Shown here: piece by piece, positions 1 to 45,721 of the stretch
Position numbering within the stretch: position 1 is the first letter of the stretch
Layout: every line of letters starts with the position of its first letter
Made by a program: the position numbers and the translations under genes
The notes under the pieces: model-generated
Told to the model about the DNA's origin: nothing
The model's database searches: none
Seen by the model: only the letters and a program-made list of their open reading frames with translations
Assembly: GCA_902773055.1 (NCBI GenBank)
Contig: CACYCZ010000017.1
Span: forward strand, 1 to 45,721
DNA length: 45,721 bases
Reading direction: 5' to 3'
DNA from: an uncultured Bacteroidales bacterium
GTDB taxonomy: Bacteria > Bacteroidota > Bacteroidia > Bacteroidales > Bacteroidaceae

Positions 1-273
1 CGCGCCACGGATTTTACCAGCTATCCTTCAGGGCATACCCATTGTGCGTGGCTGATAGGCTTGACAATGGCGAGCATAGCCCCGGAGCATACAGAGGAAA
101 TCCTGAACATCGCTTACGAGATAGGCCAAAGTCGCGTCATAGTCGGTTTCCACTATCAGAGTGACGTTGATATGGGACGTATAGCAGGCAGTGTGACGTA
201 TGCGCGCGTCAATGCCGAGCCGGAATTTCGGAAACAGATGGACAAGGTACGCCGGGAATATGCCAGACATTAG
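1..273 (+). CDS. PAP2-superfamily class A acid phosphatase, C-terminal part (cut by window start)
   Basis: The reading frame is open from base 1 and ends at the TAG at 271-273, so only the last 90 residues are visible. They hold two of the three PAP2 phosphatase signature blocks: SYPSGHT near the visible start (bases 19-39) and SRVIVGFHYQSD, which matches SRxxxxxHxxxD with its catalytic His and Asp. The tail (AGSVTYARVNAEPEF...) resembles the C-terminus of class A non-specific acid phosphatases of the PhoN type, which are periplasmic phosphomonoesterases. The first block (KxxxxxxRP) and any signal peptide lie upstream of the window. A TTG at 61 could be mistaken for a start, but the PSGH motif upstream in the same frame shows that it is internal. 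The substrate cannot be told from this fragment. Confidence 0.85.
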   Translation, partial: RATDFTSYPSGHTHCAWLIGLTMASIAPEHTEEILNIAYEIGQSRVIVGFHYQSDVDMGRIAGSVTYARVNAEPEFRKQMDKVRREYARH

Positions 274-309
274 CATCAGAATGTAGAGAAGTAAAACATA
301 AATAAAAGA

Positions 310-616
310 ATAGTGAGTACTTTTGCAGGTAAAACGTTAATGATAACAGGTGGTACAGGCTCTTTTGGCAATACCGTGCTGAATCCGCACTTCCACAGAA
401 CGTCCAGAAGCGCTTGACAAGGCATGTTTCATTTTAGCGGGTATTGACTCGGAAAGTCTGCTTCAGGCTGTAGATACAGCAGTGGCAATGAACAATGTTC
501 AGGACCATGGCATACCCGTGCCTGACTACACTGATCTAAATGTTTCTACGAAGGTCATAAAGATTATTCAATCATATACAGGTATTGTCAATAGGATGGT
601 ATGGCGTAAATCTTGA
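310..616 (+). pseudogene. Deletion scar: capE/fnlA-like 5' end joined to capG/fnlC-like (wecB family) 3' end
   Basis: From the GTG at 313 (or ATA at 310) the frame reads VSTFAGKTLMITGGTGSFGN and then TVLN, the Rossmann-fold N-terminus of CapE/FnlA/WbjB-type UDP-GlcNAc 4,6-dehydratase/5-epimerases. At about 382-385 the match stops. From 383, in another frame, the sequence reads IRTSTERPEALDKACF and continues through GIPVPDY and NVSTKVIKIIQSYTGIVN to a TGA at 614-616, which is the last 78 codons of a non-hydrolysing UDP-GlcNAc 2-epimerase (WecB/CapG/FnlC). The two pieces share a short AATC/ATC-CGC stretch at the junction and are out of frame, so no functional enzyme is made. In known clusters these genes bracket capF/fnlB in the UDP-L-FucNAc pathway, so one deletion of that module is the simplest reading. 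Rearrangement in several steps is possible. Confidence 0.8.
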
Positions 617-666
617 AGGTATATATATTCTATTCATAGCGTAAATAACAAAAACATCTTCATATT

Positions 667-1449
667 ATGATTAATGCTTCTCAGCTTACAGCGGATTGCG
701 TAGATTGGATCCGCGATTGGTTTGATAAAAATGGTAATGCTGCTACACCTGCAGTTCTTGGTCTTTCGGGTGGCAAGGATTCCACTATTGCAGCGGCCCT
801 CATAGCCCAGGCCATAGGACCTCAACGTGTCATCGGTGTAGCCATGCCTGCTCATGGACAGTCTCTTAATGATGCTGATGCAATAGCGCGTTATCTCAAG
901 ATACGTTTTCTTAACATTCCTATTGGTAATGTAAGTGATGCTTTCAACCATATGGTATCTTTGGATGATGGCATTCCTCTTTCATGGTCCGAGCAAGCTG
1001 AACAAAACATACCTCCACGTATTCGTATGACTGTTCTTTATGCGGTTGCTCAAACCTATGGTGGCCGTGTTGTAAACACTTGTAACCTTTCCGAGAATTG
1101 GGTTGGCTATGCTACTAAATATGGTGATGCCGCCGGCGACTTCTCACCTTTGGGGCAGCTCACTGTTACAGAGATTCTTGCCATGGGTGACTATCTGGGT
1201 TTACCCAAAGAATGGGTTCATAAGACTCCAGATGATGGTTTGCCCCATAGTATGAGTGATGAAGAAAAACTTGGTTTCCGCTATGCCGAAGTGGACCTTC
1301 TTATACGTGGTATAATTACTCCTCAGTCTCCTGGAGACATTACTCCTGATAAGATAGAGCGCATGTTACGTTGGCATAATGCAAACCTTCACAAGCAGCT
1401 TCCCATGCCTCATTTTATCCCCAGTGTTCAAAAGGAAAAGAAAGATTAA
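667..1449 (+). CDS. nadE: NH3-dependent NAD+ synthetase
   Basis: This 260-residue protein converts deamido-NAD (nicotinate adenine dinucleotide), ATP and ammonia to NAD+, the last step of NAD synthesis in the cytosol. The ATP pyrophosphatase P-loop SGGKDS is at residues 34-39, and the downstream sequence (NTCNLSENWVGYATKYGDAAGDFSP) carries the conserved substrate-binding loops of the NadE family. There is no N-terminal glutaminase (nitrilase) domain, so it should use free ammonia. Its length fits the short form of the family (about 245-275 residues). The start ATG follows an AT-rich leader with no clear Shine-Dalgarno sequence. It stands alone between the polysaccharide scar and a lipoprotein gene that has its own promoter. 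Confidence 0.93.
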   Translation: MINASQLTADCVDWIRDWFDKNGNAATPAVLGLSGGKDSTIAAALIAQAIGPQRVIGVAMPAHGQSLNDADAIARYLKIRFLNIPIGNVSDAFNHMVSLDDGIPLSWSEQAEQNIPPRIRMTVLYAVAQTYGGRVVNTCNLSENWVGYATKYGDAAGDFSPLGQLTVTEILAMGDYLGLPKEWVHKTPDDGLPHSMSDEEKLGFRYAEVDLLIRGIITPQSPGDITPDKIERMLRWHNANLHKQLPMPHFIPSVQKEKKD

Positions 1450-1494
1450 TAGTTGCTATGTGCCGTTTGTTTTTAAAATATTTCTAATAAAAGA

Positions 1495-1525
1495 TTTGTG
1501 TTTTTAGGAAATAGTTATAATTTTG
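1495..1525 (+). promoter_or_regulatory. Bacteroidota-type promoter for the fimbrillin-like gene
   Basis: The -33 element TTTG (1495-1498) is followed after 19 bp by the -7 element TAATTTTG (1518-1525), matching the Bacteroidota consensus TTTG-N19-21-TAnnTTTG. The expected transcription start is about 7 bp further on, leaving a short leader before the ATG at 1555. Confidence 0.7.
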
Positions 1526-1554
1526 TAAAAAATATAACGTAAAAAACAAACGAT

Positions 1555-2409
1555 ATGAAAAAATTAACAGTATTTTTAGTAACCCTTTTTGCAGGCTTTG
1601 TTTTGAGTTCATGCCAATCTGGTGAAGAAGAGAATAATGTACGCAGTGCCAAATTGCATGTCAGTGTTAGTCCTTTTGAACTTGAGATGAACGATTTCTC
1701 CTCAGTGGGCCAAAAGGGAGTAACAGCAACGGATGCGGGTGTGAAGTATATTGCCTTGGCTGTATTTGACAGTGAAGGTAACAAAAAAGCTTCCAAGACT
1801 CAGGCTTCAACTGAGGAAAATTTCGGAGAGTTTGACGTAGAATTGGATTTTGGAACATATACTTTTGTTGCCGTTGGTGCTAAGTTGGAAGGTATTAATA
1901 TTGAGTCAACTGCAAAGGTGTCGTTTAATGGTGCGTTGAATGATACATTTAGTGGTACGAAGTCTGTGACGGTGGGCAGTAGTTCAGCACAGAATGTTAC
2001 GATGGATCTGAGCCGTTATATCAGTTACTTTTCTGTGAGCAACACTAACATTCTACCGTCATCAGTAAAGAAAATCCAGATTGTAGTGGCTAAGGGTGGT
2101 ACAGCATGTGATCCTGCTACAGGTTTGGCAGTTGGGACGAACTATACATATAGTAAAAATGTATTATCAACGGCGGCAGGGACTTCGTATCCGTTCTACT
2201 TGTTCTTGACTGAGGCGGATGAGACCGTTGATGTGATTGTTAATGGCCTGGACGATGGTGATAATGTCCTATATACTCAGACGTTGAAAGATGTGCCTCT
2301 CAAGCAGAACAGGAAGACTATTGCTACCGGACCTTTGTTTAGCAAAAACACGACAGGTTCTTTTACCTTCAGCGCAGATTGGGATACTCCGAGTAACTAT
2401 GCGTGGTGA
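1555..2409 (+). CDS. Fimbrillin-like (FimB/Mfa2-type) surface lipoprotein
   Basis: This 284-residue lipoprotein begins MKKLTVFLVTLF and has a lipobox LSSC with the acylated cysteine at residue 20. The mature part is beta-rich, with short alternating strands (GVKYIALAVFDSEGNK, FGTYTFVAVGAKLEG, QNVTMDLSRYISYFSV), a pattern common in Bacteroidales fimbrillin and fimbrillin-anchor families, where a first beta-sandwich domain of about 140 residues is followed by a second one. The role is probably a surface or fimbrial subunit or an anchor, but no catalytic motif is visible and the family call is an inference from style. It has its own promoter and a strong terminator, so it looks monocistronic, unlike the usual multi-gene fimbrial operons. 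Confidence 0.55.
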   Translation: MKKLTVFLVTLFAGFVLSSCQSGEEENNVRSAKLHVSVSPFELEMNDFSSVGQKGVTATDAGVKYIALAVFDSEGNKKASKTQASTEENFGEFDVELDFGTYTFVAVGAKLEGINIESTAKVSFNGALNDTFSGTKSVTVGSSSAQNVTMDLSRYISYFSVSNTNILPSSVKKIQIVVAKGGTACDPATGLAVGTNYTYSKNVLSTAAGTSYPFYLFLTEADETVDVIVNGLDDGDNVLYTQTLKDVPLKQNRKTIATGPLFSKNTTGSFTFSADWDTPSNYAW

Positions 2410-2457
2410 GATTTGGAAAAGGAAATGAACGGATAAGGATTTGATATATATTAGTTT

Positions 2458-2506
2458 AATAAGAAAAGGACATTCCTTCGGTTAAAAGGAATGTCCTTTT
2501 CTTATT
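2458..2506. terminator. Bidirectional terminator, perfect 21-bp stem
   Basis: Left arm 2458-2478 and right arm 2486-2506 are exact reverse complements with a 7-nt loop (CGGTTAA). A-rich and T-rich ends give a U-tract on either strand. It lies between the convergent fimbrillin-like gene and manA and can serve both. Confidence 0.9.
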
Positions 2507-2543
2507 GATAGCGATATTGTTGTTTTAATGCTTGTAATGGCAA

Positions 2544-3518
2544 TTATGCCGTAGCGATGAGAAGTTGTGATTTGGTAGTAAGGGGATGAACTTCAAAAGA
2601 GGCTTCGCATGCGGGGATAAGGGCACTTTCACCTGTAGAGAGTTGGATTGTACCATTGGCTGTTGCAATGTTGCAGGTGCCGCTCAAGTTCATCAAAGCG
2701 ACAAAGCTGTCGGCAGGGCACAGGTCAATGTTCAGCTGATGGGTAAGTTCTAATCGGTATGTTGTAAAATATCGACATGTGATAATTTTGTTCAACACGT
2801 TGGGGATGGATTCATAGGAGGTGCGGTAGTTGGTGACGTTGAGGTCGGTTGCTAAGACCGCGTATTCGGTATGCAGTTGGCGTGGCTGACCATCTAGGCC
2901 TAACCGGTTGTAGTCATAAATGCGGTAGGTCCAATCGGAAGTCTGCTGTATCTCGGCTAACAGAATTCCTGAGCAGATGGCATGTACGCGTCCGGCAGGA
3001 ATGAAGAATACGTCACCGGGATGGACTTCATGCCGAGCCAAGATATCACAGATGGTGCCATCTGCGATGCGGGACCGGTATTCTTCAGGTGTAACTGAAA
3101 CTTTCATGCCAGAGTATAGATAAGAACCAGGTTCTGCGTCAATAACATACCACATTTCAGTCTTGCCATATTGCCCTTCGCCATGAAGACGGCATGCCAG
3201 ATCGTCATCAGGATGAACCTGTATACTCAAGTCTTGATGGGCATCAATGAATTTAATCAGTAGGGGAAAACGTTCTCCATAGGTGTCATAAACATGATGC
3301 CCAACTAATTGCTCGCGGAATTTGCTGACCATGTCGGGCAGAGAGATGCCCTGATATGCTCCATCGGATATGATAGAAGCATGGTCGGTGATGGCGGATA
3401 TTTCCCAACTTTCGCCAATATGGTCTTGGAGGTGGTCCAGTTGCTTGTACTGAGAGATGCGGTTGCCACCCCACACCATGGTGCGTAGCCATGGCGAGAA
3501 TTTAAGGGGTCCTGTCAT
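2544..3518 (-). CDS. manA: Mannose-6-phosphate isomerase, class I/III cupin type
   Basis: This 324-residue cupin enzyme interconverts mannose-6-P and fructose-6-P, supplying GDP-mannose and GDP-fucose precursors or feeding mannose into glycolysis. The zinc-site region reads SIQVHPDDDLA, followed by GKTEMWYV; HPGDVFFIPAGRVHAI is the second cupin block with its His ligand. The frame is open up to 3593, but that would overlap the end of galE. The ATG at 3516-3518, starting MTGPLKFSPWLRTMVWGG, fits the N-terminus of the family and leaves a 20-bp gap after the galE stop, so it is chosen here. It is the second gene of a galE-manA operon. Confidence 0.9.
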   Translation of the reverse strand: MTGPLKFSPWLRTMVWGGNRISQYKQLDHLQDHIGESWEISAITDHASIISDGAYQGISLPDMVSKFREQLVGHHVYDTYGERFPLLIKFIDAHQDLSIQVHPDDDLACRLHGEGQYGKTEMWYVIDAEPGSYLYSGMKVSVTPEEYRSRIADGTICDILARHEVHPGDVFFIPAGRVHAICSGILLAEIQQTSDWTYRIYDYNRLGLDGQPRQLHTEYAVLATDLNVTNYRTSYESIPNVLNKIITCRYFTTYRLELTHQLNIDLCPADSFVALMNLSGTCNIATANGTIQLSTGESALIPACEASFEVHPLTTKSQLLIATA

Positions 3519-3538
3519 GGTGTTATAAGAGTTGTGTA

Positions 3539-4558
3539 TCAGTCCTGATATCCGTTTGGGTTGTTTTTCTGCCAGTTCCAACTGTCGCGGCACATGTCTT
3601 CAATGCCGTATTGCGCTTTCCAGCCTAATTCTGCCTGCGCTTTTGCCGGGTTACAGTAGCAGGTTGCTATGTCACCAGGCCGACGGGGTTGTATCTTGTA
3701 GGGTACGTTGACACCATTAACCTTGATGAAGGCATTGACAACGTCAAGTACGGAGTAGCCATGACCTGTACCAATGTTGTATATGCCTAATCCGCATTTG
3801 CGGGATATGGCTTTGAGGGCGCAAACATGTGCCTTGGCGAGGTCCACGACATGAATGTAGTCGCGTACGCCTGTACCGTCGGGGGTGTCGTAGTCGTTGC
3901 CGAATATGCCCAGTTCCTTGCGTTTGCCTATGGCAACCTGCGTGATATAGGGCATGAGGTTGTTGGGTATGCCGTTGGGATTTTCGCCGATAGTGCCACT
4001 GGAGTGAGCGCCTATAGGATTGAAATAACGTAACAGAACAACATTCCATTCGGTGTCTGCTGTCTGAACGTCTTTGAGCACTTCTTCAAGCATGCTCTTT
4101 GTCTGTCCGTAGGGGTTGGTACAATGTCCTTTGGGACACTCTTCGGTGATAGGTATTTCAGCAGGATCTCCGTAGACGGTGGCGCTGGATGAGAAAATGA
4201 TGTTTTTGCATCCGTGGCGGCGCATGGCATCAAGGAGGACAAACGTGCCATTCATGTTGTTTTCGTAGTACTCCAATGGTTTAGCTACTGATTCACCTAC
4301 AGCCTTGAGTCCGGCAAAATGAATGCAGCAGTCAAATTGATGATCAGAAAATACAGATTCGAGCTTGTTCTTGTCCCTAATGTCTGCTTCATAGAATGGT
4401 ATTTCATCAACACCGACGATGTGTGCTACACGTCTGAGGGATTCTTTGCTGGAATTATAGAGGTTGTCAACAACTACGGCGGTGTGGCCTGCAGCATATA
4501 GTTCTATTAATGTATGGCTGCCGATATAGCCGGCACCACCTGTAACGAGTATTTTCAT
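3539..4558 (-). CDS. galE: UDP-glucose 4-epimerase
   Basis: This 339-residue short-chain dehydrogenase/reductase family enzyme interconverts UDP-glucose and UDP-galactose (possibly also the N-acetyl forms). It opens with the NAD-binding glycine motif TGGAGYIGSH and carries SSSATVYG and, around residue 150, NPYGQTKSMLEE, which supplies the catalytic Tyr-x-x-x-Lys. The length matches the family norm (about 338-345). It is the first gene of galE-manA; a TAnnTTTG-type -7 element sits upstream on the minus strand. It may serve both Leloir galactose use and surface polysaccharide precursors. Confidence 0.93.
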   Translation of the reverse strand: MKILVTGGAGYIGSHTLIELYAAGHTAVVVDNLYNSSKESLRRVAHIVGVDEIPFYEADIRDKNKLESVFSDHQFDCCIHFAGLKAVGESVAKPLEYYENNMNGTFVLLDAMRRHGCKNIIFSSSATVYGDPAEIPITEECPKGHCTNPYGQTKSMLEEVLKDVQTADTEWNVVLLRYFNPIGAHSSGTIGENPNGIPNNLMPYITQVAIGKRKELGIFGNDYDTPDGTGVRDYIHVVDLAKAHVCALKAISRKCGLGIYNIGTGHGYSVLDVVNAFIKVNGVNVPYKIQPRRPGDIATCYCNPAKAQAELGWKAQYGIEDMCRDSWNWQKNNPNGYQD

Positions 4559-4579
4559 TGCTAATAATTATTTGAGATA

Positions 4580-4587
4580 CAAATTTA
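4580..4587 (-). promoter_or_regulatory. Candidate -7 element for galE-manA
   Basis: On the minus strand the sequence reads TAAATTTG, fitting TAnnTTTG, about 22 bp upstream of the galE start. I found no good TTTG -33 partner at the usual distance, so the promoter is plausible but weakly supported. Confidence 0.4.
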
Positions 4588-4721
4588 CATTAAATATTAT
4601 TAGGAAGGTGTCTGCCTGTGTGTTATTTTCTTTTGGACAACAGAGTATGTTTCATGTAATATGCCGATATGTTTCGGGCAGGCATTTCATCTGAAATGGC
4701 ATCTTTTGTCGGAGAATCATC

Positions 4722-5465
4722 TCAGTGTATGATGCCGTGATAGGTTTGCTGCACAGTATTGTAGCTGTCAATATTGCCTATGTCGTAGCGTTGGCCAGGC
4801 ATTTCCATGGCATGGACGTCTACTTGGGTTGCGAGCCATGCTATGTAGCTGCCGGGGGCATCTGTGCCGCACCCGCTGTCAATTCCTTGCTGTATCAGGC
4901 GGGCATCATCAGATGTATAATAGTAAAATGGCGGGCAGCACCAGTTTGATTTGGGTCGGGCGGGTTTCTCTTCCATGTTCCGGATGCGGTCGGAGGAGTC
5001 AATTTCAACGATACCGCAATGCCGTAGCCGCTCCGGGTCGGATTCGTAGTATCGCATGATGCAGCTTGTCTGCTTGCTGATAGCATAACGGATGAAATGT
5101 TTCAGGCTGAAGTCTAGAACATTGTCGCCGGCAATGATGAGGTAACCGTCGGAAGGGGCATCCTGTACTTGTTCAAGAGCCAGTTGGATGTCTTTTACAG
5201 CCCCCAGACGTGTTTCGTTAGTAGATGTTCCGTCGTCAATGACGGTTATGTTCTGTTGCTTGGATGCAGCCCATGCCTCAAAATGGCCGCAGTATTTATG
5301 GTTGCTGATGATAATATACTCGTCTACGACGGCTGAAGTGTCAATATCATCAATGAGCCAGTCAAGGATGGTCTTTTCGCCGATTTTCAACAACGGTTTG
5401 GGAAAATTCTCTGTCAATGGATATAATCGTGTGGCATAGCCTGCAGCCAATATCAAACATTTCAT
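4722..5465 (-). CDS. Sugar-1-phosphate nucleotidyltransferase
   Basis: This 247-residue protein opens with KCLILAAGYATRLYPLTENF and PKPLLKIG, the NTP-binding signature of the RmlA/GlmU-type nucleotidyltransferase family, in which a sugar-1-phosphate and an NTP form an NDP-sugar. IIAGDNVLDFSLK holds the metal-binding Asp. At 247 residues it is shorter than RmlA (about 290) and has no left-handed beta-helix, so it is a single-domain form; the sugar and base cannot be told. It lies 40 bp downstream of the WbuC-type cupin gene and is probably cotranscribed with it. Choline/hexose-phosphate cytidylyltransferase-like enzymes are alternatives. Confidence 0.8.
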   Translation of the reverse strand: MKCLILAAGYATRLYPLTENFPKPLLKIGEKTILDWLIDDIDTSAVVDEYIIISNHKYCGHFEAWAASKQQNITVIDDGTSTNETRLGAVKDIQLALEQVQDAPSDGYLIIAGDNVLDFSLKHFIRYAISKQTSCIMRYYESDPERLRHCGIVEIDSSDRIRNMEEKPARPKSNWCCPPFYYYTSDDARLIQQGIDSGCGTDAPGSYIAWLATQVDVHAMEMPGQRYDIGNIDSYNTVQQTYHGIIH

Positions 5466-5505
5466 GATACAGGTGTTTATTGGTTAAGATGTTTTTGGTA
5501 ATTTT

Positions 5506-5910
5506 TTATTCTGCGAATTGGTCTTTGTCTTCTCTTGGAGCAAAGGCTCCGTCTTTGGCTTCAAAGAGGACAGAATGGGGTTCCAGGCATTCCAGTGAAT
5601 GCCACTGCCCTTGGGGGATCTGCAGGGCGCATGTTTCATTGCCGGCCTTGAGGAGGAATTCGGCTGTCTTGACAGCTTTGCCGTCAATGATGTCAAAAAA
5701 CATTTCCTTGACGCTGCCTCGTAGCATGACTACGGTCTCGGCCGTATCAGGGTGGCGGTGAATGGGGATGACGGTGCCTGGTTCCAAGGCATTGAGCATG
5801 CGTTGTGACTGATCGGCTGGCGTGGTGCGCAAATCATAATTCATTCTCAACCGAGGGGAAGCCAGAGCTTTCTCGCAGAGTTCATCCATAAGTTTTTTGT
5901 CAATTAACAT
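5506..5910 (-). CDS. WbuC-family cupin-fold metalloprotein
   Basis: This 134-residue protein matches the WbuC cupin family found in O-antigen and capsule clusters; its biochemical role is unsettled. The metal-site pattern is visible: IPIHRHPDTAE (His51, His53, Glu58) and IPQGQWHSLE (His104). The N-terminal helix (LMDELCEKALASPRLRMNYDLR) is also typical of the family. In E. coli O26, wbuC lies in the same cluster as fnlABC (UDP-L-FucNAc synthesis). That fits the capE/capG scar about 5 kb away, although here the cupin pairs with a nucleotidyltransferase. A -7 element lies just upstream at 5940-5947. Confidence 0.8.
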   Translation of the reverse strand: MLIDKKLMDELCEKALASPRLRMNYDLRTTPADQSQRMLNALEPGTVIPIHRHPDTAETVVMLRGSVKEMFFDIIDGKAVKTAEFLLKAGNETCALQIPQGQWHSLECLEPHSVLFEAKDGAFAPREDKDQFAE

Positions 5911-5939
5911 CGTAATATTGGTGTGAATATAATATAGTG

Positions 5940-5947
5940 CAAAGTTA
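5940..5947 (-). promoter_or_regulatory. Candidate -7 element for the cupin-nucleotidyltransferase pair
   Basis: On the minus strand this reads TAACTTTG, an exact match to TAnnTTTG, in the 43-bp gap between the pflA stop and the cupin start. It suggests that the pair is transcribed separately from pflBA. The expected -33 position falls inside pflA and is not a clear TTTG. Confidence 0.5.
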
Positions 5948-5953
5948 GAAAAA

Positions 5954-6697
5954 CTATTTTAATGTATCGCTCCCTTGGCCGTTTAAGATGTCTTGGGCGG
6001 ATCTTACCTGTTCAGGCGTGGGGACTGGTATTCCGGCAAGGGGGTAGGTGATGTGCAGTCGTTCGTATTTTGAAACTCCTAATGTATGGTATGGCAGGAC
6101 TTCAATGCGCTCAATGTTGTTTAATGTTGACAGGAAGGCTGCCAGTCTGTGGAGGTGGTTGGGTCGGTCTGTGATGCCGGGTACCAATACGTAGCGAATC
6201 CATGTGGGCTTTTGGATGTCAGACAGATATCGGGCGCAGTCCAGAATGTTCTTGTTGCTGTGGCGTGTCAGTTCAAGATGGCAGGTCTCGTCAATGTGCT
6301 TGATGTCTAAGAGTACTGTATCTGTATATTTCATCAGTGTCTCAAACTTGCTGAACCAGTTTTCTTCTCGTGTGAAGGGTTGTGCCGCAGTGTCCAGACA
6401 AGTATTGATGTTGCGGCTATGGGCTTTCTGAAAAAGTTCGGTGAGAAAGTCTATTTGCAGCAATGCTTCGCCCCCGCTTACTGTGATGCCTCCTTTTTCT
6501 CCCCAGTAGCCCCTGTACCGTTCAGCTTTAGCCAGCAGGTCATCGGCCGTGATTTGCTCTCCTTTGCGGGGGAACCATGTATCAGGGTTGTGGCAGTATT
6601 GGCAGCGCATGGCGCAGCCTTGCATGAAGATGATATATCTGATTCCGGGTCCGTCAACGGAACCGAAGCTTTCAACGGAGTGGATGTAGCCTTTCAT
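5954..6697 (-). CDS. pflA: Pyruvate formate-lyase activating enzyme (radical SAM)
   Basis: This 247-residue radical-SAM enzyme makes the glycyl radical on pyruvate formate-lyase. The [4Fe-4S] cluster motif CxxxCxxC is seen as GCAMRCQYC (Cys28, Cys32, Cys35), after the family N-terminus IHSVESFGSVDGPGIRYI. The SAM-binding GGE-type motif is in ITVSGGEALLQ. Its length equals that of E. coli PflA (246), with no extra ferredoxin domain, so it is a true PflA rather than an activase of another glycyl-radical enzyme. It lies 45 bp downstream of pflB on the same strand. Confidence 0.95.
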   Translation of the reverse strand: MKGYIHSVESFGSVDGPGIRYIIFMQGCAMRCQYCHNPDTWFPRKGEQITADDLLAKAERYRGYWGEKGGITVSGGEALLQIDFLTELFQKAHSRNINTCLDTAAQPFTREENWFSKFETLMKYTDTVLLDIKHIDETCHLELTRHSNKNILDCARYLSDIQKPTWIRYVLVPGITDRPNHLHRLAAFLSTLNNIERIEVLPYHTLGVSKYERLHITYPLAGIPVPTPEQVRSAQDILNGQGSDTLK

Positions 6698-6742
6698 TAA
6701 CGGATGAACAATTTTCCGTATTGTTCTTTCTCAAGGTGCCGG

Positions 6743-8992
6743 CTATAGTCTGCCGTGAGCCTGCCGCATGATGACATCGAGTTGCTGCTCATGTGTCAAG
6801 TCGATGAATTTTACGGCATAGCCGCTGACGCGGATGGTGAAATTCTGGTATTCTTCCTTTTCGGGGTGCTCCATTGCATCTTTGAGTTTTTCAACGCCAA
6901 AGACGTTGACGTTAAGATGGTGGGCTCCCTGGTTGAAATAGCCGTCCATGACACCTACAAGGGTGAGTGCACGCTCTTCGTCATTGTTTCCAAGCGCCTC
7001 GGGACTGATGGTCTGAGTGTTTGATATGCCGTCCAAGGCATATTCATAGGGTAGTTTGGCAACAGAATTGAGAGATGCCAGCAAACCGTTTTTCTCTGCT
7101 CCATAGCTCGGGTTGGCCCCGGGAGCCAGTGGCGTGCCGGCGCGGCGCCCGTCGGGCAAGTTGGCTGTATTCTTGCCATATACGATGTTGGACGTAATGG
7201 TCAGGATACTTGTAGTGGGCTCAGAGTTGCGATAGGTGTGGTATTTCTTGATTTTGGTCGAGAAGGTCTTGAGCAGCCATACGGCGATGTCGTCGGCCCT
7301 GTCGTCATCGTTGCCATAGCGTGGGAAATCTCCTTCTACATGATAATCAACAGCAAAGCCTGTTTCGTCGCGTTCGATGGTGACTTTGCGGGCATATTTA
7401 ATGGCCGATATGGAATCGACTACATGGCTGAACCCTGCAATGCCTGTGGCAAAAGTGCGGCGCACGTGAGTGTCGATGAGAGCCATTTCTGCAGCCTCGT
7501 AGAAATACTTATCGTGCATATAGTGTATGAGGTTCAGTGTCTTGACATAGATACATGCCAGCCAGTCCAGCATGGCGTCAAACTTGGGCATGAACTCTTC
7601 GTATGTCAGGACGTCGCCTTCTATCCTGTCGTAGGTGGGGCCGCATTGTTCGCGTGTCTTGGCGTCTACACCGCCGTTGATAGCATAGGAAAGGGCTTTG
7701 GCCAGGTTGGCGCGCGCACCGAAGAATTGCATTTCCTTGCCTGTCTGGGTAGCGCTGACGCAGCAGCAGATAGAGTAGTCATCTCCCCAGACGGGTCGCA
7801 TGACGTCATCGTTTTCGTATTGAATGGAACTTGTCTTTACGGAAATTACGGCAGCATAGCGCTTGAATGTCTTGGGCAGGCGGCTGCTGTATAGAACTGT
7901 AAGGTTGGGCTCTGGTGAGGGGCCCATATTTTCCAATGTGTGGAGGAAGCGGAAGTCGGTCTTTGTTACCATGCTGCGCCCGTCAATGCCCAGACCGCCT
8001 ACCTCAAGAGTGGCCCATACAGGGTCTCCGGAGAACAGTTGGTTGTAAGATGGAATGCGTGCAAACTTAACCATGCGGAATTTCATTACCAGGTGGTCAA
8101 TCAGTTCCTGGGCATCATCTTCATTCAGAGTGCCTTCCTTGAAGTCTCTTTCAAAATAAATGTCCAGGAAGGTTGAGATGCGTCCGACCGACATGGCCGC
8201 GCCGTTTTGGGTCTTGATGGCACCGAGATAACCGAAGTACAGCCATTGCACGGCTTCGCGGGCATTGTCTGCCGGCTTGCTGATGTCGAATCCGTAGATG
8301 GCTGCCATTTCCTTCAACCCTTCCAGTGCATGGATTTGCATGGCCACTTCCTCGCGCAGACGGATGACTTCGTCATTCATGCCTTTGTCCCCCATTTGCC
8401 TCAGGTCTTTCTTCTTTTCAGCGATGAGGAAATCAACTCCGTAAAGGGCAACCCGGCGATAGTCTCCTACGATGCGTCCACGTCCATAGGTGTCGGGCAG
8501 GCCGGTAAGGATATGATTGTGGCGAACACGTTTCATCTCATCTGTGTAGGCATCGAAGACACCGTCGTTATGGGTCTTTACATATTTGGAAAATATTTCA
8601 TGGAGTTTCTCTGATGGCTTGTAACCATAGGTCGTGCATGCCTGCTCTGCCATCTTGATGCCGCCGTATGGCATGAAGGCGCGTTTCAGAGGCTTGTCGG
8701 TCTGTAGTCCTACAATGCGTTCCAGGTCTTTGGTCTTCTCGTTGATATATCCAGGTCCGTAGGCTGTCAGGCTGGAAACGATTTCTGTCTCCATGTCAAG
8801 CACTCCTCCTTTGGCGCGTTCCTGCTGCTGCAGTTCCTGCAGCTCTTTCCAGAGTGTGCTGGTGGCCTGAGACGGGCCGACAAGGAATGATTCATCCCCG
8901 TTGAATGTCGTATAGTTTTGCTGAATGAAATCACGCAAGTCAACTTCCTGTTGCCATTTAGTGCCATTAAAATTTCTCCATTCTGTTTTCAT
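6743..8992 (-). CDS. pflB: Formate C-acetyltransferase (pyruvate formate-lyase)
   Basis: This 749-residue glycyl-radical enzyme splits pyruvate with CoA into acetyl-CoA and formate in anaerobic fermentation. The thiyl-radical cysteine pair lies in [20 protein letters not shown]; three cysteines occur in a row (409-411), of which 410-411 align with the catalytic Cys-Cys of E. coli PflB. The radical glycine is Gly724 in RVSGYAVKF, 25 residues from the end. [16 protein letters not shown] and [21 protein letters not shown] are further PFL blocks. Full length and intact. The gene leads a pflB-pflA operon; I found no clear -33/-7 pair upstream, and the 830-bp divergent spacer behind it holds repeat copy A. 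Confidence 0.96.
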
Positions 8993-9342
8993 GATAAAGA
9001 AATATCAAATTTTAGATCTTGATTTAAATGTATAAGGTTAAAGAATTATAATACAAATTTCGGTATTTTTGTTTGGAAAACCAACCTTTCTGCGGATTAT
9101 TTTGTCTATAAAAACAAAGAGTTGCCGTTTTATTTAATTTGTATGTTTGAAACGCTCATTTTGCTAAAGACACAATGCAAAACATGATGATTTTTGGGCT
9201 CTTTGCCTGTTTCTTGTTGCCCTGTGTCATTAGCTTGTCGGTGGGGCGTTGATGTGTGTGTCGGCAGCCTCGCATGCTATCTGTCTGACAGACTTTCCGT
9301 GAGTTGTTTTTTTTGCTGGCCTGGCAGTGTATTTTTATAAAT

Positions 9343-9560
9343 TTAACATCTTTTAGTTTCTTTATACAGTCTGCGGTATACCCTGAAAAATTGGCAAGCC
9401 TTGCAGTTTTTGCTGGCAGGCCTGCCGGATTTATCGCGCAGGCCTGCTGGTGAAATTTTGCAGGCCTGCAAAATTTACCCCGTCTACAGTGTTTTCTGAG
9501 AGGGGTAGGGTTGTTCAGTCAGAATGTCTGCCTGCGGAGTTAATAATTGTTAATTAATGC
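9343..9560 (+). repeat. Dispersed palindromic intergenic element, copy A
   Basis: Three copies of the 10-bp palindrome GCAGGCCTGC lie at 9416-9425, 9438-9447 and 9460-9469, exactly 22 bp apart, separated by unlike 12-nt spacers. A degenerate unit (GCCTTGC) precedes them. The third unit extends to a perfect 24-bp palindrome (9453-9476). The element ends with AAAATTTACCCC, a CCCC/GGGG stem, and GTTAATAATTGTTAAT at 9539. Copy B at 19979-20195 has the same layout with nearly identical spacing. It lies between divergent genes; its function is unknown. Confidence 0.85.
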
Positions 9561-9711
9561 AACCAAGTCTTGTTGCCGAAATGAATGGTTTCTGCCTATC
9601 GGGGAAATTGCCGGGGAGATATGACGTGTTGCATTGCAGCGGTGGTGATTCGACGGGCAGGTATTTTGTATGTCCCATCCGGATGTTGCCTTATGTATCA
9701 ATTATTTTCTC

Positions 9712-9719
9712 TATCTTTG
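9712..9719 (+). promoter_or_regulatory. -7 element for the GDPD-GH39-FAD operon
   Basis: TATCTTTG matches TAnnTTTG exactly. A weak -33 candidate (TTG at 9686-9688) is about 23 bp upstream. The leader to the ATG at 9824 would be nearly 100 nt. Confidence 0.55.
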
Positions 9720-9823
9720 CAAGAAGGAGTTTACGGCGCATGGTAGTTTGGAAGGAAACTTGTGAATGAAGATGCGTTGGCGAATATCCGGTAAATAGTG
9801 GTTGTTCTGAAAATAATGCGATA

Positions 9824-11098
9824 ATGACAATGATGAGAATAGCAATATGTATGGTACTGATGCTCCAGTTGTGGGGTAATGCAGTCGCACAGGCAGATTA
9901 TGCTGCCCTTATTACCTATGCCAGTGGAGAAAAGTCGGTATTATCACTTTCCGGCATACAGTCAGTGGAATTTCTGTCTTCCGAAAAAATCTCGCAGGAT
10001 ATGGCGAATACCAATCTATCATATAAATGGCAGTATGGCGGTATCAGAGCGTCGAATGGCGAAATATACAGCAGACGTGACCGTATATATAGCAATCTGA
10101 TAAAAGTACACAAAGGCGATGTCATCAAGACTCAGGACTACCTTTATACTATGCAGTTTTATGGTAATGACAGCCTGTGGATATCTTCAGACTATGAGGA
10201 AAACGGATTTCGTAACAGAGACTATCTGGTTACTCAGAACGGGTTGATACGGTTGTTGGTGGCGAAGCCCGATTTCGGAGACTTCTCCGCCAAGGAATGC
10301 CGCGTATGGATACAGCGAGGCGGATATGAGCTTAATGCAGTGGTGGCAAAGAAATATCCGCAGTTGTTCCCCCGAGCTGCGTTTGGCCTGCAGGCTCATC
10401 GTGGAATATGCAATGAGATACCCGAGAATACAATGCCCTCATTTGAGGCTGCAGCCCGGGTGGAACTCTATAAAGGTATTGAAACCGATGTGCAGATGAC
10501 GTCTGACGGCGTGCTTGTATGTATGCACGATAATACGATAGATCGTACCACGAATGGTACGGGCAAGGTGTCAGACTATACGTTTGAGCAGTTGCAGGAG
10601 TTTTATATAGACGGAGGCTATGGCTGGGATGCTTCTTATGCCGGCCGTCTGCGTGTGCCGACCTTTGAGAGCTATCTGGATGTATGTCGGAAATACAATA
10701 AGGTGCCTTATGTGGAACTCAAATTGCTGACTTATGCCGGTATCAGGAAAACAATAGAGATGCTGCGTAAGAAAGGTTTTGAGGATGGAAGCTATGTCCT
10801 GACATCGTTTACAAAAAACTATCTGCTTTATGCGTCAACTATCTGTGATGCCCCGCTGGAATTCATGGCAACCTTCACAGAAGCCGATATAGCCAAAAAT
10901 GCGCATCTGAAAAATATTATATTGAGGCCGCAGTCAACACGGCTGACAGAGGGTTTCGTGAAAAAATGTCATGAAGCAGACGTGCTGGTAGAGTGCTACG
11001 GTATTCCTGTCGGTGACGAGACATTGGTGAAATCCCTTCAGAAATGGGGCGTCGAGGGCGGTACGTGCAACTCGTGGAAAGGACTGGGCCTGGAATAG
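9824..11098 (+). CDS. Secreted glycerophosphodiester phosphodiesterase-family protein
   Basis: This 424-residue exported protein has a signal peptide ending near AVAQA. About residues 30-185 form an N-terminal region I do not recognise. Then comes a GDPD catalytic domain: QAHRGICNEIPENTM (His192-Arg193 and the following Glu), ETDVQMTSDGVLVCMHD with the metal-binding ExD and catalytic HD, and later VELK. Such enzymes split glycerophosphodiesters from phospholipids into glycerol-3-P and an alcohol; the substrate here is unknown. It heads a three-gene rightward operon with a GH39-like glycosidase and an FAD-dependent oxidoreductase, a partnership that hints at a phospho- or glyco-conjugate substrate rather than simple lipid turnover, but that is inference. 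Confidence 0.82.
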   Translation: MTMMRIAICMVLMLQLWGNAVAQADYAALITYASGEKSVLSLSGIQSVEFLSSEKISQDMANTNLSYKWQYGGIRASNGEIYSRRDRIYSNLIKVHKGDVIKTQDYLYTMQFYGNDSLWISSDYEENGFRNRDYLVTQNGLIRLLVAKPDFGDFSAKECRVWIQRGGYELNAVVAKKYPQLFPRAAFGLQAHRGICNEIPENTMPSFEAAARVELYKGIETDVQMTSDGVLVCMHDNTIDRTTNGTGKVSDYTFEQLQEFYIDGGYGWDASYAGRLRVPTFESYLDVCRKYNKVPYVELKLLTYAGIRKTIEMLRKKGFEDGSYVLTSFTKNYLLYASTICDAPLEFMATFTEADIAKNAHLKNIILRPQSTRLTEGFVKKCHEADVLVECYGIPVGDETLVKSLQKWGVEGGTCNSWKGLGLE

Positions 11099-11151
11099 GA
11101 CAGAGGGATAAAACACCTGATTATATAGCAACAACATAAAACAATAGAAAT

Positions 11152-12543
11152 ATGAAACGACTGACTATGATTATGGCGGCATGGATGCTTGCCATCTGCA
11201 ACTATGCTGACGTCACGGTCTTCCCTGACCGTGAGGTTGGACCCGTAAAGCCGATGAATGGTGTCAACAACGGCCCTGCCGGGCCTTACGGATTAGGGAA
11301 GAGCCAGACGCGTGACAATTTTGATGATTATCGTGCTGCTAAGATTCCTTTTGCTCGTACGCATGACGCTGCCTTCAGTGAGTGTTATGGCTCAGAACAC
11401 ACCGTAGACATTACATCTATCTTTCCGGATTTCTCAAAGAAAGTTGATGACCCTAAAGCATACGACTTTGCCATTACCGACTGGTATCTGCAACGTATCC
11501 GCAACATGGGCACTGAGGTGTTCTTTCGCCTTGGACAGAAAATAGAGCACCATGTAAAGAAATATGGTATCGTGCCTCCTGCCGACTTCAAGAAATGGGC
11601 GCAGATATGCGAACACATCATACGCCACTATAATGAAGGGTGGGCCGATGGGCACAAATGGAATATACGCTATTGGGAAATATGGAACGAAGCCGACCTT
11701 GACATGACGACCTGGAATACCAATCCCAGGACCTGGGCAGGAACGGAACAGCAGTTCTTTGAAATGTTTACAATAACGGCAAAGCATCTGAAAAAAAACT
11801 TTCCTAATCTGCACATCGGCGGCCCGGCCTTGGCTGGCAATGAGGCGTGGGCAGACCGCTTCCTGGCCCAAATGGAAAAGGACAAGACACCGTTGGACTT
11901 TTTCTCCTGGCATATCTATAGCACTGATCCCAAAAAGATAGCCGCAAAGGCCGACCGCATGAGGAAACTGGTGGACAAGTATGGTTATACCAAGGCAGAA
12001 ACCATCCTGAATGAATGGAACTATATTCGTGGTTGGACTGATGATTACCCTTATAGCCTGAAGACCATTCATGGTGTAAAGGGTGCAGCATTTACTTCGG
12101 CAACAATGTCGGCCTGCCAGAATGCAAATGTAGACATACTGATGTATTATGACGCCCGACCCGAAACCCCATATAATGGTTTGTTTGATTTCTATTCTTT
12201 CCAGCCGTTACCGTCATACTACAGTTTCTATGCATGGAGCCGACTGGCCGATTTCGGGAAACAGATACAGGCAACAACAGATGATGAAGACCTCTATGTC
12301 GTTGCAGTAAAGGGACAGGACGGTACTGTCAGGACGTGGGTGACACGGTATAATGAGAATGACAATGTAAACCGCAGCAAGACTGTGAAAATCCATATCA
12401 ATGGTATTAAGGAAGGAGAGGCAGTGGCTCATGTAGTGAATTCCGTGAAGCTTTATTCCGAGACTCTCGTAGACGTCAAGGATGGTGTCGTGACGGTAAA
12501 AATGGAGCCAAATGCCTTTGCTGTCATTGATACCAAACTATAG
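11152..12543 (+). CDS. Secreted clan GH-A glycosidase, GH39-like
   Basis: This 463-residue exported protein (signal peptide about residues 1-19) has a TIM-barrel glycosidase sequence with the two clan GH-A carboxylates visible: YWEIWNEADLD (acid/base Glu180) and ILNEWNYI (nucleophile Glu288), about 108 residues apart as expected. The N-terminal text (GPYGLGKSQTRDNFDDYRAAKIPFARTHDA) resembles GH39 beta-xylosidase/alpha-L-iduronidase relatives. A small C-terminal beta-domain (about residues 375-463) follows. A retaining mechanism is expected from the clan; substrate unknown. Start ATG at 11152 follows the GDPD gene by 53 bp, and the next gene begins 14 bp after its stop, so the three are cotranscribed. 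Confidence 0.75.
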   Translation: MKRLTMIMAAWMLAICNYADVTVFPDREVGPVKPMNGVNNGPAGPYGLGKSQTRDNFDDYRAAKIPFARTHDAAFSECYGSEHTVDITSIFPDFSKKVDDPKAYDFAITDWYLQRIRNMGTEVFFRLGQKIEHHVKKYGIVPPADFKKWAQICEHIIRHYNEGWADGHKWNIRYWEIWNEADLDMTTWNTNPRTWAGTEQQFFEMFTITAKHLKKNFPNLHIGGPALAGNEAWADRFLAQMEKDKTPLDFFSWHIYSTDPKKIAAKADRMRKLVDKYGYTKAETILNEWNYIRGWTDDYPYSLKTIHGVKGAAFTSATMSACQNANVDILMYYDARPETPYNGLFDFYSFQPLPSYYSFYAWSRLADFGKQIQATTDDEDLYVVAVKGQDGTVRTWVTRYNENDNVNRSKTVKIHINGIKEGEAVAHVVNSVKLYSETLVDVKDGVVTVKMEPNAFAVIDTKL

Positions 12544-12557
12544 AGTCATCACTGGAG

Positions 12558-14135
12558 ATGAAAAGATTGACGTTCATAGTAGTAAAACTCCTGATGGTTT
12601 TCACGGCGTTGTGTGCCAGGGAAGTACGTCAGGTTGATATCTGCATATATGGGGCTACGTCCTCAGGTGTTATAGCAGCCTATACGGCATGCCAACAAGG
12701 AAAAAGTGTATGTCTTGTGGAACCGTCGCAACGTATCGGCGGATTGTCTGCCGGTGGGCTCGGAAAGACTGATGTCGGCAGGATGGAGGTGATACGCGGT
12801 TATGCACAGGACTTCTACAGGCGTATAGGTAAATATTATAATGCCGATAAGCCAATGGTGACATTTGAACCCAAGGCAGCTCTGGCAGTGTTTCAACAGT
12901 TTCTTGAGGAGTCCGGTCTGACGCCTCTGATGCCCTACCGTATTGTCAAAGCAAGTAAGAAAGGCAATATGCTGCAATCTATTACAGTGGAAAACAGCAT
13001 AAAGCGTGGAAGGGATACCAAGGTGACCATCGTTGCAAAAGTCTTTATAGACTGCTCTTATGAAGGTGACCTGATGGCAAGGGCAGGTATCAGTTATGCA
13101 GTTGGCAGGGAAAGCAATGTTCAGTATAATGAGACCTACAACGGCGCATATTTGCAGCCAGTCAATCACCAGATGCCAGACGGGGTTGACCCTTATAGGA
13201 TTCCTGGTAAGGCCAGCAGTGGACTGCTGTATGGGATATTGAAAGGAAAGGTGGCGAAGAATGGAACAGGCGATAAACATGTGCAGGCATACAACTTCCG
13301 CATAACTCTGACGAATGACCCCAAGAACATGCGCCCGATAGAAAAGCCTGACGGTTACGACCCATCGCGATATGAACTGTTGATACGTCAAAAAGAAAAG
13401 CAACCATGGAAAAAGGGATTACATGATATCTTTATTTGGGATTTCATGCCCAACCATAAGACGGATATTAATAATCGCAACGGTATGTCTACAGACATGA
13501 TCGGCGCCAACTGGGATTATCCGGAAGGGTCGTATAAGAAGCGCGAGAAAATATATAAGGCTCATGTTGAATATACCAAGGGGCTGCTCTATTTCGTCGG
13601 CCATGATTCCCGCATTCCTCATGAGGTGCGCAATGCTCTTGCCAAGTGGGGCTATCCGTTAGATGAATACACGGATAATGATAATTTTACGCCAGCATTG
13701 TATGTCAGGGAGGCCCGGCGCATGATAGGGCGTTATGTTATGACAGAGCATAACTGTCAGAAACGCATTGTTGCGCCTGATTCCATAGGATGGGCAGCAT
13801 ATAATATGGATTCGCACAACAGCGGGCGTTATGTGGTAGATGGGATGGTAAAGAATGAAGGTAATGTTGAGATACGATGCCCGGGGCATTACCCCGTGAG
13901 TTACCGTAGTATAACCCCGCATGAAAAGGATGCGTGTAATGTGCTTGTGCCCGTATGCTTGTCTGCAAGCCATATAGCATATGGCAGTATCCGTATGGAA
14001 CCTGTGTTTATGGTCTTAGGTGAAACTTCTGCACTGGCGGCCTGTCAGGCTATAGACAAGCATGGTTGTGTGGTGCAGAATGTAGACGTTAAGGCTGTTA
14101 TGCGATTATTTGAAGATTTAGAGCGGAAACCATAG
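12558..14135 (+). CDS. Secreted FAD-dependent oxidoreductase (FAD_oxidored family)
   Basis: This 525-residue protein has a short signal peptide followed at once by a Rossmann dinucleotide-binding motif, VDICIYGATSSGVIAAYTAC (about residues 26-45), then IGGLSAGGLGKTDVG, typical of the Pfam FAD_oxidored family common in secreted Bacteroidota and Planctomycetes enzymes. DCSYEGDLMARAGI and EARRMIGRYVMTE are further blocks of that family. The natural substrates are mostly unknown; sugar or sugar-acid oxidation is a guess from the neighbouring glycosidase. It is the last gene of the GDPD-GH39-FAD operon and is followed by a very strong terminator. Confidence 0.8.
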   Translation: MKRLTFIVVKLLMVFTALCAREVRQVDICIYGATSSGVIAAYTACQQGKSVCLVEPSQRIGGLSAGGLGKTDVGRMEVIRGYAQDFYRRIGKYYNADKPMVTFEPKAALAVFQQFLEESGLTPLMPYRIVKASKKGNMLQSITVENSIKRGRDTKVTIVAKVFIDCSYEGDLMARAGISYAVGRESNVQYNETYNGAYLQPVNHQMPDGVDPYRIPGKASSGLLYGILKGKVAKNGTGDKHVQAYNFRITLTNDPKNMRPIEKPDGYDPSRYELLIRQKEKQPWKKGLHDIFIWDFMPNHKTDINNRNGMSTDMIGANWDYPEGSYKKREKIYKAHVEYTKGLLYFVGHDSRIPHEVRNALAKWGYPLDEYTDNDNFTPALYVREARRMIGRYVMTEHNCQKRIVAPDSIGWAAYNMDSHNSGRYVVDGMVKNEGNVEIRCPGHYPVSYRSITPHEKDACNVLVPVCLSASHIAYGSIRMEPVFMVLGETSALAACQAIDKHGCVVQNVDVKAVMRLFEDLERKP

Positions 14136-14161
14136 TTGTTTCCGTTTTTCGCCTTGTGTAG

Positions 14162-14215
14162 TTTCAAATATAACGGGGCAGTCACATATAAGTGACTGCC
14201 CCGTTATATTTGAAA
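14162..14215. terminator. Bidirectional terminator, perfect 24-bp stem
   Basis: Arms 14162-14185 and 14192-14215 are exact reverse complements around a 6-nt loop. The ends are A/T-rich. It separates the convergent FAD oxidoreductase and TIM-barrel isomerase genes. Confidence 0.92.
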
Positions 14216-14225
14216 TGTCGTATTT

Positions 14226-15131
14226 TTATTGATAGCTTGGTTTTACATACTTGGCTCTCTGCAGGTATTTAGCACTGCGCTTTACGCCTTCCATGATGTC
14301 AATAGAACCATCTGTGCGCTCCAATTCAACAACATAGTCTTTCATGCCGCTGATCTTGTAGGCTTTGAAGATAGCATCAAATCCAATCATTCCACTCTGG
14401 CCGAGTTCATATTTGTCCTTGATGTGCAGGCAAGTGAAACGGCCTGGGTACTTCTTGTAGTACTCTACCGGGCTCATCTGAGCCATTACGCACCAATATA
14501 CGTCCATCTGGAAGAATACATACTCGGGGTTGGTATTTTGGATGAAATAATCATACCATATCTGTTCGGTGCCTTCAATCTTCTGATACTCGAAGGAATG
14601 GCTGTGATAGCCATATTTAATACCATTCTCCTTGCAGAGTTTGCCGATGGCGTTGTGATATTCACAAAGTACTTTTGCTTCAGCCATAGATTTTGGGAAG
14701 TGGTCAGACGGTGTCACGATGTACTTCAAACCTGCAGCCTTGTGTGCTTTGATGGCTTCTTTCCACCATTTCATGGATGCATCGAATTTGCCGCTGGCTA
14801 ATTCTTCTGCGCTGAGACGGTGGCTGGTGTGAGAGGACATAGACTGAAGTCCGGCTGCTTCCAAGTCTGCTTTATACTGCTCGGGGGCTACACCATAGAA
14901 TTTTCCATCGTCATAACTGGCTGCCTCTACTGCGGTATAGCCGAATTCCTTCAATTGCTTGAAGATTTTTTCGTGGCTTTCAGCATAGTTTTTGGCATTG
15001 AAGACTGTACGGATAGAATAGAGCTGCAATGCCATTTGTTTCGGCTCTGCCTTGGCAGGAGCTTTCTTAACCTGTGCTGACACCTGCATTCCGCAGAGCA
15101 GTACAAGAAGTGATAAAATTATTTTTTTCAT
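14226..15131 (-). CDS. Secreted TIM-barrel sugar isomerase/epimerase-like protein
   Basis: This 301-residue protein of the xylose-isomerase-like TIM-barrel family begins with a clear signal peptide (cleavage near VSAQ). QLYSIRTVF, FGYTAVEAASYDDGKFYG, YGYHSHSFEY, FFQMDVYWCV and LHIKDKY show the metal-site His, Glu and Asp blocks of the AP_endonuc_2 fold. It is the last gene of a five-gene operon with two Gfo/Idh/MocA oxidoreductases and two DUF1080 proteins. In the comparable B. thetaiotaomicron BT2156-BT2160 locus this type of protein acts with them in oxidative (3-keto) glycoside breakdown. Its exact reaction here is an inference. The exported form suggests periplasmic action. Confidence 0.8.
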   Translation of the reverse strand: MKKIILSLLVLLCGMQVSAQVKKAPAKAEPKQMALQLYSIRTVFNAKNYAESHEKIFKQLKEFGYTAVEAASYDDGKFYGVAPEQYKADLEAAGLQSMSSHTSHRLSAEELASGKFDASMKWWKEAIKAHKAAGLKYIVTPSDHFPKSMAEAKVLCEYHNAIGKLCKENGIKYGYHSHSFEYQKIEGTEQIWYDYFIQNTNPEYVFFQMDVYWCVMAQMSPVEYYKKYPGRFTCLHIKDKYELGQSGMIGFDAIFKAYKISGMKDYVVELERTDGSIDIMEGVKRSAKYLQRAKYVKPSYQ

Positions 15132-15160
15132 GATTCAATGTTGTTTTTTAGATTCTACTG

Positions 15161-16033
15161 TTAATCCGTAACCTTAATGCGGATGTTGCGGTACCATACG
15201 TCATCGCCGTGATCCTGAACGGCAATGTAACCACCGTTCTTGCCTTCTTCAATCATCAGACCATAGGCACATGGGAATTCACCACCCTTGCAGAATTTGC
15301 TGTTGTCAAGCATTTCTTTCCATTTAGGTGTCCAGAGATGGTATTCCAGTACCTTTTCTCCATTTTGATAATGGATGACAGTACCCTTGAATACTACGAT
15401 TTTGGCAGTGTTCCATTCGCCGTATTTCTTGGCATTTTGTGGCTTAGCCGGAACCATGTCGTACAGTGAGGCAGACTGGCGGTTGCCGTCAACACCCAGC
15501 TGGGCATCTACGTGGTTTTCATTATCAAGTACTTGATATTCTGAGCAGGATTGCCAGATGGGGAGATACTCACCGTCAGCGCCTTTGGCTTCCTGGGCGA
15601 GATAGAAGATACCGGAATTGCCGCCTTTGGATATCTTGTATTCGAGTTCCAGTTCAAAGTTGGTAAACTTGTGGGCAAACATGAGGTCGCCGCCACCTTC
15701 AGCCTGGGCTTCACCTGTGCCGGAGCCTACGAGATGGATGGTTCCGTCCTGTACTTCCCAGCTTGTCGGGGGCTCGGTCATGCCGTATCCTCTCCAGCCG
15801 TTCAGTGTCTTGCCGTCAAAGAGGATATAATAGCCGTCAGCATCTTGTTGGAATGTAGAAAGGTCTACCTGCTCGTTCTCAACGATAGTGAATTCTGCAG
15901 TTGCAGCAGATGTTGTGTCTGCTGTGCTGCATGGGCATTTGTCGCTACCGCAATTGCAATTGCAACTGCATTTCTTCTGTCCGCATGAGGCGAACATTAA
16001 AGCACCAAGTGCTACGAATAATAGTTTTTTCAT
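15161..16033 (-). CDS. DUF1080 lipoprotein, 3-keto-glycoside hydrolase-like, with Cys-rich N-terminus
   Basis: This is a 290-residue lipoprotein. The frame is open to 16102, but the start at 16031-16033 (MKKLLFVALGALMFASC) gives a proper signal with lipobox cysteine Cys17. Just after it lies an odd cysteine-rich segment (KKCSCNCNCGSDKCPCS, six further Cys within residues 22-35). The DUF1080 (3-keto-disaccharide hydrolase) domain follows from about residue 65: FDGKTLNGWRGYG, GGDLMFAHKFTNFELELEYK, ISKGGNSGIFY, YQVLDNENH and the C-terminal VQDHGDDVWYRNIRI. Family members split 3-keto-glycosides produced by Gfo/Idh/MocA oxidoreductases. It is a paralogue of its upstream neighbour (61-bp gap), probably from tandem duplication. 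Confidence 0.85.
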   Translation of the reverse strand: MKKLLFVALGALMFASCGQKKCSCNCNCGSDKCPCSTADTTSAATAEFTIVENEQVDLSTFQQDADGYYILFDGKTLNGWRGYGMTEPPTSWEVQDGTIHLVGSGTGEAQAEGGGDLMFAHKFTNFELELEYKISKGGNSGIFYLAQEAKGADGEYLPIWQSCSEYQVLDNENHVDAQLGVDGNRQSASLYDMVPAKPQNAKKYGEWNTAKIVVFKGTVIHYQNGEKVLEYHLWTPKWKEMLDNSKFCKGGEFPCAYGLMIEEGKNGGYIAVQDHGDDVWYRNIRIKVTD

Positions 16034-16094
16034 GTTATTTTTTGTGTTTTGTTTTTGTATGTTGAAAAGTTTTAGTGTCCTTTTTGGTCTGGGC

Positions 16095-16940
16095 TTAGTC
16101 AAGGACTTTTACCTTGATGTTGCGATACCATACGTCATTGCCGTGATCCTGCATGCCTATCAGTCCTTCGTGATTCTTGCCGCCACATTCTCTCAGTAGC
16201 TGGAATGCGAACGGCCATTTTTTCTCACTGAATTTACTGTCCTGAAGCATTTCAATCCATTCGGGTGTCCAAAGGTTGTAGCTCAGTACCTCAATGCCAT
16301 TTTGGAAATGTGTTACCTTGCCGTTTTGAACGACAATCTTGGCTTTGTTCCATTCGCCGTAGGGTTTGGCGTTTTGTGGCTTGGCTGGGATGAGGTCATA
16401 CAGGGAGGCAGCCTTGCGGTTGTTGTCTTTTCCTGCTTTGGCATCCGGGTGGTTTTCGTTGTCAAGTACCTGATATTCCGGGCATGTTGTGTAGATTGGC
16501 TCGATCTTGCTACGATCGGCGTTGGTTACTTCCTGAGCAAGGTAGAATATGCCGGAGTTTCCGCCCTTGGAAATTTTCCATTCCATTTCAAGGATGAAGT
16601 TTTTGAATTTGTGTCCGAAAATAAGGTCTCCACCTTCTCTCTTGTTTCCTTTTTCATCCTTGTATTTTGGATTGCCTTGTCCAATGAAGTGCAGGGCGCC
16701 GTCTTGAATTTCCCAGCGTGCCGGGATGTGGTTTTTGCCGTAGCCCCTCCATCCTGCAGTGGATGTGCCGTCAAAAAGGATGATGTAGCCGTCCTTGTCA
16801 ATGGCATAGGTGTGTTTTTCATGTTCTGGTCCCTGGAATCCCTGTGATGTTCCCAGGACAACAGTTCCGACAGTTTTCTGGGCAGCGTTTGCTATATTCA
16901 GCGTCAATAGCGTAATGGCTGCAAGTAATAACTTTTTCAT
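16095..16940 (-). CDS. DUF1080 protein, 3-keto-glycoside hydrolase-like (second paralogue)
   Basis: This 281-residue exported protein has a signal peptide ending near NAAQK and no lipobox, so it is probably periplasmic, unlike its lipoprotein paralogue downstream. The same DUF1080 blocks are seen: FDGTSTAGWRGYGKN, GGDLIFGHKFKNFILEMEWK, ISKGGNSGIFYLAQE, YQVLDNENHPDAKAG and MQDHGNDVWYRNIKVKVLD. The two copies are clearly related but diverged, which suggests that they split the work between leaving groups or compartments. It sits after an intergenic hairpin that follows the TAT-signal oxidoreductase gene. Confidence 0.87.
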   Translation of the reverse strand: MKKLLLAAITLLTLNIANAAQKTVGTVVLGTSQGFQGPEHEKHTYAIDKDGYIILFDGTSTAGWRGYGKNHIPARWEIQDGALHFIGQGNPKYKDEKGNKREGGDLIFGHKFKNFILEMEWKISKGGNSGIFYLAQEVTNADRSKIEPIYTTCPEYQVLDNENHPDAKAGKDNNRKAASLYDLIPAKPQNAKPYGEWNKAKIVVQNGKVTHFQNGIEVLSYNLWTPEWIEMLQDSKFSEKKWPFAFQLLRECGGKNHEGLIGMQDHGNDVWYRNIKVKVLD

Positions 16941-17002
16941 TGTGTTTGTTTTATCTGTGGCAATTTGGATTGCCTTGCAGTTGTTTTATGGCTGAAATAA
17001 GC

Positions 17003-17048
17003 CCCACTTCTTATCTGTCACCCTGGTTGGGCCGAGATAAGAAGTGGG
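17003..17048 (-). promoter_or_regulatory. Intra-operon hairpin, perfect 14-bp stem
   Basis: Arms 17003-17016 and 17035-17048 are exact reverse complements with an 18-nt loop, in the 121-bp gap between the Gfo/Idh/MocA gene and the first DUF1080 gene. There is no long U-tract on the minus strand, so it may act as a partial terminator or an RNA-processing or stability element that sets the ratio of oxidoreductase to hydrolase mRNA. Confidence 0.6.
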
Positions 17049-17061
17049 TTCTTGGGGTGAT

Positions 17062-18546
17062 TTATACAACAGGAATATCAGGCAACTTGTAGCCGTTGTA
17101 ATAGATAGGCTTGATTAGGTTGGCTGCATATTCGTTGGCATCCATTGGTGTGGTGTCGTTGTTCTTGAAAGTAGGGTGACCATCCTTGATGCTGAACTTG
17201 ATTTCGTTGCTTGGTCTTACTTTTGCACCTGCGGGGATGTTGGTGAACTTCATGTTCTCGCCATCCCAGTCTAACCACTGGCCGAGTTCCTGCAGACGTA
17301 CTGCAACAACGCCCATGACAACGGTTTCGTTCAGCGGGCCTGAGAGTGCGAAGCATGAAGCTGTTTCTATGCGGCTGTCTGCCGGTTCTTTACAAGCACG
17401 AATCCAGTCTTGCTGGTGGTTGTCGTTGGGAACGATGCGGCAGAGTTCGGGAACGATGGGTTCGCGGCCTGATACGAGGAACGGGTTGTTGCCGTAGGTG
17501 CCGACAACCATGGTGTCTTTTGTTCCGTAGAATACACATACGCCGTTGCCGTCAAACTTCTTGTCCTTTGGCATGTCGAACGGAAGTTTGTTGACGATTC
17601 CGCCGTCATACCATGTCAATTCGCATTCGGGTAATGCAAGCTTAGGCATGTTGGGGCGTGCGGGGAAGTGGTATGTTACCATTTCTGCGGTAGGACAGGA
17701 GTCTGTCATCAGCATGGTGGAGCTACCCAGTACTCTGTCGGGATAGCCGAGGTTCAGACCCATGAATGCAGTCTGGAGGATATGGTTGGCCATGTCGCCG
17801 AGGGCGCCTGAACCGAAGTCCCACCATCCGCGGAAGTTCCACGGGGTATATATCTCGTTGTAGTCGCGCATCTTGGCTGGGCCGATGAAGGCTTCCCAGT
17901 TCATTGTAGAAGGAACCCTCTGTGCTTCTGTCGGTTTTGGCAAGCCTTGTGGCCAGATGGGGCGGTTGGTGTAGGCTTCAACTCGTTTTACTTCACCGAT
18001 TTCGCCGTTCCAGAGCCAGTTGATGGCTTTGCGTGTTCCTGCCATGGAAGCACCCTGGTTACCCATTTGGGTTGCTACCTTGTATTTCTTTGCCAGTTTG
18101 GCTAACAGGCGTGATTCGTAGACATAGAGTGTCAAGGGTTTCTCAACATAGACATGCTTGCCGGCTGTCATGGCATCGGCAGCAACGATGGCATGTGTAT
18201 GGTCAGCTGTTGCAACGACTACAGCGTCTGCCTGAGGCAGCATTTCGTCGTACATCTTGCGATAATCGTTGAATGTCTTGGCTGTGGGATAGTGGTCAAA
18301 GACATGCTTGGCGTATTTCCAGTCTACATCGCAAAGGCCGATGATGTTCTCTGTTTCCATTTTCTTCAGGTCGGAGAAACCACGTCCACCTACACCTACA
18401 CCGAGAATGTTCAGCTTGTCGGATGGAGCCTTGTGATTGTACTTCTTGCCCAACACTGTGTTGGGGACGATTGTAGGAGCAATAGTCAGTCCTGCTAAAG
18501 CTGCACTACCTTTCTTGAGAAAATCTCTTCTTGAAATGTCTGACAT
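17062..18546 (-). CDS. Gfo/Idh/MocA oxidoreductase with TAT signal
   Basis: This 494-residue protein opens with a twin-arginine signal, SRRDFLKKGSAALAGL, so it is exported folded with its NAD(P) cofactor. The Rossmann motif GVGVGGRGF, the NAD-binding and catalytic EKP block (GKHVYVEKPLTLYV) and a C-terminal dehydrogenase domain with WWDFGSGALGDMANHI are typical of the long secreted Gfo/Idh/MocA family, which oxidises the C3 hydroxyl of glycosides. Its position upstream of two DUF1080 hydrolases matches the 3-keto-glycoside pathway. It lies 44 bp after the first oxidoreductase gene of the operon. Confidence 0.88.
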   Translation of the reverse strand: MSDISRRDFLKKGSAALAGLTIAPTIVPNTVLGKKYNHKAPSDKLNILGVGVGGRGFSDLKKMETENIIGLCDVDWKYAKHVFDHYPTAKTFNDYRKMYDEMLPQADAVVVATADHTHAIVAADAMTAGKHVYVEKPLTLYVYESRLLAKLAKKYKVATQMGNQGASMAGTRKAINWLWNGEIGEVKRVEAYTNRPIWPQGLPKPTEAQRVPSTMNWEAFIGPAKMRDYNEIYTPWNFRGWWDFGSGALGDMANHILQTAFMGLNLGYPDRVLGSSTMLMTDSCPTAEMVTYHFPARPNMPKLALPECELTWYDGGIVNKLPFDMPKDKKFDGNGVCVFYGTKDTMVVGTYGNNPFLVSGREPIVPELCRIVPNDNHQQDWIRACKEPADSRIETASCFALSGPLNETVVMGVVAVRLQELGQWLDWDGENMKFTNIPAGAKVRPSNEIKFSIKDGHPTFKNNDTTPMDANEYAANLIKPIYYNGYKLPDIPVV

Positions 18547-18590
18547 AGTTTTGTTTTTTAAAAGTTATTATATTTGTTATTCTTTGAATC

Positions 18591-19661
18591 CTATTCCAGT
18601 TTGTGCAGCAACCCGTATCCATCTGTCATGTGGGCTCTGCGTTCGCGTATCTCGTTCAGTTCTTTCAGATTACCGATGGCTGGCAGCTCGTGTTTGTTGG
18701 CATCTTCCAGAAACCGCCATGCGTATTCGGACGATATGGCTGAGTCGCGCATTTCGGGCATGGCTTCGTGGCGGTGTCCTTGTTGTATGGAGTCTGCCAT
18801 TTCTGCCAGCAGGGTGTCTATGTTCTTGCCGCCAAAGGGCTTTTCCAGTTCCAGTGTCTTGCTTACACCGTGGAGTGATACATGGGCAGTCTTGAAATCA
18901 TGGGTCATGTGGGCTATGCCTTTGGTCCCGATAATGTCTATGTAGGAATTGTGTGTCTGGTCTTTTGCCAGCTGGCCGTATACGAAACCTTGTGTGATGT
19001 CGTATACGATGCCGTTTTCAAAGGTGCCGTGACACTGTATCCACCATGGGTCTTTGTAGTTCCACATGTTGATGCCCTGGGCATGCCATGTCTTGTAGTC
19101 GCATCCTGCGTACCAGCGGGCTATGTCAACGTAGTGCATGCCGCAGTCGTGGAATGCCGGGCCCTCGTATTCGTGTCCTTCTCCGGGGGCCAGTCCGGGA
19201 GTCATGTGGCAGATGCGCAGGATGGCGAGTTCGCCGATTTCTCCTTCATCAATAAACGACTTGATAGTATTGTGATACCATGAGTTGCGCAGGTACAAGT
19301 TGACTGTGTAGAATTTGTCGTAGTCTTTCAGGGTGTCAACCACTTCCCACTCGCTCTTTATACTGTCTGCAATAGGTTTTTCTGAAATAATATGCTTTCC
19401 TGATTTTCTGGCCTTGACGATTTGCCCCTTGCGGGAGTTGGCCAGGGCGCATAGTATGACCAGTTGTACGGAAGTGTCATTAAAGATATCGTCTTCGTTT
19501 GCTGTAATGATTGAATCAGGTGAAAGCTGGCGGGCCAGGGTGCGGCTACCCTCATTTACGTCACAGATATATGCTACATCGTAATGAGTACTCCGTTGAA
19601 GTTCTGTAAGATAGAATCGTCCCATGCGACCAAATCCAATCAGCCCAACTTTTATTTTCAT
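18591..19661 (-). CDS. Gfo/Idh/MocA oxidoreductase, cytosolic type
   Basis: This 356-residue protein starts directly with a Rossmann fold (IKVGLIGFGRMGRFYLTEL) and has no export signal, so it is probably cytosolic. The EKP motif is in GKHIISEKPIADSIKSEW; the catalytic-domain blocks include GPAFHDCGMHYVDIARWYAG, where the Asp and His fit the conserved DxGxHxxD-type pattern. As the first gene of the operon it may reduce the 3-keto sugar back after uptake, or oxidise a second substrate; the direction is an inference. The promoter and an inverted repeat lie 80-100 bp upstream. Confidence 0.85.
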   Translation of the reverse strand: MKIKVGLIGFGRMGRFYLTELQRSTHYDVAYICDVNEGSRTLARQLSPDSIITANEDDIFNDTSVQLVILCALANSRKGQIVKARKSGKHIISEKPIADSIKSEWEVVDTLKDYDKFYTVNLYLRNSWYHNTIKSFIDEGEIGELAILRICHMTPGLAPGEGHEYEGPAFHDCGMHYVDIARWYAGCDYKTWHAQGINMWNYKDPWWIQCHGTFENGIVYDITQGFVYGQLAKDQTHNSYIDIIGTKGIAHMTHDFKTAHVSLHGVSKTLELEKPFGGKNIDTLLAEMADSIQQGHRHEAMPEMRDSAISSEYAWRFLEDANKHELPAIGNLKELNEIRERRAHMTDGYGLLHKLE

Positions 19662-19737
19662 TGATTATTTAAGTTCTTATTTTAAAGAGGCAGAAGTGTG
19701 CCTTTGGTTATACATTTATATCAATTACAAAGATAGT

Positions 19738-19767
19738 AAATAAAACTATCTTGCAATAAATATTTAA
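19738..19767 (-). promoter_or_regulatory. Promoter of the 3-keto-glycoside operon with overlapping inverted repeat
   Basis: On the minus strand the -7 element TATCTTTG (19738-19745) lies 18 bp from an ATTG -33-like element (19764-19767). A perfect inverted repeat, AAGATAGT (19740-19747) and ACTATCTT (19755-19762) with a 7-nt AT spacer, covers the -7 element and the spacer. That is where a repressor would sit, so it is a good operator candidate. Confidence 0.6.
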
Positions 19768-19978
19768 AAAAAAAATGCAGATGCTGTCTCTTAAATGGAG
19801 CAGACAGGGAGGGCATCTTGTTGAAAGCCTCTGTAATCATATAATTTGTCTCCCGCAGGATAAGCATCTGCTGCCGGAAAGATAAAAGGTATGTTTGGCG
19901 TCATTGTTTTGCTCCCCGTCTGAACGCCCTGCTCTGTGGTTTGGTATTTATGTCTGCACGAGCGACACTAAACAGTTG

Positions 19979-20195
19979 TTAACATACTTTAATGTTTTTA
20001 TACCATGCTTGATGTGCCCTGTATAATTCTCCGGCCTTGCAGTTCTGACTGGCAGGCCTGCGCGTTGAAACTGGCAGGCCTGCCAGTGAAAACCAGCAGG
20101 CCTGCAAAATTTACCCCCTCTGTAGCCCCTTCTGGAGGGGATGCCGAGGATGAGATAAAAAGACAGGCGGAATGTTAATGACTGTTAATATTTTA
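19979..20195 (+). repeat. Dispersed palindromic intergenic element, copy B
   Basis: GCAGGCCTGC occurs at 20052-20061, 20074-20083 and 20096-20105, again at an exact 22-bp period. The second unit extends to the 16-bp palindrome CTGGCAGGCCTGCCAG. The distance from the flanking TTAACAT to the first palindrome is the same as in copy A, with no indel. The 12-nt spacers differ from those of copy A, but the border AAAATTTACCCC and the downstream CCCCTC/GAGGGG stem and GTTAATGACTGTTAAT are shared. Confidence 0.85.
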
Positions 20196-20428
20196 TACTT
20201 ATAATCCGTTGGAAGTAAAGTCCTGTATGTATTCCCAATGGTGTTGCTGTATATAAATTTAGAATATTGCCTCGGCTGGCAGCCGAAGAGTATCCCCCCC
20301 CTTGATTTTTCCGGCAGGCTATGGTTGCATTTCCTATATGGTAAAAAGGGGTATTTTATTTCATGGCTATGTACGTTGTCTCCTTGATTTGTTGTAATTT
20401 TGTGTAGATTTGCTGGAATCATAAAATT

Positions 20429-21121
20429 ATGCTTGGAACCATTGTCAATACTTGTGCCATTATAGTCGGTTCTGCCTTTGGGGCGATGTGGCATAGAGGT
20501 ATCAAGGATAAGTATAAGAATGTGTTATACGATGGACTGGGACTGGTCAGTTTGGCTGTAGGCCTTAATGCGAGTATCGGGAATTTTTCCAAAAGCGGGT
20601 ATCCTGTTCTTTTTATTGTTTCCATAGCCCTTGGTGGCGTGGTGGGTACTGCTGTCGACATTGATGGCTGGTTTGCGCGAACGGTTGACCGCCACTCCTC
20701 GCCGGCTGATGACCGCAACAGGCTTTCGCAGGGGCTGGCAACGGCAATCCTGTTATATTGCATAGGCCCGTTGTCAATGTTGGGACCAGTTGTCAGTGCA
20801 TTGAACGGCGATAACACCTTCCTGTTCACTAATGCCACGTTGGATTTGATTTCAAGTATAGTCTTTGGGTCAACCTATGGCGTGGGGATGGTCCTGGCGG
20901 CCCCCGTATTGTTCTGTTGGCAGGGACTGTTTTATGCCGTGACGCTTTGGGCCGGCGGCGTCATCAGCGAGCAGCTGATGGCGGAATTGCTTATTGTAGG
21001 CGGATTGCTGATTACAGGCTCCGGACTGTCGCTGTTGAATATCAGGAAAATTAAGGTGCTCAATTTTCTGCCTGCCTTGCTCGTACCTGTCGTATGGTTT
21101 CTTCTAAGCAGTCTGCTGTAG
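20429..21121 (+). CDS. DUF554-family membrane protein
   Basis: This 230-residue integral membrane protein of the DUF554 (YqgA-like) family starts GTIVNTCAIIVGSAFGAMWH and continues with several hydrophobic, glycine-rich helices (for example VLFIVSIALGGVVGTAVDID and the C-terminal FLPALLVPVVWFLLSSLL). Family members are predicted transporters or channels of unknown substrate. The length is normal. The next gene, an amino-acid symporter, starts 19 bp after its stop, so the two are probably cotranscribed, which would fit an amino-acid-related role. No signal peptide is needed. Confidence 0.82.
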   Translation: MLGTIVNTCAIIVGSAFGAMWHRGIKDKYKNVLYDGLGLVSLAVGLNASIGNFSKSGYPVLFIVSIALGGVVGTAVDIDGWFARTVDRHSSPADDRNRLSQGLATAILLYCIGPLSMLGPVVSALNGDNTFLFTNATLDLISSIVFGSTYGVGMVLAAPVLFCWQGLFYAVTLWAGGVISEQLMAELLIVGGLLITGSGLSLLNIRKIKVLNFLPALLVPVVWFLLSSLL

Positions 21122-21140
21122 TATTATAATTATTGTATCA

Positions 21141-22472
21141 ATGAATATTCTGAACATTCTTAAAGACACTATATCGGCTGTAACCGACTTTGTATGCGGT
21201 TATCCGTTGTTTATACTGCTCATAGGTGGAGGATTGTGCCTGTTTGTTTATTCCAGGGCAATACCGTTGCGCTGTCTGGGTAAAGCCCTGAAATCTCTGA
21301 CGGTCAAATATTCGGGTGAAGGGCAGATCAGCTCTTTGCAGGCATTACTGACAACAATCAGTTCAACTGTAGGTATGGGTAATATAGCAGGTGTGGCTAT
21401 AGCTATAGCGATGGGAGGCCCCGGTACCATCTTCTGGATGTGGGTCAGCGCTATAGTCGGCATGAGTACAAAGTTTTTTGAAGGAACGCTGGCTATTATG
21501 TACAAGGGCAAGGATAATCTCGGGGAAATCCAGGGAGGTCCCATGTATATCATGACAGAAGGCCTCGGCCCGCATTGGAAACCGCTTGCAGTATTCTTCT
21601 CCTCCTTCGCACTGATAGGCTGCCTGTGCACTATGCAGGCAAATCAGCTGACGGAAAGTGTAATTGCAGTTTTCAGCTTGCAGGAATCCTATGGATTGAA
21701 ACTCATGATAGGTTTGTTAATCGGTGCCATCGTGTCTGTAGTCATCCTGGGAGGTATCAGGCGTATTTCCCAAATCGCCTCCCGCATGGCTCCGCTGATG
21801 GTGGCACTCTATTTCCTGCTCGTGCTGGTAATCATAGTAATGAATATATCTCGTCTGCCTCATGTCTTTGGACTTATCGTCAGTGAGGCATTTAATCTCA
21901 AGGCCGGTTTCGGTGCATTCGTAGGTATTGCCATTATCGGTGCGCGCAGGGCCATGTATGTCAATGAGGCGGGTGTAGGTACGGCATCATTGATGCATGG
22001 CGCATCACGCAACAGCGAACCGACACGCGAGGGATTGGTGGCCATGTTGGGACCGGCAATAGATTCCGGCTTCGTGTGCACATTGACGGCTATACCCATT
22101 ATTATGGCTGACGTCTATCATGTTGAGGGCGTTAAGGGGCTGACTATTGCGATGAATTCTTACGAAACGATGTTGCCGGGAGTGGGGCAGTACCTGTTGC
22201 TGGTCATCGTGACAATTTTTGCTTTTTCCACTATGTTCTCCTACTCATATTATGGTACAAAATGTTTCGGATACCTCTTTGGTATGCAGCATGCCCGATA
22301 TTACAACTACTTTTATCTCTTCATGCTGGTAATGGCCTGTATCATATCCCTGGACACGGCTATCAGCATTATGGATTTGGCTTTTGCCCTGATGGCTTTT
22401 TCAACCATGTTTACTATTTTCAGGCTTGCCCCAAGAGTTAAGGCTGAAATGAAACGGACCGGTATTGACTGA
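21141..22472 (+). CDS. AGCS-family amino acid:cation symporter (alanine/glycine)
   Basis: This 443-residue inner-membrane carrier belongs to the alanine or glycine:cation symporter family. Family blocks are visible: GMGNIAGVAIAIAMGGPGTI and FWMWVSAIVGMSTKFFEGTLA, GEIQGGPMYIM, and GARRAMYVNEAGVGTASLMH. About ten hydrophobic helices can be counted. It should import alanine, glycine or a similar small amino acid with Na+ or H+; the substrate cannot be fixed from sequence. It is the second gene of a DUF554-AGCS operon. I saw no strong hairpin between it and the tRNA promoter. Confidence 0.9.
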   Translation: MNILNILKDTISAVTDFVCGYPLFILLIGGGLCLFVYSRAIPLRCLGKALKSLTVKYSGEGQISSLQALLTTISSTVGMGNIAGVAIAIAMGGPGTIFWMWVSAIVGMSTKFFEGTLAIMYKGKDNLGEIQGGPMYIMTEGLGPHWKPLAVFFSSFALIGCLCTMQANQLTESVIAVFSLQESYGLKLMIGLLIGAIVSVVILGGIRRISQIASRMAPLMVALYFLLVLVIIVMNISRLPHVFGLIVSEAFNLKAGFGAFVGIAIIGARRAMYVNEAGVGTASLMHGASRNSEPTREGLVAMLGPAIDSGFVCTLTAIPIIMADVYHVEGVKGLTIAMNSYETMLPGVGQYLLLVIVTIFAFSTMFSYSYYGTKCFGYLFGMQHARYYNYFYLFMLVMACIISLDTAISIMDLAFALMAFSTMFTIFRLAPRVKAEMKRTGID

Positions 22473-22558
22473 CGATGGAAAACACATCAGGTTTGTCCCG
22501 TTTCCTGACTCATGTTGTAGCAAGGAAAAAGACATTTCTGCAAAAAAACAGGAAAACT

Positions 22559-22590
22559 TTTGCGTAGGAAAAAAAATAGTTCTATCTTTG
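22559..22590 (+). promoter_or_regulatory. Strong Bacteroidota promoter for the tRNA gene
   Basis: TTTG (22559-22562), 20 bp, TATCTTTG (22583-22590): near-ideal consensus. The tRNA starts about 20 bp after the -7 element, as expected for stable RNA genes in this phylum. Confidence 0.85.
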
Positions 22591-22610
22591 CACCCGAAAA
22601 TAAATCTCGG

Positions 22611-22684
22611 GGCGAGATAGCTCAGCTGGTTAGAGCGTCGGATTCATAATCCGGAGGTCGTGGGATCATACCCCACTCTCGCTA
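22611..22684 (+). tRNA. tRNA with CAT anticodon (probably elongator tRNA-Met)
   Basis: This is a 74-nt cloverleaf. The acceptor GGCGAGA pairs with TCTCGCT (G1-T72 wobble) and the discriminator is A. The D stem is GCTC/GAGC, the anticodon stem TCGGA/TCCGG with loop TTCATAA (anticodon CAT), and the T stem GTGGG/CCCAC. The D stem, acceptor and anticodon stem rule out an initiator tRNA (no C1-A72 mismatch, no GGG/CCC run). tRNA-Ile2 (lysidine) with the same anticodon cannot be excluded. CCA is not encoded. The T loop reads ATCATAC: position 54 is A and 58 is T, the reverse of the usual T54-A58. Confidence 0.88.
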
Positions 22685-22694
22685 CTAAGGAAAA

Positions 22695-22729
22695 GGGAGA
22701 CTGTCGTCAGGCAGTCTCTCTCTTCTTTT
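22695..22729 (+). terminator. Rho-independent terminator after the tRNA
   Basis: GGGAGACTG (22695-22703) pairs with CAGTCTCTC (22712-22720) with one G-T pair and an 8-nt loop, followed by a T-rich run (about 22721-22732). Confidence 0.8.
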
Positions 22730-23018
22730 TTTCCTTTGTTGTCAGTGTCGCATAACTTCTTGTCTGGCGATTTTTAAAGAAAAATGAAAAAAAGAAGTCA
22801 TGTGAAAAATCCAGGAAAAAGATATAGATGCCGGACCTTTTCGCTTTAAAGCGAAGGTGAAAGTGTCGGCCGTGTTATTAGAGGGAAACAAAGTTGATTG
22901 TAAGGGTTGTTAATGAGAATAGGAAAAATCAGTTGTTTTACCTTTTAGACTGATTTGGCATCTATATAAATGAAACGTCTTTGCAATACAGAAAGAAATA
23001 TTGATTGATAATATAAAA
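22730..23018 (+). other. Leader region of the UGSC-like gene
   Basis: No gene is seen in about 290 bp. It contains a perfect 16-bp palindrome, TTCGCTTTAAAGCGAA (22840-22855), and a weak promoter: TTTG at 22954-22957, 18 bp, CGTCTTTG at 22976-22983, which departs from TAnnTTTG at the first two bases. Confidence 0.5.
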
Positions 23019-25097
23019 ATGATGACAATGATTTATAAGAAATTTTTTATGGTTGCAGTCCTGATGGGTTGCTCGCTTGCAGCCTTAGGCCAGGGCGAAA
23101 GATTTGAGTGTGATGATTCTTGTGATCCCGGGGCTGCGGGCATCGCAAAGTTTAATGTGGTCAGTCCTGTAGGGTTCTCTACAGTTGAACCTATAAAGAT
23201 GGCTCCTCGCTTGGAAACACTCGACGGAAAGACTATTGCTATCGTGGGAGAGGATTTTATGTACAATATCACTCACCCGGAACTGCGGCGCCTTATCAAG
23301 GAGCAGTATCCCACAGCTAAAGTTATTATGTATGATGAACTGCCGATAGCAGGTCCCTATCCGGCTCCAGGCATTACAAGGCCGTCTACCGAGCAGTTCC
23401 GCCAGCGGCTCATAGACCTCAAGGTTGATGCTGTCATAGCAGGCAACGGAGGCTGTGGCATCTGCACCCCGAAGGAGACAGGCTCCTGCATTGTTGCAGA
23501 GAAACTGGGTATCCCTTCGGTCATTGTGACAGCTCCGGGATTTGATGAAGAAGCACGTTACACAGCCAATAATAATGGCGTGCCCGTGCTGAGGGTAGCA
23601 GTTTATCCCGGTGCTTTTGCTTCACATACAGAAGAACAGCTTATAACCAATACCCGTGACATAACGTGGCCTCAGATAGTGAAGGCGCTTACTACGCCTA
23701 TAGAGGCTGAAGAATATGCATCTGCTGAAAAAGCAAAGGGTATATCGGATGACGTGTTCCATGGGACAATAGATGAAATATATGCTCACTTCAAGAGCAT
23801 GGGTTGGAGTGACGGTGCACCCTTTAATCCGCCTACCTACGAGAGTGTGTTGAAATATCTGGATTATACAGACTATGCATGGGATGCTACCATCGCCGTG
23901 TTGCCTGCAGCATTCAGGAACACCACTACATGGCATGTGGCAGTCAATGCCTGCATGGCTGGTTGCAAGCCGGAATATATGCCTATACTTATCGCCATGA
24001 CCAAGGCTATGGCCGGTGGTGACTTCCGCCGCACACTGGGCAGTACTCATGCCTGGGTGCCGTATTCCTGGATTAACGGACCTGTTGCCCGTCAGTTGGG
24101 TATCAGCAGCGGTCAGGGCGAAATCAATGCAGAGGCTAATGCGGAACTCAGCCGTTTCATGACATTGGCTCTGATGAATCTGGCAGGATACTATGTCGGG
24201 CAGAACCGTATGGGTACTTTCGGCTATCTTCAGCCATGGTGCCTGGTCGAGGATGAAGAAGCATGTCAGCGTGTTGGCTGGCAGACATGGAACGAACAGC
24301 AGAATTATAGCATTAACGACAATACTGTTACGTTGTCGTCAGCACTGATGTGGGGCAACAATATGGCACCGTCAACAATTGACCCGGAGAAAGTCATGCA
24401 GCTCATGGCATGGGATATTTCTGAGCGGTGCCAGTTTGCACTGGGCAGCGGAAAGCAATTTACCAATCGCGTGACGCTTATGACAGAACCTGTAGCCAGT
24501 ATCCTGGCTGGAAAATATCCTACTATTGATAATCTGGAGGATGTCTTGATTGATGCATCGCGCCGCTCGGCTTATGAAAAGGCTTTTGCCAATTACTATG
24601 CTAATGCCGGCAGTAGGAAAGATGGCGAGGAGCATACTTTCAATCAGTACCTGAGCCATATCGTAGATGCAGAAGGGGGAATGCAGACCTCTACGCCGAT
24701 ATGGTATGACACAGAGGAAACAACGATGGTAACTGTTCCTACTATGGAGAAAGGTGCTACGGCATTCCTTATAACCGGTGATGCATCGCGCAACAAGGTA
24801 CAGACAATGCCCGGTGGCGGTTTCTCAACTGTCAAGATAGAACTTCCTCAGAATTGGGATAAACTGATGGAGGAGAAAGGTTATCCTGCCCTGGAATCAT
24901 TGTATCTTACACCTACACCAGACAAAGGAGGTGCTGCTGCAGTAAAGAATGTCAAAGCCTCAAAGCCATCGCTGCGCACTACGGAGTATTATGACTTATC
25001 AGGCAAGCGTACTGGAAATCCACGCCAAGGAGTATATATACAAAGAAATGTATATAAGGATGGCTCAGCCAGGTCACAGAAAAGATATTATAGATAA
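23019..25097 (+). CDS. Secreted UGSC-like fusion protein, function unknown
   Basis: This 692-residue exported protein starts at the ATG at 23019 (the frame opens at a TTG at 23001, and 23022 or 23028 are also possible). After a signal peptide (cleavage near LGQG; a lipobox reading around LMGC is less likely), residues about 45-215 resemble the UGSC (seleno)protein family: VDAVIAGNGGCGICTPKETG has Cys146 and Cys149, both ordinary Cys codons, followed by EKLGIPSVIV. Residues about 246-600 form a second domain (FKSMGWSDGAPFNPPT, VAVNACMAGCKPEYMP, YSWINGPVARQLGISSGQGE), like proteins I recall next to UGSC genes in other bacteria. The tail (YDLSGKRTGNPRQGVYIQ) is the kind seen at the ends of secreted Prevotella proteins. 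Reaction unknown. It is alone between its own leader and a strong terminator. Confidence 0.7.
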   Translation: MMTMIYKKFFMVAVLMGCSLAALGQGERFECDDSCDPGAAGIAKFNVVSPVGFSTVEPIKMAPRLETLDGKTIAIVGEDFMYNITHPELRRLIKEQYPTAKVIMYDELPIAGPYPAPGITRPSTEQFRQRLIDLKVDAVIAGNGGCGICTPKETGSCIVAEKLGIPSVIVTAPGFDEEARYTANNNGVPVLRVAVYPGAFASHTEEQLITNTRDITWPQIVKALTTPIEAEEYASAEKAKGISDDVFHGTIDEIYAHFKSMGWSDGAPFNPPTYESVLKYLDYTDYAWDATIAVLPAAFRNTTTWHVAVNACMAGCKPEYMPILIAMTKAMAGGDFRRTLGSTHAWVPYSWINGPVARQLGISSGQGEINAEANAELSRFMTLALMNLAGYYVGQNRMGTFGYLQPWCLVEDEEACQRVGWQTWNEQQNYSINDNTVTLSSALMWGNNMAPSTIDPEKVMQLMAWDISERCQFALGSGKQFTNRVTLMTEPVASILAGKYPTIDNLEDVLIDASRRSAYEKAFANYYANAGSRKDGEEHTFNQYLSHIVDAEGGMQTSTPIWYDTEETTMVTVPTMEKGATAFLITGDASRNKVQTMPGGGFSTVKIELPQNWDKLMEEKGYPALESLYLTPTPDKGGAAAVKNVKASKPSLRTTEYYDLSGKRTGNPRQGVYIQRNVYKDGSARSQKRYYR

Positions 25098-25113
25098 TGC
25101 GAACTAAGGGTAA

Positions 25114-25159
25114 AAAACATGTAGGGGAAGGTCAAAAGACCTTCCCCTACATGTTTTTA
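25114..25159. terminator. Bidirectional terminator, perfect 21-bp stem
   Basis: Arms 25114-25134 and 25139-25159 are exact reverse complements around an AAAA loop. The stem starts with five A and ends with five T, so it works in both directions, between the convergent UGSC-like gene and proA. Confidence 0.93.
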
Positions 25160-25166
25160 TCTTTTG

Positions 25167-26411
25167 TCAAGGGCGTGTCTGTCCGTGGCCGGTGATGAGC
25201 CATTTGTATGTAGTCATTTCTTCCAGGGCCATAGGACCTCTCGGACCGAGTTTCTGAGTGCTGATACCGATTTCGGCGCCTAAGCCGAACTGGGCGCCGT
25301 CGGTAAAACTGGTGGGGGCATTGACGTAGACACATGCGGCATCAACTGTTGATTGGAATACGGCAGCCCTGTTCTGGTCTTCTGTGATAATGCTCTCGCT
25401 GTGGCCTGAGCCATACTGACGGATATGCTCTATGGCTTCGTCCAGTGAAGGAACTGTGCGTATGGCCATGGCATAGTCCATGTATTCGGTGCCGTAGCTC
25501 TCGGCAGTAGCATGCAGGAGCAACTCGGCGGGGTAGTTCCCCTCAAGGGTATTATAGGCATGATGGTCGGCATAGAGTCTGACACGGCTTTCGGCTAATA
25601 GGCTGCACAATGCAGGGAGATCTTGCAGGCGGCTGTGATGGATGAGAAGACAGTCGAGGGCGTTGCAGACACTTACTCTGCGTGTCTTGGCATTGTTGAT
25701 GACAGGAATGCCTATGCTGATGTCGCCGAATTCGTCAAAGTACATGTTTACAACGCCTGCGCCTGTTTCTATGACAGGAACCTTGGCATTGTCGCGTACG
25801 AACTGGATTAATTTTTTTCCTCCCCGGGGAATGCACACGTCAATGTAGCCTGTTGCGTTGAGCATCTCACCTGTGGCTTCGTGAGTGGCTGGAAGTAATT
25901 CAACTACCGATGGGTTTGCATTGTGTTTCTGCAATACGGTGTGTATCAACTTGACGGCAGCGCGGTTGGAGCAATCAGCATCCTTTCCTCCTTTTAGAAT
26001 GCATGCGTTGCCACTCTTGAGACAAAGGGAAAAAACATCAAAGGTAACATTGGGACGTGCTTCGTATATGATGCCGATGACACCGAATGGGACACTGATT
26101 CTCTTTAAGTCCAGTCCGTTGGGAAGGATGTCGTGCTTGAGGATGCGTCCGAGAGGACTCGGCAAATTGCTGACGTGGCGAATGTCGCCGGCGATGTCCT
26201 GCAGGCGTTGCGGCGTAAGTTGCAGACGGTCGTACAGCGGATTGCTTTTGTCCATGTGGCTGAGGTCTTCTGCATTGGCTTCCAAAAGTTCTGTCTGGTG
26301 GACAGTGATGGCATCTGCTACGTCCTGAAGTATCTGGTTCTTTCTTTCATCGCTGAACTGGCCAAGAGAAAGAGATGCTGTCTTGACTCTGGCAAATGTT
26401 TCTGTAAGCAT
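25167..26411 (-). CDS. proA: Glutamate-5-semialdehyde dehydrogenase (gamma-glutamyl phosphate reductase)
   Basis: This 414-residue enzyme reduces gamma-glutamyl phosphate with NADPH in the second step of proline synthesis. The frame is open to 26585, but that would overlap proB; the ATG at 26409-26411 ([20 protein letters not shown]) gives the normal N-terminus and a 7-bp gap after the proB stop. [18 protein letters not shown] is the classic ProA signature and [13 protein letters not shown] holds the catalytic cysteine. The length fits the family (about 415). It is the last gene of the proC-acs-proB-proA operon, followed by a bidirectional terminator. Confidence 0.94.
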
Positions 26412-26418
26412 GATGTTC

Positions 26419-27501
26419 TTAGTTTTCCATGTACATGTAGTCGTAATGTACAAATGGTTTGACATTGTGTTTTCCGATGCACTTCTGTGCCTCCTCGGCC
26501 GAGTAGCTGCTGCGGCCCAGGGCGATGGTGTGGCCTTCCTCGTCAGTGATGTTGATGATATCGCCTTCCTCAAAGTTTCCTTCAACCCGGATTACCCCTA
26601 CAGGGAGCAGGCTTGTGGCCTCTTTACCCTGAAGGGCCTTGACAGCCTCTTGGTTGATGATGACGGAACCTTTGGCAAAGCTGGAACTGTGGGCAATCCA
26701 TTTTTTTACGGAAGAAACCTTGTCAGGGTTGGCCAGGAAGGTTGTATGTACTGTTTGTTCAGGATGCTTGAAGAGGTTGATGAGAATATCGTCTTTCTTC
26801 CCGTTGGCGATGATGACTTCGATGCCTTCATCGGCTATCTTGCCGGCAATGGCACACTTGGTAATCATGCCACCTCTTCCGAAAGTACTTTTACTCTGCC
26901 GGATATGCTGACTGATGTCTTCTCCTGTTGCTATCGTCGGAATGACTTTGCCGCTCTCCTGGTTGCTGTAAATCCCGTCAACATTGCTCAGGATGATGAG
27001 TGTAGAGGCGTGCATCATGGATGCAATCAAACCCGAGAGCTCGTCGTTGTCGGTAAACATCAGTTCTGTGACGCTGATGGTGTCATTCTCGTTGACAATT
27101 GGCAGTACACCGTTTTGGAGCATGACTTCCATGCACGAACGCTGGTTGAGGTATTCGTGACGCGTGGAGAAGCTCTCCTTCATGGTGAGAACCTGTCCTA
27201 CTTGTATCCTGTGTTCTCTGAACAGGTCGTAGTAGAGGCTGATTAGTTTGGCCTGTCCTACGGCGGAATACAATTGTCGTTGTTCAACGCTACCCAGTGC
27301 CTTGTTGACCCTTAGCAGGCTGCGGCCGCTGGCTACCGAACCGCTTGAAACCAGAATGACTTCAAAGCCATTTTGGCGGAGCCATGCTATCTGGTCTACT
27401 AAGGAGGACATTCTAGTGACATCCAGTTTGCCGTCAGGCCGGGTCAGTACGTTGCTTCCGACTTTAACGACGATAGTTTTCTTGTCCTTGGAAGTGGGCA
27501 T
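26419..27501 (-). CDS. proB: Glutamate 5-kinase
   Basis: This 360-residue enzyme phosphorylates glutamate with ATP, the first and usually proline-inhibited step of proline synthesis. The amino-acid kinase fold is shown by [11 protein letters not shown] at the start, the substrate loop [13 protein letters not shown] and [11 protein letters not shown], and FGRGGMITK. The C-terminal 90 residues ([23 protein letters not shown]) form a PUA domain, as in E. coli ProB. It lies 11 bp after the acyl-CoA synthetase stop and 7 bp before proA, so the operon structure is tight. Confidence 0.94.
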
Positions 27502-27512
27502 GTGTGTATGGG

Positions 27513-29174
27513 TTATTTCTTTTGTGCGTCTTTCTTGCGTATTTCTACGCGTCTGATTTTTCCGCTGATAGTCTTGGGCAGTTCATCTACGAATTCAATG
27601 ATGCGCGGATATTTGTAGGGAGCAGTAGCTTTCTTGACATGATCCTGTAACTCCTTGACGAGTGCCTCGCCTGCCTTGTCTTTCCAGTCTTTGTGGAGAA
27701 CGACGGTGGCCTTGACCACCATGCCGCGGAACTCATCGGGGACACCGGTAATGGCGCATTCAATGACGCTGGGATGGGTCATGAGTGCACTCTCAACCTC
27801 AAACGGACCTATGCGGTAACCGCTGCTCTTGATGACATCGTCGGTCCGGCCTACAAACCAGTAGTAGCCGTCTTCATCGCGATAGGCCACGTCCCCAGTG
27901 TGGTAGTAGCCGTCATGCCATACCTTGTGGGTCAGTTCGGGATCCTTGTAGTAGCCGACGAACAAGCCAATGGGTTTACCTTCAGCAACGCGTACAACGA
28001 TTTCACCGTTTTCATTGTTGTTGCATGGAGTGCCGTCGGCACGCAGCAGGTTAATCTGGTATTGTGCGTTGGGGAGACCCATGCTTCCGGGTTTTGGTGT
28101 AATCCATGGGAATGTACCCAGTATCATTGTTGTCTCCGATTGTCCGAAACCTTCAAACAGTCTGATACCGGTTGCCTTGTAGAATTTCTCGAATACCGAT
28201 GGGTTGAGTGCTTCGCCTGCCGTGGTGCACCATTCCAATGAGGATAAGTCGTATTTGGCCAAATCTTCATGAACGATGAACCGGTATACGGTTGGCGGGG
28301 CACAGAATGAGGTGATATGGAATTGCTGAATGGTTTCCAGCATGCGCTCGGCATTGAAACGTTCCTGATCAAAGACAAACACGGTAGCTCCGGCAAACCA
28401 TTGGCCATAGAGTTTACCCCATGCCGCTTTGGCCCATCCTGTGTCGGCAACGGTGAGATGAATGCTGCCCTTGTGCAGTTTGTGCCAGAAAACACCTGTT
28501 GTAAGATGTCCTATAGGGTAGGTGAAGTTATGGGCTGCCATCTTGGGCTCCCCATTGGTGCCGCTGGTAAAGTATATCAGCATGATGTCATCATTGGTAT
28601 TGACGTGCTCGGGCCGTACGAATGCGGGAGCGTTTTCGCGCTCCTTATGCCAGTCGTGGAATCCTTCGGGCACGTTCGGGCCTACGCTGATGAGGACTTT
28701 TACGCTCGGACTCTCAGGCAGGGCATCCTGAATCTGGCGGAGTACATAGTCATCGCCTACGCATATGATGGCTTTGATTCCGGCCATGTTGTTACGGTAC
28801 ACTACATCGTGCTTTGTCAACATGTGGGTGGCGGGTATGGCAACGGCACCTATCTTGTGCAATGCCAGTATGGCAAACCAGAACTCGTAGTGTCTTTTCA
28901 GTATGAGCATGACCATGTCGCCTTTGCCGATGCCAAGGCTTTGGAAATAACTTGCGGTCTTATCTGTTTCCTCCTTGAGTTGTCTGAAGGTGAAGGCACG
29001 GGTGTCACCGTTTTCCTTTGTCCACAACAGGGCTGTTCCCTCTGGATATTCTTCAACCCAGCGGTCCATGACGTCGTAGGCAAAATTGAAATTATCGGGA
29101 ATTATGAATTGGAGGTTTTTCCGGTAGTCTTCGTTGTCTTTAAAACAGGTTTGTTTTATAAAACGTTCGATCAT
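27513..29174 (-). CDS. AMP-binding acyl-CoA synthetase (ACSM/medium-chain-like)
   Basis: This 553-residue adenylate-forming enzyme joins a carboxylic acid to CoA with ATP. The motifs are all present: IYFTSGTNGEPK (P-loop A3, with Asn where Thr is common), EGFGQSETT (A5), YYHTGDVAYRDEDGYYWFVG (A7), RTDDVIKSSGYRIGPFEVE (A8) and PKTISGKIRR with the catalytic lysine near the C-terminus. The sequence resembles medium-chain acyl-CoA ligases rather than acetyl-CoA synthetase (about 650 residues). Its place inside the proline operon (proC before, proB after, short gaps) is not obvious biochemically. Substrate unknown. Confidence 0.87.
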   Translation of the reverse strand: MIERFIKQTCFKDNEDYRKNLQFIIPDNFNFAYDVMDRWVEEYPEGTALLWTKENGDTRAFTFRQLKEETDKTASYFQSLGIGKGDMVMLILKRHYEFWFAILALHKIGAVAIPATHMLTKHDVVYRNNMAGIKAIICVGDDYVLRQIQDALPESPSVKVLISVGPNVPEGFHDWHKERENAPAFVRPEHVNTNDDIMLIYFTSGTNGEPKMAAHNFTYPIGHLTTGVFWHKLHKGSIHLTVADTGWAKAAWGKLYGQWFAGATVFVFDQERFNAERMLETIQQFHITSFCAPPTVYRFIVHEDLAKYDLSSLEWCTTAGEALNPSVFEKFYKATGIRLFEGFGQSETTMILGTFPWITPKPGSMGLPNAQYQINLLRADGTPCNNNENGEIVVRVAEGKPIGLFVGYYKDPELTHKVWHDGYYHTGDVAYRDEDGYYWFVGRTDDVIKSSGYRIGPFEVESALMTHPSVIECAITGVPDEFRGMVVKATVVLHKDWKDKAGEALVKELQDHVKKATAPYKYPRIIEFVDELPKTISGKIRRVEIRKKDAQKK

Positions 29175-29216
29175 AGAAAATAATATAGTAGTATGTTTCT
29201 CTTGTTGTCTTGTTGA

Positions 29217-30017
29217 TTAGGATTTGCCCATACCAGCCTTTAGTCCTCGTATGACAGCCGAAGTGAAACCGGCGTGTTCCATTTCGTTCAGTCCCTTGAT
29301 GGTGACGCCTCCAGGTGTGGTTACTTGGTCTATCATGCTTTCAGGGTGGGCCTGTGTGGCCTGTAGCAGTTCGACGGCTCCTTTGACAGTCTGTTCCACA
29401 ATTGTTTCAGCATCCTTAGCCTTGAAGCCCAGTTCCACGCCGCCTTCTACTGATGCACGGATGTAGCGCATGGCATAAGCTATGCCACACGATGCCAGAG
29501 TGGTTCCGGCTGCCAGCAGGCGTTCCTCTGTGACGATGCTTCTGCCCATTTTGTTGAACAGACCCGATATGGCGGCTGTCTGCTCTGCACTGGCACCAAC
29601 GGGCACAATGAATGTCATGGAGTTCAATACCGCAATGGCTATATTGGGTATGACGAGGTAAAATGGCAATGTGGCAGGCATGGTATCCTTTTTCAGCCAT
29701 GAGGCAATATTGTCTGCTGTTATGCCGGCGGCTATCACTATGAGTTGTTGTGTGCTATAGTCCAGGGAATCTCTGATTTGGCTGATGACTGTTTCGGTAA
29801 TCCATGGCTTGACTACTACCATGACGATGTCGGCTTCCCTGACAGCTTCAGTGTTGCTTGTCGTTGTCCGTACACCTTGGCTCTTGAAATGTTCCAATGC
29901 CTGTGGCATGGCATCGGCTACGCATAATTGGGAGGGAGTATCCAGAATTCCGCTCTTCAGTATGCCTTCAGCGGTGGCGCCTCCCATTGCACCTGCACCT
30001 ATAATTGTTATCTTCAT
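29217..30017 (-). CDS. proC: Pyrroline-5-carboxylate reductase
   Basis: This 266-residue enzyme reduces pyrroline-5-carboxylate to proline with NAD(P)H, the last step of proline synthesis. IGAGAMGGATAEGILKSG is the Rossmann motif; VVVKPW follows at the usual place, and the C-terminal part carries the ProC signature region (SMIDQVTTPGGVTIKGLNEME). The length matches the family (about 265-275). It is the first gene of proC-acs-proB-proA; a TAACTTTG -7 element lies at 30069-30076 on the minus strand. Confidence 0.94.
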   Translation of the reverse strand: MKITIIGAGAMGGATAEGILKSGILDTPSQLCVADAMPQALEHFKSQGVRTTTSNTEAVREADIVMVVVKPWITETVISQIRDSLDYSTQQLIVIAAGITADNIASWLKKDTMPATLPFYLVIPNIAIAVLNSMTFIVPVGASAEQTAAISGLFNKMGRSIVTEERLLAAGTTLASCGIAYAMRYIRASVEGGVELGFKAKDAETIVEQTVKGAVELLQATQAHPESMIDQVTTPGGVTIKGLNEMEHAGFTSAVIRGLKAGMGKS

Positions 30018-30068
30018 GCTTTTGTCAAATCAATTTGCTCTGATTCCGTCGGAATGATAATGTTTATG

Positions 30069-30076
30069 CAAAGTTA
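30069..30076 (-). promoter_or_regulatory. -7 element for the proline operon
   Basis: On the minus strand this reads TAACTTTG, an exact TAnnTTTG match, about 52 bp upstream of proC. No clear TTTG -33 partner was found. Confidence 0.5.
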
Positions 30077-30277
30077 CGTTTTTTATCTTGAAAAATTAAC
30101 GGTTTTGCAATGAATTAATCAAGTTTCTTTACATTTTAATCTTTTAGGAGTGAAGATTTTGCACAGATTAATACCTGTTTGGGTAATTTTGAATAAACAG
30201 GATGTCGGAAAGGTTGTCTTTTTTTGTTTTGTCGCGTTGTTTTGGAAATTTGCAGGTAATTCAAAATTGTCGTTGCC

Positions 30278-30382
30278 CCTCTGAAAGTTTATGTTTACCG
30301 TTGTGGAATGTATGTTTCCCGATGGTGAACGTATATTTCCCGTCGGTGAACGTATGTTCACCATCGGTGAATATAGAAAATA
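30278..30382 (+). repeat. 21-bp-period tandem repeat, first copy (5 units)
   Basis: There are five units with an exact 21-bp period, starting at 30278, 30299, 30320, 30341 and 30362. The core is CGTCGGTGAACGTATGTTTCC with variation; the outer units are degenerate. The fourth unit runs into a hairpin, GGTGAAC GTAT GTTCACC (30345-30362). The same repeat recurs at 45637-45721. The period equals two helical turns of DNA, so repeated sites would face the same side of the helix. Confidence 0.8.
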
Positions 30383-30507
30383 TAAGAGTGATGTGCCTTT
30401 TTTTGAAGCCCGGGTGCAGCCGTCGTCAGCCTATAGTGGATAATGGAGGGAGTTGGTGCCGCCTGAACTTTTGTAAATATGAAGGCAGATATATTGCCAA
30501 GATTGGT

Positions 30508-30515
30508 TAACTTTG
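30508..30515 (+). promoter_or_regulatory. -7 element for the salvage cluster
   Basis: TAACTTTG matches TAnnTTTG. No TTTG occurs at the right distance upstream. It is about 112 bp before the first gene of the cluster. Confidence 0.45.
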
Positions 30516-30627
30516 TAAGTTAAACAGAAACGAATTGTGTATGCGCAGAATGCGTGTAGACGTATAGACCCTCTCTGCGGTCAGGGGCGCGCAACAGAAA
30601 CAATGGAACAATAAAAACATTTACATC

Positions 30628-32502
30628 ATGATTTCAGAACAGATAAAAAAGAGTGTCATTGCAGGCCTCTCCTTATTGATGGGCATGGCATCGGCCGGTG
30701 CATGGGAAAACTTCAGATTTGCCCAGATAACGGATATCCATATCAGCAGTGATGCAACGAAGATGTACCTGCAGCAGAGCATTGACCAGATTAATGCGGA
30801 CAATAGTCTGGATTTTATCCTGATTACAGGTGACTTGACAGATAATGGTGACAATGTGTCTCTGGAATGGATAAGCAGGGAATTCAAGAAGTTCAACAAA
30901 CCCTATTATGTGCTGAGTGGTAACCATGAGACGACATGGACGGAAAGTGGTATGGAAACGTTCAATCGCCTTTTTGACAGCGACCGCATATCGTTTGAGC
31001 ACAAAGGGCTGTTTTTCGTAGGATTTAATACTGGTCCTTTTGTCAGGATGGCTTATGGTCATGTGGCTCCTCAGGATTTGAGCTGGATGGGGCAGGAAAT
31101 CCGCTCCAAGGGCAAGGGGAAGAAGGTTATTGTGGTGACCCATTATCCGCTGAAAGAAGGTGATGTGGACAATTGGTATCAGGCTACCGACTCTATCAGG
31201 CAATATAGTCCTGTATGCATGATAGGTGGCCATTATCATCAAAACCTGTATCACCGTTATGACGGAATACCGGCCGTACTGACGCGCAGCAACCTGAAGG
31301 ATGGGACGGGCAAGGCCGGATACAGTGAATTTGAGGTGCGCCAGGATTCTATTCTGGTGTATGAGCACAAGATAGGAGAGTCTCCCCGCAAGTGGGCGGG
31401 TTTCTCTATGACAAAGCAGGAGTATGATCCTCAGGGCCATGCCGATAAGTATCCCGACTACAGTATCAACGAAAAATATTCTCAGGTGAAGGAGGCCTGG
31501 CGCAAGGACAGCGGCATAAGCATATACAGCTCTCCCGCCGTAGAAGGCAAGTACGCCTATATCGGCAACAACGAGGGCGTTGTGACCTGCTACCGCTTGA
31601 CCGACGGCAAGGAAATGTGGACAAGCCGGTTGAACGGAAAGATTGTGGGTAATCCTGCTGTGATAAAGAATAAAGTCATCATGGGCAGTACAGACCATAA
31701 TATCTATGCCTTGGACAAACGGACCGGCGCCTTGTGCTGGAAAGTAGAAACTGCCGAGGCGCAGATGGGTTCCGTGGCATCGGCAAAAGGGATAGCCTAT
31801 ATAGGTGGAAGTGACCACAAGATGCGCGCCATCAATGCTGAGACGGGCAAGGTGGTGTGGACCTATGAAGGTGTTGAAGGCTATGTCGTGACTTTACCGC
31901 TTATAACGGATGGTAAGGTTATATTCGGTGCTTGGGACAATACCGTCTATGCTCTTAGCCAAAAGACAGGGGAACCTGTATGGAAATGGACGCACAGGAA
32001 AGGCAGCATGCACTTTTCTGCTGCCGGGGTGTGGCCCGTCAGCGACGGCAAGGCCGTCTATGTCGTAGACCCCGAAAGAGCCATGACGGCAATAGACCTG
32101 AAGACCGGCAAGGAACTGTGGCGCACAAAGGATTGGCAAGGCCGGGCCAGCAGGGTGCGCGAAAGCCTGGGTATGTCTAAAGATAAGAAACGCCTGTATG
32201 CAAAGACTATGCAGGATTCTATTCTGTGCTATGCAGCCAATCCCGAGAAACCTGTGGAACTGTGGGGCTGTAATGCCGGATTCGGCTATGAACATGCCAC
32301 GACCATGCTGCCTGAGCGCGACGGCATAGTTTACAGCAGTACGAAGGACGGACTGGTAATTGCAGTAGAAGGTAAAACGGGAAAACTGCTGTGGGAACAC
32401 AAGGTTGGAAACAGTTTTATCAATACTGTTGTGCCTGTCGGCAAGGGCGCTGTGCTGATGACGGAGACCAGTGGCGAAATTGCTTTGTTGAAATTAAAAT
32501 AA
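30628..32502 (+). CDS. Secreted calcineurin-like phosphoesterase with PQQ-type beta-propeller
   Basis: This 624-residue exported protein has two domains. Residues about 28-250 are a calcineurin-like metallophosphoesterase: ITDIHISS (Asp36, His38), ITGDLTDNGD, LSGNHETTW, VVTHYPLKE and GGHYHQNLYH supply the two-metal ligands. Residues about 290-624 form a PQQ-like beta-propeller of repeated blades (AYIGNNEGVVTCYRLTDGKE, IYALDKRTGALCWKVETAE, TVYALSQKTGEPVWKWTHRK), which may bind a ligand or partner rather than PQQ. It starts the rightward salvage cluster; the next gene follows after 10 bp. The phosphoester substrate is unknown. Confidence 0.82.
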   Translation: MISEQIKKSVIAGLSLLMGMASAGAWENFRFAQITDIHISSDATKMYLQQSIDQINADNSLDFILITGDLTDNGDNVSLEWISREFKKFNKPYYVLSGNHETTWTESGMETFNRLFDSDRISFEHKGLFFVGFNTGPFVRMAYGHVAPQDLSWMGQEIRSKGKGKKVIVVTHYPLKEGDVDNWYQATDSIRQYSPVCMIGGHYHQNLYHRYDGIPAVLTRSNLKDGTGKAGYSEFEVRQDSILVYEHKIGESPRKWAGFSMTKQEYDPQGHADKYPDYSINEKYSQVKEAWRKDSGISIYSSPAVEGKYAYIGNNEGVVTCYRLTDGKEMWTSRLNGKIVGNPAVIKNKVIMGSTDHNIYALDKRTGALCWKVETAEAQMGSVASAKGIAYIGGSDHKMRAINAETGKVVWTYEGVEGYVVTLPLITDGKVIFGAWDNTVYALSQKTGEPVWKWTHRKGSMHFSAAGVWPVSDGKAVYVVDPERAMTAIDLKTGKELWRTKDWQGRASRVRESLGMSKDKKRLYAKTMQDSILCYAANPEKPVELWGCNAGFGYEHATTMLPERDGIVYSSTKDGLVIAVEGKTGKLLWEHKVGNSFINTVVPVGKGAVLMTETSGEIALLKLK

Positions 32503-32512
32503 ATACAATAAA

Positions 32513-35227
32513 ATGAAAAAGATTTTATCAATTACATTGTTTCTCCTGATGTTCTGCGGAGTTAGGGCACAGGTACCTGAAACACCTGACTCATTGGGGA
32601 AATTCACCCATAAGGTAAAAACACCGCTGATTTATAATGAGTCAAAGGCTTACCATCCTACCTTGGGACTTGCCAATAAGCATATAGCCTTATGGGCAAG
32701 CCACGGAAAGTATTTCAACCAGAAGGAAGATCGTTGGATGTGGCAGAGAGCCAGAATATTTCAGACAGTAGAGGATATATATACGGAAAGCTATGTTCTG
32801 CCGTTTCTTGTGCCTATGCTGGAGAATGCCGGAGCCTCTGTGCTGATGCCGCGTGAGCGAGATGTAAACAAATACGAACTGATAGTCGACAACGACAAGT
32901 CAACCAATGGCTGTACCTATTCCGAAAAGAACGGCAAGGAGGCATGGACGCTGGGTAACGGTGCCGGTTTTGCCAATCTGCATCCTATATATAAGGACTT
33001 GGAGAACCCGTTCAGGGATGGAACCTATAGAACAATCAAGTCTGTCAAGAAGAAAGATGAAAGCAAGGCTCAATGGTTGCCCGAATTCCCCGAGGAGGGA
33101 GAGTATGGTGTATATGTGTCTTATAAATCCTTTCCCGAAAGTGCAGAGGATGCAAGATACACGATATTCCATAAGGGGCAACAGACTGTCATCAAGGTAA
33201 ATCAGACGATGGGCGGTGGCACGTGGATATACTTGGGCGCCTATCGCTTTGCCAAAGGCAAGAGCCAGGACAATAAAATTGAACTCTCCAACTTGTCTTC
33301 CAAATCCGGAAAGATTATTACAGCTGATGCCGTTAAGATAGGTGGCGGGCAGGGTAATGTCGCACGTGCCGTCATGGAGGATACAATCACCCATCCCTAC
33401 AAACTCAGCGGTTATCCTAAGTATAAGGAGGCTGCGCGATACTGGATGCAGTGGGCTGGAGTGCCCGATAGCGTGTATTCGCGTAACGGTGGCAAAGATG
33501 ACTATAAGGATGACTATCAGAGCCGTGGCTTTTGGGTCAATTGGCTTGCCGGAGACAGTAAGGTGGATCCTCACGAACCAGGATTGGGTATACCGGTAGA
33601 CCTTTCGTTGGCTTTTCATTCTGATGCCGGCTCTTTCAAAGTAGATACGATTGTTGGTACGTTGCTGATATGTGATTATGAAAAGGAATATTATAATGGT
33701 ATGTATACCAATGGCGCATCGCGCGAATTGGCAAAATACCTTTGCAAGGATATTCAGGACCAGATTGTCGGTGACTTGCGGACAGCCTATGAGCCCATGT
33801 GGAAGAACCGTGGTATTTGGAACAAACCTTATAGTGAGGCTCTGTGGCCAAAAGTGCCTGCAGCCTTGTTGGAGTTGCTTTCCCATCATAATTTCACAGA
33901 TATGCGCTATGGATTGGATCCCCGTTTCCGTTTCTCGGCCAGCCGTGCTATCTATAAGGGAATGGTGAAGTTTATATGTTCACAGTATGGTATGAAGTAT
34001 TGCATCCAGCCCCTTGCTCCCGATCATATGTCGGCTAAGTTTGAAGCAGACGGGCGGGTAACGCTCACATGGCAGCCTGTGGAAGATAGCTTGGAAGCTA
34101 CGGCAATACCCGAGAAATACATCGTCTATCGTCGCATCGGTGACAGCGATTTCGATAATGGAACATTGGTAAATAAGGGCACGTCATTTACTTGCACCAT
34201 CCCTGATGATGTTGTGTGCAGTTTTAAGGTGACGGCAGTCAATAAAGGCGGTGAAAGTTTCCCAAGTGAGATACTGTCGGTTGGGCGGGCATCAAAATCC
34301 AAAGGCACAGCTCTCATCGTCAGCGGTTTTGACCGTATCTGCGGTCCGGCTGACTTCAAGGCCGCTCCTCCTGCTGATGTTACGCTTGCAGGTTTTCTGG
34401 ATGATGTAGACCATGGAGTGCCCTATATTCGTGAGACTAACTACACGGGTTCGCAAAAGGAATTTCGCCGTGAGATGAAATGGACTACAGATGATTCTCC
34501 CGGTTTCGGCGGCAGTCGTGCGGACCATGAAAAAGAAGTCATCGCCGGTAATACATTTGATTACCCGGCAGTGCATGGATTGTCCATGCTCAAGGCCGGA
34601 TGGTCGTTTACGTCAACGAGCAATGAGACAATAGAGGACAGCATAGTCATACTTACTGACTATAAATTGGTAGATTGGATTCTGGGTAAGCAAAAACAGA
34701 CAAAGACAGGTCGTGGAGGAATCAAGCCCCTGCAGTTTAAGACCTTCACAGCTGCAGCCCAAAAACAGATAAAAGCTTTCTGTCAAGCCGGCGGAGCGTT
34801 CTTTACCTCTGGAGCCTATGTGGCCAGTGACTTGTGGGATAATCCTGATGCCGGACAGGCATTGGAAGCAGACAAGGAATTTGCCAAGAAAGTGTTGAAA
34901 TATAATTTCCGTGAGGGGCGTGCAGCCAGTATGGGACAGGTTGCGGCAGTCAGGTCCGACGTGTCATCCTGTCAGTCGGTTTACGATTATTACAGTCAGC
35001 TGAATGACAAATCTTACGTTGTAGAATCTCCCGATGGCATAGTTCCCGAAGGTGATAATGCATATACAGTCTATCGCTATCCAGAGAATGCCATCAGTGC
35101 CGGCGTAGCTTACAAGGGAGACGATTATAGGACATACATATTGGGTTTCCCTTTTGAGAGTCTGAAAGATGCTGTCTCTCGTGATGAAGTAATGAAGAAT
35201 GCACTTGAATTTTTAACAGATAAATAA
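32513..35227 (+). CDS. Amidase-like (xanthan lyase/golvesin-domain) secreted protein
   Basis: This 904-residue exported protein (signal ending near VRAQ) appears to carry an N-acetylmuramoyl-L-alanine amidase (Amidase_3) fold split by a long insertion. HIALWASHGKYFN (His64) and MLENAGASVLMPRERD form the first half; DLSLAFHSDAGS (His369) and ASRELAKYL the second. Between them, about residues 140-280 form a beta-domain like the golvesin/Xly carbohydrate-binding type (YGVYVSYKSFPESAEDARYT, GGGTWIYLGAYRF). A fibronectin-III-like domain (about 510-590) and an unassigned C-terminal region follow. Homologues are often annotated as xanthan lyase. A role in cutting peptidoglycan stems fits the murQ neighbourhood. 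Confidence 0.7.
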   Translation: MKKILSITLFLLMFCGVRAQVPETPDSLGKFTHKVKTPLIYNESKAYHPTLGLANKHIALWASHGKYFNQKEDRWMWQRARIFQTVEDIYTESYVLPFLVPMLENAGASVLMPRERDVNKYELIVDNDKSTNGCTYSEKNGKEAWTLGNGAGFANLHPIYKDLENPFRDGTYRTIKSVKKKDESKAQWLPEFPEEGEYGVYVSYKSFPESAEDARYTIFHKGQQTVIKVNQTMGGGTWIYLGAYRFAKGKSQDNKIELSNLSSKSGKIITADAVKIGGGQGNVARAVMEDTITHPYKLSGYPKYKEAARYWMQWAGVPDSVYSRNGGKDDYKDDYQSRGFWVNWLAGDSKVDPHEPGLGIPVDLSLAFHSDAGSFKVDTIVGTLLICDYEKEYYNGMYTNGASRELAKYLCKDIQDQIVGDLRTAYEPMWKNRGIWNKPYSEALWPKVPAALLELLSHHNFTDMRYGLDPRFRFSASRAIYKGMVKFICSQYGMKYCIQPLAPDHMSAKFEADGRVTLTWQPVEDSLEATAIPEKYIVYRRIGDSDFDNGTLVNKGTSFTCTIPDDVVCSFKVTAVNKGGESFPSEILSVGRASKSKGTALIVSGFDRICGPADFKAAPPADVTLAGFLDDVDHGVPYIRETNYTGSQKEFRREMKWTTDDSPGFGGSRADHEKEVIAGNTFDYPAVHGLSMLKAGWSFTSTSNETIEDSIVILTDYKLVDWILGKQKQTKTGRGGIKPLQFKTFTAAAQKQIKAFCQAGGAFFTSGAYVASDLWDNPDAGQALEADKEFAKKVLKYNFREGRAASMGQVAAVRSDVSSCQSVYDYYSQLNDKSYVVESPDGIVPEGDNAYTVYRYPENAISAGVAYKGDDYRTYILGFPFESLKDAVSRDEVMKNALEFLTDK

Positions 35228-35233
35228 TATTGT

Positions 35234-36376
35234 ATGGAAACAATCAAAGAACAGAAATTATCACGTCTGCTTTCGTTGGATATCCTACGCGGTATGACTA
35301 TTGCAGCCATGATTATAGTAAATAATCCTGGCTCATGGTCCCATATGTACTATCCCCTGGACCATGCTGAGTGGAATGGGGTAACTCCGACAGACTTCAT
35401 ATTTCCCTTTTTTATGTTTATCATGGGAGTATCAATGTGTTTCAGCTTGAAGAAATATGATTTCAAACTAACTTCGACATCATTTCTGAAAATTCTAAGA
35501 AGAGGTGTAGGAATCTATCTGGTGGGTATTTTAATTATATTGTTTGCCCAAATGTGTCGTGGCAACATCCATTTTGAAGGAATGCGTCTGACGGGAGTGT
35601 TGGCACGTTTGGCTGTATGTTATTTCTTTGCAGCGTTGCTTGCGTTGTCGGTGAAACCCAAATGGATTAATCCTATAATTGTAATCATATTGATAGGCTA
35701 TACTTTCATATTGCTCCTGGGGCATGGGTTTGACCAGACGGCAGAGAATATCTTGTCGCGTGTAGATGTGGCAGTCTTGGGCAATCATATGTATCGGTAT
35801 AATCCTGAAAACGCTTTTAATTTTGACCCCGAGGGCTTCATGAGTACTTTACCAGGTATTGCTCATGTGCTGATAGGTTATCAGATTGGAAGAATGTTGC
35901 AGCAGCCCATTGATATTCATGAGAAAATGGAAAAATTGTTTCTGTTTGGTACAGCGGCTATGATTGTGGCGTTCCTGCTGCAGTATGGTTGTCCGTTGAA
36001 CAAGCGCGTGTGGTCGCCTACATTTGTGTTGATGACCTGCGGTGCCGGCAGTGCCATGTTGGCATTGCTGACTTACATTCTTGACGTCAAGGGCATCAGG
36101 AAATGGAGTACGTTCTTTAATGCTATTGGCATGAATCCGCTGTTTTGTTTTGTGCTGTCGGATATTTATGCCATCGGGTTCTCTGCATGGAAATTGCCGA
36201 TAGAGAGAGACGGTGGCGGATTGTATAATATCCATAGCGCAATATGTCATTTCTTGTTGAATCCAGTTTTCGGGACAGGCAAACTAAGTTCTTTGATGTT
36301 CTCCATCGTAATCTTGTTGCTGACATGGATTGTGGCATACGTTCTTTACAAGAAGAAAATATATATCAAACTATAA
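35234..36376 (+). CDS. DUF5009 / NagX-like membrane protein, candidate MurNAc transporter (MurT-like)
   Basis: This 380-residue integral membrane protein has about ten hydrophobic helices and opens with SRLLSLDILRGMTIAAMIIV and then NNPGSWSHMYYPL, the signature of the HGSNAT/NagX/YeiB-like group (DUF5009). FPFFMFIMGVSMCFS is also typical. As I recall, MurT, the inner-membrane MurNAc transporter of Tannerella forsythia encoded in murTKQ, is of this family. Here the gene lies 14 bp before murQ. Alternatives are an acyltransferase acting on glucosamine or an N-acetylglucosamine carrier. The gene follows the amidase-like gene after 6 bp. Confidence 0.72.
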   Translation: METIKEQKLSRLLSLDILRGMTIAAMIIVNNPGSWSHMYYPLDHAEWNGVTPTDFIFPFFMFIMGVSMCFSLKKYDFKLTSTSFLKILRRGVGIYLVGILIILFAQMCRGNIHFEGMRLTGVLARLAVCYFFAALLALSVKPKWINPIIVIILIGYTFILLLGHGFDQTAENILSRVDVAVLGNHMYRYNPENAFNFDPEGFMSTLPGIAHVLIGYQIGRMLQQPIDIHEKMEKLFLFGTAAMIVAFLLQYGCPLNKRVWSPTFVLMTCGAGSAMLALLTYILDVKGIRKWSTFFNAIGMNPLFCFVLSDIYAIGFSAWKLPIERDGGGLYNIHSAICHFLLNPVFGTGKLSSLMFSIVILLLTWIVAYVLYKKKIYIKL

Positions 36377-36390
36377 TTTAGGACACACAA

Positions 36391-37212
36391 ATGGCTTTTA
36401 TAAAAATCACGGAAGAGTCTTCTCTGTATAATGACTTGGAAAAGAAACCCGTTGCAGAAATACTGGAGGATATTAATAGGGAAGATCATAAGGTTGCTGA
36501 TGCTGTGCATGATATCTTGCCCGAAATAACAGAATTTGTATCAAAGGCATTACCTCATATTTTGAAAGGCGGTCGCTTGTTTTATCTTGGTGCTGGAACG
36601 AGTGGGCGTCTGGGTGTGCTTGATGCCTCCGAGATACCGCCGACTTATGGAATGCCTCCGACTGTTGTTATTGGTTTTATTGCTGGTGGTGACACTGCTT
36701 TGCGCAACCCAGTAGAGAAGGCCGAGGATGATCCAGAGGCAGGTTGGAAGGAATTGCTTGCCCACGGCATAGATGTCAATGATGCCGTCATAGGAATTGC
36801 GGCATCGGGAACGACGCCTTATGTGATAGGGGCATTGCGGCATGCACGGGAAAAGGGAATCCTGACCGGCTGTATTACGAGTAATCCGGGTGCACCTGTC
36901 ACTGAAGTGTGTGATGTTCCTATGGTTACGGTCGTCGGACCAGAATATGTTACCGGAAGTTCCCGAATGAAAAGCGGAACTGCCCAAAAAATGGTGCTTA
37001 ACATGATTTCTACGTCGCTCATGATTAAGATTGGCCGTGTAAAGGGAAACAAGATGGTTAATATGCAACTGACTAACAAAAAACTCGTAGATCGTGGTAC
37101 CCGTATGCTTGTTGAAGAATTGGGTTTACCATATGAACAGGCTAAAGACCTATTGCTCAGATATGGCTCGGCCAAGAAAGCAATGGATGCGTATAAAAAT
37201 GGAGAACTATAA
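36391..37212 (+). CDS. murQ: N-acetylmuramic acid 6-phosphate etherase
   Basis: This 273-residue cytosolic enzyme splits the lactyl ether of MurNAc-6-P, giving GlcNAc-6-P and D-lactate in cell-wall recycling. Its SIS domain (about residues 50-200) carries YLGAGTSGRLGVLDASEIPPTYG, the MurQ signature with the catalytic Glu of the DASE motif, and GPEYVTGSSRMKSGTAQKMVLNM. E. coli MurQ has about 298 residues; this one is shorter at the C-terminus but retains the active-site blocks. No MurNAc kinase (murK/anmK) or PTS gene is next to it, so MurNAc-6-P must be made by a kinase encoded elsewhere. Confidence 0.93.
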   Translation: MAFIKITEESSLYNDLEKKPVAEILEDINREDHKVADAVHDILPEITEFVSKALPHILKGGRLFYLGAGTSGRLGVLDASEIPPTYGMPPTVVIGFIAGGDTALRNPVEKAEDDPEAGWKELLAHGIDVNDAVIGIAASGTTPYVIGALRHAREKGILTGCITSNPGAPVTEVCDVPMVTVVGPEYVTGSSRMKSGTAQKMVLNMISTSLMIKIGRVKGNKMVNMQLTNKKLVDRGTRMLVEELGLPYEQAKDLLLRYGSAKKAMDAYKNGEL

Positions 37213-37230
37213 AAATTGTAACCGAAAAGC

Positions 37231-39024
37231 ATGATGAAACCGTTTCTTTTTCTTTTGATGTGTGCGAGTATGCTGACGCTTTCAGGTCAGCACTTGCAAA
37301 AGGTCCTTCCCGAGCAGGTCGGATTGGATAGTCGTCAACTTTTGCTGGCTGACAGTGCTCTTAATGCAGAGATTGCTGCCAAGAATATTCCTGGTGCTGT
37401 GTTGGCTATTGTGCGTCACGGCAAGATGGCATATCTGAAAGCCTATGGCAATCGTAGTGTATATCCAACGGTAGAAAAGATGACTACGGAAACCATGTTC
37501 GACATGGCTTCGTGTTCCAAACCGATAGGTACTGCGACATCGGCTATGAGGTTGTTGGAGCAAGGCAAATACCGTCTGTTGGATCCGGTTAACCGTTATG
37601 TGCCTGAATTCAAGGATTGGAAGCCCGGAACTCGTGATGAGGAGACAATTCGGATAATCCATTTGCTGACGCATACGTCAGGTTTGCCTGCTTATGGCCC
37701 TGTTGCAACTCTTGAAAAGAGATATGGTTCGCCTAATCCCAAGGGTATGATGGAGTATATTTCTACGTGCCGGCGCGATACCTGTCCCGAAATCAGAATG
37801 CGATACAGCTGTCTGAACTTTATTACCCTGCAGAATGTGATACAGAATATAACAGGGCAGACGTTGAAGGACTATGCAGAGCAAAACATTTTCAGACCTC
37901 TGGGGATGTACCATACGTGCTATTTGCCTGCCGACAGTTTGTTGCCTATTGTCGCGCCTACGGAAAAGCAGAAAGACGGCAGTGTCCTCCGTGGTCAGGT
38001 ACATGATCCGCTTGCCCGTATTATGAATGGTGGAATTTCCGGCAATGCCGGTTTGTTCAGTTGCGCTGAGGATTTGGCTATATATGTATCCATGCTTCTT
38101 AATGGCGGTGAATGGAACGGCGTCCGCATATTGTCCCCTCAGACTGTCAAGGCGATGACCTCGATACCTTACGGCTTTGACCGTTTTGGCCGTTCATTGG
38201 GCTGGGATCTGCATTCGGCCTATTCTTCCTGTAATGGAGACTTGTTCAGTGATAAGACATTTGGCCATACTGGATATACCGGAACGACGGTCGTTGTTGA
38301 CCCGGAGGCTGATATGGGATTGATTATGCTGATCCATTCTGTTCATCCCGAGGATGGCCATGGCGTTGTCCGCCTGCGCTCTGTTATTGCCAATATCGTG
38401 GCATCCAGTATCAAGGATAATCCGCGTATATATCATGACTATTACTATCAGCGTCTCAAGGCTTTCAGGGAGGCTCCCTCTGTTACAGCTGATGATATTA
38501 TCATGTTAGGCAACAGTCTTACCGAAGGCGGTGGCGACTGGGGAAAACGTCTCAACAAGGGGCGTGTCCTCAATCGTGGTATCATCGGTGATGAGGCGTT
38601 GGGCATATACGACCGTCTTGACGACATAGTCAAGGGTCATCCTCGGCGCATTTATCTGCTTGTCGGGGTCAATGATATTTCCCATGATGCTACCAAAGAC
38701 AGTATACTTGGCAATATTGAAAAAATTGTAGCTAAGATCCGCCGTTGTTCCCCCGAGACAACTGTTTATCTGCAGAGTATCCTTCCTATCAATGAAAGTA
38801 CCGGCGTGTATAGCCGCCTGAAGGGAAAGACCGATATGATACCTTTGATTAACGGTGGCTTGAAGAAGATGGCCAAGACCTATGGCGTCAGATATATAGA
38901 TCTCTTTCCTTTGTTTAAGGAGAAGGATTCCAATTCCCTGCGTATGGACTTGACCAGTGACGGACTTCATCTCAAGGAAAAAGGTTACAAGATATGGGCG
39001 GATGCCTTGCGTAAAACATTTTGA
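37231..39024 (+). CDS. Serine beta-lactamase-like hydrolase fused to SGNH/GDSL esterase
   Basis: This 597-residue exported two-domain hydrolase has a class C beta-lactamase/PBP-like first domain (about residues 20-395) with SxxK in MASCSKPIG (Ser94, Lys97), a Tyr in MRYSCLNF where the second motif is normally YxN (the Asn is replaced), and HTGYTGT as the third motif. The second domain (about 405-597) is SGNH-type: MLGNSLTEGGGDW (block I Ser), RGIIGDE (block II), LLVGVNDIS (block III Asn) and SDGLHLKEKG (block V Asp-x-x-His). The pairing suggests removal of peptidoglycan modifications such as O-acetyl groups or D-amino acids; unproven. It starts 18 bp after murQ. Confidence 0.8.
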   Translation: MMKPFLFLLMCASMLTLSGQHLQKVLPEQVGLDSRQLLLADSALNAEIAAKNIPGAVLAIVRHGKMAYLKAYGNRSVYPTVEKMTTETMFDMASCSKPIGTATSAMRLLEQGKYRLLDPVNRYVPEFKDWKPGTRDEETIRIIHLLTHTSGLPAYGPVATLEKRYGSPNPKGMMEYISTCRRDTCPEIRMRYSCLNFITLQNVIQNITGQTLKDYAEQNIFRPLGMYHTCYLPADSLLPIVAPTEKQKDGSVLRGQVHDPLARIMNGGISGNAGLFSCAEDLAIYVSMLLNGGEWNGVRILSPQTVKAMTSIPYGFDRFGRSLGWDLHSAYSSCNGDLFSDKTFGHTGYTGTTVVVDPEADMGLIMLIHSVHPEDGHGVVRLRSVIANIVASSIKDNPRIYHDYYYQRLKAFREAPSVTADDIIMLGNSLTEGGGDWGKRLNKGRVLNRGIIGDEALGIYDRLDDIVKGHPRRIYLLVGVNDISHDATKDSILGNIEKIVAKIRRCSPETTVYLQSILPINESTGVYSRLKGKTDMIPLINGGLKKMAKTYGVRYIDLFPLFKEKDSNSLRMDLTSDGLHLKEKGYKIWADALRKTF

Positions 39025-39038
39025 ATGTTTATTTATAG

Positions 39039-41654
39039 ATGAAAACAGTTTTTTTCTTTCTGGGACTGCTGATGTTGTCGGGGTCCTATGCCCAGTTGCA
39101 GGTTACATCTTTGAAGGTGGAACACATGAGCAATCCCTCGACTCTTGACGAGCTTCATCCGCGTATCTCCTGGATCAATCTGCCATCTTTTCCCGAAGTG
39201 CATGGTGAAAAACAGACAGCCTATCAGATACAGGTGGCAACCTCCATGCAGGCTTTGACCAAGGGTAAGTGTGATGCGTGGGATACGGGCAAGCGCAAGA
39301 GTGATGCCTCATATCTCATTCCCTATGAGGGCAAGCCGTTGCTCAGTGGTCAGGATTACTGGTATCGTGTCAGGGTATGGAACAAGCGGAATAAGGTCTC
39401 GGCGTGGAGTGAGCCGGCCCATTGGGGCATGGGTATCTTGCGCGATTCCGAATGGAAGGCTCGCTGGATAGGTGCTCCTTTTACCGGCAGGGCTCCGTTG
39501 TTGAGAAAGGCTTTCAGCATTGCCAAGCCCGTGCGCCGTGCCAAGATGTTTATCTCTGGTCTGGGCTATTTTGAGCTGTATGTGAATGGTGCAAGGGTAG
39601 GCGATGATTACCTCGTTCCTAATTTTACCAATTATACCAGCCGGCCGGGAATCAGGACGGCCGGTATTGCTCTTGACGACCATTTCCGCGACTATAGGGT
39701 GCTGTATCTCTCCTACGATGTCACTGCCAGCCTGAAGCGGGGCGGCAATGCCCTGGGTGTTATCCTGGGCAATGGTTTCTATGACTGCACTTGCCGTTGG
39801 GTCTGTACTTTCGGAACCCCCTGCCTGTTGTGCCAGCTTCGGATAGAGTATGAAGACGGCACTGAGGAACTCATAGTTTCAGACACGTCATGGAAAGTAC
39901 GTCCTTCGGCCATCATGAAGAATGGCCCTTATGAGGGAGAACTCTATGATGCCGGTGAGGAAACACCCGGTTGGGCAACGGCGCAGTGTGATGAGTCCCG
40001 TTGGCAGGCAGCTATTCCGGCGCTCAAGCCCGACGGCAGGCTCTCGGCCCAGTCATCGCCCTCCGACAAGATAACCGAGGTGCTCCGGCCTGTGTCGTTC
40101 AGGAAACTGGCCGACGGTGCCTATGAGGCAGACTTCGGCAAGGAGATATCCGGGTGGATTCGTGTCAAGGATATCTGCGGTCAGGCGGGCGACACTATGG
40201 ACATCAGGTATATCTGTGAGTCACCGTTAGGTATTCACCGTTATGTGTTCAGGGATTCTGCCCCCGTCACCTATGCTCCGCGTTTTACATGGTACGTCTT
40301 TTCTAAGGCGGTCATTCGTGGGCTGAAACAGCTTGATGCCAGTCAGCTGCAGGCAGAGGCGGTGAATACCGACGTGCCGTTAAGTGCCGAGTTCAGTTCC
40401 AGCAATGCGTTGCTGAATAAGATAAATGCTATCTGGCAGCGTTCCCAGTTGGACAACATGCACGGCTGCATTGCCAGCGACTGCCCCCACAGGGAGCGTT
40501 CGCCCTACACCGGTGACGGTCAGGCTGCCTGTGCCATGGTGATGTCCAATTTTGATGCTGCTGCATTCTATCAGAAATGGATTCGCGATATGCGCGATGT
40601 TCAGAATGTCAATACCGGCTATGTTCCCAACGGAGCACCCTGGCAACCTGGCTGCGGCGGCGGGGTGGCATGGGGGGCTGCCATGAACATCATGCCGTGG
40701 ACCTACTATATGTATTACGGCGACCGCCGTATGCTGGAAGACAACTTCGAGGCTATGAAGATGCAGGTTGACTATATGTTCAGCTGGCTGACTTCCGACA
40801 GTACGATGTTGCAGCAGAAAGCCAATCCTGGCAGCACCGAGCCCAACAAATGGTTCAATCTGGGCGACTGGGCTCCGCCTTATGGGTTTCCCTCAGCCGA
40901 GTTGGTACATACTTTCTTTATGTGGCAATGCCTGGACAATACCGCCAGCGCTGCCCGTGCATTGGGCAAGGCTGCTGATGCCCACCGCTATCGCCAGCTG
41001 GCAAACAGCATTAGGGATGCTTTCCATCGCAAGTTCTATGACAGTACGGCCAAGACCTATGGTGATTTCGGCAGCAACATCTATGCCTTGCGCATGGGTG
41101 TTCCCTCCCAATATCGTCAGGATGTAGTCAATACCCTGCGCCATGAAATCATGGTTAAATACAAGGGGCATATCAATACCGGATTTCTTGCCGCACGCTA
41201 TTTCTTTGAAGTGCTGGCCGACAACGGCATGGCCGATGTGGCATATACCGTGATGAATCAGACCGATTTTCCCAGTTTCGGCCACTGGATTGAGCAGGGC
41301 GCCACGGTGACGTGGGAGGAATGGAACGGCAAGAATTCCCACAACCATCCTATGTATGGCGGGGGCTTGATATGGCTATATCGCTATCTGGCAGGCATCC
41401 AGACCGATGAGCAGCAGCCCGGATACCGGCATTTTTATGTCAGGCCTCTGTTGGTTGAGGGTCTGGACTCTGTGAGCTACGCTGTCCAGAGTCCTTATGG
41501 CCGGGTGGCTTCAACCGTCCGTCAGGATAGCCTGAAGGTCACTGTCAGCATTACTGTTCCTGTCGGGTCAACAGCCACGGTGGTTCTTCCCCTCAGCCAT
41601 GAAAGCGAGACCTTGTCTCAGGGCTCCTATCGCTTTGTGGAAATGCGGAAGTGA
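39039..41654 (+). CDS. Alpha-L-rhamnosidase (GH78)
   Basis: This 871-residue exported enzyme has a signal ending near SYAQ. The architecture matches GH78: N-terminal beta-sandwich domains (EHMSNPSTLDELHPRISW; FISGLGYFELYVNGARVGD), an (alpha/alpha)6 barrel with SDCPHRERSPYTGDGQ carrying the conserved acidic residues, EEWNGKNSHNHPMYGG, and a C-terminal beta-sandwich. GH78 enzymes release terminal alpha-L-rhamnose from pectin side chains, plant glycosides or bacterial polysaccharides, by inversion. It is the last gene of the rightward cluster, 14 bp after the serine hydrolase, and is followed by a terminator. Its link to peptidoglycan salvage is not obvious. Confidence 0.9.
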   Translation: MKTVFFFLGLLMLSGSYAQLQVTSLKVEHMSNPSTLDELHPRISWINLPSFPEVHGEKQTAYQIQVATSMQALTKGKCDAWDTGKRKSDASYLIPYEGKPLLSGQDYWYRVRVWNKRNKVSAWSEPAHWGMGILRDSEWKARWIGAPFTGRAPLLRKAFSIAKPVRRAKMFISGLGYFELYVNGARVGDDYLVPNFTNYTSRPGIRTAGIALDDHFRDYRVLYLSYDVTASLKRGGNALGVILGNGFYDCTCRWVCTFGTPCLLCQLRIEYEDGTEELIVSDTSWKVRPSAIMKNGPYEGELYDAGEETPGWATAQCDESRWQAAIPALKPDGRLSAQSSPSDKITEVLRPVSFRKLADGAYEADFGKEISGWIRVKDICGQAGDTMDIRYICESPLGIHRYVFRDSAPVTYAPRFTWYVFSKAVIRGLKQLDASQLQAEAVNTDVPLSAEFSSSNALLNKINAIWQRSQLDNMHGCIASDCPHRERSPYTGDGQAACAMVMSNFDAAAFYQKWIRDMRDVQNVNTGYVPNGAPWQPGCGGGVAWGAAMNIMPWTYYMYYGDRRMLEDNFEAMKMQVDYMFSWLTSDSTMLQQKANPGSTEPNKWFNLGDWAPPYGFPSAELVHTFFMWQCLDNTASAARALGKAADAHRYRQLANSIRDAFHRKFYDSTAKTYGDFGSNIYALRMGVPSQYRQDVVNTLRHEIMVKYKGHINTGFLAARYFFEVLADNGMADVAYTVMNQTDFPSFGHWIEQGATVTWEEWNGKNSHNHPMYGGGLIWLYRYLAGIQTDEQQPGYRHFYVRPLLVEGLDSVSYAVQSPYGRVASTVRQDSLKVTVSITVPVGSTATVVLPLSHESETLSQGSYRFVEMRK

Positions 41655-41680
41655 CGTCAGTCTGCTGTATGGTAATAAGT

Positions 41681-41713
41681 AAAGCGACGCAGGTTTTATT
41701 CCTGTGTCGCTTT
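41681..41713. terminator. Terminator after the GH78 gene, also serving the convergent lipoprotein gene
   Basis: AAAGCGACGCAGG (41681-41693) pairs with CCTGTGTCGCTTT (41701-41713) with one G-T pair and a 7-nt loop (TTTTATT). T-rich sequence follows on the plus strand. Confidence 0.85.
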
Positions 41714-41742
41714 ATTTGTATCGTGATATGGTGTGCTTGCGC

Positions 41743-42660
41743 TTATTTAGGCTGCATAGTCAGTTTCAGGGACACCTCGTAGAGTGTGCCGCTGGAGTTC
41801 TGCTCAATGTTGCCGGTGAGGCTCAGCACGCTGATTCCTGTGCCCTTGTCTACAGTGATGGTGGCAGTACCGTTTTCAAATACGGTGTTGTTCATCAGTA
41901 TCTCGTCATTCCATTCATAGGTGAATGTGCCGGCCGGCTTGTCCCATCTCCAGGTGCCTACATAGTCCTGATACTTGAACTTGATGATGAATGTGCCATA
42001 GGGGTCAAATGTGACGCTCTCTATGCTTTCCTTCTCTCCAAGTTCCTGACGGATGTCAATGTTTCTCGGGTCGGCATACAGCCATTCAGCCATTTCCTTG
42101 AGGTTGGCTCCCATGAATTGGGTACCGATGGCCGGTTTCTGGGTCCTGTCTTCCTTGTACTCTACGTATCTGAATTGTGTCCTCACTATGGTCCATGTGC
42201 GGCAGATGCTCTTGCTCAGGTCATCTGTGGCAAAGGCAGATACCTCCTTGGCTGTATAGGTCTCGGTCTCTCCGTCTTCAGGTGCTACGGTCACGGATAT
42301 TGTGCTGCCTGACTTGCTGACACTGATGCTGCCAAATGTCGGTATGTTGTAGGTGCCGTCCTTGTATGTGTACTCTTTTACCAGATAGGTCTCCGTCGGT
42401 AAATAGCCCTTGGGCATCATCTCGGTCCTCTTGAATGTCAGGACAGCTGTGCCTTCGGTGGCTGTCTTGGGGGTTGCCTTGAATGAAGACAGGTGGATTC
42501 CGCCGTCTATGGGTATGGAAAGTTCCAGTGAGGTGGCTCCTGCGAGCGTACTGGTATCAGGCAGTTTGGTGCCGCCGTTGTCGTCGTTGTCACTGCTGCA
42601 CGCAGTAAAGCCTATTGCGCTGATGGCTAAGGCTACGATGCATAAAAGATGTTTTTTCAT
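41743..42660 (-). CDS. Lipoprotein of unknown function
   Basis: This 305-residue lipoprotein has the lipobox FTAC (Cys21) followed by SSDNDD, an acidic stretch of the kind that directs lipoproteins to the cell surface in Bacteroidota. The mature protein is beta-rich (about residues 45-305) and I see no catalytic motif. Blocks such as KSICRTWTIVRTQFRYV and YVGTWRWDKPAGTFTYEW suggest one or two lipocalin-like barrels, but the family is not recognised. It lies downstream of the beta-barrel gene on the same strand (34-bp gap), so the pair may form an outer-membrane/surface complex. Confidence 0.7.
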   Translation of the reverse strand: MKKHLLCIVALAISAIGFTACSSDNDDNGGTKLPDTSTLAGATSLELSIPIDGGIHLSSFKATPKTATEGTAVLTFKRTEMMPKGYLPTETYLVKEYTYKDGTYNIPTFGSISVSKSGSTISVTVAPEDGETETYTAKEVSAFATDDLSKSICRTWTIVRTQFRYVEYKEDRTQKPAIGTQFMGANLKEMAEWLYADPRNIDIRQELGEKESIESVTFDPYGTFIIKFKYQDYVGTWRWDKPAGTFTYEWNDEILMNNTVFENGTATITVDKGTGISVLSLTGNIEQNSSGTLYEVSLKLTMQPK

Positions 42661-42694
42661 AATAGTGTATGTTTTTAGTGGTTTTGGCTGATAC

Positions 42695-43507
42695 TTAGAA
42701 GATACGGAAGCCTAAGCGTACCTGCAGGACAGGATATGCAAAGATGCCGTTGCAGATTTTGACGAGGTTGTAGCCGTCCTTGTCCTTGTGCTTGACCAGG
42801 TTGCCGTTGGTGTCATACCAGTCGTCAAAGTCGGCTTTCTTGAATTCCACCCACTTGTTGCTCAGACCGGTAATGTCGTACTGGTACATTTCAACTTTAG
42901 GCTTTCCCCAGATTTGCAGACCCAGGTCAAAATTCACTGTCAGGCGTGAGCTGGGCACAACCCTGCCGAAACCTATGCCGAGGTAGGGCTTGAAACCTGC
43001 TACCTTGACGCGACCCTTGACGTTGCCGCCATTATCGGTTGAAAACATGTGCTCTGGATTGTTGGAAATCTGAATCTGGGCTGTTCCCCATTCGCTGGGG
43101 TCGATACCGGCCAGCGGAGCATCGTTGTATATTTTAGCAAATTCGGAACTTCCTATGTATGCACCGGCGGTGAAGTGGAATGAGCTCTTCTTAAATGGAT
43201 AGGCGTCAAAGAGGAGCTTGAAGTCGCCTTTGTTCAGTTTGATGGCTACATCGGCTGTGTACTTGTTGCCGTTGCGGGTGTAGTCTATGTCGGCCTTGAA
43301 TTTGAATTTGGGCATGATGGCATATCCGGCACGCACCTGGACATAGTTGCCTATGGGGGCGGCAACGTCAATGCTGGGCAGGCCCTCGGTACCTACTGAG
43401 ACACCGACACTCAGATGATTGAATAGGTTGTTGTCATTCTGGGCATGTGTTATGCCGCTTGATACCAGTAACAAAGCTGATACTGCAAGTTGAACAATTT
43501 TTTTCAT
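42695..43507 (-). CDS. Outer-membrane beta-barrel-like protein
   Basis: This 270-residue exported protein has a signal peptide ending near THAQ. The mature sequence alternates polar and hydrophobic residues in strands (YVQVRAGYAIMPKFKFKADI, FHFTAGAYIGSS, LTVNFDLGLQIWG) and ends VLQVRLGFRIF, with the terminal aromatic residue that marks barrel proteins for the BAM machinery. I do not recognise the family; it may be a small porin-like or structural barrel. The lipoprotein gene follows directly. A weak -7-like TTACTTTG lies on the minus strand at 43580-43587. Confidence 0.7.
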   Translation of the reverse strand: MKKIVQLAVSALLLVSSGITHAQNDNNLFNHLSVGVSVGTEGLPSIDVAAPIGNYVQVRAGYAIMPKFKFKADIDYTRNGNKYTADVAIKLNKGDFKLLFDAYPFKKSSFHFTAGAYIGSSEFAKIYNDAPLAGIDPSEWGTAQIQISNNPEHMFSTDNGGNVKGRVKVAGFKPYLGIGFGRVVPSSRLTVNFDLGLQIWGKPKVEMYQYDITGLSNKWVEFKKADFDDWYDTNGNLVKHKDKDGYNLVKICNGIFAYPVLQVRLGFRIF

Positions 43508-43681
43508 AAGCTTTTTATTTAGTTGGTTTAGAGTTCCAGTCTTGGATGTCGGTCAGGATGTCTTGAACCTTTCCGATGACAAAGTAACGAAAAATAATTT
43601 GAATAAACGTTGTTTTTTGTTAACTATTTGTAAAAAAAAAGATTCAGCCCACTTCAGATGCCTGCAAAGCAATTCTTTAGC

Positions 43682-43689
43682 TACCTTTG
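43682..43689 (+). promoter_or_regulatory. -7 element for the GH20 gene
   Basis: TACCTTTG matches TAnnTTTG exactly, 72 bp before the chosen start. The TTG that could open the longer frame lies inside this element, which argues for the downstream ATG. Confidence 0.55.
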
Positions 43690-43761
43690 TATGACCAATG
43701 CGGGCTTGTTCCCCCATGGGGCGAGGGCAGAATGGTGAAGACTGAATATAAACTACAGATA

Positions 43762-45393
43762 ATGAAACATTTATTTTTAATTTTTATGGCAATGGTGAGT
43801 GTTGCTGTCAGCTATGCTGAAATCAATATCATGCCGTTGCCTTCCAGTGTGAAGGCAACAGGCGGTACTTATGTGTTGCGCAACGGTGCAACGGTGGTCT
43901 ACAACAACAGACAGCTGCGCCCGGCTGCCGGCTACCTGCTTGAGAAACTGGCTCCTGCCACGGGCTACAACTTCAGGCTTGCCAAGGGCACCCGGGGCGA
44001 TATCAGGCTCGTATTGTCCCGGCAGCGGAATCCTGCAGACGAAAGCTACAGCCTGACGGTTACGACTGAGGGCATCGTCATCAGTTCGGCATCCTATAAG
44101 GGTATTGTCCACGGCATATCTTCCCTGCGCCAGCTGCTGCCCCACGAGATAGAGTCGACGTATGCGGTGGCCGGCATGACATGGGCGGTGCCGACTGTGG
44201 AGATTGAGGACAGGCCGGCTTACGAGTGGCGCGGCATGATGCTTGACCCCGTGCGCCATTTCTACAGCGTGGAGGAGACCAAGCGTTTCCTGGACCATAT
44301 GGCACTCTATAAGTTTTCCAAGTTCCACTGGCATCTTATTGACAGTCAGGCATGGCGCATAGAGATAAAGAAATATCCTCTCCTGACCGAAAAGGGCGCA
44401 TGGCGCGACCCTGAGAGCGAACATATCGACAAGGCATGTGAGAAGGAGGCCCGTGAAACAGGCGATCGGGCCATGGCCTTGCCCGAGGCATACTGCCGGA
44501 CGGTTGACGGCAAACGCCTCTATGGCGGCTATTACAGTCAGGAGGATATCAGGGATATCGTGGCCTATGCTGCCGTGAGAGGCATTGACGTTGTTCCTGA
44601 ACTGGATATGCCCGGACATAATCACATGGCGACAAGATGCTATCCCTGGCTGGGCTGTGCCCACGATGGTACCGACCCCCTATGCATAGGTAATGACTCT
44701 ACCATGAAGTTCTGCAAGAATGTCTATAAGGAAGTCTTCAAACTGTTTCCCTACGGCTATGCCGAGATAGGCGGCGACGAGGTGAAGCGCTCCAAGTGGG
44801 AATCCTGCCCGCTCTGCCGGGAGCGTGTCAGGAAGGAAGGGCTGAAAGATATGGCGGAGCTGCAGTCCTGGTTTACCCGTGAGATGGAGAAATTCTTCAA
44901 CAAGCACGGGCGCCGGCTTATCGGATGGGATGAAATACTTGAAGGGGGCGTGTCGCCGACAGCCACGGTCAACTGGTGGCAGGGATACCACAAGGACGTG
45001 GTGCAGAAGGCTACCGACGGGGGCAATGAAGTAATATGCTGCCCTACGACTTTCTGCTATTTTGATTATGCTCAGGACAGTACGACAATCCGCAATCTTT
45101 ATACCAATGGCATCGTCCCCCGGAATCTGACACCCTCGCAGAAACGGCTGGTCAAGGGTATGCAGGCCAATATATGGTGTGAATACATTCCCTCTGAGGC
45201 AAGGATGCAGTATATGGTCTTTCCCCGTATGTTGGCATTGGCCGAAAAGGCATGGACGGCTGACATCATGCAGAATTGGGACAGTTTCTCAGTGAGACTG
45301 TCAGGTCAGACCAGACGCCTTGATGCCATGAAAATAAACTATCGTCCTCTGGATGCCGGTTATACCCGTGGATTCAATATGTGGAATAAGTAG
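43762..45393 (+). CDS. Beta-N-acetylhexosaminidase (GH20)
   Basis: This 543-residue exported enzyme starts at the ATG at 43762 (MKHLFLIFMAMVSVAVSYAE); the frame is open back to a TTG at 43687, inside the -7 promoter element, so the longer form is rejected. An N-terminal GH20b domain (about residues 20-145) precedes the TIM barrel: YEWRGMMLDPVRHF, FHWHLIDSQAWRIEI, VVPELDMPGHN and YAEIGGDEVKRSKW with the catalytic pair Asp339-Glu340. It releases terminal GlcNAc or GalNAc from glycans, glycoproteins or peptidoglycan fragments, consistent with the salvage cluster before it. It stands alone on the plus strand. Confidence 0.93.
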   Translation: MKHLFLIFMAMVSVAVSYAEINIMPLPSSVKATGGTYVLRNGATVVYNNRQLRPAAGYLLEKLAPATGYNFRLAKGTRGDIRLVLSRQRNPADESYSLTVTTEGIVISSASYKGIVHGISSLRQLLPHEIESTYAVAGMTWAVPTVEIEDRPAYEWRGMMLDPVRHFYSVEETKRFLDHMALYKFSKFHWHLIDSQAWRIEIKKYPLLTEKGAWRDPESEHIDKACEKEARETGDRAMALPEAYCRTVDGKRLYGGYYSQEDIRDIVAYAAVRGIDVVPELDMPGHNHMATRCYPWLGCAHDGTDPLCIGNDSTMKFCKNVYKEVFKLFPYGYAEIGGDEVKRSKWESCPLCRERVRKEGLKDMAELQSWFTREMEKFFNKHGRRLIGWDEILEGGVSPTATVNWWQGYHKDVVQKATDGGNEVICCPTTFCYFDYAQDSTTIRNLYTNGIVPRNLTPSQKRLVKGMQANIWCEYIPSEARMQYMVFPRMLALAEKAWTADIMQNWDSFSVRLSGQTRRLDAMKINYRPLDAGYTRGFNMWNK

Positions 45394-45430
45394 CCCGTTG
45401 GAGATTGCGTAAAAGCAATACAAGTTATAA

Positions 45431-45447
45431 GGCAGGATACTCCTGCC
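45431..45447 (+). terminator. Small hairpin downstream of the GH20 gene
   Basis: GGCAGGA and TCCTGCC form a 7-bp stem with a TAC loop, just before the stronger terminator at 45456. It may assist 3'-end formation. Confidence 0.5.
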
Positions 45448-45455
45448 GCTTTGGG

Positions 45456-45484
45456 AATCCCTTCTGTCAGAAGGGATTTTTCTT
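45456..45484 (+). terminator. Terminator of the GH20 gene
   Basis: AATCCCTTCT (45456-45465) pairs with AGAAGGGATT (45469-45478) around a short GTC loop, followed by a T-rich run. Confidence 0.8.
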
Positions 45485-45636
45485 TACTGAATACGATGGG
45501 AAGTCCCTCTGTGGATAAGCCTGAATATATAAATATGAGCCGCATCCGTACAAGGGTATACACCCCTGTCTTTATCCCTGTTTCATCCATGGGTCGATGG
45601 CGGTCAGGCGGCATGGCGTGGGAGGTGTGTCGTTAT
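45485..45636. other. Intergenic region after the GH20 gene, nothing recognised
   Basis: No gene or known element is seen between the GH20 terminator and the repeat at the window end. Open frames of 71 and 84 codons cross this region without family resemblance. Confidence 0.5.
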
Positions 45637-45721
45637 CCCCTGGGCATCTATGTTCAGCGACGGTGAATGTATGTTTCCCGTCGCTGAACGTATGTTTCGC
45701 ATCGGTGAACATACATTCACC
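45637..45721 (+). repeat. 21-bp-period tandem repeat, second copy (4 units, cut by window end)
   Basis: Units start at 45637, 45658, 45679 and 45700 with an exact 21-bp period and the same core as the copy at 30278. The outer parts pair: GGTGAATGTATGTT (45662-45675) and AACATACATTCACC (45708-45721) are exact reverse complements, giving a 14-bp stem over about 32 nt of loop. More units may follow beyond the window. Confidence 0.8.

Follow-up and report, generated by a model that had tools for sequence, protein, structure and literature searches.

A predicted exported UGSC–partner fusion protein of Bacteroidales that may act as a thiol-driven envelope reductase

The window, a stretch of 45,721 nt from an uncultured Bacteroidales bacterium, carries a complete gene for a protein that joins a UGSC domain to a domain encoded elsewhere beside UGSC genes. 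We tentatively read this fusion, with somewhat less than even confidence, as an exported single-chain UGSC/partner thiol-driven reductase of the envelope that stands under an ECF stress sigma factor. The computed observations are the two domains, an export-type N terminus, a set of invariant cysteines, a promoter motif common to the fusion gene and an ECF operon, and TrxB genes near half of the plasmid relatives. The features of the gene, in window coordinates, are as follows.

22938–22962, + strand: putative promoter of ECF type, 56 bp ahead of the ATG; it reads TTACCTTT-N12-GCATC and departs from TTAACTTT-N12-GCATC at one position
23019–25097, + strand: UGSC–partner fusion gene, complete, 692 aa, predicted exported (ORF, Pfam match, relatives)
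23019–23090, + strand: signal-peptide-like N terminus, about residues 1–24 (hydrophobic segment in 79/79 relatives; model helix 2–23)
23109–23123, + strand: N-terminal arm with Cys31 and Cys35 (CDDSC)
23157–23693, + strand: UGSC domain, residues 47–225 (PF24696 and NF041046 matches)
23454–23465, + strand: CGIC motif, Cys146/Cys149, with Cys146 at the UGSC Sec position (codons, alignments)
23736–24914, + strand: partner domain, residues 240–632, about 390 aa (profile, structure model, alignment of 22)
23964–23966, + strand: Cys316 within AGCKPEYMP, kept without exception by the 79 exported proteins and by 22 partner domains, fused and split
24915–25094, + strand: optional C-terminal tail, residues 633–692 (model, tail count, sorting-domain scan)
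25113–25158, no strand: perfect inverted repeat of 21 nt that resembles a terminator and separates the fusion gene from a convergent one (proA by eye)

The open frame at 23019–25097 gives 692 aa counted from the ATG at 23019, and an alternative in-frame TTG start lies upstream at 23001. Searches of Pfam and NCBIfam placed the N-terminal half in the UGSC family, as the original prediction had proposed, and found no stronger or rival family for it: PF24696 matched residues 47–225 with E 7.1e-19 and 69 bits (curated cut-off 25) over profile positions 2–171 of 172, that is, over the whole domain. The predicted numbering of Cys146 and Cys149 was also right, the codons being TGT (23454–23456) and TGC (23463–23465). 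The U/CxxC site reads CGIC in the window protein and CGxC in each of the best 80 GTDB loci, and neither the window nor these loci carry an in-frame TGA at the Sec position. Like the UGSC family defined by PF24696 and NF041046, the protein thus has the whole domain and CGxC at the UGSC site, but it is fused, predicted exported and carries Cys instead of Sec, and its 45.5 bits against NF041046 miss the equivalog cut-off of 125 by far, which marks it as a divergent UGSC member. It is the single UGSC copy of its genome. In the Global Ocean Sampling set UGSC ranks with the most abundant families of selenoproteins (PMC2398784), and a 2026 review places it with the selenoproteins that have largely uncharacterised functions.

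The C-terminal half had been predicted to resemble the usual neighbours of UGSC genes, and the searches bore this out. A fused-family profile, run on 12 sequences to which its E-values apply, scored 116–130 bits against five haloarchaeal partner proteins and 18–29 bits against three separate UGSC proteins, and tblastn of 72,556 plasmid records with just the C-terminal half as query gave E values down to 3e-22; the domain is homologous to proteins encoded beside UGSC genes. The C-terminal part matched zero families of Pfam and NCBIfam at E ≤ 1, and no family recurred among the 22 partner domains scanned, whose alignment holds 11 invariant columns, Cys316 included. Structure prediction, which had been suggested for both halves, yielded a partner-domain model (pLDDT 85.4, pTM 0.88) and a full-length model with pLDDT 82.1 and pTM 0.77, but no confident fold match. 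The best Foldseek row for the partner model was a fumarate hydratase at E 0.029 with TM 0.23; at these values we assign no known fold with confidence and count the row as no match. For the full-length model, one row fell below E 0.001, a MetH fragment with TM 0.16, and the remaining rows were weak, many of them Rossmann- or flavodoxin-like among the best 50 of 1,325. Against PDB sequences, the whole family and the partner domain had no match at E ≤ 1 (one chance row reached E 1.4), and the UGSC domains drew five weak rows, the best at E 0.012.

These searches bear on a different reading, in which the protein is a disulfide oxidoreductase or peroxidase of thioredoxin-like type and serves to repair proteins of the envelope that have been oxidised. 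Such a protein would carry a CxxC motif, as this one does; a Trx-like fold was supposed in the 2008 paper (PMC2398784), and glutathione peroxidase, flavodoxin and rubrerythrin genes lie near some copies, as judged by eye. Thioredoxin families are nevertheless absent from the Pfam and NCBIfam matches of 31 UGSC domains, and no thioredoxin chain occurs in the best 50 of the 1,325 Foldseek rows, which are weak throughout; we consider this reading improbable.

The fusion gene is patchy yet not singular. A scan of GTDB contigs gave at least 568 relatives, the best 80 of which all come from Bacteroidota, with many MAGs of rumen or gut origin among them, and have both halves fused. In genome samples, UGSC rose above the cut-off in 6 of 399 genomes of the window's family and in 1 of 395 at both class and phylum level, the window's own genome each time; within the 395 Bacteroidota genomes both halves occur in that genome only, and elsewhere there is one 34-position partner match (E 2.8e-4). 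Three of 41 neighbourhood genomes, the window's own included, encode the protein, the other two being G017 (80% identity) and G004 (60% identity, without the C-terminal tail), and a fourth match consists of the tail alone. Viral contigs and phage records contained zero relatives, and a virus or phage origin of the gene was rejected on this ground. Of 20 plasmid loci taken from 24 matched records, 19 carry the two parts, either fused or side by side. On a Haladaptatus plasmid (L154:6977–7984) the partner gene is present with no UGSC match in the stretch examined.

This survey of fused and split forms disposes of the outcome in which the halves never occur together. The joint function that the original prediction drew from the fusion is likely, as a thiol-dependent one. 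The fusion is real, but UGSC joined to an unknown conserved domain (Unknown_1) was already reported in 2008 among selenoproteins of the Global Ocean Sampling set (PMC2398784). The fusion alone is therefore not new. The Unknown_1 fusions resemble the window protein in that each joins UGSC to an uncharacterised conserved domain; they are described, in the parts available, with mention of neither export nor regulation.

Haloarchaea carry UGSC–partner gene pairs or partner–UGSC–partner triplets; in L087, L091, L104 and L151 two partner paralogues flank a single UGSC gene. Fused cytosolic forms occur in Variovorax, Vibrio and Sporomusa. The plasmid pairs of haloarchaea, Arthrobacter, Roseovarius, Variovorax SRS16 and Paracoccus have domains homologous to those of the window protein, and such relatives share with it the partner cysteine at the Cys316 position (22 of 22 aligned partner domains) and the CGxC cysteines of the UGSC site (29 of 31 UGSC domains, those of Vibrio and Sporomusa lacking both), whereas they are encoded as separate genes, often near TrxB. 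The N-terminal cysteine pair of the window protein sets it further apart, being found in 0 of 6 UGSC-bearing cytosolic proteins checked (three split, three fused). In a tree of the 22 partner domains, in which long branches were flagged, the exported proteins form a single clade (100/100) and the fusions of Vibrio and Sporomusa are nested among split forms, below branches of middling support (92/90 and 88/87); on that placement, fusion or fission would have happened more than once. Two Paracoccus plasmids (L152 and L098) encode a Sec-type UGSC, with a TGA in GLAN*GSC, directly 5′ of the partner gene, and in L152 selB lies about 3.3 kb downstream. In its annotation the Sec-type gene at L152:6387–6956 is split into two short ORFs.

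The Vibrio and Sporomusa fusions (L092:7761–9446 and L093:7773–9497) adjoin aconitase X and DUF126 and retain the partner cysteine with both UGSC cysteines gone. This is what would be expected if catalysis lay with the partner domain, as a non-redox lyase, isomerase or hydratase, and the UGSC part served to bind the substrate; we give that reading little chance for the window protein, as all 79 exported proteins keep Cys146 and Cys149 and the UGSC site is Sec-coding in Paracoccus.

TrxB homologues were found in 10 of the 20 plasmid UGSC/partner loci and none in the other 10, a raw count in which two of the ten positive loci supplied queries and the L098 match lies about 5 kb away. They scored above the curated cut-off in L099, L101 and L102, the first-named threshold being missed in L089, L090 and L091, and L101 also has TrxA above its own cut-off. 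The gene order is trxB–trxA–partner–UGSC in Arthrobacter and partner–UGSC–trxB in Roseovarius.

The UGSC domains also show a weak, recurrent profile match around UxxC to component B of glycine, sarcosine and D-proline reductases. Among 31 UGSC domains, 20 of them near relatives, matches at E ≤ 10 numbered 18 for GrdF, 17 for PrdB, 15 for GrdB and 11 for selenoprotein-PB (best E 6.8e-5, 8.6e-5, 1e-4 and 4.9e-4, respectively), and every NCBIfam model other than those for UGSC and component B matched at most 2 of the 31. When proteins were checked singly, six of ten had a component-B match at E 0.0027–0.085 and four had none at E ≤ 0.1. The window protein differs from component B in having no PF07355 match and no recognised pyruvoyl partner and in being predicted exported. 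PF07355 (GRDB) matched 0 of the 31 UGSC domains at E ≤ 10. In whole genomes it matched 0 of 149 Bacteroidales, but the control genomes likewise gave no match, and the scan does not establish absence. Of 22 partner domains 0 matched a GrdE/PrdA-like pyruvoyl proprotein, a model whose presence in the scanned NCBIfam set is unconfirmed. We treat the kinship as a lead and not as membership, with common descent possible. In the component-B enzymes known so far, reductive C–N cleavage goes together with the oxidation of a dithiol (PMC10298544), and for a rumen bacterium it has been proposed that a GrdB-like operon cleaves the C–F bond of fluoroacetate (PMC10838667). In the available portions of the UGSC literature the family is tied neither to thioredoxin genes nor to component B or control by an ECF factor.

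We aligned 79 fused proteins, namely that of the window and those of 78 of the 80 best GTDB loci, with L026 and L067 omitted as cut or broken copies. In L067:1430–2797 the gene stops early and the next ORF carries on the partner domain, indicating a broken or frameshifted copy or an assembly error. All 79 have a hydrophobic N terminus that resembles a signal peptide (start codons were set by rule and a hydropathy rule stood in for a dedicated signal predictor), in agreement with the predicted location outside the cytosol. The arm that follows has at least two closely spaced cysteines in all 79, and in the full-length model it has block pLDDT values of 47 (residues 21–30) and 53 (residues 31–40). 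A lipoprotein reading was dropped, the RFEC up to Cys31 being at odds with a lipobox. Cys31, Cys146, Cys149 and Cys316 are each present in 79 of 79 exported proteins; Cys35 in 68, Cys157 in 76, Cys408 in 78 and Cys416 in 77. The C-terminal tail, which had been noted as Prevotella-like and as a further sign of export, does exist in the window protein, but it is optional (30 of 79) and a sorting role finds no TIGR04183 (T9SS type A sorting domain) match in it; in a scan of four tails L086 was the sole match.

The motif TTAACTTT-N12-GCATC stands upstream of both ECF and UGSC genes. With up to two mismatches it was found before 37 of 81 UGSC genes (first-order Markov shuffles, 1.25), 14 of 23 ECF genes (shuffles, 0.1) and 11 of 555 control ORFs (shuffles, 4.9), counts that are partly circular in that the core was derived from the UGSC and ECF upstream regions jointly. 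It also precedes 23 of 59 UGSC genes unlinked to an ECF operon (shuffles, 0.91); at these the spacer was 12 in 20 cases, 11 in six, and each other spacer from 5 to 20 occurred 0–1 times. The exact motif has 18 sites in 12 genomes, nine of which were picked for exact motifs at the UGSC gene, against 0 for the backward control, and 16 of the 18 lie before a UGSC or ECF gene. The other three genomes (G000, G017 and G004) hold four exact sites, three at the ECF operon and one elsewhere. Of the two stray sites, one precedes an exported protein with a carboxypeptidase-regulatory-like start in G017 (by eye) and one, in G434, precedes no long ORF. In the window's genome the ECF operon, with an exact site, is on contig C31, away from the fusion gene, and TTAMCTTT-N12-GCATC, in which M was chosen to admit the window's own site, has exactly two sites, before the ECF gene and before the fusion gene; once one mismatch to the motif is allowed, the count rises to 22, compared with 11 for the backward control. 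G017 and G004 likewise have one-mismatch sites at the UGSC gene and exact sites at the ECF operon. Judged from sequence, the fusion gene and the ECF operon thus appear to share a promoter motif with the same spacer. By eye, exported carboxypeptidase-regulatory-like proteins are preceded by an exact motif in G017 (L158) and by a one-mismatch motif in G000 (L134), and may possibly be further members of the ECF regulon.

In 17 of 77 loci (the 80 minus three without an ORF table) the surroundings of the UGSC gene include both an ECF sigma gene and an LTXXQ/Spy-like gene, in divergent, upstream and downstream arrangements; ten of the 17 (the L070–L083 group and L086 being excepted individually) are partly near relatives, so the 17 are not independent. 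The ECF gene matches Sigma70_r2 with 55 bits (cut-off 24), the LTXXQ matches stay just under their cut-off (22.9 and 21.8 against 24.3), and the putative anti-sigma factor is named from gene order and a sub-cut-off DUF4179 match. Each of thirteen genomes has 1–4 LTXXQ-like copies, and the second, weaker LTXXQ/Spy-like gene of the window's genome is preceded by a one-mismatch motif (L142, G000:C89:6264–6288).

CnrYXH-type systems offer a model for an ECF/anti-sigma/LTXXQ operon that senses metal. The fusion could by analogy be a metal- or metalloid-handling envelope protein whose cysteine pairs bind a soft metal sensed by the operon, a reading that we hold to be rather unlikely. Conservation of eight cysteines, each in 68–79 of the 79 exported proteins, would suit it, as would the LTXXQ-like protein (22.9 bits against 24.3) beside the ECF gene and the metal-related genes seen by eye near the single copies L050, L051 and L079; but the cytosolic relatives sit amid catabolic and thioredoxin genes, and no recurrent metal gene was seen by eye in the 40 largest neighbour clusters.

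In the reductase that we prefer, Cys146 at the Sec position would be the nucleophile acting on a small substrate, which the partner domain, with Cys316 and invariant Asp, Arg, Glu and Asn, would hold or activate, and Cys149 would resolve the Cys146 intermediate. Electrons would come from a dithiol, in the cytosolic relatives probably thioredoxin/TrxB. TrxB is cytosolic, which rules out a direct feed to an exported enzyme and counts against the reading; the Cys31/Cys35 arm may replace the thioredoxin relay and be fed by some periplasmic thiol protein. Expression would be switched on by the ECF sigma factor, encoded with the putative anti-sigma factor and the LTXXQ/Spy-like periplasmic protein, in response to some stress. 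The invariance of Cys31, Cys146, Cys149 and Cys316, the Paracoccus TGA site, the TrxB linkage, the component-B matches and the promoter motif argue for this reductase. It is weakened by component-B matches that are weak singly, by the missing PF07355 and GrdE/PrdA matches, by the ten of 20 plasmid loci without TrxB and by the Vibrio and Sporomusa fusions that have lost both UGSC cysteines; ECF control is weakened by the 22 against 11 one-mismatch sites, the operon's place on another contig and the soft anti-sigma name.

A more specific picture, which we think doubtful, is of a component-B-like thiol reductase moved out of the cytosol, its Sec/Cys subunit fused to a substrate subunit without a known fold, its own dithiol arm standing in for thioredoxin. 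In gut and rumen Bacteroidales this reductase would be what its own ECF sigma factor chiefly controls, and it would reductively disarm a toxic small molecule in the envelope. The UGSC family gains from the analysis a partner domain whose Cys316 position is invariant, a genomic context of thioredoxin genes and a possible component-B kinship, and a Cys-only, predicted exported UGSC form with its own stress-type promoter is now described. As only a single protein, a single regulator and a few key cysteines are concerned and selenium machinery is not needed, its reaction is testable.

No operon partner is universal in Bacteroidales, and by eye the Na+/alanine symporter gene upstream in the window is not a recurrent neighbour in the loci inspected. 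The convergent stretch past 25113–25158 looks by eye like proA, proB, an acyl-CoA synthetase gene and proC. In L036, L039, L041, L017, L028, L053, L013 and L021, genes for glutathione peroxidase, flavodoxin/FMN reductase, flavin reductase and MarR-like proteins were seen by eye near the fusion gene. A cluster of nine loci, L078 and eight others, has a gene directly downstream in the same direction, which in L078 (10110–11105) encodes a dockerin and an FGE-sulfatase domain.
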